Shown here: positions 1-64,000 of the stretch, one piece after another
Position numbering within the stretch: the first letter of the stretch is position 1
Layout of the letters: every line of letters starts with the position of its first letter
Source of the DNA: Nocardioides sp. SYSU D00065
Lineage (GTDB): Bacteria; Actinomycetota; Actinomycetes; Propionibacteriales; Nocardioidaceae
Assembly (NCBI RefSeq): GCF_017916425.1
Contig: NZ_JAFMSX010000001.1
Span: 1 to 64,000, forward strand
Direction of reading: 5' to 3'
DNA: 64,000 bases
Position numbers and translations under genes: made by a program
Notes under the pieces: generated by a model
What the model was told of the DNA's origin: nothing
Seen by the model: only the letters and a program-made list of their open reading frames with translations
The model's database searches: none

Positions 1-221
1 TAAGAGCCACATCCCCTGACTGAACAAAACTGACATCTGTCAGAATCATTGTCAAAGAAACCGCGACCATCACCAGCACCCACCCACAAGGAGCAGACAC
101 CAGAAACAGCCAACGGGGCATAACAAACTAATTCGTCGACTAATCAAACACACTGTTGAGTTCTCAAGAATCAGACGCACCCGTTCCTCGCCGGCTTGGC
201 CGGCTCGGTCGCGGGGCAACC
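1..221 (-). other. 5' leader of an rRNA operon (16S lies off the left edge)
   Basis: This stretch is AT-richer than the rest of the window and has no credible ORF. Read on the minus strand it follows two promoters and contains the TTGAGAACTCAACAGTGTG element typical of actinobacterial rRNA leaders and spacers. Short inverted repeats such as TGACA-TC-TGTCA (30-41) fit leader RNA folding. No 16S sequence is visible, so the mature rRNA would begin left of position 1. That the operon is rrn is inferred from the conserved box and the promoter architecture. Confidence 0.7.
149..170 (-). promoter_or_regulatory. Conserved rRNA leader box (TTGAGAACTCAACAGTGTG)
   Basis: On the minus strand this reads TTCTTGAGAACTCAACAGTG followed by TG. 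The same motif is found in many actinobacterial 16S leaders and 16S-23S spacers, where it takes part in antitermination or RNase III processing structures. It lies about 50 nt downstream of the predicted start site of the proximal promoter. The identification comes from remembered family sequences and was not searched. Confidence 0.65.
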
Positions 222-227
222 TGCAGA

Positions 228-256
228 AACTTACCGGGCGCTTGGCTCGCAGTCAA
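228..256 (-). promoter_or_regulatory. Proximal rRNA promoter (TTGACT-17-TAAGTT)
   Basis: On the minus strand a -35 TTGACT (251-256) is separated by exactly 17 bp from a -10 TAAGTT (228-233). This is close to the housekeeping sigma consensus and is the best promoter match in the window. Transcription would start near 221 and run left into the rRNA leader. Confidence 0.75.
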
Positions 257-349
257 ACTCGCGGGCTTCGTGCTTCGGTGGTCGGTGCCGGTTTCCGCCT
301 CAGCTGACCTTCTGGCCAGGAGGCGGCGCCACTTGCAGCGACGAGAAGA

Positions 350-379
350 ACTGTAGACCCTTCCCCGGACACATGCCAA
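350..379 (-). promoter_or_regulatory. Distal rRNA promoter (TTGGCA-18-TACAGT)
   Basis: On the minus strand TTGGCA (374-379) and TACAGT (350-355) are spaced by 18 bp, about 120 bp upstream of the proximal promoter. Tandem promoters are common for actinobacterial rrn operons. The site lies between the glycosylase stop codon and the proximal promoter. Confidence 0.5.
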
Positions 380-410
380 ACCGGGGGTGGCCGGAAGACA
401 AAGTCGCAGG

Positions 411-4401
<3,991 letters not shown>

Positions 4402-4405
<4 letters not shown>

Positions 4406-5325
4406 GATCGCTCCAGGAGCCAGGTGAGCACGGCCTTCTGGGCGTGGCGGCGGTTCTCCGCCTCGTCCCACACCACCGACCGGGGCCCCTCGATGACGTC
4501 CTCGGCGATCTCCTTGCCCCGGTAGGCCGGCAAGCAGTGCATGACGATCGCGTCGGGCTCGGCGTGCGCCAGGAGGTCGCCGGTGACGGCGTACGGCGGG
4601 AAGATCCGCAGCCGCTCGCCGGACTCCTCCTCGCGGCCCATGCTCACCCACGAGTCGGTCACCAGGACGTCAGCGCCCTTGACGGCCTCGACCGCCTCGG
4701 CGGTCAGCTCGACGGAGCCGCCGGTGTCCTGGGCGATGTCGCGGGCACGCGCCAGGACGTCGACGTCGGGGCTGAACCCGTCGGGGGCGCCCACCACGAC
4801 GTGCATGCCTGCGGAGGCGCCGGCCAGCACCCACGAGTTGCCCATGTTGCAGGCGCCGTCACCGACGAATGCGACGCGGACGCCGGCCAGGCGGCCCTTG
4901 TGCTCGCGGACCGTCTGCAGGTCGGCCAGCAGCTGGCAGGGGTGGAACTCGTCGGTGAGCGCGTTGAGGACGGGTACGCCGGCGTACTCGGCCATGGTGG
5001 TCAGGTCGTGCTGGTGGGCGGTGCGCCACACGACGGCCGCCGCCTGCCGGCCGAGGATGCGAGCCACGTCCTCGACGCCCTCGCGCGACCCCATCGCGGC
5101 CAGGCCGCCGTCGACGGTCATCGGATGGCCGCCGAGCTCGGCGATCCCGGCCGAGAACGAGACCTGGGTGCGCAGGGTGGGCCGGTCGAAGACCAGGGCG
5201 ACGGTGCGGGGGCCGGTGAGCGGCTTGTGCTCGAAGGGCTCGGCCTTCATGGCGTCGGCGAGGTCGAGGACCTCGATCAGCTCGGCCGGCGACAGGTCGT
5301 CGTCGCGCAGGAAGTGGCGGGTCAT
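4402..5325 (-). CDS. argF: Ornithine carbamoyltransferase
   Basis: Forms citrulline from ornithine and carbamoyl phosphate. The 307-aa protein has a carbamoyl-phosphate loop reading [12 protein letters not shown] and the ornithine/catalytic motif [11 protein letters not shown]. The loop is TLRTQ rather than the usual STRTR or SLRTR, a conservative variation seen near residues 50-54. ATG 5325 overlaps the argD stop as ATGA, and the 3' end overlaps argR. An anabolic role is indicated by the operon. Confidence 0.95.
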
Positions 5326-6527
5326 GGGGTCTCCCGGGTCGAGCCGGCGGCAGCGCGGGCGGTGTCGAGGATCGCGGGCAGGGCCGCGGCGAAGGCGTCG
5401 AGGTCGTCGCGGGTGAGGACCAGCGGCGGGACGAACCGCAGCCGCGTCGGTCCGGTGGCGTTGAGGATGAAGCCGGCCTCGCGGGCGGCGACGACCGCCT
5501 CCGCGGCGTACGGGCCGTCGAGCTCGGCGCCCCGCATCAGCCCCGCGCCGGTGACCTCGACGACACCTGCCTGCTGCGCCAGCAGGTCGGCGAGCTGCTC
5601 ACCGCGCTCGGTCGCCGCCTCGAGCAGACCGTCGGCGTCGAGGGTGCTGAGGACTGCGAGGGCCGCCGCGGAGGCGACCGGGTTGCCGCCGAAGGTGGTG
5701 CCGTGGTTGCCCGGCTGCAGCAGAGTCGCCGCGGTCCCGCGGGCCACGGTGGCGCCCACCGGGATGCCGCCACCGAGACCCTTCGCGAGCGTGACGACGT
5801 CGGGGTCGACGCCGTCGAGGAGCTGGTGGGCGAACCACGTCCCGGTGCGGCCGATGCCGGTCTGCACCTCGTCCAGCCACAGCAGCGCGCCGTTGTCGCG
5901 GGCGATGTCCTGCGCGGCCGGCAGGTAGCCCGAAGACGGTACGACGACCCCAGCCTCGCCCTGGATCGGCTCCAGGACGACCGCGGCGACGGTGTCGTCG
6001 ACGGCGGCGGCGAGCGCGGCCACGTCGTCGTAGGGCACGAAGGTCACCTCCCCGGGCAGCGGCTCGAAGGGCTCGCGGTAGGCGGCCTTGGACGTCAGCG
6101 ACAGCGCGCCCATGGTGCGCCCGTGGAACGAGCCCTGGGCCGCGACGACCCGCGTGCGACCGGTGCGGCGGGTGAGCTTGAGCGCCGCCTCGTTGGCCTC
6201 AGCGCCGGAGTTGCTCAAGAACACCCGGCCGTCGCTCCATCCCAGGAGCCCGAGCAGCCGCTCGGCCAGCGCCACCTGCGGCTCGGTGGCGAAGAAGTTC
6301 GACACGTGGCCCAGCGTGGCGAGCTGGGTGGTCACCGCGTCGACCAGCGCCGGGTGGGCGTGGCCGAGGGCGTTGACCGCGATGCCGCCGAGCAGGTCGA
6401 CGTACTCCTTGCCGTCGGCGTCCCAGACGCGGGCGCCCTTGCCGCGCACGAGGGCCAGGGCGGGCGGGCCGAAGGTGTTCATCACGGCATCGGCGTAGCG
6501 GTGCTGCAGCTCGGACTGACCGGTCAC
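5322..6527 (-). CDS. argD: Acetylornithine aminotransferase
   Basis: PLP enzyme of class III that converts N-acetylglutamate semialdehyde to N2-acetylornithine. The 401-aa product contains [29 protein letters not shown] and the Schiff-base lysine motif [14 protein letters not shown]. The start is GTG 6527 ([17 protein letters not shown]), overlapping the argB stop by GTGA; the much longer open frame upstream is only the antisense-free extension through argB. It may also serve in lysine synthesis as succinyl-DAP aminotransferase, as in other bacteria. Confidence 0.95.
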
Positions 6528-7492
6528 GACCCGACCTCCGTGGCGTAGGGCTTGCGCATGCGGGTGGCGACGCCGGGCAGGACCTGGGTCCCGACTCCCT
6601 CGTCGGTGAAGATCTCCAGCAGGACCGCGTGCGGCTCCCGGCCGTCGACGACGGTCGCGCGGGGCACCCCGCCGGTCACCGCCTCGTAGCAGGCGCGCAT
6701 CTTGGGCACCATGCCGGCGTCGAGCGACGGCAGCATCTCCCCGAGCGCCTCCGGGCTGATCTCCTGGATGAGGTCGTCGGAATTGCCGTAGTCGCGGTAG
6801 AGCCCCTCGACGTCGGTGAGCACGAGGAGCTTCTCCGCGCCCAGGGCGATCGCCAGCGCGGCGGCGGCGGTGTCGGCGTTGACGTTGTGGACGCGGCCGT
6901 GGACGTCGGGCGCGACCGAGCTGACCACGGGGACCCGACCGGCCTCGATCAGGTCGAGCACGGCCTCGGGGCGCACCTTCGACACCTCGCCGACGAGGCC
7001 CAGGTCGACCTCCTCGCCGTCGACCACGGTCGCGGTCGGCTCGGCGGTGAACAGGCCGGCGTCCTCGCCGGACAGCCCGACGGCGAGCGGCCCGTGCTGG
7101 TTGACCAGACCGACCAGCTCGCGCTGCACCTGGCCGACCAGGACCATGCGGACGACGTCCATCGCCTCCGGCGTGGTGACCCGCAGGCCGCCGCGGAACT
7201 CCGACTCGATGCCGAGCTTGTCGAGCATGCGGGAGATCTGCGGGCCGCCGCCGTGGACGACGACCGGCTTGAAGCCGGCGAAGCGAAGGAAGGCGATGTC
7301 CTCGGCGAAGGCGGCCTTGAGCGAGTCGTCGGTCATCGCGTTGCCGCCGTACTTCACCACGATCGTGCGGCCGTGGTAGCGCTTGAGCCACGGCAGCGCG
7401 GCAGCCAGCGTCCGCGCCTTCGCCGGGTCGGGCCGGCGCGGGCTCGGCAGCGGCTGGGTGTCGGGCTGGGCCTCGGTGCTGGTCTGGTTCAT
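6524..7492 (-). CDS. argB: Acetylglutamate kinase
   Basis: Phosphorylates N-acetylglutamate and is normally the arginine-feedback-inhibited step. It is a 322-aa amino-acid-kinase fold protein with the phosphate loop VVKYGGNAM, the substrate region [11 protein letters not shown] and the ATP-site residues near [12 protein letters not shown]. The first 25 residues are a Pro/Gln-rich extension. The C-terminal GVGTQVLPG resembles the arginine-sensitive forms, so feedback control is plausible. ATG 7492 overlaps argJ by ATGA. Confidence 0.96.
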
Positions 7493-8639
7493 GAGCTGTA
7501 GGCGCTGTTCTCGTGGACGTAGGCGTGGGTGAGGTCGTTGGTCCAGACGGTGGCGCGGGCGTCGCCGGACTTGAGGTCGATCGTCACGCTGACCTCACGG
7601 CCGGTGAGGTCGACGCCCGCCGGGTCCTCCGCCGGTGTGGACTGCCGGCACACCCACACGCCGTTCATCGCGACGTCGAGGTCGGCCGGGTCGAACCGGG
7701 CCGAGGTGGTGCCGATGCTGGCCAGCACGCGGCCCCAGTTGGGGTCGTTGCCGTAGATGGCGGCCTTGAAGAGGTTGCTGCGCGCGACGCTGCGGCTGAC
7801 CTCGACCGCCTCTTCCTCGGTGGCGGCGTGCAGCGTGGTGATCGCGATCTCGTGATCGGCGCCCTCGGCGTCGGCGAGCAGCTGCATGGCGAGGTCGGTG
7901 CAGGCCTGGGTGAGGGCGGCGGTGAAGTCCTCCGGCGTCGGGGTGATCCCGCTGGCGCCGCTGGCCATGACGGTGACGGTGTCGTTGGTGGACATGCAGC
8001 CGTCGGAGTCGAGCCGGTCGAAGCTGACCCGGGTGGCGGCGCGCAGGGCGGCGTCGAGCTCGGCGGCGGGCACGACGGCGTCGGTGGTCAGCACCACGAG
8101 CATCGTGGCGAGCTGGGGCGCGAGCATGCCCGCACCCTTCGCCATGCCGCCGATGGACCAACCGGCACCCTCGACCACGACGTTCTTGCTGACGGAGTCG
8201 GTCGTCATGATCGCCTGCGCGGCGGCCGCTCCCCCGTCGGGTCCGAGGGCGGCCGTGGCGGCCTCGACGCCCGCCAGCAGGCGGTCGCGGTCGTTGGCGA
8301 GCCCGATCAGGCCGGTGGAGCAGACCACGACGTCGATCGCTCCGATGCCGAGGCCCTCGGCGACCTTCTCCGCCACGGCGTGCGTGGTCTGGAACCCCTC
8401 GGGCCCGGTGTAGCAGTTGGCGCCGCCGGAGTTCAGCACGACGGCGCGCACGACGCCGTCCTTGACGACCTCCTGGCTCCACAGGACGGGGTTGGCCTTG
8501 CAGCGGTTGGCGGTGAAGACGGTGGCGGAGTCGTAGGCGGGGCCCTGGTTGACGACCAGGGCGAGGTCGGGGGCGCCGGTGGACTTGAGTCCGGCGGCGA
8601 CGCCGGCGGCGGTGAAGCCGGCTGGATGGGTGACGGTCA

Positions 8640-8640
<1 letters not shown>
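7489..8640 (-). CDS. argJ: Bifunctional ornithine acetyltransferase / N-acetylglutamate synthase
   Basis: Recycles the acetyl group from N-acetylornithine to glutamate and in many bacteria also makes N-acetylglutamate from acetyl-CoA. The 383-aa precursor is expected to self-cleave before Thr179 in [11 protein letters not shown]. Other marks are [21 protein letters not shown] and the C-terminal [12 protein letters not shown]. Start ATG 8640 shares one base with the argC stop. The presence of argJ suggests a cyclic acetyl pathway; no argE or argA is seen here. Confidence 0.96.
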
Positions 8641-10561
<1,921 letters not shown>

Positions 10562-10593
10562 CGCGCGGCGCCGCCGCAGACGCTCGCCCCGCA

Positions 10594-10631
10594 GTGGAGA
10601 CCCGGACCGCTCGGTGCGGTCCGGGCTCCAC
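10594..10631. terminator. Bidirectional terminator between convergent genes
   Basis: Two nested perfect stems: GTGGAG/CTCCAC outside and CCGGACCGC/GCGGTCCGG inside, with loop TCGGT. It lies between the MDMPI-family stop and the pheT stop and can form on both strands. There is no T-tract, which is normal for high-GC actinobacteria. Confidence 0.8.
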
Positions 10632-10644
10632 CGTCGTCGGCTCG

Positions 10645-13131
10645 TCAGGCGCGCTGGACGGCGCCGGTGCGCTCAGCGGCGAGCGCCACCGCGGCGTCGC
10701 GGGCGGCAGCGGCCTCGCCCTCCTTGAGCGTCCGGTCGGACGCGCGGAAGCGCAGCGCGTAGGCCAGCGACTTGCGACCCTCGCCCACCTGGTCACCGGT
10801 GTAGACGTCGAAGAGCCGGATCGACTCCAGCAGGTCGCCGGCCCCATCACGCAGGGCGGCCTCCACGTCGGCGGCCGGCACCGAGGTGTCGACCACCAGG
10901 GCGACGTCCTCCTTGGCGACGGGGTAGGACGAGTACGACGGTGCGGGACGCAGGTGGACGGCCTTGTCGATCAGGACGTCGAGGTCGACCTCGGCAGCCA
11001 CGCTGCGCGCCGGAAGCCCGAAGGCCCGGCACACGACGGGGTGGACCTCTCCGGCGTGGCCGATGACCTCGCCGTCGACGGACAGCTCGGCGCAGCGTCC
11101 GGGGTGCCACGGCGCCAAGGCGGCCGCGGATGCCTCGACCTCGAGTCCCAGGGCGGCGGCCGCCGACCGCACGGCCTCGACCGCGTCGGCCCAGCCGACC
11201 TGCCGCGCCCCTCCCCACCAGCCCGGCGCGTCGGCGTCACCGGTGGCGACGACGGCGAGGTGCAACGGCTGCGCCGGCAGGGCGGCGTCCAGCGCCGCGA
11301 GCTCCTCGTCGGACGGACGGCGGTCGACCGGCAGGATCGGGGCCGGCCCGGCGTGGCGCGGCAGCGTGACGGTGGCGGTCTCGAAGACCGCCACGTCGGT
11401 GGTGCCGTGCCCGACGTTCTTGCCGGCGGTGCGGAGCAGGCCCGGGAGCAGCGTCGAGGTCATGAACGCGGCCTCGGCGCTCAGCGGGTTGGACAGGCGC
11501 AGCAGGTCGCGGCGCGGGTCGTCGGCGGGCAGCCCGAGGTCGTCCAGGTCGGCCTCGCCGACGAACGGGAAGTTCACGACCTCCACGTAGCCCTCGCCGG
11601 CCAGCGTGCGCCCGATACGCCTGCGCAGCTGCTGCGCGCGGGTCAGGCCGCGGCCCGACGGTGGCGTCGGGAGGACCGACGGCACCTGGTCGTAGCCCAC
11701 GAGGCGGATGACCTCCTCGGAGAAGTCCTGGGCGTCCGTGAGGTCGGGGCGCCACGGCGGGGGCGTGACGGACAGCGTCCCGGACCCGGACACCTCGCAG
11801 CCGACGGCGCGCAGGCACTCCGCGCTGCGCTCCGCCGAGATCTCCATGCCGGAGACGCGGGCGGCGAGGTCACCGGCCACCTGGATCGTCGGCATCGCGG
11901 GCGGGGTGCCGACGACTGTCACACCCGGGTCGGCCACCGCGCCGCCGTGCTCGACGAGGAGCTCGACCACCCTGTCGGCCGCGGCCTCGCAGATCGTCGG
12001 GTCGACCCCGCGCTCGTTGCGCTTGCCGGCCTCGGAGGTGATCTTGTGCCGACGCCCGGTGCGGAACATCGACACCGCGTCCCAGTGGGCCGCCTCGACG
12101 AGGATCGAGGTGGTGGAGCCCGACATCTCGGTCGTCTCCCCGCCCATCACGCCGCCGAGACCGATGATCCCCGAGTCGTCCGCGACGACCAGGTCGCCCG
12201 GGTCGAGTGCGCGGTCGGCACCGTCGAGGGTGGTCAACCGCTCGCCGGGGCGCGCGCGTCGTACGACGAGGGCGCCCTGGACCTTGTCGGCGTCGTAGCC
12301 GTGGATGGGTCGGCCGGTCTCGAGCATGACGTAGTTGGTGACGTCGACGGCCAGGGAGATCGGCCGCATCCCGGCGGCCGTGATGCGCCGGACGATGTGG
12401 TCGGGCGTCGGGGCGCTCGGGTCGAAGCCGGTGACGCGGCGAGCGACGAACACCGGGCAGCCCTCGGGGTCCTCGACGAGGACCGGGTGGCCGTCGGGGT
12501 TCGCCGGCGGCGTGTCGCGCAGCGCGGGGTCACGGAAGCCGCTCGCACCCTCGACCGAGACCAGCACCTCGCGGGCGATGCCGCGGATGGACAGCGCGTA
12601 GGCGCGGTCGGGGTTGATCTCGAGCTCGATCGTCTCCTCGTCGAGCCCCAGCACCGGGCGTACGTCCTCGCCCGGCTTCCCGGCGTCCTCGGGCAGGACG
12701 ATGATCCCGTCGTGGTCGTCGCCGAGGCCGAGCTCGCGGGCGGAGCAGATCATGCCCGCGGACACGTGCCCGTAGGTCTTGCGGGCGCTGATCTCGAACC
12801 CGCCCGGCAGCACGCCACCGGGCAGCACCGTGACCACGAGGTCGCCCGGTGCGAAGTTGTGCGCCCCGCAGACGATGCCCTGCGGCTCGCCGGTGCCGTT
12901 GGCGTCCCCGACGTCGACGGTGCACCAGTTGATGGTCTTGCCGTTCTTCTGCGGCTCGGGCTTCATCGTCAGCACGCGGCCGATCACGAGCGGGCCGGTG
13001 ATCTCGCGACCGGGGCTCTCGACCGCCTCGAGCTTGAGCCCGGTCAGCGTCAGCCGGTCGGTGATCTCCTCGGTCGTCGTGCCGGCCGGCACGTCGACGT
13101 GCTCCAGGATCCAGGACAGGGGTGCCTTCAT
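10645..13131 (-). CDS. pheT: Phenylalanyl-tRNA synthetase beta subunit
   Basis: Beta chain of the (alpha-beta)2 PheRS. The 828-aa protein shows the N-terminal tRNA-binding domain (GEPQGIVCGAHNFAPGD), the B3/B4 editing region (TRPIHGYDADKV-like segment, GRPIHGYDADK), the B5 domain and the C-terminal anticodon-binding FDX-ACB domain ending in FRASDRTLKEGEAAAARD. It starts at ATG 13131, 15 nt after pheS, so the two are one operon. Confidence 0.97.
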   Translation of the reverse strand: MKAPLSWILEHVDVPAGTTTEEITDRLTLTGLKLEAVESPGREITGPLVIGRVLTMKPEPQKNGKTINWCTVDVGDANGTGEPQGIVCGAHNFAPGDLVVTVLPGGVLPGGFEISARKTYGHVSAGMICSARELGLGDDHDGIIVLPEDAGKPGEDVRPVLGLDEETIELEINPDRAYALSIRGIAREVLVSVEGASGFRDPALRDTPPANPDGHPVLVEDPEGCPVFVARRVTGFDPSAPTPDHIVRRITAAGMRPISLAVDVTNYVMLETGRPIHGYDADKVQGALVVRRARPGERLTTLDGADRALDPGDLVVADDSGIIGLGGVMGGETTEMSGSTTSILVEAAHWDAVSMFRTGRRHKITSEAGKRNERGVDPTICEAAADRVVELLVEHGGAVADPGVTVVGTPPAMPTIQVAGDLAARVSGMEISAERSAECLRAVGCEVSGSGTLSVTPPPWRPDLTDAQDFSEEVIRLVGYDQVPSVLPTPPSGRGLTRAQQLRRRIGRTLAGEGYVEVVNFPFVGEADLDDLGLPADDPRRDLLRLSNPLSAEAAFMTSTLLPGLLRTAGKNVGHGTTDVAVFETATVTLPRHAGPAPILPVDRRPSDEELAALDAALPAQPLHLAVVATGDADAPGWWGGARQVGWADAVEAVRSAAAALGLEVEASAAALAPWHPGRCAELSVDGEVIGHAGEVHPVVCRAFGLPARSVAAEVDLDVLIDKAVHLRPAPSYSSYPVAKEDVALVVDTSVPAADVEAALRDGAGDLLESIRLFDVYTGDQVGEGRKSLAYALRFRASDRTLKEGEAAAARDAAVALAAERTGAVQRA

Positions 13132-13146
13132 CTGCGTGGTCCTCTC

Positions 13147-14247
13147 TCAGATCTCGGTGCCGAAGGCGGACGAGAAGCGGACGTCGCCCTCGAAGAGTGC
13201 ACGCAGGTCCTCGAGGTCGTGGCGGAACATGAACGAGCGGTCGATGCCCATGCCGAACGCGAAGCCGGAGTAGACGGCGGGGTCCACGCCGCACGCCACG
13301 AGCACGCGCGGGTTGACCACCCCGCAGCCGCCCCACTCGATCCAGCCCTCGCCGCGGCAGGTGCGGCACGCGGCCTGTCCCTCCCCGCCGCGGCAGACGA
13401 AGCAGCGCACGTCGACCTCGGCCGACGGCTCGGTGAACGGGAAGTACGACGGCCGGAACCGCGTCGTGATGCCGTCGCCGAACAGCTGGGAGGCGAAGTG
13501 GTCGAGCGTGCCCTTGAGGTGGGCCATCGTGATGCCCTCGTCGACCACGAGGCCCTCGACCTGGTGGAACATCGGAGAGTGGGTGGCGTCGTACTCGTCG
13601 GTGCGGAAGACCCGGCCCGGGCACACCACGTAGATGGGCGGCTTGCGGGTCAGCATCGTCCGCGCCTGCACGGGCGAGGTCTGCGTGCGCAGCACGACGT
13701 GGTGGTCCGCCGGCTCGGTCCAGAACGTGTCCTGCATGGTGCGCGCCGGGTGGTCGGGACCGAGGTTGAGGGCGTCGAAGTTGAGCCACTCGGCCTCTAC
13801 GACCGGCCCCTCGGCGACCTCCCAGCCCATGGCGACGAAAAGGTCGGCGATGAGCTCGGACTGCAGGGTGATCGGGTGGCGTCCCCCGCGTCGGTGCCGC
13901 GTGGTGGGCAGGGTGACGTCGACGGCCTCCTCAGCCAGCATCCGCTGCTCGTGCTCGGCCTCGAGGACGCGCTGGCGTGCCGCCAGCGCCTGGTTGACCG
14001 CACCCCGGGCCTGGCCGACGCGCTGACCGGCCTCCTTGCGCGCCTGGGGCGGGAGCGCGCCGATCTCCCGGTTGGCCAGGGCCAGCGGGGAACGGTCCCC
14101 GGCGTGGTCGAGGCGCACCTGCTTGAGGGCGTCGAGGTCGGCGGCGGCGGCGATGGCCGCCAGGGCCGCCTCCCGCATCTCCTCGACGTGCTCGGCCTTG
14201 AGCGGGGTCACTTCGACGGGGTCGTAGTCGGTGTTGGGGCCGGACAT
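13147..14247 (-). CDS. pheS: Phenylalanyl-tRNA synthetase alpha subunit
   Basis: Catalytic subunit of PheRS, 366 aa. It has an N-terminal coiled coil, class II motif 2 ([20 protein letters not shown]) and motif 3 (FAFGMGIDR). Between them lies a cysteine-rich block (CFVC, CRTC, GGCG) that many bacterial alpha subunits carry and that could hold zinc. The phenylalanine-specificity region around FAFG is intact. ATG 14247 follows a 200-bp leader region with hairpins. Confidence 0.97.
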
Positions 14248-14447
14248 GGCTCTCTCTCGCGCAGCGCTACGCAGATCGCTGCTGGGTCTGGGACGTGGCC
14301 TTCGCGCAGCGACGGCAGGTCGCCGCAGAGTCTAGAAGTGGATGAGCGTCGGGTCGGACGGGGACTCCCCGGACCCGGTGACGTCAGCTGCCCGACGGAC
14401 CAGGTCCGGGGCGCAGAAATCGCAGGCTCGTGTCCACGACCGTCATG
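14248..14447 (-). promoter_or_regulatory. pheST upstream region: two hairpins and a weak promoter
   Basis: Read on the minus strand, a GC-rich hairpin (14351-14376; GGGTC-CGGGG with a 3-nt bulge) follows the preceding gene and may terminate it. Further on, TAGACT (14329-14334) is a possible -10 for pheST. An 8-bp stem, GCGGCGAC/GTCGCTGC with loop CTGCC (14306-14326), lies in the predicted 5' UTR. A short frame upstream encodes only one Phe codon, so I do not call a Phe attenuator. Confidence 0.4.
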
Positions 14448-17039
14448 CTACTCGCCGTAGGCGTTCCACACACCAGCACATTCGCCGCCGGAGACCGGTG
14501 GCCAGGCGAGGTCGAGCTGCGCGACCGCTTCCTCGGCCCGGGAGCGCGCCAGGTTCCAGGCCCGTGCGTCGTCGAGGGCCTCCGGGTCCAAAGAGGCGTA
14601 CGGCAGGTCCTGCAGCACGCAGCGCGCCACCGGCCGGGGCAGGCGCTCGGCGATCACCGGGGCCGCGTCGGCCGACAGGGTCTGCAGGTAGCGCAGGTCG
14701 ACCCGACCGGTGGCGTCGTAGCGATCGAGGTTCTGCCGGGCCACCCAGGCGTCGGGATTGATCGCGGCCAGGCCCAAGAGCGCGATCGCTCCCGAGACGA
14801 GCGCGATCCGCGGCAGCCACCGGCCCCGGCCGGCGACCCCGGCGACCATGATGGCCAGCACGACGAAGCCCAGCCAGCCCTCGAAGACGTCGACGAACAG
14901 TCGCAGCGTGGTGAAGCCGTAGGCGTCCTGGTAGACGCTCATGCCGCGCAGCGCCGACGCGACCACGAGCAGCGTCAGCCCGCACAGCAGGCCCAGCGAG
15001 GCGAACAGCCACCGCCGGTCCTCGCGGGTCGCGCCCGCTCGGCGCGACGCGACCCAGACGACCAGGACGGTCAGCGCCGTGGCGAGGGTGAGCTGCCCGA
15101 AACCTTGATGGACGAAGTCCGCATAGGTCAGCCCGGTGGTCGCCTCGATGTAGTCGCGCCCGCCGATGAGCGCGCGGGCCTGCGCGGCCACGAAGGCGAG
15201 GAAGACGGCGTCCACGACGAGCACCGGGACCAGCCACTCGAAGCGGTTGGCCAGCGGCGCGGGACGACGCCTCCCGAGGACCTCGACGTCCGCGGGGTTG
15301 AGCGCGAGGTAGGCCGCCCCCAGGGTGGCCGCGAAGACGAAGCATGCCAGGAAGCCGCGCCCGACCAGGTCGTTGAAGGTCAGGTTGGGCACGAGCCGGT
15401 CGACCCACGAGCCGAACACCGGGTTGGCGCTGGCGAAGATCGTGCCGAAGACCGCGAGTCCGAGGGCCGACCAGACGAGGGTGCGGACCAGCGCCGGCGT
15501 GCGCGAGCCGGTGCCGGCGATGCGCAGCGAGCGTCCGAACCACGGCAGTCCGCGCAGCGAGGCCAGCGGCCACGCGACGCCGGACAGCACGATCCCCGGC
15601 ATCGTGCGCGCGCCGGTGACGCCGCACAGGAACACCGCCGCCGCGGCGACGAGGCCGAGCATCTGGATCCACCAGGCGTCGAGCAGGGTCATCGGGAGGA
15701 CCAGGAGCAGCGCCAGGCCCGCGCAGAGCAGCGTCCACGGCTCACGGCGCCGACGCGCCGTGAGGAGCGCGGCCGCACCACAGCAGACGGCGACCAGCGA
15801 CCACGTGAGGCCGATCGCGGTGAACGACAGTGCGACGCCGGCCACGATCCCCGCCAGCGCGGAGGCGACGACCGTACGCAGGCCGCCCGGCAGAGCGCGC
15901 TCGGGCCAGAAGCGACCGAACAGGGCGTCCAGGCCGGGCTGCGGACGGGACGCGGACGGCGCCGCAGGCTGCGCGGGACGTACGGCCTGAGCCGCTGCGG
16001 TCGAGCTCCTCGCGGACTCCCCCTCGACGAGGTCGGACGCCGTCGCGGCGGTGCCGGTGTCGCGCTGCGGAACCTCCAGGCGCAGTCGGGCGCCGTCGCC
16101 GGGACCGGGGTCGAGGAAGCGGAGCGAGCCGCCGTGCAGCTGCGCAGCCCAGCGCGCGACGGCCAGACCCAGGCCGGTCCCCCCGGCCCCGTCGGTGCCG
16201 AACCGCTCGAAGACGCGCTCGCGGTCCTCCCGCGCCACTCCGGTGCCGCGGTCGACGACCTCGAGCCACCACCCCGCGTCGCCCTCCCCCGCACTGACCC
16301 GCACCGGATCCCCGGCCGGTGCGTGGCGCCCGGCGTTGTCGAGCACGTTGACGAGCAGCTGCTGAAGGCGAGCCGGGTCTCCTGGTACGACCAGGTCGCC
16401 GGGCACGGCGACGTCGAACGTGCCCGGGCGTCCCGCCGACGCCAGCTGGGCCACGGACTGCCGGACCAGCGCCCGTAGGTCCACGTCCTGCCGGTCGAGC
16501 TCCACCACGCCGGCCTCGAGGCGGGACAGCTGCAGCAGGTCGTCCACGAGCCCGGCGAGACGCTCGGCCTCACCGAGAGCGGCCTCGAGGTGCTCGGGGT
16601 CCGCTGGCACCACACCGTCGGCGAGGTTCTCCAGCAGCGCTGTCATGGCGGTGAGCGGCGTGCGCAGCTCGTGGGAGACGGTCGCGATGAGGTCGCGCCG
16701 CTCGCGGTCCACCGTGGCGAGGTCCTCCGCCATCCGGTTGAAGGCGGCCGCGAGCTGGCCCACCTCGTCGGTGGCACTCGTCCGCACCCGGCCGGAGTAG
16801 TCGCCGCGGGCCATGGCGCGCGACACCTCCGTCATCTGACGCAGCGGCGCGACCATCCCGGCGGCGAGGAGCTGGGTGACACCGAGCGCGAGTGCCACGC
16901 TCACCGGCAGGACCAGCAGCGGCGAGACGTCCGCCGCGGAGCCCAGCAGGGTCAGCAGCACCGCGGCGACGACCGACACCACGACCAGCAGGCCGAGCTT
17001 GACCTTGAGGCTGGAGACCGCGTCCAGCAGGGCGCTCAC
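14448..17039 (-). CDS. Sensor histidine kinase fused to a DUF4173-like multi-pass membrane domain
   Basis: An 863-aa protein with a kinase half and a membrane half. Residues 10-60 form two TM helices, 60-110 a HAMP domain, and His123 in IATVSHELRTPLT is the phosphoacceptor. The N-box is NVLDNAGRHA (231-240), and the G-box GGTGLGLAVA lies near 286-295. After a Pro/Ala linker (330-370), residues 385 to about 790 carry roughly ten or more hydrophobic helices resembling the DUF4173 family, ending in a soluble tail. Start GTG 17039 overlaps the response-regulator stop as GTGA. No frameshift is seen, so the fusion appears real. The function of the membrane half is unknown; it might sense or act as an output. 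Confidence 0.8.
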   Translation of the reverse strand: MSALLDAVSSLKVKLGLLVVVSVVAAVLLTLLGSAADVSPLLVLPVSVALALGVTQLLAAGMVAPLRQMTEVSRAMARGDYSGRVRTSATDEVGQLAAAFNRMAEDLATVDRERRDLIATVSHELRTPLTAMTALLENLADGVVPADPEHLEAALGEAERLAGLVDDLLQLSRLEAGVVELDRQDVDLRALVRQSVAQLASAGRPGTFDVAVPGDLVVPGDPARLQQLLVNVLDNAGRHAPAGDPVRVSAGEGDAGWWLEVVDRGTGVAREDRERVFERFGTDGAGGTGLGLAVARWAAQLHGGSLRFLDPGPGDGARLRLEVPQRDTGTAATASDLVEGESARSSTAAAQAVRPAQPAAPSASRPQPGLDALFGRFWPERALPGGLRTVVASALAGIVAGVALSFTAIGLTWSLVAVCCGAAALLTARRRREPWTLLCAGLALLLVLPMTLLDAWWIQMLGLVAAAAVFLCGVTGARTMPGIVLSGVAWPLASLRGLPWFGRSLRIAGTGSRTPALVRTLVWSALGLAVFGTIFASANPVFGSWVDRLVPNLTFNDLVGRGFLACFVFAATLGAAYLALNPADVEVLGRRRPAPLANRFEWLVPVLVVDAVFLAFVAAQARALIGGRDYIEATTGLTYADFVHQGFGQLTLATALTVLVVWVASRRAGATREDRRWLFASLGLLCGLTLLVVASALRGMSVYQDAYGFTTLRLFVDVFEGWLGFVVLAIMVAGVAGRGRWLPRIALVSGAIALLGLAAINPDAWVARQNLDRYDATGRVDLRYLQTLSADAAPVIAERLPRPVARCVLQDLPYASLDPEALDDARAWNLARSRAEEAVAQLDLAWPPVSGGECAGVWNAYGE

Positions 17040-17767
17040 GGGAGGTCCTCGAGGGCGTACCCGACGCCGTGCACGGTGCGGATGCGGGCGGCGCCGACCT
17101 TGCTGCGCAGCGCCTTGACGTGGCTGTCGACGGTCCGGGTGGCGCTGGCGGTGCCCCAGGCGTCGCCCCAGTCCCACACCTCGCGCAGCAGCCGCTCCCG
17201 GCTGAGCACCTGACCGGCTTCGCGCGCCAGGCACAGCAGCAGGTCGAACTCGGTCGGGGTGAGGTGCACCGGCTCGTCGGCGACCGTCGTACGCCGGGTG
17301 CCGGGGTCGATGGCGACCGCGCCGACGCGGATGACCGCCGGCCGCTGGTCGGCGAGCGCCGCCGCACGCTCCACCCGGCGCAGCAGCGCCGACACGCGAG
17401 CCACGACCTCGCGCATCGAGAAGGGCTTGGTGAGGTAGTCGTCCGCACCGATGCCGAGCCCCACGAGCACGTCGGCCTCGTCGTCGCGGGCGGTCAGCAT
17501 GAGCACGGGCACCGGCCGCTCGGCCTGGATCCGGCGGCACACCTCCAACCCGTCGAAGCCCGGGAGCATCACGTCGAGCAGGACGACGTCGGGACGTGCG
17601 GTCCTTGCCAGCTCGACCGCCGACGGGCCGTCGAAGGCCTGCTCCACGGTGAAGCCCTCGGCCCGCAGCCGCTGGGCGAGGGCGTCGCTGATGGTGCGCT
17701 CGTCCTCGACCACCAGCGCCGTCCTGGGGGCCGCCGGAGCCGTCCCCGGGGTCGTCCTCGATGTCAT
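17036..17767 (-). CDS. OmpR/PhoB-type response regulator
   Basis: Transcription factor of a two-component system, 243 aa. The receiver domain has acidic residues EDE (21-23), phosphoacceptor Asp65 in VVLLDVMLPG and the conserved Lys in YLTKPF. The C-terminal winged helix contains LTPTEFDLLLCLAREAG and RTVDSHVKALRSKVG. It is translationally coupled to the downstream kinase gene, its likely partner. Target genes are not evident. Confidence 0.93.
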   Translation of the reverse strand: MTSRTTPGTAPAAPRTALVVEDERTISDALAQRLRAEGFTVEQAFDGPSAVELARTARPDVVLLDVMLPGFDGLEVCRRIQAERPVPVLMLTARDDEADVLVGLGIGADDYLTKPFSMREVVARVSALLRRVERAAALADQRPAVIRVGAVAIDPGTRRTTVADEPVHLTPTEFDLLLCLAREAGQVLSRERLLREVWDWGDAWGTASATRTVDSHVKALRSKVGAARIRTVHGVGYALEDLP

Positions 17768-17846
17768 GCCCCGACCCTAGGAGGCCGCGCGCGCGGACGA
17801 CGCGGACGACTCGTGAAGGTTCTGTGGAGGTGCCGGCGCGCTCGGC

Positions 17847-18929
17847 TCAGTCCGGCCGCAGGTCGCCGCTCGGCCAGTCGACGACCACTCGCGCTCCTCC
17901 GCCAGGCGCGTCCTCGATCGTGACCGCCCCGCCGTGAGCCCGCGAGAGGCCACCGGCGATGTACATGCCCAGCCCGCTGCCGCCGGACTCGCCGGTGGTC
18001 CAGAACTTCGTGAAGACCCGGCGCCGCAGCTCGATCGGGATGCCGTCGCCCTCGTCGTCGACGGTGATCCGCACGCCCTCGAGGGTGTCGGAGGCGGCGA
18101 TCCGGACCGACACCTGGCCCTGGCCGTGGCGGATGGCGTTCTCGACGAGGTTGGTGACGACCTGCGTGAACTTGTCCGGGTCGGCGAAGACGGCGGGCAG
18201 TTCGTCCTCGACCTCCAGGCGGACCTCGCGGGCGGTGCCCGCCTCGATCGAGTCCACGACGCGGCGCACGAGCACCTCGGCGGACGACTCGCGCGGGTAC
18301 AGCTGGAGCCGCCCGGTGTCGATGCGCGCCACGTCGAGCAACTCCGCGATCAGCCGGGCGAGCCGGTCGGCGTCGGCGTTGACCGTGTGCAGCATCAGCT
18401 TGCGCTGGTCGTCGCTGAGCTTGTCCCAACGGTTGAGCAGCGCCTGCACGAAGCCCTTGACGCCCGTCAGCGGCGAGCGGAGCTCGTGCGCGACCGTGGC
18501 GACGAGGTCGGAGCGGTCCCGGTCAAGCCGGGCACGTCCCCGTCCGCTGCGCAGCCCCACAGCGATGCCGACGACGCGCCCCAGGGGCTCGTCGCGCACC
18601 AGGCGCGCGGTGGTGAGCACCTCGTCGCCGGACGCGTTGAGCCACGACTGCTCGGGAACCCCGCGCACGATCGAGATCGCCTCGAAAGGACGGTTGACGT
18701 GCAACCACGTCCGGCCGTCCTGGTCCAGCAGCCGCAGCACGTCGGACAGGGGCAGCCCGAGCGCCTGCTCGGCGTCCACCCCCAGCAGCGCCGCGGCCTG
18801 CGCGTTGAGGATCGTGACCACACCGTCGCTGCTCGCTCCGAGGACGCCGTCGGGGTAGATGTCGGCGAGGGCGCGCAGCCGGCTGGGTCGGCCGTCCACC
18901 CGGTGGCGTGGTGCGTTGGCCTCGGACAC
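17847..18929 (-). CDS. PAS-domain sensor histidine kinase (no adjacent cognate regulator)
   Basis: A 360-aa cytosolic kinase with no TM segment. A PAS domain covers about residues 20-125, followed by HisKA with His148 in VATVAHELRSPL, the N-box VENAIRHGQG and the G-box GGSGLGMYIAGGL. The start is GTG 18929. It has the same strand as the neighbouring two-component pair, 79 bp upstream of the regulator start, so it could feed into that regulator or act elsewhere. The PAS ligand is unknown. Confidence 0.9.
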   Translation of the reverse strand: MSEANAPRHRVDGRPSRLRALADIYPDGVLGASSDGVVTILNAQAAALLGVDAEQALGLPLSDVLRLLDQDGRTWLHVNRPFEAISIVRGVPEQSWLNASGDEVLTTARLVRDEPLGRVVGIAVGLRSGRGRARLDRDRSDLVATVAHELRSPLTGVKGFVQALLNRWDKLSDDQRKLMLHTVNADADRLARLIAELLDVARIDTGRLQLYPRESSAEVLVRRVVDSIEAGTAREVRLEVEDELPAVFADPDKFTQVVTNLVENAIRHGQGQVSVRIAASDTLEGVRITVDDEGDGIPIELRRRVFTKFWTTGESGGSGLGMYIAGGLSRAHGGAVTIEDAPGGGARVVVDWPSGDLRPD

Positions 18930-18938
18930 GCCGCCACC

Positions 18939-19205
18939 CTAGTCGCGCGTGCTGGCCTTGGGCCGTCGCAGTCCCGCGGCGCGCAGCGCGGCGACCAGCT
19001 CGCGCGACGACACGGGCACCGCACCGGCGGCCACCAGGCCGGCGTACGCGTCCGCCGGCACGTCGTAGTGGTCGCGGTCCCAGCCGCGTGCAGGAACACC
19101 GTTGGCGGCGGCGAAGGCGTGCACCTCGGCGTACGAGGTGTCGCTGGCCAGGTGGGACCACAGGCGGTCCCACCTCGGCACGGCGGGCGGGTCGATGAGG
19201 ATCAT
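18939..19205 (-). CDS. DUF4031 domain-containing protein
   Basis: A small 88-aa protein matching the DUF4031 pattern: MILIDPPAVPRWDRLWSHL, SDTSYAEVHAFAA, RGWDRDHYDVP and VSSRELVAALRAAGLR. The function is not known to me. Conserved Asp, Trp and His residues suggest an enzyme-like or metal-binding core. It ends 9 nt before the PAS-kinase start on the same strand, so the two may be co-transcribed. Confidence 0.8.
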   Translation of the reverse strand: MILIDPPAVPRWDRLWSHLASDTSYAEVHAFAAANGVPARGWDRDHYDVPADAYAGLVAAGAVPVSSRELVAALRAAGLRRPKASTRD

Positions 19206-19225
19206 CGTCGAGCGAGGCTAGCCGG

Positions 19226-20017
19226 TCAGCGGCGCGAGGCCCGTGTGGCGCGAGCGGTGGCATAGAGGCACACCGCCGCCGCGGTGGACAGGTTGAGGCT
19301 CTCGGCTCGTCCGGCGATCGGGATCCGGACGCGGTGGTCGGCGAGGGCGGCGACGTCGTCGGGCAGGCCCCACGCCTCGTTGCCGAAGAGCCACGCGACC
19401 TCGTCGGCGAGGATCTCGTCGATCTCGAACAGGTCGAGCTCACCGGCTCCGTCGGCGGCCAGGACGGCCATCCCGGCGGCACGGACGGCGGCGACCGCCG
19501 CTGCGGTGTCCGGCACGAGCGCCACCGGGAGGTGGAACAGCGAGCCGACCGACGCGCGCACCGTCTTGGGGTTGTAGAGGTCCACGCTGTGGCCGGTGAG
19601 CACGACCCCGCCGGCGCCGACCGCGTCGGCGGTGCGGATGATGGTGCCCGCGTTGCCGGGGTCGCGCACGTCGGCGCACAGCACCAGAGGCGCCCGGCTC
19701 GCCTCGAGCAGCTCGCCCACGGGTACGTCGACGAAGCGGCACAGCGCCACGACCCCGGCCGGGGTGCTCGAGTCGGACAGCCCGGCGAGGGCACGGTCGT
19801 CGACCAGCGTGACCGCGGCGCCGCGGAGCTGGTCGGCGTACTGCTCGACCGCCCGCTCGGTGGCGAAGACCTCGACGACGCAGTCGACGGACAGGGCCCC
19901 CTCGACGGCCTTCGGGCCGTCGGCGAGGAAGAGCCGCCGCTCGGTGCGGACCGAGCGGCGGCTCAACTTGCGAGCCTCCTTGACGCGGCTGTTGCCAGCG
20001 GTCAGCGGAGCGCTCAT
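19226..20017 (-). CDS. TrmH/SpoU-family RNA 2'-O-ribose methyltransferase
   Basis: A SAM-dependent RNA ribose methylase of the SPOUT class, 263 aa. An N-terminal substrate-binding domain (RRLFLADGPKAVEGAL) precedes the catalytic knot domain with DVRDPGNAGTIIRTADAVGA (motif 1), LFGNEAWGLP (motif 2) and IPIAGRAESLNLSTAAAV (motif 3). It lies 5 nt after rplT, and in actinobacteria this position is common for a 23S rRNA methylase, so rRNA is the likelier target. ATG 20017 is chosen; the longer frame runs into rplT. Confidence 0.88.
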   Translation of the reverse strand: MSAPLTAGNSRVKEARKLSRRSVRTERRLFLADGPKAVEGALSVDCVVEVFATERAVEQYADQLRGAAVTLVDDRALAGLSDSSTPAGVVALCRFVDVPVGELLEASRAPLVLCADVRDPGNAGTIIRTADAVGAGGVVLTGHSVDLYNPKTVRASVGSLFHLPVALVPDTAAAVAAVRAAGMAVLAADGAGELDLFEIDEILADEVAWLFGNEAWGLPDDVAALADHRVRIPIAGRAESLNLSTAAAVCLYATARATRASRR

Positions 20018-20022
20018 CTGGC

Positions 20023-20409
20023 TCAGGCGGAGACCTTGGGCGCGTTGACGTCCTCGGGCAGCGCGGCCTTCGCGGCCTCGACGAGCGCCGCGAACGCCGG
20101 GGCGTCGTTGACGGCGAGCTCGGCGAGGATCTTGCGGTCGACCTCGATGCCCGCCAGGCCGAGGCCCTGGATGAAGCGGTTGTAGGTCATGCCGTTGGCG
20201 CGGGCGGCAGCGTTGATGCGCTGGATCCACAGCTTGCGGAAGTTGCCCTTGTTCTTGCGCCGGTCGTTGTAACTGTAGACCAGGGAGTGGGTGACCTGCT
20301 CCTTGGCCTTGCGGTAGAGCCGCGAGCGCTGGCCGCGGTAGCCGCTGGCGCGCTCGAGGGTGGTACGACGCTTCTTCTGGGCGTTCACTGCGCGCTTGAC
20401 GCGTGCCAT
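20023..20409 (-). CDS. rplT: 50S ribosomal protein L20
   Basis: A 128-aa basic protein with the L20 hallmarks [34 protein letters not shown] and [21 protein letters not shown]20 nucleates 50S assembly and in many bacteria represses its own operon by binding the leader. It is third in infC-rpmI-rplT. Confidence 0.98.
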
Positions 20410-20475
20410 GGTGCTACTCCTTGGTGCAAAGGGGATGAAGACGGGACGGCGGCCGAGCCACCAGGTGGACGAGGC

Positions 20476-20688
20476 TCAGATGCCGAGCATCTTCTTGACG
20501 CGCTTGACGTCGGACTTCTCGAGCTCGACCATGCCGGCGTTGCGGCGGTGCTTCTTGCGGCTGCCCGTGGTCGGCGCGGACGCGAACGCAGCGCCGGACT
20601 TGCGCCCGGCCTGCAGACGACGGACCTTGCCCGAGCCGGTCACCTTGAAGCGCTTGCTGGTGCCCGAGTGGGTCTTGTTCTTCGGCAT
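20476..20688 (-). CDS. rpmI: 50S ribosomal protein L35
   Basis: A 70-aa basic protein: MPKNKTHSGTSKRFKVTGSG at the N-terminus, KKHRRNAGMV later. Length and charge fit L35. It has an AGAGGAGA-like ribosome binding site a few nt upstream and lies in the canonical order after infC. Confidence 0.97.
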   Translation of the reverse strand: MPKNKTHSGTSKRFKVTGSGKVRRLQAGRKSGAAFASAPTTGSRKKHRRNAGMVELEKSDVKRVKKMLGI

Positions 20689-20792
20689 GTTGTTCTCTCC
20701 TCTGTGGTGCTGCCCCGGCGGCTGACCGGCCGGGGCGGCGGAACTCGTGGGCGGCCGGGCGGACCCGGCCGTCGGACGGCGTGCGCCGCGGC

Positions 20793-21476
20793 TCAGACGT
20801 CGATGTCGGCGTCGAGGTTCTCGGAGCGGCGACGCTCCTTCTTCTGTGCGACCGGCCCGGCAGCGTGGGCTGCTTCGCGCTCGGCGTCCTCCTCGGCCTT
20901 CTGCTCGGCACGCGCCTGCGCCTTGGTGGCGCGAGCGGCCTCGGCGTCGATCTTGGCGTCGGCCTTCTTCTTGTGCGGGCCGATGACCATCGTCATGTTG
21001 CGGCCGTCCTGCTTCGGCGCGGACTCGACGAAGCCGAGCTCCTGGACGTCCTCGGCCAGCTTCTGGAGCAGGCGGAAGCCCAGCTCGGGGCGGTGCTGCT
21101 CACGACCGCGGAACATGATCGTGATCTTGACCTTGTCGCCGGCCCCCAGGAACCGCACGACGTGACCCTTCTTGGTCTCGTAGTCGTGCGAGTCGATCTT
21201 GGGACGAAGCTTCATCTCCTTGATGATCACGTTCGTCTGGTTGCGGCGCGCCTCACGAGCCTTCTGGGCGTTCTCGTACTTGAACTTGCCGTAGTCCATG
21301 AGCTTGCAGACCGGGGGGCGTCCCTGCGGAGCGATCTCGACGAGGTCGAGGTCGGCCTCCTGGGCCAGCTTGAGTGCCTGGTCGGTCGGCACGATGCCAA
21401 CGGTCTCGCCGTTGGGTCCGACGAGCCGGACCTCGGGTACGCGGATCCGCTCGTTGATGCGCAGCTCGGTGCTGAT
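20793..21476 (-). CDS. infC: Translation initiation factor IF-3, AUC start
   Basis: IF-3 (about 227 aa) prevents premature subunit joining and checks initiator tRNA. The N-domain has [20 protein letters not shown], the C-domain [19 protein letters not shown], then a long Lys/Ala/Glu-rich tail of about 45 residues. I place the start at ATC 21476, giving ISTELRIN. It follows GGAGGACCC and begins where homology begins; the next in-frame ATG or GTG lies upstream in unconserved sequence. A rare start codon is the known basis of IF-3 autoregulation. Confidence 0.92.
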
Positions 21477-21780
21477 GGGTCCTCCAGTGGTTCGGGTGGG
21501 TGGGAACCCGTGCCGCATTCCGTGTGGGCCGGAAAATGCACAATGGCTCCCGCTGCTGCCAAGCGGGAGCCAGTCATCGCCCGTCCCCCCTCGCGGGGAG
21601 ACTGGAGGTGTCCGCATCCGTCACGTCGGCGGCTGCGGCACAGGACCGGGACCCGACGATCTGTGGTGCAGGGCGATCGGTGCGGGTGGGAGACGGGTGG
21701 TGCTCGACTCCGCTTGGCGGGATCGGTGGCGCCGTGGTGCAGGTGGCGTCACTGATCGGTCAACACAGAAGACTAGCCGA
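21477..21780 (-). promoter_or_regulatory. infC operon leader with two strong hairpins
   Basis: About 300 bp without a gene. On the minus strand an 8-bp stem closed by a GCGA tetraloop (21583-21602) precedes a perfect 10-bp stem GGCTCCCGCT/AGCGGGAGCC (21545-21571). That second stem is followed by ATTGTGCATTTT, a U-rich run unusual for this genome. This resembles an attenuator between the promoter and infC, as expected for an autoregulated IF3-L35-L20 operon. A TTGACC occurs upstream, but I see no convincing promoter pair. Confidence 0.6.
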
Positions 21781-22338
21781 TCATTCCGTCGAGGGGCCAA
21801 TCCAGCCGTGGCCGCCGCGAGCGTCACCGAGCGCCACCAGACGCCAGCCCGCGCCCAGCCGGGCCAGGTCCTCGCCGTCGACGACGTACGTCGCCGGGCC
21901 GGCGAGGTCGACCAGCAGCGCCTCGGCACCGTCCTGGATCGCCGCCGTGGCAGCGGTCGCAGCCGTGACCGGCACCGGGCGGGCCGAGGGGTCCCAGCGC
22001 GCCATCGTCTCCGTGGAGGTGAACGCCAACAGGCCGGTGCTGCCATCCGCGGCGCGGACGAGCACGGCCGCCATGTCGGAGGACTTGTCGTGCGCCAGAC
22101 CACGTTCGTCGTGCTCGACATCACCGAGCACGGCGACGACCGGCACCAGCAGCCGCGCATCCTGCAGGACGGCGAGGACGTCGCCGGACGACACCGTGCC
22201 GGCCCGGTGCCCGTCGAGCAGCCGTCGCAGGACCGGGTCGGCCGCGCCGGTGTCGTCGGCGAACCCGGGGTCGGGGATCGTGCGCTCGAGCGTGCCGGAG
22301 TGCGGCTCGGGCGCGGGCGGGGGGTCGTCGTGCGGCAC
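21781..22338 (-). CDS. SseB-family protein (SseB N-terminal domain)
   Basis: A 185-aa soluble protein with an SseB-like core: DVLAVLQDARLLVPVVAVLG, DMAAVLVRAADGSTGLLAFTS and a C-terminal region ending GHGWIGPSTE. SseB-domain proteins are widespread in actinobacteria and have no agreed function. Start GTG 22338 (VPHDDPPPAPEPH) is preceded by GACAAT six nt upstream, a leaderless layout. It lies immediately upstream of the infC leader on the same strand. Confidence 0.75.
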   Translation of the reverse strand: MPHDDPPPAPEPHSGTLERTIPDPGFADDTGAADPVLRRLLDGHRAGTVSSGDVLAVLQDARLLVPVVAVLGDVEHDERGLAHDKSSDMAAVLVRAADGSTGLLAFTSTETMARWDPSARPVPVTAATAATAAIQDGAEALLVDLAGPATYVVDGEDLARLGAGWRLVALGDARGGHGWIGPSTE

Positions 22339-22384
22339 GCCGCCATTGTCCCCGACCGCTGGACCGTTGTGGGACTCTGGGGCC

Positions 22385-22825
22385 GTGGAAGGGACTACCT
22401 GGGCCGCACTGACCGCAGCTCTCACCGTGGCGGGAGCCATCTGGACGTGGATCGCCTTCCGTCGGCGAGGTGCCGCCAACGGCTTGCGGGCGCTCGGCTT
22501 CACCCTGCTGCCGGCGGCGGCGTGGCTGACGGGCACGCTCGAGGTCGTGGTGGAGATCGCCGGCTCGGTGACCGACTGGGCGACCTCGCTCGTCTTCGAC
22601 GTACGCACCTGGGCCGGGGTCGCGCTGGCCGGGCTGGCAGTCCTGCTGCTCGTCGTCAGCGGCATCCTGCGCGACCGGCAGCTGGGCCGGGCGCAGTCCG
22701 GCACGCGGCCGGCCCCGCGGGACCGCTCCCTGCCTCAGTCCTCCGCCAGCAGTGGCGGGTCCCCCGTGGTCGACGACGACCTCGGCGACATCGAGGCGCT
22801 GCTGCGCAAGCGGGGCATCGAGTGA
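22385..22825 (+). CDS. Conserved membrane protein of unknown function
   Basis: A 146-aa protein with three hydrophobic segments (about residues 5-22, 38-60 and 76-96), then a cytosolic tail ending DDDLGDIEALLRKRGIE. I do not recognise a named family. The acidic tail pattern is shared by small actinobacterial membrane proteins. GTG 22385 follows GACTCT by 6 nt. Its stop overlaps the next start as GTGA, so it is translationally coupled to the PLP enzyme. Confidence 0.65.
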   Translation: MEGTTWAALTAALTVAGAIWTWIAFRRRGAANGLRALGFTLLPAAAWLTGTLEVVVEIAGSVTDWATSLVFDVRTWAGVALAGLAVLLLVVSGILRDRQLGRAQSGTRPAPRDRSLPQSSASSGGSPVVDDDLGDIEALLRKRGIE

Positions 22826-24039
22826 GCGACGGTCTCATCGACCGCAACCGCCTGTGGGCGCGGCTCGCCGCCGCTGTCGCCTCGCTCCCGGAGCCTCCCG
22901 CCACCCCGATCGCCGTCGTCGACCTCGACGCCTTCGACGCCAACGCCGACGACCTCGCGCGCCGTGCCGGCGGCAAGCCGGTCCGCGTGGCGTCGAAGTC
23001 CCTGCGCGTCCCGGCCCTCATCGAGCGCGCCCTCGCCCACCCCGGGTTCTCCGGCGTGCTGGCGTACACGGTCGCCGAGGCGCTGTGGCTCCACGAGACC
23101 GGCGTGAGCGACGACATCGTCGTGGCCTACCCGTCCGTCGACGCTGCTGCCCTGCGCCGGCTCACGGCCTCGCCCTCCGCGGCGGCCGCGATCACCCTCA
23201 TGGTCGACGACCCGGCACACCTCGACGCGATCGACGCCACCCGCTCCTCGCGCGCCGTGCCGGTCCGGGTCGCGCTCGACGTGGACGCCGGGCTGCGGCT
23301 CGGTGCGCAGCACGTCGGGCCGAAGCGCTCGCCCCTGTTCGACACCGCCGACGTGGTCGCGATGGCGCGGTGCGTGGTCGAGCGCGAGGGGTTCCGCCTG
23401 GTGGGCGTGATGACCTACGAGGGGCAGGTCGCCGGTGTCCAGGACCGGGTTCCCGGCCAGCGCGCCCGATCGGCGGTGGTACGTCGGCTCAAGCAGGCGT
23501 CGATGGCGCAGCTGACGGCGCGGCGTCGCGAGATCGCCGCGGCCCTGGCGCAGGTCGCCGACCTGGAGTTCTGGAACGGCGGCGGGTCCGGGTCGGTCGA
23601 GGCGACGGCCGCCGACGACGCGGTCACCGAGATCGCCGCCGGATCGGGCCTGCTCGTCCCGGGCGTCTTCGACCACTACGCCAGCTTCGAGCCGCGGCCC
23701 GCTGCCTTCTTCGGCCTCCGCGTCACCCGCAGGCCCACGGCCGCCATCGCGACCGTCCACGGCGGCGGGCTCGTCGCGAGCGGCCCCACCGGGGCGGACC
23801 GGTCCCCCCTGCCCTGGGCGCCACCGGGACTACGGCTCACCGGACTGGAGGGCGCGGGCGAGGTCCAGACGCCGCTGACCGGGCACCCCGCCGCCTCCCT
23901 CGGCATCGGCGACCTGGTCTGGTTCCGCCACGCCAAGTCCGGGGAGCTGTTCGAGCACGTGCGCGACGTGCACCTCGTCCGCGGGGAGTCGGTGACCGGG
24001 GTGGTGCCCAGCTACCGCGGCTGCGACCGTGCCTTCTGA
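22822..24039 (+). CDS. Alanine-racemase-fold amino acid deaminase/aldolase (D-threonine aldolase-like)
   Basis: A PLP enzyme of fold type III, 405 aa. An N-terminal TIM barrel (VVDLDAFDANADDLARRAGG) has the probable Schiff-base lysine in RVASKSLRVPALIERAL. The C-terminal domain carries the metal-site pattern seen in D-serine dehydratase and D-threonine aldolase relatives. Substrate is not determinable. Start GTG 22822 overlaps the upstream membrane-protein gene by 4 nt, and its end overlaps the P-loop gene by 11 nt. Confidence 0.82.
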   Translation: MSDGLIDRNRLWARLAAAVASLPEPPATPIAVVDLDAFDANADDLARRAGGKPVRVASKSLRVPALIERALAHPGFSGVLAYTVAEALWLHETGVSDDIVVAYPSVDAAALRRLTASPSAAAAITLMVDDPAHLDAIDATRSSRAVPVRVALDVDAGLRLGAQHVGPKRSPLFDTADVVAMARCVVEREGFRLVGVMTYEGQVAGVQDRVPGQRARSAVVRRLKQASMAQLTARRREIAAALAQVADLEFWNGGGSGSVEATAADDAVTEIAAGSGLLVPGVFDHYASFEPRPAAFFGLRVTRRPTAAIATVHGGGLVASGPTGADRSPLPWAPPGLRLTGLEGAGEVQTPLTGHPAASLGIGDLVWFRHAKSGELFEHVRDVHLVRGESVTGVVPSYRGCDRAF

Positions 24040-24583
24040 CCCCGCGGAGGTCGCCCGGCAGGTGGCCGATCGCGTGCTGGCCGCACCACCGACGCTCGGC
24101 CCCGGACACCTGGTCTGCGTGGACGGGCCCGCCGGCTCCGGCAAGACCACGCTGTCCGCAGCGCTCGCCGAGGTCGTACCGGCAACGCAGGTGGTGCACT
24201 GCGACGAGCTGCTGGAGGGGTGGCGTGGACTGCCCGGGCTGGCGGCGACCGTCGCCGCGCTGCTGGCGCCCCTGGCCGCTGGGAGGGCCGGGCGGTGGCG
24301 GCGCTGGGACTGGTACGCCGATGGCTGGGCCGAGACCCGCAGCGTGCGGCCGGGCGGACTCCTGGTGCTCGACGGCGTCGGCTGCTGGTCGCCGCGCATC
24401 GCCCACCTGGTCGGCCTGCTCGTGTGGGTCGAGGCAGCCTCGGACCTGCGGCTGGCGCGTGGGATCGCCCGCGACGGCGAGCACCTGCGTGCGGAGTGGG
24501 AGCAGTGGCGCCGCGACGAGGACGAGCTGTTCGCCCGGTCGGGGACGCGCGAGCGCGCCGACATGGTGGTCCGCACCGACTGA
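24029..24583 (+). CDS. P-loop nucleotide kinase-like protein (uridine kinase superfamily)
   Basis: A 184-aa cytosolic NTPase/kinase with Walker A GPAGSGKTT near residue 33 and a DGVG segment (GGLLVLDGVGCWSP) that could be the Walker B region. LARGIARDGEHLR resembles a lid. The substrate is unknown; uridine-kinase-like and adenylylsulfate-kinase-like folds are both possible. Start GTG 24029 overlaps the PLP-enzyme gene. Confidence 0.75.
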   Translation: MPSDPAEVARQVADRVLAAPPTLGPGHLVCVDGPAGSGKTTLSAALAEVVPATQVVHCDELLEGWRGLPGLAATVAALLAPLAAGRAGRWRRWDWYADGWAETRSVRPGGLLVLDGVGCWSPRIAHLVGLLVWVEAASDLRLARGIARDGEHLRAEWEQWRRDEDELFARSGTRERADMVVRTD

Positions 24584-24628
24584 GGACCCTCGCACCACGC
24601 CCGACCGGGGATGTCTAGGGTGGCCGGC

Positions 24629-25543
24629 ATGGTGTTTCCCAGCGGTGAGCAGTTCGAGATCGCAGCGGCTGGCTACACCGCTGTCGTCACCGAGAGCGGT
24701 GCCGCGCTGCGCAGCCTGCGGTTCCGGGGGCGCGACCTCGTGCACGGCTTCCCTGAGACCGAGATGTCCGGGGGCGGTCGCGGCCAGCTGCTCATGCCGT
24801 GGCCCAACCGCATCCGCGACGGCCGCTACTCCTTCGGCGGTCGCGACCTCCAGCTCGGCCTGACCGACCCGGGTCGCGGCAACGCCTCGCACGGCCTGGC
24901 GCGCTGGGCGGCCTGGACCCTCGAGGAGCACACCGACACGTCGGTCTCGCTGGTCTACCGGCTGATGGCCCAGACCGGCTACCCGTGGACGCTCGACCTG
25001 CACGTTCTCTACGACCTCTCCGCCGACGGGCTCGTGGTGACGCAGACGGCCACCAACCTCTCGGCCGAGCCCGCGCCGTACGCCAGTGGCGCCCACCCCT
25101 ACCTGTGCGTCGGTGACGCGATCGAGGACCTCGAGCTGACGGTCCCGGCGCACACCCGCGTCCTCGTCGACGACCGGCAGCTGCCGACCGGCACGGAGCC
25201 GGTGTCGGGCGCGCACGACTTCACCTCGCCCCGGCGCATCGGCGACATGGTGCTCGACGACGGCTACGGCGACCTCGCGCACGAGGACGGGCGCGCCACG
25301 GTGAGCCTGGTTGACCCGGTGGCCGGGGCCGGCGTCGCGCTCTGGGTCGACGAGACCCACCGCTGGCTCCAGCTCTACACCCCGCCGGTCGATCCCCCGC
25401 GTCCGGCGCTGGCCGTGGAGCCGATGACCGCCCCGGCCGACGCCTTCAACTCCGGCACCGACGTGGTCACCCTCGCCCCGGCGGGGTCCGAGGGCGACGA
25501 GCTGTCGGTGTCGTGGGGCATCTCCGCCCTGCAGCGCGGCTAG
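24629..25543 (+). CDS. Aldose 1-epimerase family protein (galactose mutarotase-like)
   Basis: A 304-aa beta-sandwich mutarotase relative that interconverts alpha and beta anomers of hexoses. Visible marks are MPWPNRIRDGRYSF, ASHGLARWAAW with the catalytic His, and GAHPYLCVGD; the acid residue is probably in LAVEPMTAPADAFNSG. Start ATG 24629 is favoured over ATG 24611 because TAGGGT lies 7 nt before it. The stop codon forms CTAG with the convergent gene, so the two ORFs overlap by 4 nt. Confidence 0.87.
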   Translation: MVFPSGEQFEIAAAGYTAVVTESGAALRSLRFRGRDLVHGFPETEMSGGGRGQLLMPWPNRIRDGRYSFGGRDLQLGLTDPGRGNASHGLARWAAWTLEEHTDTSVSLVYRLMAQTGYPWTLDLHVLYDLSADGLVVTQTATNLSAEPAPYASGAHPYLCVGDAIEDLELTVPAHTRVLVDDRQLPTGTEPVSGAHDFTSPRRIGDMVLDDGYGDLAHEDGRATVSLVDPVAGAGVALWVDETHRWLQLYTPPVDPPRPALAVEPMTAPADAFNSGTDVVTLAPAGSEGDELSVSWGISALQRG

Positions 25544-26019
25544 GAGTCCGGGGAGCCGGCGCGGTCGATGAGGGCGCGCAGCTGGCGTACGCCGTCGCGG
25601 GCGTGACGGCCGTCCGAGCCCTGGAAGGCCATGGCCGAGATGGTCGTGCCGTCGGCGAGGTCGAGCGTCGCCCACGGCGCGCCCTCCGGCAGGTGGACCG
25701 CCAGCACCTGCTCCCAGTCGAGGTGCCGGGTCCGGAACCCGTTGACCACGACCAACGCCTCCATCTCGGCGGTCACGCGGGCTCGGGCGAGCGCCCAGCC
25801 GCACGCGACGAAGCCGGCCCCCAGCAGGAGGAGCGTGAGGCGCTGGAGCAGGTTGAACCGGTCGCGGACGGACTCGTCGAAGCCGAACCACGCCGCGGCG
25901 CACACCACGAAGAGCATCAGCCCGACTCCGAGCACGGCGATCCGCACGCCCACCGGCCGCCAGGTGTGCGGCAGCGACGGCAGGCCGGAGCCCGGGGTGG
26001 GCTCAGAGCCGGCAGGCAT
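25540..26019 (-). CDS. PH-domain membrane protein
   Basis: A 159-aa protein with two TM helices (about 25-45 and 60-80) followed by a bacterial PH-like domain: VVVNGFRTRHLDWEQVLAVHL and ISAMAFQGSDGRHARDG. Such proteins sit in the membrane with the PH fold in the cytosol and have no firm function. It overlaps the hisG stop by 17 nt and probably belongs to the his transcript. Confidence 0.8.
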   Translation of the reverse strand: MPAGSEPTPGSGLPSLPHTWRPVGVRIAVLGVGLMLFVVCAAAWFGFDESVRDRFNLLQRLTLLLLGAGFVACGWALARARVTAEMEALVVVNGFRTRHLDWEQVLAVHLPEGAPWATLDLADGTTISAMAFQGSDGRHARDGVRQLRALIDRAGSPDS

Positions 26020-26848
26020 GGATGTCCGTGAGGAGGATGGCGCGGGCGCCGACGGACCACAGCTCGTCCATCAGGCGCTGGGAGCCGCTCCGCGGGACCA
26101 TCACGCGTACCGCCACCCAGCCGGGCTTGCCCAGCGGCGAGATGGTCGGCCCCTCGCGGCCCGGCGCCAGCCGCGTCGCCTCGTCGAGGTGGGCCTCCTC
26201 GATGTCGTAGTCCATCATCACGTAGCTGCGTGCCACCAGGACGCCCTCGAGCCGGCGGCGGAACACCTCGAACTCCTCGGGCACCGCGCCGCCGCGGGCG
26301 ATCAGCACGGCCTCGGACTCGAGGATGACCTCCCCGAAGGTCGCCAGGCCGGCCGCGCGCAGCGTCGAGCCGGTCTCCACGACGTCGGCGATCACGTCTG
26401 CCACCCCGAGCTGGATGCTCGTCTCGACGGCACCGTCGAGTCGGGTCACGGTGGCGTCGACGCCGTGTCGGAACAGGTAGTCCTCGACCACGCCGACGTA
26501 CGACGTCGCGATGCGCAGCCCCCGCAGGTCCTCCAGCGAGGAGTAGCGCCCGGCCGGCCCGGCGAAGTGGAACCGCGAGCGGCCGAACCCCAGGCTCAGC
26601 ACCTCGTCGGCCTTGGCGCCGGAGTCGAGCAGCAGGTCCCGGCCGGTGATGCCGACGTCGAGGGTGCCCTCGCCGACGTAGAGCGCGATGTCGCGCGGGC
26701 GCAGGTAGAAGAACTCGACGTCGTTCTCGGCGTCGACGAGGGCCAGCTCCTTGGTGTCGCTGCGCTGGCGGTAGCCGGACTCGCGCAGGATCTCGGTGGC
26801 GGCCTGGGACAGCGACCCCTTGTTGGGGACGGCGATGCGAAGGGTCAT
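26003..26848 (-). CDS. hisG: ATP phosphoribosyltransferase (long form)
   Basis: First step of histidine synthesis: ATP plus PRPP to phosphoribosyl-ATP. The 281-aa length and the C-terminal regulatory domain (SPLGKPGWVAVRVMVPRSGS) identify the hexameric, histidine-inhibited long form that needs no HisZ. The N-terminal RIAVPNKGSLSQAA and the PRPP loop region ETGSTLRAAGL are intact. It follows hisE by 19 nt. Confidence 0.96.
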   Translation of the reverse strand: MTLRIAVPNKGSLSQAATEILRESGYRQRSDTKELALVDAENDVEFFYLRPRDIALYVGEGTLDVGITGRDLLLDSGAKADEVLSLGFGRSRFHFAGPAGRYSSLEDLRGLRIATSYVGVVEDYLFRHGVDATVTRLDGAVETSIQLGVADVIADVVETGSTLRAAGLATFGEVILESEAVLIARGGAVPEEFEVFRRRLEGVLVARSYVMMDYDIEEAHLDEATRLAPGREGPTISPLGKPGWVAVRVMVPRSGSQRLMDELWSVGARAILLTDIHACRL

Positions 26849-26867
26849 GGCTGGCTCACTGAGGGGG

Positions 26868-27131
26868 TCACAGGTGGGCGTAGACGTCGTCGAGGGTCAG
26901 GCCGGAGGCGAGCATCAGCACCTGCGCGTGGTAGAGCAGCTGGCTGATCTCCAGTGCCGTCGCCTCCTTGCCCTCGTGCTCGGCGGCCATCCACGACTCG
27001 GCGGCCTCCTCCAGCAGCTTCTTGCCGATGGCATGGACGCCGGCGTCGAGCTGCTGCACGGTGCCGGACCCCTCGGGGCGCTCCGCGGCCTTGGTGGACA
27101 GCTCCGCCCACAGGTCCTCGAACGTCTTCAC
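26868..27131 (-). CDS. hisE: Phosphoribosyl-ATP pyrophosphatase
   Basis: Hydrolyses phosphoribosyl-ATP, the second histidine step. An 87-aa MazG-fold protein with the metal-binding [14 protein letters not shown] segment and [14 protein letters not shown]. Start is GTG 27131; a -10 TAGGCT (27139-27144) lies seven nt upstream, so the hisE-hisG mRNA is probably leaderless. It pairs with hisG, as in other actinobacteria. Confidence 0.95.
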
Positions 27132-27235
27132 GAGTGCCAGCCTACGGCGCGGGGCGCCCGCACCGGTCCCCGGTCCCGTGCGCGGACCGCGGCACGCGGG
27201 GTTGCGCTGTCGGCACGGCGAGGTAATGTCGAGCC

Positions 27236-27493
27236 ATGAGCGATTCGAACACGCATTCGGACGACCCGACCAACGACACCCTGGGCGGCACGCTCGGCGG
27301 CACCCAGGGCGACACGACGCGCAAGGACCCGGAGCAATGGGTGACCGGCGACGAGCCGATGACCGGCGCCCAGCGCAGTTACCTCGACACCCTCGCCCGC
27401 GAGGCCGGCGAGGAGCTGCCCGGTGACCTCACCAAGGCCCAGGCGTCCGAGCACATCGACCGACTGCAGGACAAGAGCGACCGCACGTCGTGA
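27236..27493 (+). CDS. DUF3072 domain-containing protein
   Basis: An 85-aa acidic protein. The C-terminal half, [20 protein letters not shown] and [14 protein letters not shown], matches the DUF3072 pattern, a short helical domain also found with SAP-like or Lsr2-like small proteins. The N-terminal half is low complexity (Asp, Thr, Gly). A -10 TAATGT lies 6 nt before ATG 27236. Function unknown. Confidence 0.85.
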
Positions 27494-27495
27494 CT

Positions 27496-27509
27496 CCGCC
27501 CCGGGGCGG
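27496..27509. terminator. Short GC-only palindrome between convergent genes
   Basis: CCGCCCCGGGGCGG is a perfect 14-bp palindrome located between the DUF3072 stop and the ribH stop. It can form a short stem in either transcript and probably serves as a weak bidirectional terminator. There is no T-run. Confidence 0.45.
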
Positions 27510-27512
27510 TGG

Positions 27513-29331
<1,819 letters not shown>

Positions 29332-29335
<4 letters not shown>

Positions 29336-30027
29336 GCCGGGATCACCGCGTCCTCGTCCACCGCGGAGGTGTCGACGACGGTCCGGGCGTCACGCAGCCA
29401 CACGAGGAAGCCGACCACCACGAACACCGCGTAGAAGAGGTACATCCCGGCCGTCGGGTAGAAGCCGGCCTGGACGAGCGTCGTCACGCCCACGACGTCG
29501 ACCAGGATCCACACCAGCCAGAACTCGACCCAGCCGCGGGCCATGCCGTAGGTCGCGAGCATCGAGCCGGCGAGGATCCACGCCTCGGTGGTCGGTCCCC
29601 ACGACCCCAGCACGCGGGTGAGCAGCAGGTACGCCGTCGCGTAGCCCACGACGCCCAGCACGAGGAGCTGCAGCCGCTCGGCGTTGGTGGCCCAGCGGGG
29701 GGCGATGGCGCCCCCGTCGGAGGCGCCTCCCGCGCTGCTGACCTGCGACCAGCGCCACCAGCCGTAGACCGACACCAGCGCGAAGAACACCTGGCGCCCG
29801 GCCTGTCCCCAGAGCGGGTCCTCAATCTGTCCGGAGAGCTCACCGGTCGCGAAGACGGTGAAGAGCAGCACGTTGCCGACCAGGCCGACCGGCCAGGCCC
29901 ACATGAAGCGCTTCATGCCGAGGATCGCGCTGGCGAGGCCGAAGAGGTTGCCGATCACCTCGCGGGCGCCCAGCTCGCCGCCGGGGACGGGGATGGTGCC
30001 GTGGATCAGCCATTCGAGCAGGGACAT
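29332..30027 (-). CDS. ribM: Riboflavin transporter RibM/PnuX (PnuC family)
   Basis: A 231-aa membrane protein with about seven TM helices of the PnuC family. Features are [29 protein letters not shown] (a WWRW signature near the middle) and [15 protein letters not shown]. PnuC proteins carry nicotinamide riboside, but family members sited in riboflavin operons (RibM of Streptomyces davawensis, PnuX of Corynebacterium) carry riboflavin. Its place between ribE and ribBA behind an FMN riboswitch supports the riboflavin role. ATG 30027 shares one base with the ribE stop. Confidence 0.85.
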
Positions 30028-30632
30028 CAGCGGGCTCCGGGTGTGTAGGCGCCGAGCAGCTTCTCGACGTGCTTGGCGAGAACGTCGGCCTCGAGGTTGA
30101 CCAGGTCACCCGGGCGGCGGGTGCCGAGGGTGGTCCGGGCCAGGGTCTCGGGGATCAGGCTGACGGTGAAGCTGGACTCGCGGGCCTCGACGACCGTCAG
30201 GCTGACGCCGTCGACGGTGATCGAGCCCTTGTCGACGAGGTAGCGGGACAGGTGTTCGGGCAGCGAGATCTCCACGACGTCCCAGTGCTCGCTGGGCGTG
30301 CGGGTGAGCACCTCGCCGACGCCGTCGACGTGGCCCTGCACGATGTGCCCGCCGAGCCGCTTGTCGACGGTGACCGCGCGCTCGAGGTTGACCCGGTCGC
30401 CGGGCTGGACGCCGGCGAGCGAGGTCTTGTCGAGCGTCTCCTGCATCACGTCAGCGGTCCAGCGCCCGTCTCCGAGCTCGGCGACGGTGAGGCAGCACCC
30501 GTTGACGGAGATCGAGTCGCCCAGCCCGGTGCCCTCGAGCACCGTGCCGGCCTCGACGGTGAGCCGGACGGCGTCACCCTGGTCCGTGACCTCGGCGACG
30601 GTGCCGAGCTCCTCGACGATCCCGGTGAACAT
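30027..30632 (-). CDS. ribE: Riboflavin synthase alpha subunit
   Basis: Dismutates two lumazine molecules to riboflavin. The 201-aa protein has two homologous lumazine-binding barrels: MFTGIVEELGTV with DSISVNGCCLTV, then GGHIVQGHVDGVGEV with GSITVDGVSLTVV. Intact N-terminus and C-terminal helix. Start ATG 30632 overlaps the ribD stop by one base (TGATG). Confidence 0.96.
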   Translation of the reverse strand: MFTGIVEELGTVAEVTDQGDAVRLTVEAGTVLEGTGLGDSISVNGCCLTVAELGDGRWTADVMQETLDKTSLAGVQPGDRVNLERAVTVDKRLGGHIVQGHVDGVGEVLTRTPSEHWDVVEISLPEHLSRYLVDKGSITVDGVSLTVVEARESSFTVSLIPETLARTTLGTRRPGDLVNLEADVLAKHVEKLLGAYTPGAR

Positions 30633-31717
30633 CAGGTCCTCCTGCTGGCGTGGTGAGTGGGGTTGGTGTGGGTGGGGGTCATGCGGGTGGGGGTCATGGT
30701 GAGGCGCACGTTGGTGTCCTCGCCGTCGCGGCCGGGCAGCACGTGCACGTCGGTGACCCGCAGGTGCAGGGCGTCGGCGATCGTGGCGATGCCCAGGTCG
30801 GCGACGGCGCTGGCGCCCGCGCCGAGCAGCATCGGAGCGACGTAGGCCACGACCTCGTCCACCAGTCCGGCCTGCAGGAACGCGCGGGCGAGAGTCGGTC
30901 CGCCCTCGAGGAACACGTGGCGGCGCTCGCGCTCGTGCAGGCGGGCCAGTGCCGCCGCGGGGTCACGGGTGCGCAGGTGCACGGTCTCGGCCTGCGCGTC
31001 CAGCACCCGGCGGTCCGCCGGCAGGTCGCGCAGTCCCATGACGGCGCGCAGCGGCTGGACCGGGAGCGGCCGGTCCAGCTCGTCGCGGACGGTGAGCCGC
31101 GGGTCGTCGACCACGACGGTGTTGGTGCCGACGAGCATCGTGTCGCACTGCGCGCGGAGACGGTGGGTGTCGACCCGGGCCGCGCGGCTGGACACCCAGC
31201 GGCTGGTGCCGTCGACGGCGGCGCTGCGACCGTCGAGCGTGGTGGCGAACTTCCAGGTGACGAACGGGCGACCGTGGCTGACCGCGAACGTCCAGGCGCG
31301 GTTGACGGCCTGTGCCTCGGCCGACAGCAGGCCCCCCTCGACCTCGACGCCGGCCCCCGACAGGCGGTCGGCGCCGCCGCGAGCGACCGGGTTGGGGTCG
31401 GACTGCGCGAACACGACGCGGCGTACGCCGGCGGCGAGGAGCGCCTCGCTGCACGGGCCGGTGCGTCCGGTGTGGTTGCAGGGCTCCAGCGTGACCACGG
31501 CGGTCGCTCCGCGGGCGGCCCCGCCGGCCCGGGCCAGGGCGTCGACCTCGGCGTGCGGCGTGCCGGCACCGCGATGGAATCCTTCGGCGATCGTGCCGCC
31601 GTCGGGCGCCAGCAGCACGCAGCCGACACGGGGGTTGGGTCCGAGCGGCACGCCGGGGGTCACCGCGAGCTCGAGGGCGCGCTGCATGGCGCGGCGCTCC
31701 GCCTCCATCCTCGTCAT
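30632..31717 (-). CDS. ribD: Bifunctional pyrimidine deaminase / reductase
   Basis: Carries out the deamination and side-chain reduction in riboflavin synthesis. The 361-aa protein has an N-terminal cytidine-deaminase-like zinc domain (HAEVDAL, then EPCNHTGRTGPCSEALLAAG) and a C-terminal DHFR-like reductase (FVTWKFATTLDGRSAA, FLEGGPTLARAFLQAG). The first ATG at 31717 (MTRMEAERRAMQRALELA) is used. The final stretch is Thr/His/Pro-rich. First gene after the FMN riboswitch. Confidence 0.95.
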   Translation of the reverse strand: MTRMEAERRAMQRALELAVTPGVPLGPNPRVGCVLLAPDGGTIAEGFHRGAGTPHAEVDALARAGGAARGATAVVTLEPCNHTGRTGPCSEALLAAGVRRVVFAQSDPNPVARGGADRLSGAGVEVEGGLLSAEAQAVNRAWTFAVSHGRPFVTWKFATTLDGRSAAVDGTSRWVSSRAARVDTHRLRAQCDTMLVGTNTVVVDDPRLTVRDELDRPLPVQPLRAVMGLRDLPADRRVLDAQAETVHLRTRDPAAALARLHERERRHVFLEGGPTLARAFLQAGLVDEVVAYVAPMLLGAGASAVADLGIATIADALHLRVTDVHVLPGRDGEDTNVRLTMTPTRMTPTHTNPTHHASRRT

Positions 31718-31770
31718 CTCCGCCTCCGGTCCGGTGGTGCGGACTCACGGGGGGCGGGCGACGGTGCGCG

Positions 31771-31788
31771 CCGCCCGTCTACGGGCGG
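31771..31788 (-). terminator. Expression-platform hairpin of the FMN riboswitch
   Basis: CCGCCCGT/ACGGGCGG forms a perfect 8-bp stem just 3' of the aptamer on the minus strand. A longer-range pairing, CTCACG with CGTGAG (flanking 31741-31797), could form an outer stem. Either structure could switch between termination and readthrough into ribD, or sequester the leader. The mechanism cannot be decided from the sequence alone. Confidence 0.5.
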
Positions 31789-31802
31789 GGCGTGAGCCGT
31801 CA

Positions 31803-31928
31803 GCGTGCACTTCTCATCCGGACTTTGACCGTCGGTCCAGGAGTTCCACCTGGTCAACCGGCCACTGGCGGTGGTCGGGTCGCGGACTGTGACCGCCGGT
31901 GCGGAGTTTCACCGCCCCCAGAGCACGC
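31803..31928 (-). promoter_or_regulatory. FMN riboswitch (RFN element)
   Basis: The minus strand carries the conserved RFN blocks in order: GGGGGCGGTGAAACTCC, ACCGGCGGTCACAGTCCGCG, GGTGGAACTCCTGGACCGAC, GGTCAAAGTCCGGATGAGAAG (written here in pieces of the aptamer). P1 is closed by GCGTGC (5' side, plus 31923-31928) with GCACGC (31803-31808). It lies 86 nt upstream of ribD. FMN binding would lower expression of ribD-E-M-BA-H. Confidence 0.95.
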
Positions 31929-32042
31929 AAGCTCTAACGGTGGCAACTGTGCCACAGCCCGGCGCATTCCCGCCGGTGCGGCCCCGGAACGTCCACCCGG
32001 TCCTGGCGCGCGCGATCCCCGCAGCAGTCGCGCCCGGGCGGA

Positions 32043-33386
32043 TCAGGCGTGCTCGAGGAACCGGTCGAAGACGCGCGCGCCGAACTCCAGCGCGTCGACC
32101 GGCACCCTCTCGTCGACGCCGTGGAAGAGCGCGGTGAAGTCGAGATCGGCGGGCAGCCGCAGCGGCGCGAAGCCGTAGGAGCGCATGCCGAGCCGGCGGA
32201 AGTGCTTGGCGTCGGTGCCGCCGCTCATCAGGTACGGCGCCACGAGGGCGTCCGGGTCCTCGGCGAGCAGGCTGCGGGTCATCGCGGTGACCAGGTCGCC
32301 GTCGTACGGCGTCTCCCACGGGTCCTGCTTGGACTCGAAGTCGAACTCGATGCCATCGCCGGCCAGCTCGTGGAGGGTGGCGAAGAACTCGTCCTCGTAG
32401 CCCGGCAGGAAGCGACCGTCGACCGTGGCATGGGCGTCGGTGGGGATGACGTTGGTCTTGTAGCCGGCCTTCAGCATGGTCGGGTTGGCCGTGTTGCGGA
32501 TGACCGCTCCGAGCATGCGGGCCGCGTCACCGAACTCCTCGACGAGCGCCTCCGCGTTGTCGGGAGTGGCCTCCGTGCCGGCGAGGTCGCCGATGGTCGC
32601 GAGCAGGACCTCCATGGTCGGGGTCAGCCGCACCGGCCACTGGTGTGCGCCGATGCGGGCGACCGCTCCCGCCAGCCGCGTCACGGCGTTGTCGTCGTTG
32701 ATCATCGACCCGTGCCCGGCCCGCCCGCGCGCCGTCAGCCGCATCCACGCCATGCCCTTCTCGGCGGCCTCGATGAGGTACACCCGGCGCCCGCGCACGG
32801 TGGCCGAGAAGCCGCCCACCTCCCCGACCGCCTCGGAGCAGTCGGCGAACAGGTCGGGGTGGTCCTCGACGAGGATCCCGGCGCCGTGATGGCCGCCCGC
32901 CTCCTCGTCGGCGGTGAAGCAGAGCACCACCTCGCGCTCGGGCGCCGCGCCGGCGCCCGCGCGAGCACGTACGACGCTCAGCAGCATCGCGTCGAAGTCC
33001 TTCATGTCGACCGCACCGCGACCCCACACGTGCCCGTCCCGGACCTCGCCGCTGAAGGGGTCGACCTGCCAGTCCGACGCCTCGGCCGGGACGACGTCGA
33101 GGTGGCCGTGCAGCAGCAGCGGGGCGCGGCCGTCGCCGCCGCCCCAGCGCGCCACCACGTTGGACCGCCCGGGCCTGCCCTCGATGACCTGCGCCTCGAT
33201 CCCGACCTCGTCGAGCAGCGTGGCGACGTACTCGGCGGCCTTGCGCTCCCCCGGTCCGTCGTCGGTGCCGTAGTTGGACGTGTCGATCGCGATCAGCTCG
33301 CGACACAGCTCGACGACCTCGGCCGCCGGGTCGTAGCCGGGGTCGTAACTGGAGTCCGTCGCGGGGTCGGTCGGCGCGTGTTCCAT
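32043..33386 (-). CDS. M20-family metallopeptidase / amidohydrolase (ArgE/DapE-like)
   Basis: A 447-aa two-zinc hydrolase. Zinc ligands lie in LHGHLDVVPA, GRGAVDMKD and the catalytic DEEAGGHHG; a dimerisation domain sits in the middle, and the final His is in SGGTDAKHFR. Family members cleave dipeptides or N-acyl amino acids; the N-terminal extension and length fit general M20 peptidases rather than ArgE. I prefer ATG 33386 over 33395 because of an AGGA and a CAGGAT placed suitably upstream. Monocistronic, divergent from the tRNA. Confidence 0.88.
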   Translation of the reverse strand: MEHAPTDPATDSSYDPGYDPAAEVVELCRELIAIDTSNYGTDDGPGERKAAEYVATLLDEVGIEAQVIEGRPGRSNVVARWGGGDGRAPLLLHGHLDVVPAEASDWQVDPFSGEVRDGHVWGRGAVDMKDFDAMLLSVVRARAGAGAAPEREVVLCFTADEEAGGHHGAGILVEDHPDLFADCSEAVGEVGGFSATVRGRRVYLIEAAEKGMAWMRLTARGRAGHGSMINDDNAVTRLAGAVARIGAHQWPVRLTPTMEVLLATIGDLAGTEATPDNAEALVEEFGDAARMLGAVIRNTANPTMLKAGYKTNVIPTDAHATVDGRFLPGYEDEFFATLHELAGDGIEFDFESKQDPWETPYDGDLVTAMTRSLLAEDPDALVAPYLMSGGTDAKHFRRLGMRSYGFAPLRLPADLDFTALFHGVDERVPVDALEFGARVFDRFLEHA

Positions 33387-33467
33387 GCCGTCCATCCTGC
33401 CCCACGAGTGCGCACCCTCCCCGATTCAATGTCGGGCCGAGCGCTTTGCTACTGTTCTCCAGCACTC

Positions 33468-33553
33468 GTCCGGGTGGCGGAATTGGCAGACGCGCTAGCT
33501 TGAGGTGCTAGTGCCCGTATTAGGGCGTGGGGGTTCAAGTCCCCCCTCGGACA
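33468..33553 (+). tRNA. tRNA-Leu (anticodon GAG)
   Basis: The acceptor stem GTCCGGG pairs with CTCGGAC (one G-U). The D-arm is TGGCGGAATTGGCAGACGCG-like, the anticodon stem CTAGC/GCTAG with loop TTGAGGT puts GAG at 33502-33504. A long variable arm (class II) GTGCCCGTATTAGGGCG and a T-arm GGGGGTTCAAGTCCCCC follow. CCA is not encoded; the discriminator is A at 33553. A possible -10 TACTGT lies at 33450-33455. It reads CUC and CUU. Confidence 0.97.
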
Positions 33554-33561
33554 CACAGCAA

Positions 33562-33587
33562 GAGGCCTCGGGGCGACCCGGGGCCTC
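33562..33587 (+). terminator. Terminator after tRNA-Leu
   Basis: An 11-bp stem GAGGCCTCGGG/CCCGGGGCCTC with one T-G pair and a GCGA tetraloop, followed by TTCGTTCG. It begins 8 nt after the tRNA end. Confidence 0.85.
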
Positions 33588-33731
33588 TTCGTTCGTGACT
33601 CCCTGTCGTACGGGGTCTCCCCCGAGCTCGAGCACCGGTGTGGGTCGTCGAGGCGCCGCCTCGTGCCTCACGTGAGGTAAAGGCGGTCGCCGGACGCCCG
33701 CGCAGTCCGCCCGCGTCCCATCGTTGCGTCC

Positions 33732-34973
33732 ATGCCACGTACCCGTCTCGTCCTGGCGCTCTGCGCCTCCGTCGTCCCGGTCTCGTTGTCCCAGGCCGCC
33801 GTCGCGGCCGTCGACAACCACCTCAGCCTGGCGAGCGTCGCGTCGCCGGAGTCCGGTCCCAACGGCAGCTTCGCCCGGGGCATCAGCGACGACGGCCGCT
33901 ACGTCGTCTTCGCCTCCCACCAGCCCTTCCTCGTGCCGAACGAGCCGGGCGATCTCGGGCGCTACGTCTACCTCCGGGACACCGCGACGGGGGTGACCAC
34001 ACGCCTGAGCCACGGCGCCGACGGCTATCTCATCGGCAACGCGGCGATCAGCGGGAACGGTCGCTACGTCGTGTTCGCGAGCAAGGAGGGCCCCTTCGAC
34101 CAGGCCGCCGTCCGCCTGGTCAACACACGCACCGGCACGTCCCGCATCATCGCGCGCACCGCGACCCCGGGCACCCAGATCATCGACTGGTACACCGTCG
34201 GGATCAGCGACGACGCGTCGAAGGTGGTCTACACGCAGACCACCAGCTCCGACGGGGCGACGTGGCTGGCCCGGATGTTCTCCTACGACGTCGCCGCGCG
34301 CACCACCACCCCGCTCGTCGACGGCCTCGTCGCAACCCCGTCGGACCGACCCGACGAGGCCACCATCCCGTCGCTGAGCGCCGACGGTCGCTACGTCGCC
34401 TTCGTCCAGGGATCGGCGGCGGGCGGCGTGCCGTCGTACGAGCTCGTCCGCCTCGACACCGCAACGGGGGCGCGGACCGTGGTGGACACCGCTACCGGCC
34501 CCCGCACGGCCGCCCAGGCCTTCGGTCACCCGTCGCTCAGCAACACCGGGCGCTACCTGGCCTACACGGACCTCGACGCCGCAGGCGTCGCGCACGTGTA
34601 CTTGCACGACGCCGACAAGCAGACCAGTCGGCTGGTGGACCGTACGGCGTCCGGCGGGCCCAGCGCCGCGGGCGGCGGCCAGGCGCAGGTCAGCGGCAAC
34701 GGTCGCCACGTCGCCTTCTCCAGCTCCGCCACCGACCTGGTGCCCGGGACCTCCGGGGCGCACCAGGTCTACGTCTGGGACCGGACGACCAGGACCGTGG
34801 AGGCGGTCGTGCGCAACCGTCGGGGCCAGTACCCGGCGAGCACCGGCGCGGTGTCGTCCATGCCGTATCTCGACGGCGACGGCAGCACGCTGGCGTTCAC
34901 CTCGACCGCACTGAACCTCGTCCAGGACCAGCCGTCCACCCGCCTCGAGCGGGTCTTCGTCTGGGAGCGCTGA
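33732..34973 (+). CDS. Secreted TolB-like beta-propeller protein
   Basis: A 413-aa exported protein. Residues 1-26 form a Sec signal peptide ending in an Ala-rich AVAA site. Beyond this are at least five repeats of the type ISDDGRYVVFAS, ISGNGRYVVFAS, LSADGRYVAFVQ, LSNTGRYLAYTD and VSGNGRHVAFSS, the WD40/TolB (PD40) propeller signature. No enzyme motif or anchoring segment is seen, so it is probably soluble outside the membrane. Function unknown; similar proteins are common in Nocardioides-type genomes. Confidence 0.82.
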   Translation: MPRTRLVLALCASVVPVSLSQAAVAAVDNHLSLASVASPESGPNGSFARGISDDGRYVVFASHQPFLVPNEPGDLGRYVYLRDTATGVTTRLSHGADGYLIGNAAISGNGRYVVFASKEGPFDQAAVRLVNTRTGTSRIIARTATPGTQIIDWYTVGISDDASKVVYTQTTSSDGATWLARMFSYDVAARTTTPLVDGLVATPSDRPDEATIPSLSADGRYVAFVQGSAAGGVPSYELVRLDTATGARTVVDTATGPRTAAQAFGHPSLSNTGRYLAYTDLDAAGVAHVYLHDADKQTSRLVDRTASGGPSAAGGGQAQVSGNGRHVAFSSSATDLVPGTSGAHQVYVWDRTTRTVEAVVRNRRGQYPASTGAVSSMPYLDGDGSTLAFTSTALNLVQDQPSTRLERVFVWER

Positions 34974-34983
34974 GGACCGTCAC

Positions 34984-36552
34984 TCAGTCGTCGAACGCGT
35001 TCACCACGTCGTGGTCGATGGTGCTCTTCGGCCCGGTGAACCAGCGCTTGGCCGAGACGTTCCACCAGATCGCCAGCACGATCAGCGTGCCGATGGTCAG
35101 CACCGGCGCGTAGTTGACGCTGCTCCACGCGAACTCGTCGCTGAACGGCACGCCGGCCGGGGTGAACGGCAGCACGAAGTAGACCGAGATGACGAGGATC
35201 TCCGTCACCGCGACGAGGTTCATCCACTTGTACTTCGCGCCGTTGTTCCAGCTGCCCGCCTCGAACGCGTCGCCGATGCGCCAGCGCAGGAAGATCGGGA
35301 TCACGAAGGACAGGTAGAGCCCGATCACCGCGACCGAGACGACCGCGTAGAACGCCACCGGCACGCCGCCGATGCTCTTGAGCGCGGGCAGGGTGATCAG
35401 GATGCCGATGACGGACACGAACATCACCGCGTTGGCGGGGATGCGGGTCGTCGGGTTGACCCTGGACAGCCAGCGCGAGCCGGGGATCGCCCCGTCGCGG
35501 CTGAACGCGAACGTCATCCGCGACGCGCTGGTCAGGCAGGCGGTCGCGCAGAACAGCTGCCCGGCGGTCGAGATCAGGAGCACCAGGAAGTGCCATCCGT
35601 CGGGCAGTGCCTGCCCGAAGATCACGTCGACCGCCCCGAACCCCTCGCTGACCCCCTGCGGGTCCTGGACGGCGAAGAGGAACGACATCAGCAGCACGTA
35701 CCCGCCGATGGCGGAGTAGAAGATCGAGCGCCAGATGCCCTTGGCCGCGCCCTCCGCGGCGCCCTGCGTCTCCTCGGAGAGGTGGGCCGAGGCGTCGAAG
35801 CCGGTGATCGTGTACTGGGTGAGCAGGAAGCCCAGCGGCAGTACGAGGAACCAGTACGCCCCGCTGCTGAAGCCCGAGTTGTTGATCCGCTCGGTGAAGA
35901 CGAAGTCCAGGCTCTGGTGGGTCGGCGGCACGATGACGAGCACGGCGATGACGATCGCCGCGCCCGCGACGTGCCACCACACGGAGATGTTGTTGATGAC
36001 CGCGAGCAGGTGCCCGCTGAAGATGTTGAGCACCGAGGCGAGCACCAGGATCGCCACGAAGAGCAGGAACACCCGGGTGAGCGAGTAGCTGTCGGCCCAG
36101 CCGGTGCTGATCGTGCTGATGGTCAGGTCGAGGAAGGTGGCGGCGCCGTACGCCACGCTGGCGGTGACCGCGAGCAGGCCGATGAGGTTCAGCCAGCCCG
36201 AGAAGAAGCCGGCCGCCGGACCGCCGAGCTTGGCCGCCCACCAGTAGATCCCGCCCGAGGTGGGGTACGCCGAGACGAGCTCGCTGAGGGTGAAGCCGAT
36301 GACCAGGATGAACGCCGAGATGATCGGCCACCCCCAGGAGATGGCGATCGGCCCGCCGTTGTTCCACGCCTGGCCGAAGGTGGTGAAGCACCCGGCCAGG
36401 ATCGAGATGATCGAGAACGAGATGGCGAAGTTCGAGAAGCTCGACCAGCTGCGGCTCAGCTCCTGGGAGTAGCCCAGCTTGGCGAGGTGCTTCTCGTCGT
36501 CGGTCAGCTGGCGCTCGGCGGCGCCCTCTCCGGTGGTCTCTGCAGCGGACAT
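34984..36552 (-). CDS. APC-superfamily amino acid/amine permease (ACT family)
   Basis: A 522-aa membrane protein with about 12 TM helices. Motifs such as FAISFSIISILAGCFTTFGQ, SWGWPIISAFILVIGF and AYPTSGGIYWWAAKLGGPAA match the ACT branch of the APC superfamily, which includes GABA, choline and ethanolamine permeases. Start ATG 36552 is chosen because homology begins after MSAAETTGEGAAERQLTDDE. It is divergent from the FadR gene; a promoter TTTACG-17-TACGGT lies upstream. Context suggests it imports the amine processed by the adjacent operon. Confidence 0.88.
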   Translation of the reverse strand: MSAAETTGEGAAERQLTDDEKHLAKLGYSQELSRSWSSFSNFAISFSIISILAGCFTTFGQAWNNGGPIAISWGWPIISAFILVIGFTLSELVSAYPTSGGIYWWAAKLGGPAAGFFSGWLNLIGLLAVTASVAYGAATFLDLTISTISTGWADSYSLTRVFLLFVAILVLASVLNIFSGHLLAVINNISVWWHVAGAAIVIAVLVIVPPTHQSLDFVFTERINNSGFSSGAYWFLVLPLGFLLTQYTITGFDASAHLSEETQGAAEGAAKGIWRSIFYSAIGGYVLLMSFLFAVQDPQGVSEGFGAVDVIFGQALPDGWHFLVLLISTAGQLFCATACLTSASRMTFAFSRDGAIPGSRWLSRVNPTTRIPANAVMFVSVIGILITLPALKSIGGVPVAFYAVVSVAVIGLYLSFVIPIFLRWRIGDAFEAGSWNNGAKYKWMNLVAVTEILVISVYFVLPFTPAGVPFSDEFAWSSVNYAPVLTIGTLIVLAIWWNVSAKRWFTGPKSTIDHDVVNAFDD

Positions 36553-36699
36553 GGGCACACCTCTCGCGGCGTTTCGATGGGTGCTCGGCACCGTAGACCC
36601 GGCCGCACCGGGCGTAAAGGGGTCGGGACCAGAACTGCCGAAAATTGGTATGAACTCTGACCATTGACGTCTTGCACGATCCTGCACAGACTGGCCCGC
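36553..36699. promoter_or_regulatory. Divergent promoter region of the amine catabolic locus
   Basis: Leftward: -35 TTTACG (36613-36618), 17 bp, -10 TACGGT (36590-36595) for the permease. Rightward: TTGACG (36664-36669), 17 bp, CAGACT (36687-36692), then 7 nt to ATG 36700, a leaderless FadR start. Between them TGGTATGAACTCTGACCA (about 36645-36662) is an imperfect inverted repeat abutting the rightward -35, a candidate operator for the FadR-type regulator. Confidence 0.5.
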
Positions 36700-37446
36700 A
36701 TGACCGCGCAGCCGCACGAGCACCTCACTGCTGCGGTGCTCCGACCGGTCCGTGGACACCACGCGTTCGAGGGGTGCGTGGAGCAGCTTGCGACCGCGAT
36801 CCGGCTCGGCGTCTACCCGGTCGGCAGCGTGCTGCCGCCCGAGCGCGAGCTGGCCGAGCGGTTCGCGGTGAGCCGTGCGACGTTGCGCGAGGCGATCGCC
36901 GCCCTGCGCCAGGCCGGCCTGATCGAGACCAGGCGCGGGCGCGGTGGCGGCTCGACGGTGACCGCCCCGGCCCGCGGCCGTCTGCACAGAAGTCTGGGCG
37001 GCGGCCTGTCCCGCGTCTCGGCAGCGACGAAGTCGGAGTGGCTCGACGCGTTGGAGTTCCGCCGCGTCGTCGAGCCGGGCGCCGCGCAGCTGGCGGCCAG
37101 CCGCCAGCTGACGGCCGCTGACCGGGAGCGGCTCACGGCGGTCGAGGCCGCCGTGCCCGGCGCCTCCGGCAAGCGGGCCCACCGGCAGGCGGACTCCCGG
37201 CTGCACCTGACGATCGCCTCGCTCAGCGGCTCGGCGCGGCTGCAGGAAGCGGTCACGTCGGTGCAGTCGACGCTGGACTCGATGCTCGCCGCCATCCCCT
37301 CCCTGGAGACGAACATCGGCCACTCGCACCACCAGCACAGGCTCATCTGCACCGCCATCCTCGCCGGGCGCCCCGAGCGCGCTCGCGCGGTGATGGAGGA
37401 GCACTGCGACGACACCGCGGCGCTCCTGCGCGGCCTGCTCGTCTGA
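36700..37446 (+). CDS. FadR-subfamily GntR transcriptional regulator
   Basis: A 248-aa regulator. The N-terminal winged helix reads LPPERELAERFAVSRATLRE and ALRQAGLIETRRGRGGG; the C-terminal FCD ligand-binding domain has the acidic and His residues (EFRRVVEPGAAQ, DSRLHLTIASLSG, HHQHRLICTAI) that usually hold a metal and a carboxylate or amine-derived effector. Start ATG 36700 is supported by promoter spacing. It is the first gene of the rightward operon and probably represses both directions. Confidence 0.92.
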   Translation: MTAQPHEHLTAAVLRPVRGHHAFEGCVEQLATAIRLGVYPVGSVLPPERELAERFAVSRATLREAIAALRQAGLIETRRGRGGGSTVTAPARGRLHRSLGGGLSRVSAATKSEWLDALEFRRVVEPGAAQLAASRQLTAADRERLTAVEAAVPGASGKRAHRQADSRLHLTIASLSGSARLQEAVTSVQSTLDSMLAAIPSLETNIGHSHHQHRLICTAILAGRPERARAVMEEHCDDTAALLRGLLV

Positions 37447-37480
37447 CCGGCACGGCCCCCGACCGGCACAAGGAGAACTC

Positions 37481-38848
37481 GTGACCACTCGCAACGACCG
37501 CCACCTGACCATGGAGGCGCTGCGGCAACGCATCGACGCCGGCGAGGTCGACACCGTCGTCCTCGCCTTCACCGACATGCAGGGCAGGCTCCAGGGCAAG
37601 CGGCTGCACGGACGCTACTTCGTCGACCACGTGGTCGGCGGCGGCGCCGAGGGGTGCGACTACCTGCTGGCCGTCGACGTCGACATGAACACCGTGGCCG
37701 GCTACGCGATGACGTCGTGGGAACAGGGCTACGGGGACATGGAGTTCGTGCTGGACGAGCAGACGATCCGGCTGCTGCCCTGGCTGCCGGCGACGGCCAT
37801 GGTGCAGTGCGACCTCGAGTGGGCCGATCACCGCCCGGTGGCCCCGAGCCCCCGGACGATCCTCAAGCGGCAGCTCGACCGGCTGGCCGAGCGGGGTCTG
37901 GTCGCCATGGCGGGCACCGAGCTCGAGCTGGTGGTCTACGAGGACTCCTACGAGGAGGCGTGGCGCAAGGGCTACCGCGACCTCGTGCCGGCCAACCAGT
38001 ACAACATCGACTACTCCATCCTCGGCACCACGCGCGTCGAGCCGCTGCTGCGCGACATCCGCAACCACATGTACGCCGCGGGGCTCGACGTGGAGGGCGC
38101 CAAGGGCGAGTGCAACCTCGGGCAGCACGAGATCGGCTTCCTGTACGCCGACGCGCTCACGACGGCCGACAACCACGCCGTGTACAAGAACGCGGCCAAG
38201 GAGATCGCCGCTCAGCACGGCAAGAGCATCACGTTCATGGCCAAGCCCAACCAGCGCGAGGGCAGCTCGTGCCACATCCATCTCTCGTTGCGCGGCGCCG
38301 ACGGCGAGCTGGTCTTCTGGGACGAGGAGTCCGGGGCGCGCACGCCGCTCTACGACAGCTTCATCGCCGGCGTGCTGGCCACGGCGGCGGACTTCACGCT
38401 GTTCTTCGCGCCCAACATCAACTCCTACAAGCGCTTCGCCGACGGCTCGTTCGCTCCCACGACGATCGCCTGGGGGTCCGACAACCGCACGTGCGCGGTC
38501 CGCCTGGTGGGTCACGGCGCCGGCGCACGGATGGAGAACCGGATCCCCGGGGCCGACGCCAACCCCTACCTGGCCCTGGCGGCCATGATCGCCGGCGGCC
38601 TGCACGGCATCGACGCCGAGCTGGAGCTGGAGCCGGAGCTGAGCGGCAACGCCTACACCTCCGACAAGCCGCGCGTCCCCGCGACGATGCAGGCCGCGCG
38701 CGACCGCTTCCACGCCTCCGCCATCGTCCGCGAGGCACTGGGCGACGAGGTCGTGGACCACTACGCCAACATGGCCGACGTTGAGCTGGCGGCCTACAAC
38801 GCCGCCGTCACCGACTGGGAGCTCTTCCGCGGCTTCGAGAGGCTGTAG
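37481..38848 (+). CDS. Glutamine-synthetase-like gamma-glutamyl-amine ligase (GlnA3/GlnA4/PuuA type)
   Basis: A 455-aa GS-fold ligase. Metal and glutamate ligands lie in MAGTELELVVYED, NLGQHEIGF, SSCHIHLSL (His265) and the ATP/phosphate Arg region NRTCAV; ARMENRIPG carries the final Glu. The N-terminal FTDMQGRLQGKRL pattern is typical of GS-like enzymes that join glutamate to amines instead of ammonia (E. coli PuuA, Streptomyces GlnA3 and GlnA4). Start GTG 37481 has a good AAGGAG five nt upstream. Context with dehydrogenases and a hydrolase favours amine catabolism, possibly ethanolamine. Confidence 0.88.
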   Translation: MTTRNDRHLTMEALRQRIDAGEVDTVVLAFTDMQGRLQGKRLHGRYFVDHVVGGGAEGCDYLLAVDVDMNTVAGYAMTSWEQGYGDMEFVLDEQTIRLLPWLPATAMVQCDLEWADHRPVAPSPRTILKRQLDRLAERGLVAMAGTELELVVYEDSYEEAWRKGYRDLVPANQYNIDYSILGTTRVEPLLRDIRNHMYAAGLDVEGAKGECNLGQHEIGFLYADALTTADNHAVYKNAAKEIAAQHGKSITFMAKPNQREGSSCHIHLSLRGADGELVFWDEESGARTPLYDSFIAGVLATAADFTLFFAPNINSYKRFADGSFAPTTIAWGSDNRTCAVRLVGHGAGARMENRIPGADANPYLALAAMIAGGLHGIDAELELEPELSGNAYTSDKPRVPATMQAARDRFHASAIVREALGDEVVDHYANMADVELAAYNAAVTDWELFRGFERL

Positions 38849-38852
38849 GACC

Positions 38853-40205
38853 ATGACGACGCTGATCAACCCCGCCACCGGCGCCGAGCTGGACGCCTCC
38901 CCCGCCGCGGCGTCGCTCGCGGACGCCGATGCCGCCATCGAGCGCGCGCACGACGCGTTCCGTGCCTGGCGTGCGGTCGCCCCGGGCGAGCGGGCTCGGC
39001 TGCTGCGCGCCTTCGCGGCGGTCGTGGACGAGCACATTGAGGAGCTCGCGCAGCTGGAGGTCCTCAACGCCGGTCACACCATCGGCAACGCGCGCTGGGA
39101 GGCCGGCAACGTCCGCGACTGCCTCAACTACTACTCGGCGACGCCCGAGCGGCTCTTCGGCCGCCAGATCCCCGTGGCCGGCGGCACCGACGTGACGTTC
39201 CACGAGCCGCTCGGCGTGGTGGGCGTCATCGTGCCCTGGAACTTCCCGATGCCGATCGCCGCGTGGGGGTTCGCTCCCGCGCTCGCCGCCGGCAACACCG
39301 TCGTGATCAAGCCCGCGGAGCTGACCCCGCTGACCGCCATCCGGATCGGGGAGCTCGCGCTCCAGGCGGGACTGCCCGAAGGCGTGCTCACGGTGGTGCC
39401 GGGGCAGGGCTCGGTGGTGGGCCAGCGCTTCGTGACCCATCCGCTCGTGCGCAAGGTCTGCTTCACCGGGTCGACCGCGGTCGGCAAGCAGGTTATGGCC
39501 GGGTGCGCGGACCAGGTCAAGCGGGTGACGCTCGAGCTCGGCGGCAAGAGCGCCAACATCGTGTTCGCCGACGCCGACATCGCGGCGGCCGCCGCGAGCG
39601 CGCCGTACGCGGTGTTCGACAACGCCGGCCAGGACTGCTGCGCGCGCTCGCGGATCCTCGTCGAGCGCTCGGCGTACGACGAGTTCGTCGGGCGCCTGGA
39701 GACCGCCGTCCGCGCGTTGCGGGTGCTGGATCCGGCCGACGAGCAGAGCGAGATGGGCCCGCTGGTCTCCGAGCGGCAGCGCGATGCGGTACGGGCCTAT
39801 CTCGACGGTGCGAGCATCGCCTTCACCGGCAGTGCACCGGACGGGCCGGGATGGTGGCTGCCGCCGACCGTGGTGGAGTCCCGCGACACCGGCGAGCCGG
39901 TCTGGCGCGAGGAGGTCTTCGGCCCGGTCGTGGCGGTGATGGCCTTCGACGACGAGGACGAGGCGGTCGCGCTGGCCAACGACACGGAGTACGGCTTGTC
40001 CGGCTCGGTCTTCACCGCCGACCTCGGACGCGCGCTGCGGGTGGCCCGCGGCGTGGAGGCCGGCAACCTGTCGGTCAACAGCCACTCCTCGGTGCGCTAC
40101 TGGACGCCGTTCGGCGGCTACAAGCAGTCGGGCCTGGGCCGCGAGCTCGGTCCCGACGCGCCGCATGCGTTCACCGAGGAGAAGAACGTCTTCATCGCCC
40201 ACTGA
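38853..40205 (+). CDS. NAD(P)-dependent aldehyde dehydrogenase
   Basis: A 450-aa ALDH. The sequence has the substrate-site Asn in VPWNFPMP (Asn130), the general base Glu228 in LELGGKSANIVF, and the nucleophile Cys262 in NAGQDCCARSR. The C-terminal FGGYKQSGLGRELG and EEKNVFIAH are typical. It begins 4 nt after the ligase stop. In this operon it would oxidise a gamma-glutamyl aldehyde to the acid, as PuuC does. Confidence 0.93.
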   Translation: MTTLINPATGAELDASPAAASLADADAAIERAHDAFRAWRAVAPGERARLLRAFAAVVDEHIEELAQLEVLNAGHTIGNARWEAGNVRDCLNYYSATPERLFGRQIPVAGGTDVTFHEPLGVVGVIVPWNFPMPIAAWGFAPALAAGNTVVIKPAELTPLTAIRIGELALQAGLPEGVLTVVPGQGSVVGQRFVTHPLVRKVCFTGSTAVGKQVMAGCADQVKRVTLELGGKSANIVFADADIAAAAASAPYAVFDNAGQDCCARSRILVERSAYDEFVGRLETAVRALRVLDPADEQSEMGPLVSERQRDAVRAYLDGASIAFTGSAPDGPGWWLPPTVVESRDTGEPVWREEVFGPVVAVMAFDDEDEAVALANDTEYGLSGSVFTADLGRALRVARGVEAGNLSVNSHSSVRYWTPFGGYKQSGLGRELGPDAPHAFTEEKNVFIAH

Positions 40206-40241
40206 CGAGCACCTCTCGTCCACTGGAAAGGCACACGGAAC

Positions 40242-41021
40242 ATGGCAGGACGCATCGAGGGCCGCACGGCAGTCGTCACCGGCGGTTGCAGCGGCATCGG
40301 GCTGGCGACGGTACGCCGCTTCGTCGAGGAGGGCGCGCGCGTCGTGATCGGCGACATCGACGACGCCGCCGGCGAGGCGCTCGCCGCCGAGCTGGGTGGG
40401 CCGGAGGTGGTCACCTACGTGCACGTCGACGTGACGTCCAAGGATCAGGTGGACGCGCTGTTCCGCACGGCCAAGGACACCTACGGCTCGGTGGACATCG
40501 CCTTCAACAACGCGGGGATCTCGCCGCCGGAGGACGACTCGATCCTCGACACGGACCTCGAGGCCTGGCGTCGCGTCCAGGAGGTCAACCTGACCAGCGT
40601 CTACCTCTGCTGCAAGGCCGCCCTGCCCTACATGCTCGAGCAGAAGCGCGGCTCGATCGTCAACACCGCGTCCTTCGTGGCCGTGATGGGCGCCGCCACC
40701 TCGCAGATCTCCTACTCGGCCTCCAAGGGCGGCGTGCTGTCGATGTCGCGCGAGCTGGGCGTGCAGTTCGCGCGCGAGGGCGTACGCGTCAACGCGCTCT
40801 GCCCGGGCCCGGTCAACACGCCGCTGCTGACGGAGCTGTTCGCGAGCGACGCCGAGCGCGCGGCCCGCCGGCTGGTCCACATCCCGATGGGCCGGTTCGG
40901 CGAGCCCGAGGAGATGGCGAACGCCGTGCTCTTCCTGGCCTCGGACGAGTCCAGCTTCATCACCGCGAACGCCTTCCTCGTCGACGGCGGCATCTCCGGC
41001 GCGTACGTCACACCGGTCTGA
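40242..41021 (+). CDS. Short-chain dehydrogenase/reductase
   Basis: A 259-aa classical SDR. The dinucleotide motif is TGGCSGIG, NNAG lies near residue 89, and the catalytic set is Ser144, Tyr158 and Lys162 (SYSASKGG). The DIDD segment after beta-2 suggests NAD rather than NADP. In this operon the obvious role is oxidation of an alcohol group, for example gamma-glutamylethanolamide to the aldehyde. SD GAAAGG lies upstream of ATG 40242. Confidence 0.9.
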   Translation: MAGRIEGRTAVVTGGCSGIGLATVRRFVEEGARVVIGDIDDAAGEALAAELGGPEVVTYVHVDVTSKDQVDALFRTAKDTYGSVDIAFNNAGISPPEDDSILDTDLEAWRRVQEVNLTSVYLCCKAALPYMLEQKRGSIVNTASFVAVMGAATSQISYSASKGGVLSMSRELGVQFAREGVRVNALCPGPVNTPLLTELFASDAERAARRLVHIPMGRFGEPEEMANAVLFLASDESSFITANAFLVDGGISGAYVTPV

Positions 41022-41031
41022 GCGGGCACCG

Positions 41032-41751
41032 GTGGAGTCTCCCGTCGTCGGGCTGACGACGTACCGCCAGGACGCGGCCTGGGGGGTGTGGCACACCCGG
41101 GCGGACCTGCTGCCCACCGAGTACGCGCTGGCGGTGGAGGCGGCGGGCGGCGTGCCCGTCCTGTTGCCACCGGTCCAGCGACCCGCCGCTGCGGCGCGGG
41201 CCGTCGCGCGCCTCGACGCGCTCGTCGTCTGCGGCGGCGCCGACGTCGACCCGGCGAGGTACGGCGCGGCGCCGCACCCGCGCACCGCGGGCTGGCAGCC
41301 CGAGCGCGACGCCTGGGAGCTCGCGCTGCTCGACGCGGCGGAGGAGATCGGGCTGCCCGTGCTCGGGATCTGCCGCGGCATGCAGCTGATGGCGGTGCAC
41401 GCAGGCGGGACGCTCGACCAGCACACCCCCGACCTCGTGGGGCACGAGGAGCACTCCCCTGGCGCCGACGCCTACGGGACGGTGGCCGTGACGACCGCAC
41501 CCGGGTCCAGGCTGGCCGGTCTCGTCGGGGCCGAGCTCGAGGTCAGCTGCCACCACCACCAGTCGGTGGCCAGTCACCCCGGCTTCGAGGCGGTCGCGCA
41601 CGCCGCGGACGGCACGCTGGAGGCGATGGAGGCGCCCGGTGAGCGCTACTGCCTGGCGGTCCAGTGGCATCCGGAGACCCGGGTCGAGGTCGGGCTGATG
41701 GCCGGCCTGGTGGCTGCGGCGCGCGAGCACGGCCATCGTTCGGTGACCTAG
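41032..41751 (+). CDS. Class I glutamine amidotransferase / gamma-glutamyl hydrolase (peptidase C26, PuuD-like)
   Basis: A 239-aa hydrolase with the triad Cys114 (LGICRGMQLM), His213 and Glu215 (VQWHPE). GGADVDPARYG forms the oxyanion region. The family includes PuuD, which splits gamma-glutamyl-GABA. Start GTG 41032 lies 10 nt after the SDR stop, so it ends the operon. It would release glutamate and the acid product. Confidence 0.9.
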   Translation: MESPVVGLTTYRQDAAWGVWHTRADLLPTEYALAVEAAGGVPVLLPPVQRPAAAARAVARLDALVVCGGADVDPARYGAAPHPRTAGWQPERDAWELALLDAAEEIGLPVLGICRGMQLMAVHAGGTLDQHTPDLVGHEEHSPGADAYGTVAVTTAPGSRLAGLVGAELEVSCHHHQSVASHPGFEAVAHAADGTLEAMEAPGERYCLAVQWHPETRVEVGLMAGLVAAAREHGHRSVT

Positions 41752-41762
41752 CCGCGGTGGCC

Positions 41763-42209
41763 TCAGCCGCGTGCGCGCCGGCGCCGCAGGGTGGCTGGCA
41801 GCGTCAGCACGAGCGCCAGCACGACGCCGACGAACATGCCGATCGAGTTCGCCGCGACGTCGCGCGGGTCGGAGACCCGGCCCGGGATCGAGCGCTGGAC
41901 GTTCTCGATCATGGAGGTCAGCACGATCCCCGCGGCCATCGCCATCCACCACAGCCGCGACCCGACGAGCAGCAGGAGGAACACCCCGAGCGGGACGAAC
42001 AGCCCGATGTTGGCGAGGAACTCCACCCGCTCGATGCTGAGCCGGCTCGTCACCGGGTCGAGGTCGGGATAGCGCTCGAGCCGCGCGAGGATGCGGCCGG
42101 CGAGGCTGCTGTAGTCGGGCTGGTCCGAGCCGGGCGTCAGCGTCACCAGCCCCACGAAGCCGAGGTAGAGCAGGGTCAGCAGGCTCAGGAGCGGATGGCG
42201 GTGCAGCAC
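41763..42209 (-). CDS. VanZ-family membrane protein
   Basis: A 148-aa protein with four TM helices. VanZ-like marks: SLLTLLYLGFVGLVTLTPG, FLANIGLFVPLGVFLLL and the RVSDPRDVAANSIGMFVG segment with the conserved Asp-Asn near the last helix. VanZ proteins raise teicoplanin resistance in some hosts, but most homologues have no known role. I prefer GTG 42209 (AGAAT six nt upstream) over the TTG at 42233. Convergent to the C26 gene. Confidence 0.8.
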   Translation of the reverse strand: MLHRHPLLSLLTLLYLGFVGLVTLTPGSDQPDYSSLAGRILARLERYPDLDPVTSRLSIERVEFLANIGLFVPLGVFLLLLVGSRLWWMAMAAGIVLTSMIENVQRSIPGRVSDPRDVAANSIGMFVGVVLALVLTLPATLRRRRARG

Positions 42210-42249
42210 CCGGCCATTCTCCGGGTGGACCAAGGCGACGCCGGGTGGC

Positions 42250-42816
42250 TCACTCCCTCCAGCGCCAGGAGTTGAGGACGAGCTCGGCCGTGCGCTCGCG
42301 CTCGGCGCGGCCCAGGCCCGGGCTGAAGGAGAACGTGACGACGTACACCCGGTCGTCCTGGACGGGGTGGTACTGCTCCACGGCGTAGGTGACCCGGTTC
42401 TTCGTCATCCGCCCGGACACATGGGTCGCGGGCTCTCCGGCGACGAGCACCGGGGTGCGCACCCGACGCTTGCGGGCCCCGATGATGCCCATCTCGTTGA
42501 GGGCCGCCGCCTCCATCTCGTCGACGTCGTAGGCACCGGGCTCCGCGAGGACGACACTGAAGTTGTCGGCGAACCCGTCGTCGTCCGCGAGGTCGAACAC
42601 GTGCGTGTCGGCGTGTCCATAGCCTGGAACCCGGATCCTCCTGGGCGCCCACCCCCGAGGAGCCTTGAGCGCGTAACCGGTCCCCTTGACCGTCTGGCCC
42701 TTCGCGCTCCCCTTCAGGATTCGCGGCTCCTTGTCCGGGGCGTCGGACCCGGCGGACGCACAGCCGGCTGAGACGAGCCCGACGGCGACGACCAGTGCGG
42801 CGAGATGGCGAGGCAT
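42250..42816 (-). CDS. Predicted lipoprotein
   Basis: A 188-aa protein with a lipoprotein signal: a hydrophobic stretch LAALVVAVGLVSAGC with lipobox SAGC, Cys19 being lipidated. The mature part resembles PsbP/LpqN-like folds (APRGWAPRR and ERTAELVLNSWRWRE), a common type of small extracytoplasmic protein. Start ATG 42816 has TACGCT six nt upstream. Not recognised further. Confidence 0.7.
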   Translation of the reverse strand: MPRHLAALVVAVGLVSAGCASAGSDAPDKEPRILKGSAKGQTVKGTGYALKAPRGWAPRRIRVPGYGHADTHVFDLADDDGFADNFSVVLAEPGAYDVDEMEAAALNEMGIIGARKRRVRTPVLVAGEPATHVSGRMTKNRVTYAVEQYHPVQDDRVYVVTFSFSPGLGRAERERTAELVLNSWRWRE

Positions 42817-42961
42817 GGGGCGAGCGTAGGCGGCCGCAGCGGTCCCGAGGCCGGAATCGAGGACTTCGTCGGCGCCTTGCGCTGACCCTGCGAGCGGTTG
42901 CCGGACCGAGCGGCGCGCGGTGCGGGTGGCTCGTCGGACCGGTCCGACCTATCGTGAGCAG

Positions 42962-43126
42962 ATGACCCAGCCCGGACGCGACGCCGCCGAACCCGACGTG
43001 ATGGAGAGCTTCGACCCCGATGCCGGTCCCGGGCTGGTGTGCCGGGTCTGCGGCTCGCTCGTCTCCGGGTCGGGTGACTACCCCCGGGCCCACTGGGACT
43101 GGCACGAGGCGTCCAACGGGGCCTGA
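42962..43126 (+). CDS. Small CxxC protein (54 aa)
   Basis: A very short acidic protein with CRVCGSLVSGSGDYPRAHWDWHE: a CxxC knuckle and two histidines that could bind zinc. A -10 TATCGT lies 6 nt before ATG 42962. Convergent with a second small gene 4 bp away. Function unknown; the coding call rests on motif, promoter position and normal codon use. Confidence 0.6.
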   Translation: MTQPGRDAAEPDVMESFDPDAGPGLVCRVCGSLVSGSGDYPRAHWDWHEASNGA

Positions 43127-43130
43127 CGAC

Positions 43131-43352
43131 TCAGGCGCCCTGTCCGAGCGGCTCGATGTCGCCGCGCTCGACGAGCTCCTCCAGCGCCAGTCGACAGCCG
43201 GACTGCCACCGGCCGTCGTCGTCCTGGAAGGAGACGACCGCCTCCCCGGCGCACTCGGCTGCGGGAGCGTCCGCGTGGTGCGAGCAACCCCCCTCCGCCG
43301 CGGCGGAGCCGGGATCGTGCAGCGTGGGGTCAAAGGTCTGTGACGGATGCAT
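43131..43352 (-). CDS. Small hypothetical protein (73 aa)
   Basis: Starts at ATG 43352 after an excellent AAGGAGG site 8 nt upstream. Sequence features are GGCSHHADAPAAEC (Cys-His cluster) and ALEELVERGDIEPLG. I do not recognise the family. The SD strength suggests a translated gene even though the product is short. Confidence 0.6.
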   Translation of the reverse strand: MHPSQTFDPTLHDPGSAAAEGGCSHHADAPAAECAGEAVVSFQDDDGRWQSGCRLALEELVERGDIEPLGQGA

Positions 43353-43492
43353 GCGACGTACCTCCTTGAGGCCTCCCACGGTGCCACGCGGACTGCCGCA
43401 GAGCACCCACCCCAGTGGGTCATCTCACGTCCCCGGAGGCGGCGCGTGCGCTCGGTTTGCCAGCACGGCGATGGGACTGGTGTGGTGGGCGG

Positions 43493-45238
43493 ATGCCTTC
43501 CGGTATCGAGCGTCCCCGCGACCTGCCCACTCCAGACCCGGGCGGTGACCCCCACCCGGCGCTCGACCCCGCCGTACGGCCCGCAGCGGAGCGGGAGAGG
43601 GGTCTGGACCGGATCGTCTTCGGTGTCACGGCCCTGATCAGCCTGGCGTTCCTCGCCTGGGGCTTCGTCAGCACCGAGAGTCTCGCGGACGCCTCGGCCG
43701 ACGGCCTCGGGTGGACCATGAGCAGCGCCGGCTGGCTGTTCGTGCTCGCCTCGAGCGGGTTCGTCGTGTTCGTCATCTGGCTCGCCCTCGGCAAGTTCGG
43801 CAACATCCCGCTGGGTCGCGACGACGAGGAGCCGGAGTTCCGGACCATCTCGTGGGTGGCGATGATGTTCAGCGCCGGGATGGGCATCGGCCTGATGTTC
43901 TACGGCGTGAGCGAGCCGATCGCCCACCTCGCCACGCCTCCGCCGGGCACCGGCGAGCCGGGCAACCCCGAGGCCGCCCAGGACGCCATGGCCACGACGC
44001 TGTTCCACTGGACCCTGCACCCGTGGGCCATCTACGCCGTCGTCGGCCTCGCGGTGGCGTACGGCGTCTACCGCAAGGGTCGCCTGCAGCTGATCAGCTC
44101 CGCGTTCGAGCCCCTCCTCGGGCGCCACGCCCGCGGCCTGGGCGGGCGGGCGATCGACATGTTCGCGATCTTCGCCACGCTCTTCGGCTCCGCCACCTCG
44201 CTCGGTCTCGGCGCACTGCAGATCGCCTCCGGGCTGGAGATCGTCGCCGGACTGGGCGGCACGGGCAACGGCCTGCTCGTCGGCATCATCGCGGTGCTCA
44301 CCGCCGCGTTCGTGCTGTCCGCCGTCTCGGGAGTGGCCCGTGGCATTCAGTGGCTCTCCAACGTCAACATGGTCCTCGCCGTCGCGCTGGCCCTCTTCGT
44401 GTTCGTCGTCGGCCCGACGGTGTTCATCCTCAACCTCGTGCCCACCTCGATCGGCAGCTACGTCGCGGAGCTGCCGATGATGGCCGCCCGGACCGCCGCC
44501 GAGGGCGCCGAGACGAGCGACTGGCTCTCGACCTGGACCATCTTCTACTGGGCCTGGTGGCTCTCGTGGGCGCCGTTCGTCGGCATGTTCATCGCCCGCA
44601 TCTCGCGCGGCCGCACGATCCGGCAGTTCGTGAGCGGGGTCCTGCTCGTACCGAGCCTGGTCAGCGTCGTGTGGTTCTGCGTGTTCGGCGGAGCAGCGAT
44701 CGACCTGCAGAAGGCCGGCACCGACATCGCCGGTGCCGGCGGGCTCGAGGCCCAGCTGTTCGACACCCTCGCCGCATACCCGCTGGCGACGGTCTCCAGC
44801 GTGGTGGTGATGGTCCTCGTCGCGATCTTCTTCATCTCCGGCGCCGACGCGGCCTCGATCGTGATGGGCTCGCTCTCCGAGCGCGGAACGATCAACCCGA
44901 GCCGCCCCATCGTGATCTTCTGGGGGGTGGCCACCGGTGCCGTCGCCTCGGTGATGCTGCTCGTCGGGGGCAAGGACGCGCTCAGCGGCCTGCAGACCAT
45001 CACGGTGATCGCGGGGTTGCCCTTCGTGCTCATCATGATCGGGCTCGCCGCGGCGCTGGTGAAGGACCTGGCTGCGGACCCGCTCGTCGTGCGTCGCCGG
45101 TACGCCATCGAGGCCGTCGAGGCCGCGGTGATCACCGGGGTCACCGAGCACGGCGACGACTTCGTGCTGTCGGTCGAGCGGGGGCAGGTCGAGTCGACCG
45201 AGGGCGACGCCCAGACCGACGACGACCAGCGGCGCTGA
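43493..45238 (+). CDS. BCCT-family betaine/choline/carnitine transporter
   Basis: A 581-aa sodium-coupled or proton-coupled osmolyte transporter with 12 TM helices. The family signature is WTIFYWAWWLSWAPFVGMFIARISRG, together with MMFSAGMGIGLMFYGVSEP. Substrate could be glycine betaine, choline or carnitine. The C-terminal cytosolic tail is acidic. Start ATG 43493 is a choice; frames back to 43415 (GTG) add unconserved residues. Confidence 0.9.
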   Translation: MPSGIERPRDLPTPDPGGDPHPALDPAVRPAAERERGLDRIVFGVTALISLAFLAWGFVSTESLADASADGLGWTMSSAGWLFVLASSGFVVFVIWLALGKFGNIPLGRDDEEPEFRTISWVAMMFSAGMGIGLMFYGVSEPIAHLATPPPGTGEPGNPEAAQDAMATTLFHWTLHPWAIYAVVGLAVAYGVYRKGRLQLISSAFEPLLGRHARGLGGRAIDMFAIFATLFGSATSLGLGALQIASGLEIVAGLGGTGNGLLVGIIAVLTAAFVLSAVSGVARGIQWLSNVNMVLAVALALFVFVVGPTVFILNLVPTSIGSYVAELPMMAARTAAEGAETSDWLSTWTIFYWAWWLSWAPFVGMFIARISRGRTIRQFVSGVLLVPSLVSVVWFCVFGGAAIDLQKAGTDIAGAGGLEAQLFDTLAAYPLATVSSVVVMVLVAIFFISGADAASIVMGSLSERGTINPSRPIVIFWGVATGAVASVMLLVGGKDALSGLQTITVIAGLPFVLIMIGLAAALVKDLAADPLVVRRRYAIEAVEAAVITGVTEHGDDFVLSVERGQVESTEGDAQTDDDQRR

Positions 45239-45257
45239 GCGCCCTAGTCTCGGATCC

Positions 45258-45839
45258 ATGAGCGACCCGCTGCGCATCGGCTTCGTCACCGGGGCGACCC
45301 CCGACAAGTGGGCCCGCCACTGGCGCGAGCGGCGTCGTGAGCCCCTCGAGCTGGTGCCGGTCACCGAGGCCGAGCAGCTCGATGGCGTGCGCGAGGGCAG
45401 CCTCGACATGGCGCTGGTGCGGCTCCCGGTCGACCGCGGGGGCCTCCACTGCGTACGGCTCTACGACGAGCTGCAGGTCGTGGTCGCCTCGCGCGACCAC
45501 CTGCTGGCGGCCGCCGACGACGAGGTGAGCACCGCCGACCTCGTCGACGAGCAGCTCGTCCGGCCCCACCCCAGCGGCTGGACGCCGGCGGTCGAGCAGC
45601 TCGACTGGCCGCCGATGAGCGAGCGGGAGGCCATCGAGACGGTCGCCGCCGGCACCGGCATCGTGATCGTCGCGATGTCGGTCGCTCGACTGCACCAGCG
45701 CAAGGACGTCGTGACGCGCGTGGTCACCGACCTCGAGCCGACGACGATCGCGCTGGTCTGGCCCGTCGAGCGCGACGATGAGGTCACGCAGGCGTTCGTG
45801 GGCGTCACCAAGGGACGTACCGCCAACACCTCGCGGTAG
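45258..45839 (+). CDS. LysR substrate-binding domain protein without HTH
   Basis: A 193-aa protein equal to the effector half of LysR regulators: RIGFVTGATPDKWARHWRER, GSLDMALVRLPVDRGGLH and VAAGTGIVIVAMSVARLH. There is no DNA-binding domain and none upstream in any frame. ATG 45258 lies 7 nt after TAGTCT, so the gene appears complete and leaderless. It may be a periplasm-free ligand sensor or a relic. It lies 19 nt from the BCCT stop. Confidence 0.75.
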   Translation: MSDPLRIGFVTGATPDKWARHWRERRREPLELVPVTEAEQLDGVREGSLDMALVRLPVDRGGLHCVRLYDELQVVVASRDHLLAAADDEVSTADLVDEQLVRPHPSGWTPAVEQLDWPPMSEREAIETVAAGTGIVIVAMSVARLHQRKDVVTRVVTDLEPTTIALVWPVERDDEVTQAFVGVTKGRTANTSR

Positions 45840-45930
45840 GCGTCGTGGCGCAGCCGACGGCGTGGGACCGCGCGTGGTGGGTACCTGCCACGCAGCGGGA
45901 CATCCGTCGTTCCGCGGACGAGGAGGCACC

Positions 45931-46995
45931 ATGCGCATCGTGATCACCGGCGCGACCGGCAACGTCGGCTCGGCCCTGCTCGAGCACCTGGTGGCCGGGG
46001 GCGAGCACGACCTCGTGGGCGTCGTACGTCGCCCGCCCGAGCCGGTCGGGCCGTACGCCGGCGTGGCCTGGGCGACGGTGGACCTGTCACGCGACGACCC
46101 GACGGCGCTCGCGGCGGCCTTCCGAGGAGCCGACGCCGTCGTGCACCTGGCGTGGGGCTTCCAGCCGTCGCACCGCGAGGAGTACCTGCGCGAGCTCGGC
46201 GTCGGGGGAACGCGACGCGTCATCGAGGCCGTACGCACCGCGGGCGTGCCGCACCTGGTGCACATGTCCTCGGTGGGCGCCTACTCCCCCAAGCGCGACG
46301 ACACCCCGGTCGACGAGACCTGGCCGACGGACGGCGTCCCGACGTCGATGTACAGCCGGCACAAGTCAGCGGCCGAGCGTCTCCTCGACGAGCTCGAGCG
46401 CGACTACCCCGCCGTCGTCGTCTCCCGCATGCGCCCCGGCATCGTGGGCCAGCGGCGCGCCGCCAGCGCGCTGCTCCGCTACGGGCTGCCCGCCCTCGTC
46501 CCGTCGGGGCTGCTGAGGCACGTGCCGGTGGTGCCCCTCGACCGGAGGCTGGCCATCCCGATGGTGCACGCCGACGACGTGGCCGACGCCTTCGACCGCG
46601 TCCTGACCGCACGGGTCCCGGGTGCGTTCAACCTCGCCGCCGCACCGACCGTGACCGCCGACGACATCGCGGCCACCCTCGGCGCGCGGCTCCTGCACGT
46701 GCCGTCCGCCGCCGTACGTGCGGCGGTCACGACGAGCTGGCACGCCCGTCTGCAGCCGCTCGACCCCGGCTGGATCGACATGGCCTACGCGCTCCCCCTG
46801 CTGGACACGACGAGGGCGCGGACCGAGCTGGGCTGGACCCCCGCCAAGGACGCCACCACCACGCTGGCCGAGACCGTGGCCGGCATGCAGGACGCCGCAG
46901 CGGGGCGCTCGCCGGTGCTCCGGCCTCGCTCGGTCGCGGGCGCGCTCGCCCGTGCCTTCCGTCGAGGGCCGGTGAGCAGCCGCCGCAAGCCGTGA
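45931..46995 (+). CDS. NAD(P)-dependent epimerase/dehydratase (extended SDR)
   Basis: A 354-aa extended SDR: glycine motif ITGATGNVGSALLEHL, active-site MSSVGAYSP and the Tyr-Lys in TSMYSRHKSAAER. The C-terminal region is more divergent, as in uncharacterised NAD-epimerases. SD GAGG is positioned before ATG 45931. Substrate unknown. Confidence 0.87.
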   Translation: MRIVITGATGNVGSALLEHLVAGGEHDLVGVVRRPPEPVGPYAGVAWATVDLSRDDPTALAAAFRGADAVVHLAWGFQPSHREEYLRELGVGGTRRVIEAVRTAGVPHLVHMSSVGAYSPKRDDTPVDETWPTDGVPTSMYSRHKSAAERLLDELERDYPAVVVSRMRPGIVGQRRAASALLRYGLPALVPSGLLRHVPVVPLDRRLAIPMVHADDVADAFDRVLTARVPGAFNLAAAPTVTADDIAATLGARLLHVPSAAVRAAVTTSWHARLQPLDPGWIDMAYALPLLDTTRARTELGWTPAKDATTTLAETVAGMQDAAAGRSPVLRPRSVAGALARAFRRGPVSSRRKP

Positions 46996-47017
46996 GGCGC
47001 GGCAGATCCGGGAATCA

Positions 47018-48061
47018 TCAACCGTAGTCGGCGACGAGCGTCCGGTGGATGCCGTCGACCGTCATCCGACCGCCGTACGGCAGCACCCACTGCGGGCGCG
47101 TGTGGCCGAACGGCGGACCGACCACGACGACCGCACGAGGGTTGTAGCGGTCCACGACGGCGATGGCCGCGTCCCGCTGCTCCGCCCGCCTCGCCGTCCG
47201 CTCTGCGGCCGACGGGGCGTGGTCGAAGCTCGTCGTCGGCGGTCGCGCGACCACGACGGCGGACACCGCCTCCAGCAGCCCGCGCTCTCCGAGCGAGCGC
47301 AGGATCCACCCGAACTCCCGTGCCGGGATGAGCTCCTCGGACGTCTCGAGGAGCAGCACGCCACCGTCGACGACCGCCGGGTCCGCCGGGAACCGCCCGG
47401 CCGTCAGGAGCTACTGCAGCACCTCGACGCAGCCGCCCCAGGTGCGCCCTGTCACCTCGCGCTGTGGACCGGCCCAGGTCCACGGCTCGGTCGGCTCGCG
47501 GTGGCCGTACTCCTGGAGGGCACGGGGGTCGTCCCAGTCGTGGCCGATGTCCTCCGACTCGCCGGGCTCGGTGATCTCGAGCCGCTCCCCGGTCAGCAAC
47601 GCGGCCCGCAGCGACTGCTCGTGCACGGCGTCGAGTCCCGGTCCCGGGCCCAGGTGCACCTGGGTCGCGCCGCCGTGGAACCCCGGCACACCGAGGGTCC
47701 AGAGCCAGTTGAGGATGTTGGTGTTGTCGCTGTAGCCCAGGAACGGCTTGGGGTCGGCCAGCACGGATGCGGCGTCCAGGTGCGGCACGACGGTGATCTG
47801 GTCTGCTCCCCCGATGGTTGCGATGACAGCGCGCACGGTCGGGTCGGCGAACGCCGCGTTCACGTCCGCCGCTCGTTCCGAGGGGGACGCCCCGAGCTTG
47901 CGCGTCGTCGGATACTCCACGGGCTCGAGCCCCGTCGTGGCCGCCAGCCGCCGCATCGCCTGCTCGTGGACCGCCGGCGCCACCGCAGGCGCGGCGAACG
48001 ACGGTGACAGGACCGCGATCCTGTCCCCCGGTCTCGCCTTCGGGACCGTCACGAACTCCAT
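47018..48061 (-). pseudogene. S66-family peptidase (LD-carboxypeptidase/MccF-like), split by an amber codon
   Basis: One continuous frame of 348 codons from ATG 48061 to 47018 except for an internal TAG at 47411-47413. The N-terminal part has VLSPSFAAPAVAP and the nucleophile Ser in FLGYSDNTNILN. The C-terminal part has LLLETSEE and the catalytic His in PPFGHTRPQWVLPYGG. The sequence around the stop is GGCVEVLQ-stop-LLTAGRFPAD; the codon may have been TGG. All catalytic residues survive on both sides. TACGGT six nt before ATG 48061 is an intact promoter. Either a recent pseudogene or a sequencing error. Confidence 0.85.
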
Positions 48062-48100
48062 GACGCAACCGTAGGGGGCCGGCCCGGTAGCGTGCGCGCC

Positions 48101-48577
48101 ATGACACACCGCGCTCCGCCGAGAGATGTGGAGGCGGGCGCGGGCGTGGAGCTGCGGCTAGCACGGGACAGTGACGCGGACGCGATCGCGGGGTGGACGC
48201 GTGCCCCCGAGGTCCTCGAGTTCTGGGGCGGCCGCCCGGTCGAGCTCGATGAGGTGCTGGCGAAGTACACCGGCCGTCGCGCACCGGACGTCGTCTCCTA
48301 TGTGATCCTCGCGGAAGGACGCCGGGTCGGTTACACACAGGCCTGGCACCGTGCCGGGCGCTACGGGATCGACATGTTCATCGCGGCCGATGCGCAGGGA
48401 CGGGGAATCGGTTCGCGCGCGGCCCGCGCGCTGGCCTACGAACTGATCACCGCGGGATGGACGCCCCTGACCGTTGATCCTGCGGTGACCAACACCAGGG
48501 CCATCAGGCTTGGCGGAAGGCAGGGTTTCGCGAGACGGGCGAGGTCGAAGGCGTCGGTGCGGCGACTACTCAGCTGA
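48101..48577 (+). CDS. GNAT-family N-acetyltransferase
   Basis: A 158-aa acetyltransferase. The acetyl-CoA loop is AADAQGRGIGSRAARAL and the C-terminal part is LTVDPAVTNTRAIRLGGRQG, similar to aminoglycoside 6'-acetyltransferase-like proteins. A resistance role cannot be concluded. ATG 48101 lies 7 nt after TAGCGT, while the divergent S66 start is only 39 bp away. Confidence 0.83.
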   Translation: MTHRAPPRDVEAGAGVELRLARDSDADAIAGWTRAPEVLEFWGGRPVELDEVLAKYTGRRAPDVVSYVILAEGRRVGYTQAWHRAGRYGIDMFIAADAQGRGIGSRAARALAYELITAGWTPLTVDPAVTNTRAIRLGGRQGFARRARSKASVRRLLS

Positions 48578-48678
48578 TGACGTTCGTCGCGTCGACGTAG
48601 GCGCGTCCGCGTCGTGGAACGCACCACCGTTTCGAGCGGCCGACATCCGCGCTGTCCCCGGCGTGCCGCGTGCCGCCG

Positions 48679-49554
48679 CTATGCGGCCGGCCCGAGTGCG
48701 CGCAGGCGCCGTCGCGCGTCGTCGAGCCCCTTCTCGTTCTCAGCGGCGTCGACACCGCCCGTGCGGTCGTCGGCAGGCAGGCGCTGGGCGAAGTAGGCGC
48801 CTTGCACCGCCTCCCGGAACCGGCTGAACGCGTCCAGGTGGTCAAGCTCGTCGGCAGACAGTGGACCAACGGCCGCGTAGGTGGACAGGAAGTGCGGGGC
48901 GTGCTGCCGGCCGCCGAGGTACATCACCGCTGATGCGACGTCGTAGAGGACCGGTCCGCGTCTCGCGCCCGCCCAGTCGATGAGGCCCGTGGTCCCGGTC
49001 CGGTCATCGTGGATGAACGCACCGGGCCACGGGTCGGTGTGCAGCAGCGACCACGTGGCCGCGAGCTCGTCGGTCTCGCTGCGAACCGCCTCGATCGCCG
49101 AGACGAGCCAGGAGTGGTCGGACACACCCGGGGCCGCGAGGGACAGCCAGTCGACTCCGAACGTCCGCGCGCTCGGACCGACGACCGGGGCACCGGCGGC
49201 GTGAACTCCCGCCAGGATCTCCGCGATCCACCGCTGCTCGTCCTCCGAGTCGCCGTCCAGCTCCCGTCCTGGCACGTGCTCGAGCAGCGCCAGGTTCGTC
49301 GTGGGCTCCACGAGGCTGCCGTCGCGGGTCGGGACCGGGCGGCCGGTGACGAAGCCGGCCGCGGCGAGGGCGGTCGCCGCCTCGGCGCCGGCGATCAGGT
49401 CAGCGACGCCGTCGCTCGCCACCGACTTCGCGACGTAGGTCAGCCCCCGGTGCTCGACCAGCCACGTCTCGGAGTTCATCCCACCGCCCAGTGGTGTCAC
49501 CGATGCGGACTCGAGCCCCCAGCAGGCTGCCAGAACGTCTCGTGGGTTCGACAC
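48679..49554 (-). CDS. APH-family phosphotransferase-like protein
   Basis: A 291-aa protein kinase-like fold (aminoglycoside phosphotransferase / choline kinase family). A nucleotide-binding N-lobe has VTPLGGGMNSETWLV and YVAKSV with the ATP-site Lys. The catalytic loop reads LLHTDPWPGAFIHDD and the metal Asp region TGLIDWAGAR. The loop normally has Asn where Ala is seen here (H-x-D-x-x-x-x-N), so activity is uncertain. GTG 49554 start. Convergent with the GNAT gene. Confidence 0.8.
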   Translation of the reverse strand: MSNPRDVLAACWGLESASVTPLGGGMNSETWLVEHRGLTYVAKSVASDGVADLIAGAEAATALAAAGFVTGRPVPTRDGSLVEPTTNLALLEHVPGRELDGDSEDEQRWIAEILAGVHAAGAPVVGPSARTFGVDWLSLAAPGVSDHSWLVSAIEAVRSETDELAATWSLLHTDPWPGAFIHDDRTGTTGLIDWAGARRGPVLYDVASAVMYLGGRQHAPHFLSTYAAVGPLSADELDHLDAFSRFREAVQGAYFAQRLPADDRTGGVDAAENEKGLDDARRRLRALGPAA

Positions 49555-49600
49555 CCGCGAACCCTCTCACGCGGTCGCTGAGTCGTCGCACGTCCGAGTG

Positions 49601-49629
49601 GCCGCCTGCCCTCTGTGTCGGCAGGCGGC
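49601..49629 (-). terminator. Terminator-like hairpin after the HNH gene
   Basis: A perfect 10-bp stem GCCGCCTGCC/GGCAGGCGGC with 9-nt loop CTCTGTGTC, located 7 nt beyond the HNH stop on the minus strand. No U-tract. Likely terminates the HNH transcript. Confidence 0.65.
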
Positions 49630-49635
49630 TGGGCG

Positions 49636-51108
49636 CTACGGCGCTCCGGTATCGGGTGGTCGAGCCCGGCTCGTGCTTGCCCGACGCGGAGCAGGGACGA
49701 AAGACGGCCCACGCGGCCCGTGCGGATCGAACGCGATGGTGCCGGACGCATCTCGTCTGAACCGGTGGCCATGAGGGCTGGTCCACTCGTACTCGCCGGG
49801 TCCGGTGACGGTGTAGCGCCAGGCGGAGTGGGTCTTCAGCCGGTGATGCCGGCGGCAGAGCGCGGCGAGGTTCGACGTGGTGGTCGGTCCGGGTTGTGGC
49901 CGACCCTCCGCGGCGGCGTCGGGGTCGTAGGGGATGACGTGGTCGATGTCGCAGCCACGGGCGGGTCTGCTGCACCACGGGAAGACGCAGGTGCCGTCGC
50001 GCACGATGACCTGTTCGCGGATCCGGTCGGGGATGTCGTAGCCGGGTGAGGCGAGGTCGGCGGCGAGGTCGATGACCGGCCTGACGGTGACCTTCGTCCG
50101 GCTGTCGGCGCACCACGCCTTGACCTGGTCCAGCAGGACGAGCCGCTGGCCTTCCTCGAGCCGGCCGCTGGGCCCGAACGCGGCGTGGATGGTGCCGTCG
50201 GCGTCGCCGCGAGGGGTGGCGTCGAAGTGGGCGTGCAGCACGACCTCCCGCGCGACCGGGAGCCCGTCCTGTGCCCGCGTGTCCGTGGCGCCTTGGGCGT
50301 GGAGGTCGAGGGCGGTCTGCGTGCGGGCCAGGTCACCGAGCGCCTTGGCCCGGCGAGCGTCCAACGGCTCGGCCGAGCCGAGCGCGGCGAGGGTCGCGGC
50401 GCCGTGCGCCAGTGCCCGGTCGAGGTCGAGGGCATCGGCGAGGTCGATCTCAGCTTCGAGGCGCATGGTGCCCGCGTAGTGCACGTCCTGCGTGTCGATC
50501 GTGACGTGGCGCGGGTCCACGTGCTGCCAGCCATCCTCCGGGTCGGCGGCCGGATCGGGCGCTGCGAGGTCGTACCGCTTGATGGTCTCGACGACGAGCC
50601 GGTCCAGTTGCGCGGGACCGATGCGTCCGGCGACCGCGGCGACCTGGGAGTCGACCCAGCCCGCTGCCTCGCGGGTCAGCGCAGGTGTGGCGTGGATCGT
50701 CGCCTCGGCGACCGACCGGGCGCGCCACGCCGGCACGGCACCGGCTTGGACCTGCGCCCACAGCCGCGGCAGCCGGTGCCGCAGCTCGAGCGCATGCCCG
50801 ATCAGCCGCTTCGCCGCCGTCGTCGAGATGCCCAGCACGGCGCCGAGCTCCCCGACGCAGAACTCCGCCACCAGCGGCGCACCCTCGCCGGCGATCGGCT
50901 CCTCGTGCTCACAGCCGGGCACGGTGAACGACGCGGCGGAGTTGATCGACTCCGGCGGATGCAGGTCAGCCCACCGAGCAGCCACGTCGAGCAGGTCGGC
51001 CGCCGCCCGGTTCTCGGCAGCTCTGCGCTCGCGGGCCAGAGCGAGCAGCGCGGAGGCGGTGAGGTCGTCGACGACCGCACTGCCCGCGTCGTGCACCGCT
51101 TCGATCAT
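49636..51108 (-). CDS. DUF222/HNH endonuclease-signature protein
   Basis: A 490-aa protein with an N-terminal DUF222 helical region (LLALARERRAAENRAAADLL; VLGISTTAAKRLIGHALELR) and a C-terminal HNH nuclease motif (CVFPWCSRPARGCDIDHVIP, then NLAALCRRHHRLKT). Such proteins are abundant in actinobacteria, often in many copies, and are sometimes tied to mobile DNA. Start ATG 51108 follows TAAAAT by 7 nt. The function is unproven. Confidence 0.9.
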   Translation of the reverse strand: MIEAVHDAGSAVVDDLTASALLALARERRAAENRAAADLLDVAARWADLHPPESINSAASFTVPGCEHEEPIAGEGAPLVAEFCVGELGAVLGISTTAAKRLIGHALELRHRLPRLWAQVQAGAVPAWRARSVAEATIHATPALTREAAGWVDSQVAAVAGRIGPAQLDRLVVETIKRYDLAAPDPAADPEDGWQHVDPRHVTIDTQDVHYAGTMRLEAEIDLADALDLDRALAHGAATLAALGSAEPLDARRAKALGDLARTQTALDLHAQGATDTRAQDGLPVAREVVLHAHFDATPRGDADGTIHAAFGPSGRLEEGQRLVLLDQVKAWCADSRTKVTVRPVIDLAADLASPGYDIPDRIREQVIVRDGTCVFPWCSRPARGCDIDHVIPYDPDAAAEGRPQPGPTTTSNLAALCRRHHRLKTHSAWRYTVTGPGEYEWTSPHGHRFRRDASGTIAFDPHGPRGPSFVPAPRRASTSRARPPDTGAP

Positions 51109-51299
51109 GTGTTCGATTTTACGGCAGCACACCGACATCCGCGACCGCTGTACGCCGCACGTACGTCGGAGATTCCCTCTGGACCTGGCGGGCCGGGGTC
51201 CTGACTGGGTGTGTCCCGATTGGACGCCGGTCAGCGGACCTGCCGGTTTGCGAGCGGCGCGCGCCTTGGCTCGGTGGCACGGCCGTTGCGCCGTGTGGA

Positions 51300-51851
51300 T
51301 CAGCGCGCCTGAAGATCGAAGAAGAGGAAACCAATGAACTCTCCTCCGGGCTTGAGGCCCGGAGGCAACACCTCGGCCGGGGTGTCAGGGTCGGCGGGGG
51401 GTTCGTGGATTCCGACGATCCCGAAGCCCGCCTCAGCGAATGATCTCGCCATGGCACTCAGCGGCCGGTGGAAGAAGGTGAGGTCGACGCTCTTGCCATC
51501 GAACTCGTAGTCCTCGGTGTACTCAGTGACCCCGAAGTACGCCAGATCCGGATGGACAATCGGGAATGCGCCCGGGTGGTTCACCGAGACCAGCAGGCGC
51601 CCCCTCGGCGCGAGCACCCGGTGGAACTCGGTCAACGGGTCGGACCAGTTCGGCAGGTAGTGCAGCACGAGTGAGGCCACCACGATGTCGAAGGTTTGGT
51701 CCTTCCATGGGAGCGGCTCGGCCAGGTCATGCACGCGCAGGTCCGCGTCGCGAAGGTGGCGCCGGGCGATCTCGATCATCGCGGCGCTGCGGTCGAACCC
51801 GCTGACCTCGGCGCCGCGGTCGGTCAAGGACACGCCGGTCGGGCCGGACCC
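51300..51851 (-). pseudogene. SAM-dependent methyltransferase, N-terminally truncated
   Basis: The open frame covers about 180 codons. It begins mid-motif I: GSGPTGVSLTDRGAEVSGFD with no preceding DxGCG half, and an in-frame TAG follows directly upstream (after only KRR-type residues). Downstream motifs remain: HDLAEPLPWKDQTFDIVVAS, LLVSVNHPGAFP and a normal C-terminus ending FFDLQAR. A complete family member is about 240 aa. The break sits beside an IS5-type remnant, so the 5' end was probably lost by insertion and deletion. Confidence 0.8.
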
Positions 51852-51924
51852 CCGACGCTTCCGCTATGCCGCAATGAGCACTCTCGATGAGAGCGCGCGG
51901 CCGAGGCGGCTGTGAGCGACTCCG

Positions 51925-52095
51925 ACGGGCGTGACCAGCGACGAAACTGCGACCAGCCCCGCGTCCACTGTCCGAACGACTCCAGTGGGTAGCGCCCATG
52001 ACGGCCGGTCTGCGAGACGTACAGCATCGCGACCACGACGCTGCAGGTCGTCGGCGCGTCTGCGGCCGCGGTTGCCCGAGGCGTCGTCCCAAGCA
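51925..52095 (-). mobile_element. IS5-family-type transposase 5' fragment (degenerate)
   Basis: On the minus strand a frame reads MLYVSQTGRHGRYPLESFGQ then WTRGWSQFRRWS (52027-51932), matching the N-terminal domain of IS5-type transposases (YVxRTGxxWRxLPxxFGPWxxVYxxFRRW). A second frame upstream, GNRGRRRADDLQRR (52076-52035), continues the same protein after a frameshift. No DDE region and no inverted repeats are seen. A relic, no longer mobile. Confidence 0.7.
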
Positions 52096-52107
52096 GGACA
52101 GACTGGC

Positions 52108-52656
52108 TCACGCGTGCCCGCGCAGCCACTCCCCCAGCACCGAGGCCGACCGGGCCACCAGCGCCGGCCACTCCAGCGCCGACTCGTCTGCCGCGTCCGA
52201 GACGTGCTTGACGAGACGCACCGGGACGCCGGCCTGTCGGGCGGCCCACGCGACGGCGTACCCCTCCATGTCGACGAGGTGCGCCCTCGCCGCCAGCGCG
52301 TCGCGGACGACCGGGTCGCTGACGAAGACGTCGCCGGTGGCGAGCACCACGTCGGACTCGCCCACGACCAGCCGCTCCTGCGGGTCATAGCCCAGGGACC
52401 GGATCACGTCGGCGCTGAGGTCGTGGTTGAGCACCACGCCCGGCTCGAACAGGCCGGTCAGGCCCGGACGAAGGGCGCCGGCCGTCCCGATGTTGACGAC
52501 CGTCAGCCCGGCCGCGTCGTCGTACGCCGCCAGCGCGCGGGCGGTCGCTGCGGCGGCGGCGGTCTTGCCCAGACCGGTGATCACCAGCGGTAGGTGCGCC
52601 GGCACGTGCGCCGCCTCGGCGACGGTCGCCGAGACGACGAGCAGGCCGCTCGTCAC
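52108..52656 (-). CDS. MTA/SAH nucleosidase-like nucleoside phosphorylase family protein
   Basis: A 182-aa member of the PNP/UDP family. Motifs: VNIGTAGALRPGLTGLFEPG, the ribose-binding MEGYAVAWAARQAG and LVKHVSDAADESA with the catalytic Asp. It is shorter than typical MTAN (about 230 aa), lacking some N-terminal sequence, yet starts cleanly at GTG 52656, overlapping the sulfotransferase stop by GTGA. Possible substrates include methylthioadenosine, SAH and other purine nucleosides. Confidence 0.75.
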   Translation of the reverse strand: MTSGLLVVSATVAEAAHVPAHLPLVITGLGKTAAAAATARALAAYDDAAGLTVVNIGTAGALRPGLTGLFEPGVVLNHDLSADVIRSLGYDPQERLVVGESDVVLATGDVFVSDPVVRDALAARAHLVDMEGYAVAWAARQAGVPVRLVKHVSDAADESALEWPALVARSASVLGEWLRGHA

Positions 52657-53333
52657 TCCGCGCTCGCCTCGGAGCGGTGCCGGCCCCGGCGCGAGTGCGG
52701 GGTGGCCATCACCTGGCGGACGCGGTCGGCGTCGTAGTCCTCCCCGAGCCACTCGAACAGCCTCCGCAGCACCTCCGGCCGGGCGACGTAGTCGTCGTAG
52801 TGCACCCGGTGGACGGCGTCGCCCAGTCCCTCGGCCGCGCTCAGCATCCGCTCCTCGATGCGCTGCACGCGCCCCAGCGGGTCGTCCTTGTGGGTCCAGA
52901 AGTTGCTCGCCGCGACGTCCTCGAGGTTGCGCGTGTTGAGCACGAAGCGCGCGCCGGGGAACACCTGGCGCAGGAAGTCGAGGTAGTCCGGGAGGTCGTC
53001 GTCGTACCAGCGGATCTCCTTATAGCCCGTGACGCGCGTGTCGTGCTCGGGGCGCAGCAGCGTCGCCTCGGCCAGCGCCCGGATGTGCTGCAGCGACGCG
53101 ACCTCGGGGAAGCCCTCGATGCCGAACCACGGGTGCGTGGGCTGGCTCGCGCGGCGGGCGTCGACGCGCGCCTTCTCCACCAGCCCGCTGCGGTGGAACT
53201 CGTAGAGGTGGCGCATCGCGTGGCGGTTCTCTCCCCGCAGCAGCCAGCCCGGGATCGAGTTGAGGATGCCCATCAGCAGGGTGGAGCCCGACCTGCCGTA
53301 GGTCATCACGAAGACGTGCTGGAGGTCCCTCAT
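52653..53333 (-). CDS. Sulfotransferase family protein
   Basis: A 226-aa cytosolic protein. The PAPS 5'-phosphosulfate loop is TYGRSGSTLLMG, and LNTRNLEDVAASNFW resembles the 3'-phosphate binding strand-helix. KEIRWYDDDLPDYLDF lies between. The acceptor is unknown. It follows guaB1 by 1 nt and overlaps the nucleosidase, so the three are one operon. Confidence 0.83.
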   Translation of the reverse strand: MRDLQHVFVMTYGRSGSTLLMGILNSIPGWLLRGENRHAMRHLYEFHRSGLVEKARVDARRASQPTHPWFGIEGFPEVASLQHIRALAEATLLRPEHDTRVTGYKEIRWYDDDLPDYLDFLRQVFPGARFVLNTRNLEDVAASNFWTHKDDPLGRVQRIEERMLSAAEGLGDAVHRVHYDDYVARPEVLRRLFEWLGEDYDADRVRQVMATPHSRRGRHRSEASAE

Positions 53334-53334
53334 G

Positions 53335-55426
<2,092 letters not shown>

Positions 55427-55460
55427 GCCCCACGGTCTCAGCCCACGCCGCTCCCCTGCC

Positions 55461-56903
55461 TCACCCCTGGGCGGACGCCGCCTCCTGCAGCGCGCGCCAG
55501 GTGCGGTCCACGTCCGCCTGCGTGGTGCGCCAGCTGCCGACCGCCAGCCGGATCGCCGCGCGACCGGCGACCGTGGTGTGGCTCAGGTACGCCTCGCCGG
55601 AGGCGTTGACCGCCTCCATCGCCGCCAGGGTCTGCTCGTCGCCGGCCCGCAGCCGGAACACGACCAGCGACAGCGCGGGCTCGGTGACCATCTCGAACCG
55701 GTCGTCGGCGGCCACCAGGTCGGCCACGTGCTGGGCGAGGGCGATGCCGCTGCGGACGTGGCTGCGCAGGCCGGACAGTCCGTACGTGCGCAGCACCGCC
55801 CACAGCTTCAGCGCACGGAACCGCCGGCCCAGCTGCGGGTGCCAGTCGCGGTAGTCGACGACCTCGCCCGACTCGGTGGCCGCGTTGCGCAGGTACTCCG
55901 GCAGGATCGACATCGCGCCGGTCAGGGCCGCACGGTCGCGGACCCAGAAGGTGCTGCAGTCGAAGGTCGTGAGCAGCCACTTGTGCGGGTTGGTGACGAA
56001 GGAGTCGGCGGCCTCGAGCCCGGCGAGGTGCTCACGGTGCTCGGGACAGACCGCGGCGACACCCGCCCACGCCGCGTCGACGTGAACCCACGTGCCGTGC
56101 TCGCGGACCGCCTCGGCGACCGCGCCGATGTCGTCCATCGCGCCGGTCGAGGTGCTCCCGGACGCGACGTGCACCATCACCGGTCGCAAGCCCGCTGCCA
56201 CGTCCTCGCGGATCGCGGCACCCAGCGCGGCCACGTCCATGGCCTGCGTGGCGGGATCCACCGCGACGGTGCGCACGGCGTCCTCCCCCAGCCCCGCCAT
56301 CATCGCGGCCTTGACCAGCGACGAGTGCGCCTCCGTGGACCCGTACACCCGCCAGCCGCCGGCGCCGACGCCGTGGCGGCGCACCTGGCCCCCGCTGGCG
56401 CGGTGCAGCGCCGCGAGCAGCGCGGTGAAGGTGGCCGTCGACGCGGTGTCCTGGACGACGCCGCCGCCGGGACCGTCGCTGCGGAAGGCGGCAGGGAGGC
56501 CGAGCGCGTCCGCGAGCCAGTCGAGCACGACCTGCTCCACCTCGGTCACGGCGGGGCTGGTCGCCCAGATCATCCCCTGCGCCCCGATGCCGCTGGAGAG
56601 CAGGTCGCCGAGGATCGCGGCGGGCGAGGAGTTGGCCGGGAAGTAGGCGAAGAACCGCGGGTGCTGCCAGTGGGTGAGCCCGGGCACGACGACGCGGTCG
56701 AGGTCGGCCAGCAGCGCGTCGAACGGCTCGCCCTCCTCCGGCGCGGCGGCCGGCAGCAGGCGGCGTACGTCGCCGGGCGCGACCTGGGCGCGCACCGGCA
56801 GGTCCTCGAGCGAGGCCCAGTAGTCGGCGATCCAGTCGATGGCGGCGTGCCCGTGGCGGCGGAACTCCTCGGGCGTCAGGTGGCCTGTCGTCTCGTCCGG
56901 CAT
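55461..56903 (-). CDS. Group II PLP-dependent decarboxylase (aromatic-L-amino-acid decarboxylase-like)
   Basis: A 480-aa enzyme of the DDC/TDC group. Substrate and cofactor marks: HPRFFAYFPANSSPAAILGD, GIGAQGMIWATSPAVTEVEQ, HVDAAWAGVAAVCPE and the PLP lysine in FVTNPHKWLLTTFDCS. It could decarboxylate DOPA, 5-hydroxytryptophan, tryptophan or tyrosine; no biosynthetic partner lies nearby. Start ATG 56903, TACGTT 6 nt upstream (leaderless). Confidence 0.9.
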   Translation of the reverse strand: MPDETTGHLTPEEFRRHGHAAIDWIADYWASLEDLPVRAQVAPGDVRRLLPAAAPEEGEPFDALLADLDRVVVPGLTHWQHPRFFAYFPANSSPAAILGDLLSSGIGAQGMIWATSPAVTEVEQVVLDWLADALGLPAAFRSDGPGGGVVQDTASTATFTALLAALHRASGGQVRRHGVGAGGWRVYGSTEAHSSLVKAAMMAGLGEDAVRTVAVDPATQAMDVAALGAAIREDVAAGLRPVMVHVASGSTSTGAMDDIGAVAEAVREHGTWVHVDAAWAGVAAVCPEHREHLAGLEAADSFVTNPHKWLLTTFDCSTFWVRDRAALTGAMSILPEYLRNAATESGEVVDYRDWHPQLGRRFRALKLWAVLRTYGLSGLRSHVRSGIALAQHVADLVAADDRFEMVTEPALSLVVFRLRAGDEQTLAAMEAVNASGEAYLSHTTVAGRAAIRLAVGSWRTTQADVDRTWRALQEAASAQG

Positions 56904-56999
56904 GGCCCGAACGTACCGGTGCGGTCGGGTAGGCGTACTCAGGGGCGATCGGGTAGCGGGACAGGTCCCGCAGCGGCCGTCACGGACGACGGTTGAGCC

Positions 57000-57287
57000 A
57001 TGACGACTCCCACTCCCACCAAGAACACCAACGCCTTCTTCCTGCAGGCCGGCATCTCGTTCGCCGTCGCGCTGCTCACCATGATCTTCGCGATCTTCTA
57101 CCTGCCCGTCGACCCGTGGATCCGCGCCTTCCTCGGCCTCGGCACGATGTTCCTCACCACCTCCAGCTTCACGCTCGCCAAGTGCGTGCGCGACGCCCAG
57201 GACGACAACTACGTCGTCACCCGCCTCGACCAGGCTCGCGTCGACAAGATCCTCGCCGAGCACGACCCGTTCCGGTCCGTGTCCTGA
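57000..57287 (+). CDS. YiaA/YiaB-family inner membrane protein
   Basis: A 95-aa protein with two TM helices (about 14-34 and 42-60) and a C-terminal cytosolic segment, CVRDAQDDNYVVTRLDQARV. It matches the YiaA/YiaB two-helix domain; function unknown. Transcribed divergently from the decarboxylase and ends at a strong terminator. Confidence 0.88.
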   Translation: MTTPTPTKNTNAFFLQAGISFAVALLTMIFAIFYLPVDPWIRAFLGLGTMFLTTSSFTLAKCVRDAQDDNYVVTRLDQARVDKILAEHDPFRSVS

Positions 57288-57299
57288 CCCTCCGGCACC

Positions 57300-57325
57300 G
57301 ACGTCCCCGCTGCGGCGGGGACGTC
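57300..57325. terminator. Bidirectional terminator
   Basis: A perfect 11-bp stem GACGTCCCCGC/GCGGGGACGTC with loop TGCG, between the convergent yiaA-like stop (57287) and the acyl-CoA dehydrogenase stop (57347). It acts on both strands; no T-run on either. Confidence 0.85.
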
Positions 57326-57346
57326 GTCATGTCCGGGCGGGCCGCG

Positions 57347-58561
57347 TCACTTCAGCTCGGCGCTGGTGAGCCCCAGGACCCGGCGGGCCACGATCAGCTG
57401 CTGGATCTGCTGGGTGCCCTCGAAGATGTCGAGGATCTTGGAGTCGCGGGCCCACTTCTCGAGCAGCTCGGCCTCGCTGTAGCCGAGCGTGCCGCACAGC
57501 TGGACGCACGACAGCGTCACGTCGGAGCCCACCCGGCCCGCCTTCGCCTTGGCCATCGACGCCTCGAGCGAGTTGGGCCGGCGGTTGTCGGCCATCCACG
57601 CGGCCTGCATCATCAGCAGCCTGGCGCCCTCCCAGTCGGCCTCGAGCCGGAGGTACGTCGCGGCGGCGGCCGACTGCGCCTGCCCCGGCCGGTCGTAGTC
57701 GATGACGACCCCGGCCTGCTCGAGCAGGTCGCGGGTGAGGTCGAGCGAGGCGCGGGCGCAGCCGACGGCCATCGCGGCGACCAGCGGCCGGGTGTTGTCG
57801 AAGGTGGCCATCGCACCGGCGAAGCCGGAGCTGGGGTCGATCTCCGGCGAGCCGAGCAGGTCCTCGGCCGGCACCCGGCAGTCGGTGAGGGTGATCGCGG
57901 CGGTGTCGGAGGCGCGGATGCCCAGCTTGTGCTCGAGCCGCTCGACCCGGAGTCCTGGGTTGTCCTTGCGGACCAGGAAGGGCTTGATCGCCGCCCGGCC
58001 GAGCTCCCTGTCGAGCGTCGCCCACACCACGACGCTGTCGGCGCGGTCGCCGGAGGTGACGTAGATCTTCTCGCCGTTGATGACGTAGTCGTCGCCGTCG
58101 CGGACGGCGGTGGTGGTGATGTTGGCCGAGTCCGACCCGGTGCCGGGCTCGGTGATCGCCATCGCGGCCCACGTGCCGCGGTAGCGCTCGAGCTGCTCCT
58201 CGTTGGCGACCGAGGCAATCGCGGAGTTGCCCAGTCCCTGACGCGGCATCGACAGCAGCAGCGCCGTGTCGCCCCAGCACATCTCCGCGACGCTCAGCAC
58301 GGACGCCAGATGGGCGCCGTTGCGCACCCGGTCCCCATCGATGGGCGCGGTGTCGCGCCGTACGCCGCCCGCGCCGGCGCCGCCGGTGGCCCCGGTCTCG
58401 GACACGCCGTCGATGAGCGCGGCGAGCATGTCGAGCTCCTTGGGGTAGGCGTGCTCGGCGCGGTCGTACGTGCGCGAGATGGGGCGCAGCATGTTCATCG
58501 CGAGCTGGTGCGCCTGGTCCACCAGGCCCGCGTGCTTCTTCGGGATCTCGAGGTTGATCAT
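57347..58561 (-). CDS. Acyl-CoA dehydrogenase, first of a coupled pair
   Basis: A 404-aa FAD flavoenzyme. MAITEPGTGSDSANITTTA is the FAD/acyl-CoA loop and FEGTQQIQ at the end carries the catalytic Glu. An internal Gly/Ala-rich insertion sits near residues 55-75. Start ATG 58561 shares one base with the upstream dehydrogenase stop (TGATG), so both are cotranslated. It probably acts on branched or long acyl-CoA. Confidence 0.92.
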   Translation of the reverse strand: MINLEIPKKHAGLVDQAHQLAMNMLRPISRTYDRAEHAYPKELDMLAALIDGVSETGATGGAGAGGVRRDTAPIDGDRVRNGAHLASVLSVAEMCWGDTALLLSMPRQGLGNSAIASVANEEQLERYRGTWAAMAITEPGTGSDSANITTTAVRDGDDYVINGEKIYVTSGDRADSVVVWATLDRELGRAAIKPFLVRKDNPGLRVERLEHKLGIRASDTAAITLTDCRVPAEDLLGSPEIDPSSGFAGAMATFDNTRPLVAAMAVGCARASLDLTRDLLEQAGVVIDYDRPGQAQSAAAATYLRLEADWEGARLLMMQAAWMADNRRPNSLEASMAKAKAGRVGSDVTLSCVQLCGTLGYSEAELLEKWARDSKILDIFEGTQQIQQLIVARRVLGLTSAELK

Positions 58562-59922
58562 CAGACGAGGACCGCGCCTTCCATGAGACCGACGGCCCGC
58601 AGGTCGCGGTACCACCGCTCGACCGGGTGTTCCTTGACGAAGCCGTGGCCGCCGAGCAGCTGCACGCCGTCGAGGCCGATCCGCATGCCCTTGTCCGCGC
58701 ACAGCTGGCGGGCCAGCGCGACCTCGCGGGCGAAGTCCTCGCCGCGGGCGGCGCGCGAGGCGGCCTTCCACGTCACGAGCCGCATCGCCTGCAGCTCGAT
58801 CGCGATGTCGGCCACCATGAACGCCACCGACTGCCGATGGCTGATCGGCTCGCCGAACGCCTGCCGCTCGTTGACGTAGTCCTTGACGTGGTCCAGCACG
58901 GCTTGGCCGGTGCCGACCGCGAGCGCGCACCAGGCGAGCCGCGACAGGCGGACGCACTGGGCGTACGCCGTGCCCTCGGCGTCGCCGAGCAGCGCGTCCG
59001 GCTCGAGACGTACGCCGGTCAGGTGCAGGCGCGACAGCCCGGCGGCACGCAGACCCATCGACGGATCGCCCTCGACCTCGAGCCCGGGAGTGCCCGACTC
59101 GACGAGGAAGAGGGCGGGCGCGCCGTCGAGCCGGGCGGCCACCACGAACAGCTCCGCCTCGGCGCCGCGCACGACGGCGGACTTCACCCCGTCGAGGACG
59201 AAGCCGTCGCCGTCGCGCAACGCTGTGGTGGCGGGCTCGAACGGGTCGAAGAGCACGCTCGGCTCGGCGATGGCCAGGGCGGCGGCCGGGACGTCGCTGC
59301 CGGTGAAGGCCGGGAGGTAGGTCTGCTGCTGGGCCTCGGTGCCCCACAGGCCGATCGCGGTCGCGACGGCGCCCGGCGCCATCGCAGCGACGGCGAGGCC
59401 CATGTCGCCGTGGGCGAGCGCCTCGGCGACGAGGGTGCCGGCCATCGCCGACCGCTCCTCCATGATGCCGCCCAGCTCCTCGGGGACGCCGAGGCCGGGC
59501 AGCCCGAGCTCCTGGGCGGCGGCGAGGACCTCCTGCGGAGCGGCGCAGGCCTCGTCGGCGGCGGAGGCCGCGGGCCGCAGCACCTCGTCGGCCAGCTCGC
59601 GCACCACCTCCAGGAGCATGCGCTCGTCCTCGGTCGGGGTGAGGTCGAAGACACCGCGCGACGCGGCCCTCGCCGGGCGGGCGCCGGGTCTGCGCGCGCC
59701 GGTCCGGGCGAAGGTCCGCCCGGCCGCGGTGACCACTCGGAAGCCGTTGCGCGTGGCCGAGTAGACGGCCTGCTCGGCCTGCCGGCGCAGCCCGACGCGG
59801 TCGATCAGGTCACTCTGGGCGACCCGGCTGACGGCCGCGACGGCGAGGCCGATCGCGTCGCGGGTCTCGCGGGTGGACAACCCGTGACGACCGCCCGGCC
59901 GAAGGCTGCTGAGGAAGGACAT
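58561..59922 (-). CDS. Acyl-CoA dehydrogenase with N-terminal extension, second of the pair
   Basis: A 453-aa ACAD-fold protein. The first 90 residues are a basic, Ala/Arg-rich extension outside the fold. LAIAEPSVLFDPFEPATTAL replaces the usual EPxxGSD loop, and the catalytic Glu is probably in GLMEGAVLV at the very C-terminus. Because the flavin loop is unusual, it may pair with the product of the next gene as a heteromer, as described for the mycobacterial ChsE4-ChsE5 pair. Start ATG 59922 lies 6 nt after TACATT, within a palindromic operator. Confidence 0.87.
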   Translation of the reverse strand: MSFLSSLRPGGRHGLSTRETRDAIGLAVAAVSRVAQSDLIDRVGLRRQAEQAVYSATRNGFRVVTAAGRTFARTGARRPGARPARAASRGVFDLTPTEDERMLLEVVRELADEVLRPAASAADEACAAPQEVLAAAQELGLPGLGVPEELGGIMEERSAMAGTLVAEALAHGDMGLAVAAMAPGAVATAIGLWGTEAQQQTYLPAFTGSDVPAAALAIAEPSVLFDPFEPATTALRDGDGFVLDGVKSAVVRGAEAELFVVAARLDGAPALFLVESGTPGLEVEGDPSMGLRAAGLSRLHLTGVRLEPDALLGDAEGTAYAQCVRLSRLAWCALAVGTGQAVLDHVKDYVNERQAFGEPISHRQSVAFMVADIAIELQAMRLVTWKAASRAARGEDFAREVALARQLCADKGMRIGLDGVQLLGGHGFVKEHPVERWYRDLRAVGLMEGAVLV

Positions 59923-59930
59923 GCCCTGAA

Positions 59931-59947
59931 TGTAACTTCGAGTTACA
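59931..59947. promoter_or_regulatory. 17-bp palindrome over the acyl-CoA dehydrogenase promoter (TetR-type operator)
   Basis: TGTAACT-TCG-AGTTACA has perfect 7-bp arms around a 3-bp centre. On the minus strand it overlaps the -10 (TACATT/TTACAT) placed 6-7 nt before ATG 59922. GTAACT half sites are typical of TetR regulators of fatty-acid and acyl-CoA dehydrogenase genes in actinobacteria. No TetR gene is within the window, so the regulator is encoded elsewhere. Confidence 0.7.
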
Positions 59948-60031
59948 CCGCTTGGCCAGCGCCTGGTCACGAGCTGTCGCGGGACCGACCGGACACGTGA
60001 CGCGCTCGGTGTGCTGGCTAGGATCCACGGC

Positions 60032-60625
60032 ATGCCCGACCCGCAGCCCACCCACGTGCGCGCGCCGCACGGTCCCCTGCCCGAGGGCGGCACGGTGCGT
60101 CCGATCACCCGCTGGGGGACGCCCGTCATGCACCGCCCGCAGGCGGCAGTGACGACGTACGACGACGCGCTCGCGTCCCTGGCCGCCGACATGGTGGCGA
60201 CGATGTACGCCGCCGACGGCGTCGGCCTGGCCGCCTGCCAGGTGGGCGAGGACCTCGCGATGTTCGTCTTCGACTGCCCCGACGAGGAGGGCGTGCGCAC
60301 CGTCGGCGTCGTGTGCAACCCGGTGCTGACGCTGCCCGAGGGCAAGGACCGCCGCCTCGACGACGACGACGAGGGCTGCCTGTCCTTCCCCGGCTCGTTC
60401 GAGTCGTGCGCCCGGCCGAGCTGGGCCCGGGTGGACGGACAGGGCCTCGACGGCGAGCCGGTGTCCTTCGAGGGCGACGGGATGCTGGCGCGCTGCCTGC
60501 AGCACGAGACCGACCACACGCTCGGCACCGTGTTCGGCGACCGGCTCTCGGCCAAGGCGCGCAAGCGGCTGGGCAAGAAGCACGACGCCGCCGCAGCCGA
60601 CTACCCGCCCGGCTGGCCGGCCTGA
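60032..60625 (+). CDS. def: Peptide deformylase
   Basis: Removes formyl groups from nascent N-termini. The 197-aa protein has all three motifs: GVGLAACQVG, EGCLSFPG and QHETDHTLG (metal His residues and catalytic Glu). The start ATG 60032 (MPDPQPTHVRAP) has TAGGAT seven nt upstream, so leaderless; the ATG at 60011 would be non-conserved. Divergent from the acyl-CoA dehydrogenase operon. Confidence 0.94.
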   Translation: MPDPQPTHVRAPHGPLPEGGTVRPITRWGTPVMHRPQAAVTTYDDALASLAADMVATMYAADGVGLAACQVGEDLAMFVFDCPDEEGVRTVGVVCNPVLTLPEGKDRRLDDDDEGCLSFPGSFESCARPSWARVDGQGLDGEPVSFEGDGMLARCLQHETDHTLGTVFGDRLSAKARKRLGKKHDAAAADYPPGWPA

Positions 60626-60632
60626 GGCAACG

Positions 60633-61424
60633 ATGACCGAGCTGCGGATCACCCGGGAGAACGCCCGCTTCCAGCAGTGGGAGGCGCTGCTCACCAACCG
60701 GTCCAAGCGGCACCGCAACCGCGAGTTCCTGGTGCAGGGCGTCCGCCCGATCACCCGCGTGGTCGAGGAGGGGTGGCCCGTGCGGGCGCTCCTGCGGGCG
60801 GACGGCGCCGCGTCGTCCTGGTCCGACGAGCTCTGGGCCAGCACCCGGGCCGAGCGGGTCGTGCTCTCCCCCGCGCTGCACGCCCGGCTCAGCGGCAAGG
60901 AGGGGGCCGAGCTCGTCGCGGTGGTCGAGATGCCGGAGGACGGCGTGGCCCGGCTCGGCGACTCCCGGCGCGAGCACGGACCGGTCGTGGTCTTCGACCG
61001 CCCCACCAGTCCGGGCAACATCGGCACGCTGGCACGCTCGGCCGACGCGTTCGGCGCCTCCGCCCTCGTGGTGACCGGCCACGCGGCCGACCCCTACGAC
61101 CCGCAGGCGGTCCGCGCCAGCACCGGCTCGCTGTTCGCCCTGACCATCCTGCGCGTGCCCGGTCCCGGGCCCGTCGTCGAGCACGCCCACGCCCACGGCT
61201 ACCGCATCGTCGGCACGGACGAGCAGGGCAGCCCGCTCGCCGAGGTCGACCTGGGCGGTCGCGTGGTGCTCGTCGTCGGCAACGAGACGGCCGGTCTTTC
61301 CTCGGGCTGGCGTGCGGCGTGCGACGACATCGTCAGCATCCCGATGGTGGGCACGGCCTCCTCGCTCAACGTGGCGGTGGCGGGCTCGATCGTGCTGCAC
61401 GAGGCGCTGCGGCAGCGCGGCTGA
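60633..61424 (+). CDS. TrmH/SpoU-family RNA methyltransferase
   Basis: A 263-aa SPOUT methylase. Substrate-binding N-domain NREFLVQGVRPITR; catalytic motifs DRPTSPGNIGTLARSADAFG, VLVVGNETAGLS and IPMVGTASSLNVAVAGSIVL. It lies 7 nt after def and is probably cotranscribed. It is convergent with another TrmH-family gene 48 bp away. tRNA or rRNA target not determinable. Confidence 0.85.
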   Translation: MTELRITRENARFQQWEALLTNRSKRHRNREFLVQGVRPITRVVEEGWPVRALLRADGAASSWSDELWASTRAERVVLSPALHARLSGKEGAELVAVVEMPEDGVARLGDSRREHGPVVVFDRPTSPGNIGTLARSADAFGASALVVTGHAADPYDPQAVRASTGSLFALTILRVPGPGPVVEHAHAHGYRIVGTDEQGSPLAEVDLGGRVVLVVGNETAGLSSGWRAACDDIVSIPMVGTASSLNVAVAGSIVLHEALRQRG

Positions 61425-61471
61425 GCGACGCGGCGCAAACCGGCACAGGTGGGACGCCGGGTGCGGCAGCC

Positions 61472-62275
61472 TCAGCGGCGCGCAGCCGCGTAGCAGGCGA
61501 CAGCCGTAGCGGCTGCGACGTTGAGGGAGTCGATGCCGGCGCGCATCGGGATGATCGCGCGTCGCTCGGCGGTCGCCTCCCAGCGCGACGACAGGCCGTG
61601 CCCCTCCGATCCCAGCACCAACGCGAGGCGGTCGACCCCCTCGACGGCCTCCTCGATCGGCCGCGCGTCGGGGGCGAGCGTCAGCGCGACGGTCGTGAAG
61701 CCGCGCCGCGCGAGGTCGGGCAGGGCGTCGTACCAGTCCGGGAGCCGCGTCCACGGCGTGGTGAACACCGCGCCCATGCCGACCTTGATGGAGCGCCGGT
61801 ACAGCGGGTCGGCGCAGCGGGGTGCGAGCACCACCGCGTCGAAGCCGAGCGCCGCACCCGAGCGGAAGATCGCACCGACGTTGGTGTGGTCGACGAGGTC
61901 CTCCAGCACGAGGACCGACCTGGCGCCGTCCAGTACCTCGTCGAGCGGCGGCAGCGGTCGCCGCCGGAGGGAGGCCAGGGCGCCGCGGTGCACGTGGAAC
62001 CCGGTGACCTGCTCGATCAGCGCCTCCGGCAGGACGTAGCACGGTCCATCGCTGCGGTCGAGGACGTCGCCGAGGCCCTCGAGCCACCGCGGCGCCATCA
62101 GGAAGGAGCGCGCCTCGTAGCCGGCCTCGACCGCACGTCGCACCACCTTCCCCCCCTCGGCGAGGAAGAGCCCGTGCTCGGCCTCGAGGTGCTTGCGGAG
62201 CTCGACGTCGCGCAGGTCGCGGTAGTCGCCGAGCCTGGGGTCGCCGGCATCGGAGATCTCGACGAGGTCAGCCAC
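61472..62275 (-). CDS. TrmH/SpoU-family RNA methyltransferase (second copy, convergent)
   Basis: A 267-aa SPOUT methylase with the N-domain GLFLAEGGKVVRRAVEAG and catalytic motifs LEDLVDHTNVGAIFRSGAAL, LVLGSEGHGLSS and IPMRAGIDSLNVAAATAVAC. It overlaps the CobA-type gene by 8 nt and is translated with it. Sequence similarity with the gene at 60633 is limited to the motifs, so these are family paralogues rather than a recent duplication. Confidence 0.87.
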   Translation of the reverse strand: MADLVEISDAGDPRLGDYRDLRDVELRKHLEAEHGLFLAEGGKVVRRAVEAGYEARSFLMAPRWLEGLGDVLDRSDGPCYVLPEALIEQVTGFHVHRGALASLRRRPLPPLDEVLDGARSVLVLEDLVDHTNVGAIFRSGAALGFDAVVLAPRCADPLYRRSIKVGMGAVFTTPWTRLPDWYDALPDLARRGFTTVALTLAPDARPIEEAVEGVDRLALVLGSEGHGLSSRWEATAERRAIIPMRAGIDSLNVAAATAVACYAAARR

Positions 62276-63515
62276 GCCCGTAGTGTGCCGGACGGGCCAC
62301 GGCCACCACGTCGCCGACGACGATGATGGCCGGCGGGACGACTCGGTGGGCGACGAGGTCGTCGGCCAGCGAGCCGAGCGTGGTGAGGACGGTGCGCTCG
62401 GTCGGCATGGTGCCGTCGACGACGACGGCGACCGGCGTGTCGGCCGAGCGGCCGCCGGCCAGCAGCGCGGCGGCGATCGACGGGGCGTTGTCGACGGCCA
62501 TCAGGAGCACCAGCGTGCCGCGGAGGCGCGCGAGCGCGTCCCAGGCGACCAGGGAGTCGGGATGGCCGGGCGGCAGGTGGCCGGACACGACGGTGAACTC
62601 GTGGGCCACCCCGCGGTGGGTCACTGGGATGCCGACCCGTGCCGGGACCGCGATGGCGGAGGTCAGGCCGGGCACGACGGTGACCGGCACGTCGGCGCCG
62701 GCACAGGCCAGCAGCTCCTCAAAGCCTCGCCCGAAGACGAAGTTGTCACCCCCCTTGAAGCGCACCACCCGCTTGCCGGCACGGGCCCGGTCGACGATCA
62801 CCTCGTTGATCGTGTCCTGCGAGGCCGAGCGCCCACGAGGCAGCTTCGCCACGTCGATCAGCTCGACGTGGGCCGGGAGCTCGTCGAGCAGCTCGCGTGG
62901 AGCGAGCCGGTCGGCGACCACCACGTCGGCCGAGGCGAGCGCATGGCGAGCGGCCACCGTGACCAGCTCGGGCTCACCGGGCCCGCCGCCCACGAGGACC
63001 ACGCCCGGCGTGCGGTCGAGGGCGTCGGAGGCGGTGAGGTGGCCGTCGCGCAGCGCCGTGATGATGTCGTCGCGCAGGGCGGCGGACTTCTGCGGCTCGC
63101 GGTTGCCGAGCACGCCGACGCTCACGCTGCCGTGGTGCCCGACGGCCGGTGTCCAGGCGGTGCCGCCGAGCGCGTCGTCGCTGCGGACGCAGAAGGTGTG
63201 GCGGCTCTCGGCCGCCTCGGCGACCTGAGCGTTGACGTCGCCGTCGTCCGTCGCCGCGATGACGTACCACGCGCCGTCGAGGTCGGACTCGACGAAGTCG
63301 CGCTGCACCCACGTCAGCTCGCCGGCGAGACCCTCGATCGCCGGGGTCACCTCCGGACTGATGACGGTCACGTCGGCCCCGGTCGCGAGGAGTGCGGGCA
63401 GGCGCCGCTGGGCGACGTGGCCGCCGCCGACCACGACGACCTTGCGACCGGCCAGCACCAGCCCGGCCAGGTAGGGGCGGTCCACAGGGGCAGGAGTCGA
63501 TCCGTTCTCACGCAC
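62268..63515 (-). CDS. cobA: Uroporphyrinogen-III C-methyltransferase with siroheme-synthase-like N-terminus
   Basis: A 415-aa fusion. The N-terminal half has the precorrin-2 dehydrogenase fold (GRKVVVVGGGHVAQRRL, then YVIAATDDGDVNAQVAEAA). The C-terminal half is a SAM-dependent tetrapyrrole methylase (VLVGGGPGEPELVTVAARH, VVADRLAP, VVRFKGGDNFVFGRG and VVPGLTSAIAVPA). It makes precorrin-2 and leads to siroheme or cobalamin. I chose GTG 63515 with GACAAT 5 nt upstream; the longer frame to 63545 seems unlikely. Confidence 0.9.
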   Translation of the reverse strand: MRENGSTPAPVDRPYLAGLVLAGRKVVVVGGGHVAQRRLPALLATGADVTVISPEVTPAIEGLAGELTWVQRDFVESDLDGAWYVIAATDDGDVNAQVAEAAESRHTFCVRSDDALGGTAWTPAVGHHGSVSVGVLGNREPQKSAALRDDIITALRDGHLTASDALDRTPGVVLVGGGPGEPELVTVAARHALASADVVVADRLAPRELLDELPAHVELIDVAKLPRGRSASQDTINEVIVDRARAGKRVVRFKGGDNFVFGRGFEELLACAGADVPVTVVPGLTSAIAVPARVGIPVTHRGVAHEFTVVSGHLPPGHPDSLVAWDALARLRGTLVLLMAVDNAPSIAAALLAGGRSADTPVAVVVDGTMPTERTVLTTLGSLADDLVAHRVVPPAIIVVGDVVAVARPAHYGRG

Positions 63516-63564
63516 GGTGCATTGTCGCTGGCCACCGGCTGGCACCGATGGCTAGGTTCGAGGG

Positions 63565-64000
63565 ATGAGCACCTCGCGAACAGGCCTCGAGCGCCCCGTG
63601 GCGCCCAATCCGTACGACCTGCTGCCGGCGACCGCGTCGTTCACCCTCACCAGCGACGACGTCACCGACGGCGCCCCGCTCCAGGACGAGCAGGTCGCCG
63701 CTCACGGCAACACCTCGCCGCAGCTCAGCTGGTCCGGCGCCCCCGAGGGCACGCGGTCCTACGTCGTGACCTGCTTCGACCCGGACGCGCCGACCCCGAG
63801 CGGGTTCTGGCACTGGTGCCTGGTCGACCTCCCGGCCGACGTCACCTCGCTCGACGCCGGGGCGGCCTCGCGTCCACTTCCGGGCAGCGCGTTCCACGTG
63901 CGCAACGACGGGGGCGAGAAGGGCTTCATGGGGGCCGCACCGCCGCCGGGCGACCAGCCGCATCGCTACTTCTTCGTGGTGCACGCGGTGGGCGAGGACT
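63565..64000 (+). CDS. YbhB/YbcL-family PEBP protein (cut by the window edge)
   Basis: At least 145 codons are visible. [40 protein letters not shown] and the C-terminal part of the fold [11 protein letters not shown] match the phosphatidylethanolamine-binding / Raf-kinase-inhibitor-like family (YbhB/YbcL). The bacterial role is unclear. ATG 63565 lies 6 nt after TAGGTT. Divergent from the CobA-type gene; the 3' end is off the window. Confidence 0.88.

Follow-up and report, generated by a model that had tools for sequence, protein, structure and literature searches.

A conserved palindrome over a Nocardioides acyl-CoA dehydrogenase promoter is probably the operator of a TetR repressor encoded in trans

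We analysed a 64,000-nucleotide stretch of DNA (the window) from a Nocardioides-type genome and found that a 17-nucleotide palindrome in front of two acyl-CoA dehydrogenase genes (fadE-fadE) probably belongs to a TetR repressor encoded elsewhere on the chromosome, which would silence this operon and govern a small lipid regulon. Comparison among relatives supports a TetR-type repressor acting in trans as the best explanation of the site; binding, repression, ligand and leaderless start are the parts of this proposal that we infer. The result would link an orphan operator to one particular orphan TetR gene and to a lipid regulon that varies by lineage across an actinobacterial family. Compared with an earlier sequence-only reading of the same DNA, what is new is a named candidate repressor and a record of site and gene co-occurring and co-decaying.

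Results

The palindrome overlaps a putative leaderless promoter

The sequence-only reading had described a perfect TetR-like palindrome over the -10 element of a leaderless operon of two acyl-CoA dehydrogenases, with no regulator nearby, and each of these elements was recovered (Table 1). In the 17-mer TGTAACTTCGAGTTACA the 7-bp arms TGTAACT and AGTTACA pair at 7/7 positions around an asymmetric 3-nt centre, and 100 shuffles of the window yielded a mean of 0.00 matches at ≤3 mismatches. TACATT overlaps the site, and its location at -12 to -7 from the A of the ATG fits a leaderless promoter with a presumptive transcription start at that codon. The first dehydrogenase carries the N, M and C acyl-CoA dehydrogenase domains, about 95 residues preceding the first of them; the second, whose start overlaps the stop of the first, has the M and C domains over the cut-off and the N domain unreported. 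By eye, no regulator was recognised among the open reading frames of 54000-64000, and all 22 TetR_N matches in the genome fall outside the window.

Table 1. Coordinates of the operator, promoter and operon within the window.
Feature	Position	Strand	Basis
Operator, 7-3-7 palindrome TGTAACT-TCG-AGTTACA	59931..59947	.	Sequence and conservation in relatives
Predicted -10 element TACATT, overlapping the operator	59929..59934	-	Located at -12 to -7 relative to the ATG; TANNNT in 30/30 related loci
ATG of acyl-CoA dehydrogenase 1	59920..59922	-	8 nt from the operator; putatively leaderless
Acyl-CoA dehydrogenase 1 (P0001, 453 aa)	58561..59922	-	Pfam domains
Acyl-CoA dehydrogenase 2 (P0002, 404 aa)	57347..58561	-	Pfam domains

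The operator is conserved in relatives

Using the first dehydrogenase as query we found 35 loci, 30 of them at 68-87% identity (all titled Nocardioides, except for two MAGs titled Actinomycetota) and 5 more distant. The site had been expected upstream of orthologous operons, and it stands directly 5' of the start codon in all 30 loci at 68-87% identity, with 28 exact copies and 2 carrying one mismatch. Its distance from the ATG is 8 nt in 26 of these loci and 9 nt in 4, and the TANNNT element reads TACATT in 20, TACAGT in 8, TACCTT in 1 and TACGTT in 1. The operator thus contains a -10 element 8-9 nt 5' of the ATG, and a bound protein would therefore block the leaderless promoter. It was missing upstream in the other five loci, namely one from Nocardia at 57% identity and four distant relatives at 28-32%. 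At the Nocardia jejuensis relative (57% identity, L062), two tandem perfect copies of CTTACTCTGGAGTAAG lie just upstream at 7850-7865 and 7871-7886.

When the window is included, the 31 sequences show no variation at operator positions 1-7 and 11-16, and position 17 is A in 29. Given the -10 element within the site, one might ask whether the promoter alone is conserved here, without any protein operator, but 13/14 arm positions are invariant in the 31 sequences, which is more than a -10 requires, the same palindrome stands at different spacings before other genes, and a relative that has lost the palindrome (G095, see below) has kept the spacing and TANNNT; we consider conservation of the promoter alone scarcely credible. 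The palindrome is very probably a genuine control switch for the two fat-burning genes. At the scale of the family, 252 of 294 sampled genomes hold at least one match at ≤1 mismatch, as against 6 for the reversed control (manual table count), part of the matches in a few genomes being dispersed repeats.

A candidate TetR gene co-occurs and co-decays with the site

The repressor that had been postulated to act in trans now has a candidate on comparative grounds, namely co-occurrence and co-decay with the site. The gene (G000 C1:183049-183753, + strand, 234 aa) lies outside the window, 123 kb from the operator, and is the TetR_N match nearest to it on the contig. The N terminus of its product matches the helix-turn-helix family PF00440 (TetR_N) with 58.7 bits (cut-off 24), and no NCBIfam model exceeded its own cut-off: the FasR equivalog NF053731 scored 46.7 bits over residues 21-110 only (cut-off 330), the Bacillus-type FadR and PsrA models 29.7 and 28.3 bits (cut-offs 200 and 300) and the mycofactocin regulator MftR, TIGR03968, 31.7 bits (cut-off 224.9). 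A sequence search for a close solved structure found none, the PDB matches (best E 1.6e-11) being largely confined to the DNA-binding part. The recognition helix VG[IV]NRAI[IV]YRHF was found in 38/38 rows (37 genes).

Nine of these 22 TetR genes, and in addition one MarR, were profiled across the relatives by a search that scored only the best first-look candidates per genome (11 in the searches with the candidate and with the DesT-like protein described below), so that single absences may be misses. The candidate was present in 263 of the 294 genomes at E ≤ 1e-20; among the 31 genomes scored as TetR-less, 20 are named in the table and the other 11 were derived by elimination and recounted. 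Site and TetR occur together in 250 genomes and are both absent from 29, while 13 have the TetR only and 2 the site only, the latter being G169 (71% complete) and G173 (58% complete). The corresponding Fisher p of 1e-27 ignores relatedness and, the genomes being kin, is not a probability. The candidate alone among the nine TetR proteins fits the distribution of the site. Within the 168 same-genus genomes, G217 is the sole one without the site and also the sole one without the TetR, and joint within-genus absences of both were also found in genera g5, g11, g19, g23 and g24.

Ten within-genus losses of the TetR were checked (G217, G074, G083, G055, G068, G073, G095, G119, G058 and G041). Seven of these genomes had no fadE match at E ≤ 1e-60 and say little, because where fadE is gone the site is trivially lost as well. 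The other three (G074, G083 and G095) keep fadE, and none of them retains the site: the best match upstream of fadE has 7 mismatches in G074 and 6 in G083, and in G095 the 17-mer located 8 nt from the ATG has 5 mismatches and its palindrome is gone, TAGATT still fitting TANNNT. The G095 promoter, from genus g5, was compared here with the Nocardioides loci, and the three genomes may represent only two independent events. Conversely, 7 of the 13 genomes with the TetR only were examined, all from g19 and with fadE, and all seven keep a degenerate palindrome upstream of this gene, with 2 mismatches in G069, 3 in G097 and G080, and 4 in G091, G100, G094 and G147. Positions 7 and 11 have changed together in G100, G094 and G147, the arms in G147 again forming a perfect palindrome; the recognition helix of G100 is unchanged and thus does not explain the paired arm change in that genome. 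The remaining six (G017, G026, G149, G151, G161 and G163) are 62-88% complete.

By eye, the candidate gene is flanked in its own genome by a DNA-ligase-like gene on one side and DUF1206-, nusB- and efp-like genes on the other, and no target gene was recognised beside it. In G023 the TetR gene adjoins fadA2-fabG4-MaoC (thiolase, SDR and MaoC domains) and a one-mismatch site stands right before its start; it also adjoins fadA2 in G091, G069 and G100, and in G109 the two are separated by one SDR gene. No operator at ≤3 mismatches was found near the TetR gene in 30 loci (this genome and 29 others), and autoregulation is therefore not general.

With just nine of the 22 TetR genes profiled, the site might instead be the operator of another regulator with the same distribution, either one of the 13 other TetRs of this genome or a member of another family. 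We judge this unlikely, as the site co-decays with the candidate TetR, which in addition has a site before it in G023 and is a neighbour, immediate or close, of fadA2, a gene that is probably a target too.

Other regulators of the genome and its relatives

We take the TetR encoded at C2:953496-954050 to be DesT/FabR-like and that at C2:810753 to be FasR-like. Both would belong to fatty-acid TetR families, and the targets in relatives include desaturase genes and genes that look FAS-I-like by eye, so that either could be imagined to bind the operator. At least 19 site-bearing genomes of the same genus, however, gave no match to the DesT-like protein, which is present in site-less g19 genomes, whereas the FasR-like protein is present in 13/13 test genomes, with or without sites, and the 25-mer given for M. 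tuberculosis FasR in the available text of its description does not contain this palindrome (PMC7382501). Binding by either of the two is very improbable.

Even less probable is that the operator is bound by the MarR encoded directly 3' of fadE-fadE in genus g19. The gene order fadE-fadE-marR in g19 loci would suggest such a link, but this MarR was found in G074 and G083, neither of which has a remaining site, had no match in G037, a genome with four sites, and its best match in the genome analysed here is 34% identical. The g19 loci have another palindrome, GATAC-N5-GTATC, which is perfect in the TetR-less genomes G074 and G083; it would suit this MarR better and is possibly its operator. Of 25 g19 fadE loci, some of them from one genome, 21 have this motif at ≤2 mismatches close to the TetR site (for instance L339 1442-1456, L341 1432-1446 and L342 2838-2852), and it occurs at ≤1 mismatch in 0/30 Nocardioides-type loci within 200 bp upstream.

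Further TetR proteins were rejected. For the one encoded beside the reductase-desaturase operon in L132 no orthologue was found among the TetR loci of this genome (best 45% over 56 aa), that of L015 is present in 12/13 test genomes, one copy being interrupted, and those of L018, L022, L025, L029 and L031 had no or weak (<40% identity) matches in at least three of six site-bearing test genomes. The TetR at C1:183049 remains the preferred candidate.

Other sites and a putative lipid regulon

A search of the whole 3.87 Mb genome with TGTAACTNNNAGTTACA, as the sequence-only reading had suggested, returned one exact place, which is the site described here, one place at 1 mismatch and 7 at 3 mismatches, totalling 9 places at ≤3 mismatches. 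The reversed control also gave 7 places at 3 mismatches, and because the two counts are equal such places are no evidence by themselves. The one-mismatch site, TGCAACTGGGAGTTACA, overlaps the stop codon of the preceding gene, its centre lying 38 nt before the start of a flavin monooxygenase gene (FMO-like by Pfam, presumably EthA-like). In ten relatives, picked because each had several sites, the orthologous gene (78-83% identity) has a site centred at 39 nt, exact in 7 and with one mismatch in 3. A single three-mismatch place, TTGCACTCCCAGTTACA, was retained because the same gap in a relative (L211) holds the one-mismatch site TGTCACTCCGAGTTACA; it lies between divergent genes that we take to be fadA2-like and fabG4-like and that share 73% and 71% identity with their G023 counterparts. 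No clear site was found in the fadA2/fabG4 gap of L334 and L131, where the best matches have 4 and 7 mismatches.

Genus g19 has sites in front of a reductase/fatty-acid desaturase operon, of an acyl-CoA ligase gene and of a secretory lipase (LIP) gene, the domains having been checked in one example each, and one site also precedes a gene that is FAS-I-like by eye (L124). Certain sites precede genes without a recognisable lipid tie (for example L121, L125 and L207), and a WS/DGAT label given by eye to the target in L210 was dropped, since it had no Pfam match. The earlier proposal of a small regulon of acyl-CoA genes elsewhere was supported, with a difference in scale: further copies do stand near lipid genes, but the larger acyl-CoA and lipid set is found in relatives and not in this genome, where the regulon looks very small, with one exact, one one-mismatch and one degenerate site.

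Ten same-genus genomes (L193-L202, position 4001) carry a one-mismatch site in front of an ECF sigma factor gene, with a gene classed by eye as HAD-phosphatase-like on its other side. The start assigned to the sigma factor gene by the ORF caller lies 42-76 nt from the site in 9/10, the sigma domains having been checked in one; neither of the two sites at ≤1 mismatch in the genome analysed here is at this location.

Repeated elements were also noted. Genomes with 15-31 matches (G162, G177, G200 and G203, with places listed, and G242 and G270, with counts) contain mostly TGTAACACTTAGTTACA and TGTAACCCTTAGTTACA repeats, in part as pairs 62 or about 175-210 bp apart, which we regard as a dispersed repeat and not as operators. 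Large regulons in such genomes were accordingly rejected: in the four with places listed, one exact site is accompanied by TGTAACACTTAGTTACA-type repeats, which make up the extra matches. The genome analysed here contains three copies of a MITE-like element of about 72 bp with the terminal inverted repeats TGTAACGCCGTGTTACTGC...GCAGTAACACGGCGTTACA (L003/L004, C1:919855-919926; L006/L007, C1:1557258-1557329; L008, around C2:1111802); in the L003 copy the 22-nt arms are 100% complementary.

Discussion

We propose that a TetR dimer bound to the operator would mask the -10 element of the putatively leaderless promoter of fadE-fadE, block RNA polymerase and so keep the operon off. An acyl-CoA or a fatty acid, a ligand suggested by the kind of target genes, would free the operator when fatty acids are due for oxidation. 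One TetR would thus run a lipid regulon whose membership differs by lineage, comprising fadE-fadE, the EthA-like flavin monooxygenase and fadA2/fabG4, joined in relatives by a desaturase and its reductase, an acyl-CoA ligase and secreted lipases.

Comparison with known systems

In M. tuberculosis, fas-acpS is regulated by the TetR protein FasR (Rv3208), whose DNA binding is, according to the available text, disrupted by long-chain acyl-CoA (PMC7382501). It is of the same family as our candidate, and one relative studied here has a site at a FAS-I-like gene (by eye, L124), but FasR is an activator of synthesis and has another site. Moreover, the presumed FasR-like gene of this genome (C2:810753) encodes a separate TetR that does not track the site. 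MadR (Rv0472c), which regulates desaturase genes in mycobacteria, is another member of the TetR family. The accessible part of its description gives a binding consensus TCTGTGxxxxxxxGT in the desA1 and desA2 promoters (PMC8872791). Control by acyl-CoA, stated for MadR in an abstract, and desaturase genes are common points, whereas the consensus and the targets differ. PsrA and FadR-type TetRs repress fatty-acid oxidation genes from a promoter palindrome, but their operator differs from the one described here and the candidate TetR falls far below their NCBIfam cut-offs.

In M. tuberculosis, Rv0238 presumably lies near htdX-fabG4-fadA2, a likeness of gene order with the TetR beside fadA2-fabG4-MaoC in G023, and we assume fadE24-fadE23 to be the mycobacterial counterpart of the fadE-fadE operon. 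We tentatively suggest, as a possibility that is somewhat less than even, that the candidate TetR is the Nocardioidaceae orthologue of Rv0238, which would then control fadE24-fadE23 and fadA2/fabG4/htdX via a related ACTC-GAGT palindrome. The literature searched, as far as its text was available, reports no operator for Rv0238, and searches of the open PMC literature, which leaves most subscription papers aside, found in the available text no description of the present operator or of TetR control of this operon (PMC7652896, PMC7851686, PMC7324645 and PMC12687858 included). fadE23 and fadE24 are described as induced in an rv0158 mutant in the accessible part of one study (PMC10501769), and another, likewise available in part, names Rv0238 among five TetR regulators that every mycobacterium it analysed, M. 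leprae included, has conserved (PMC4482099). If the mycobacterial link is true, it would provide a function for a regulator conserved even in M. leprae.
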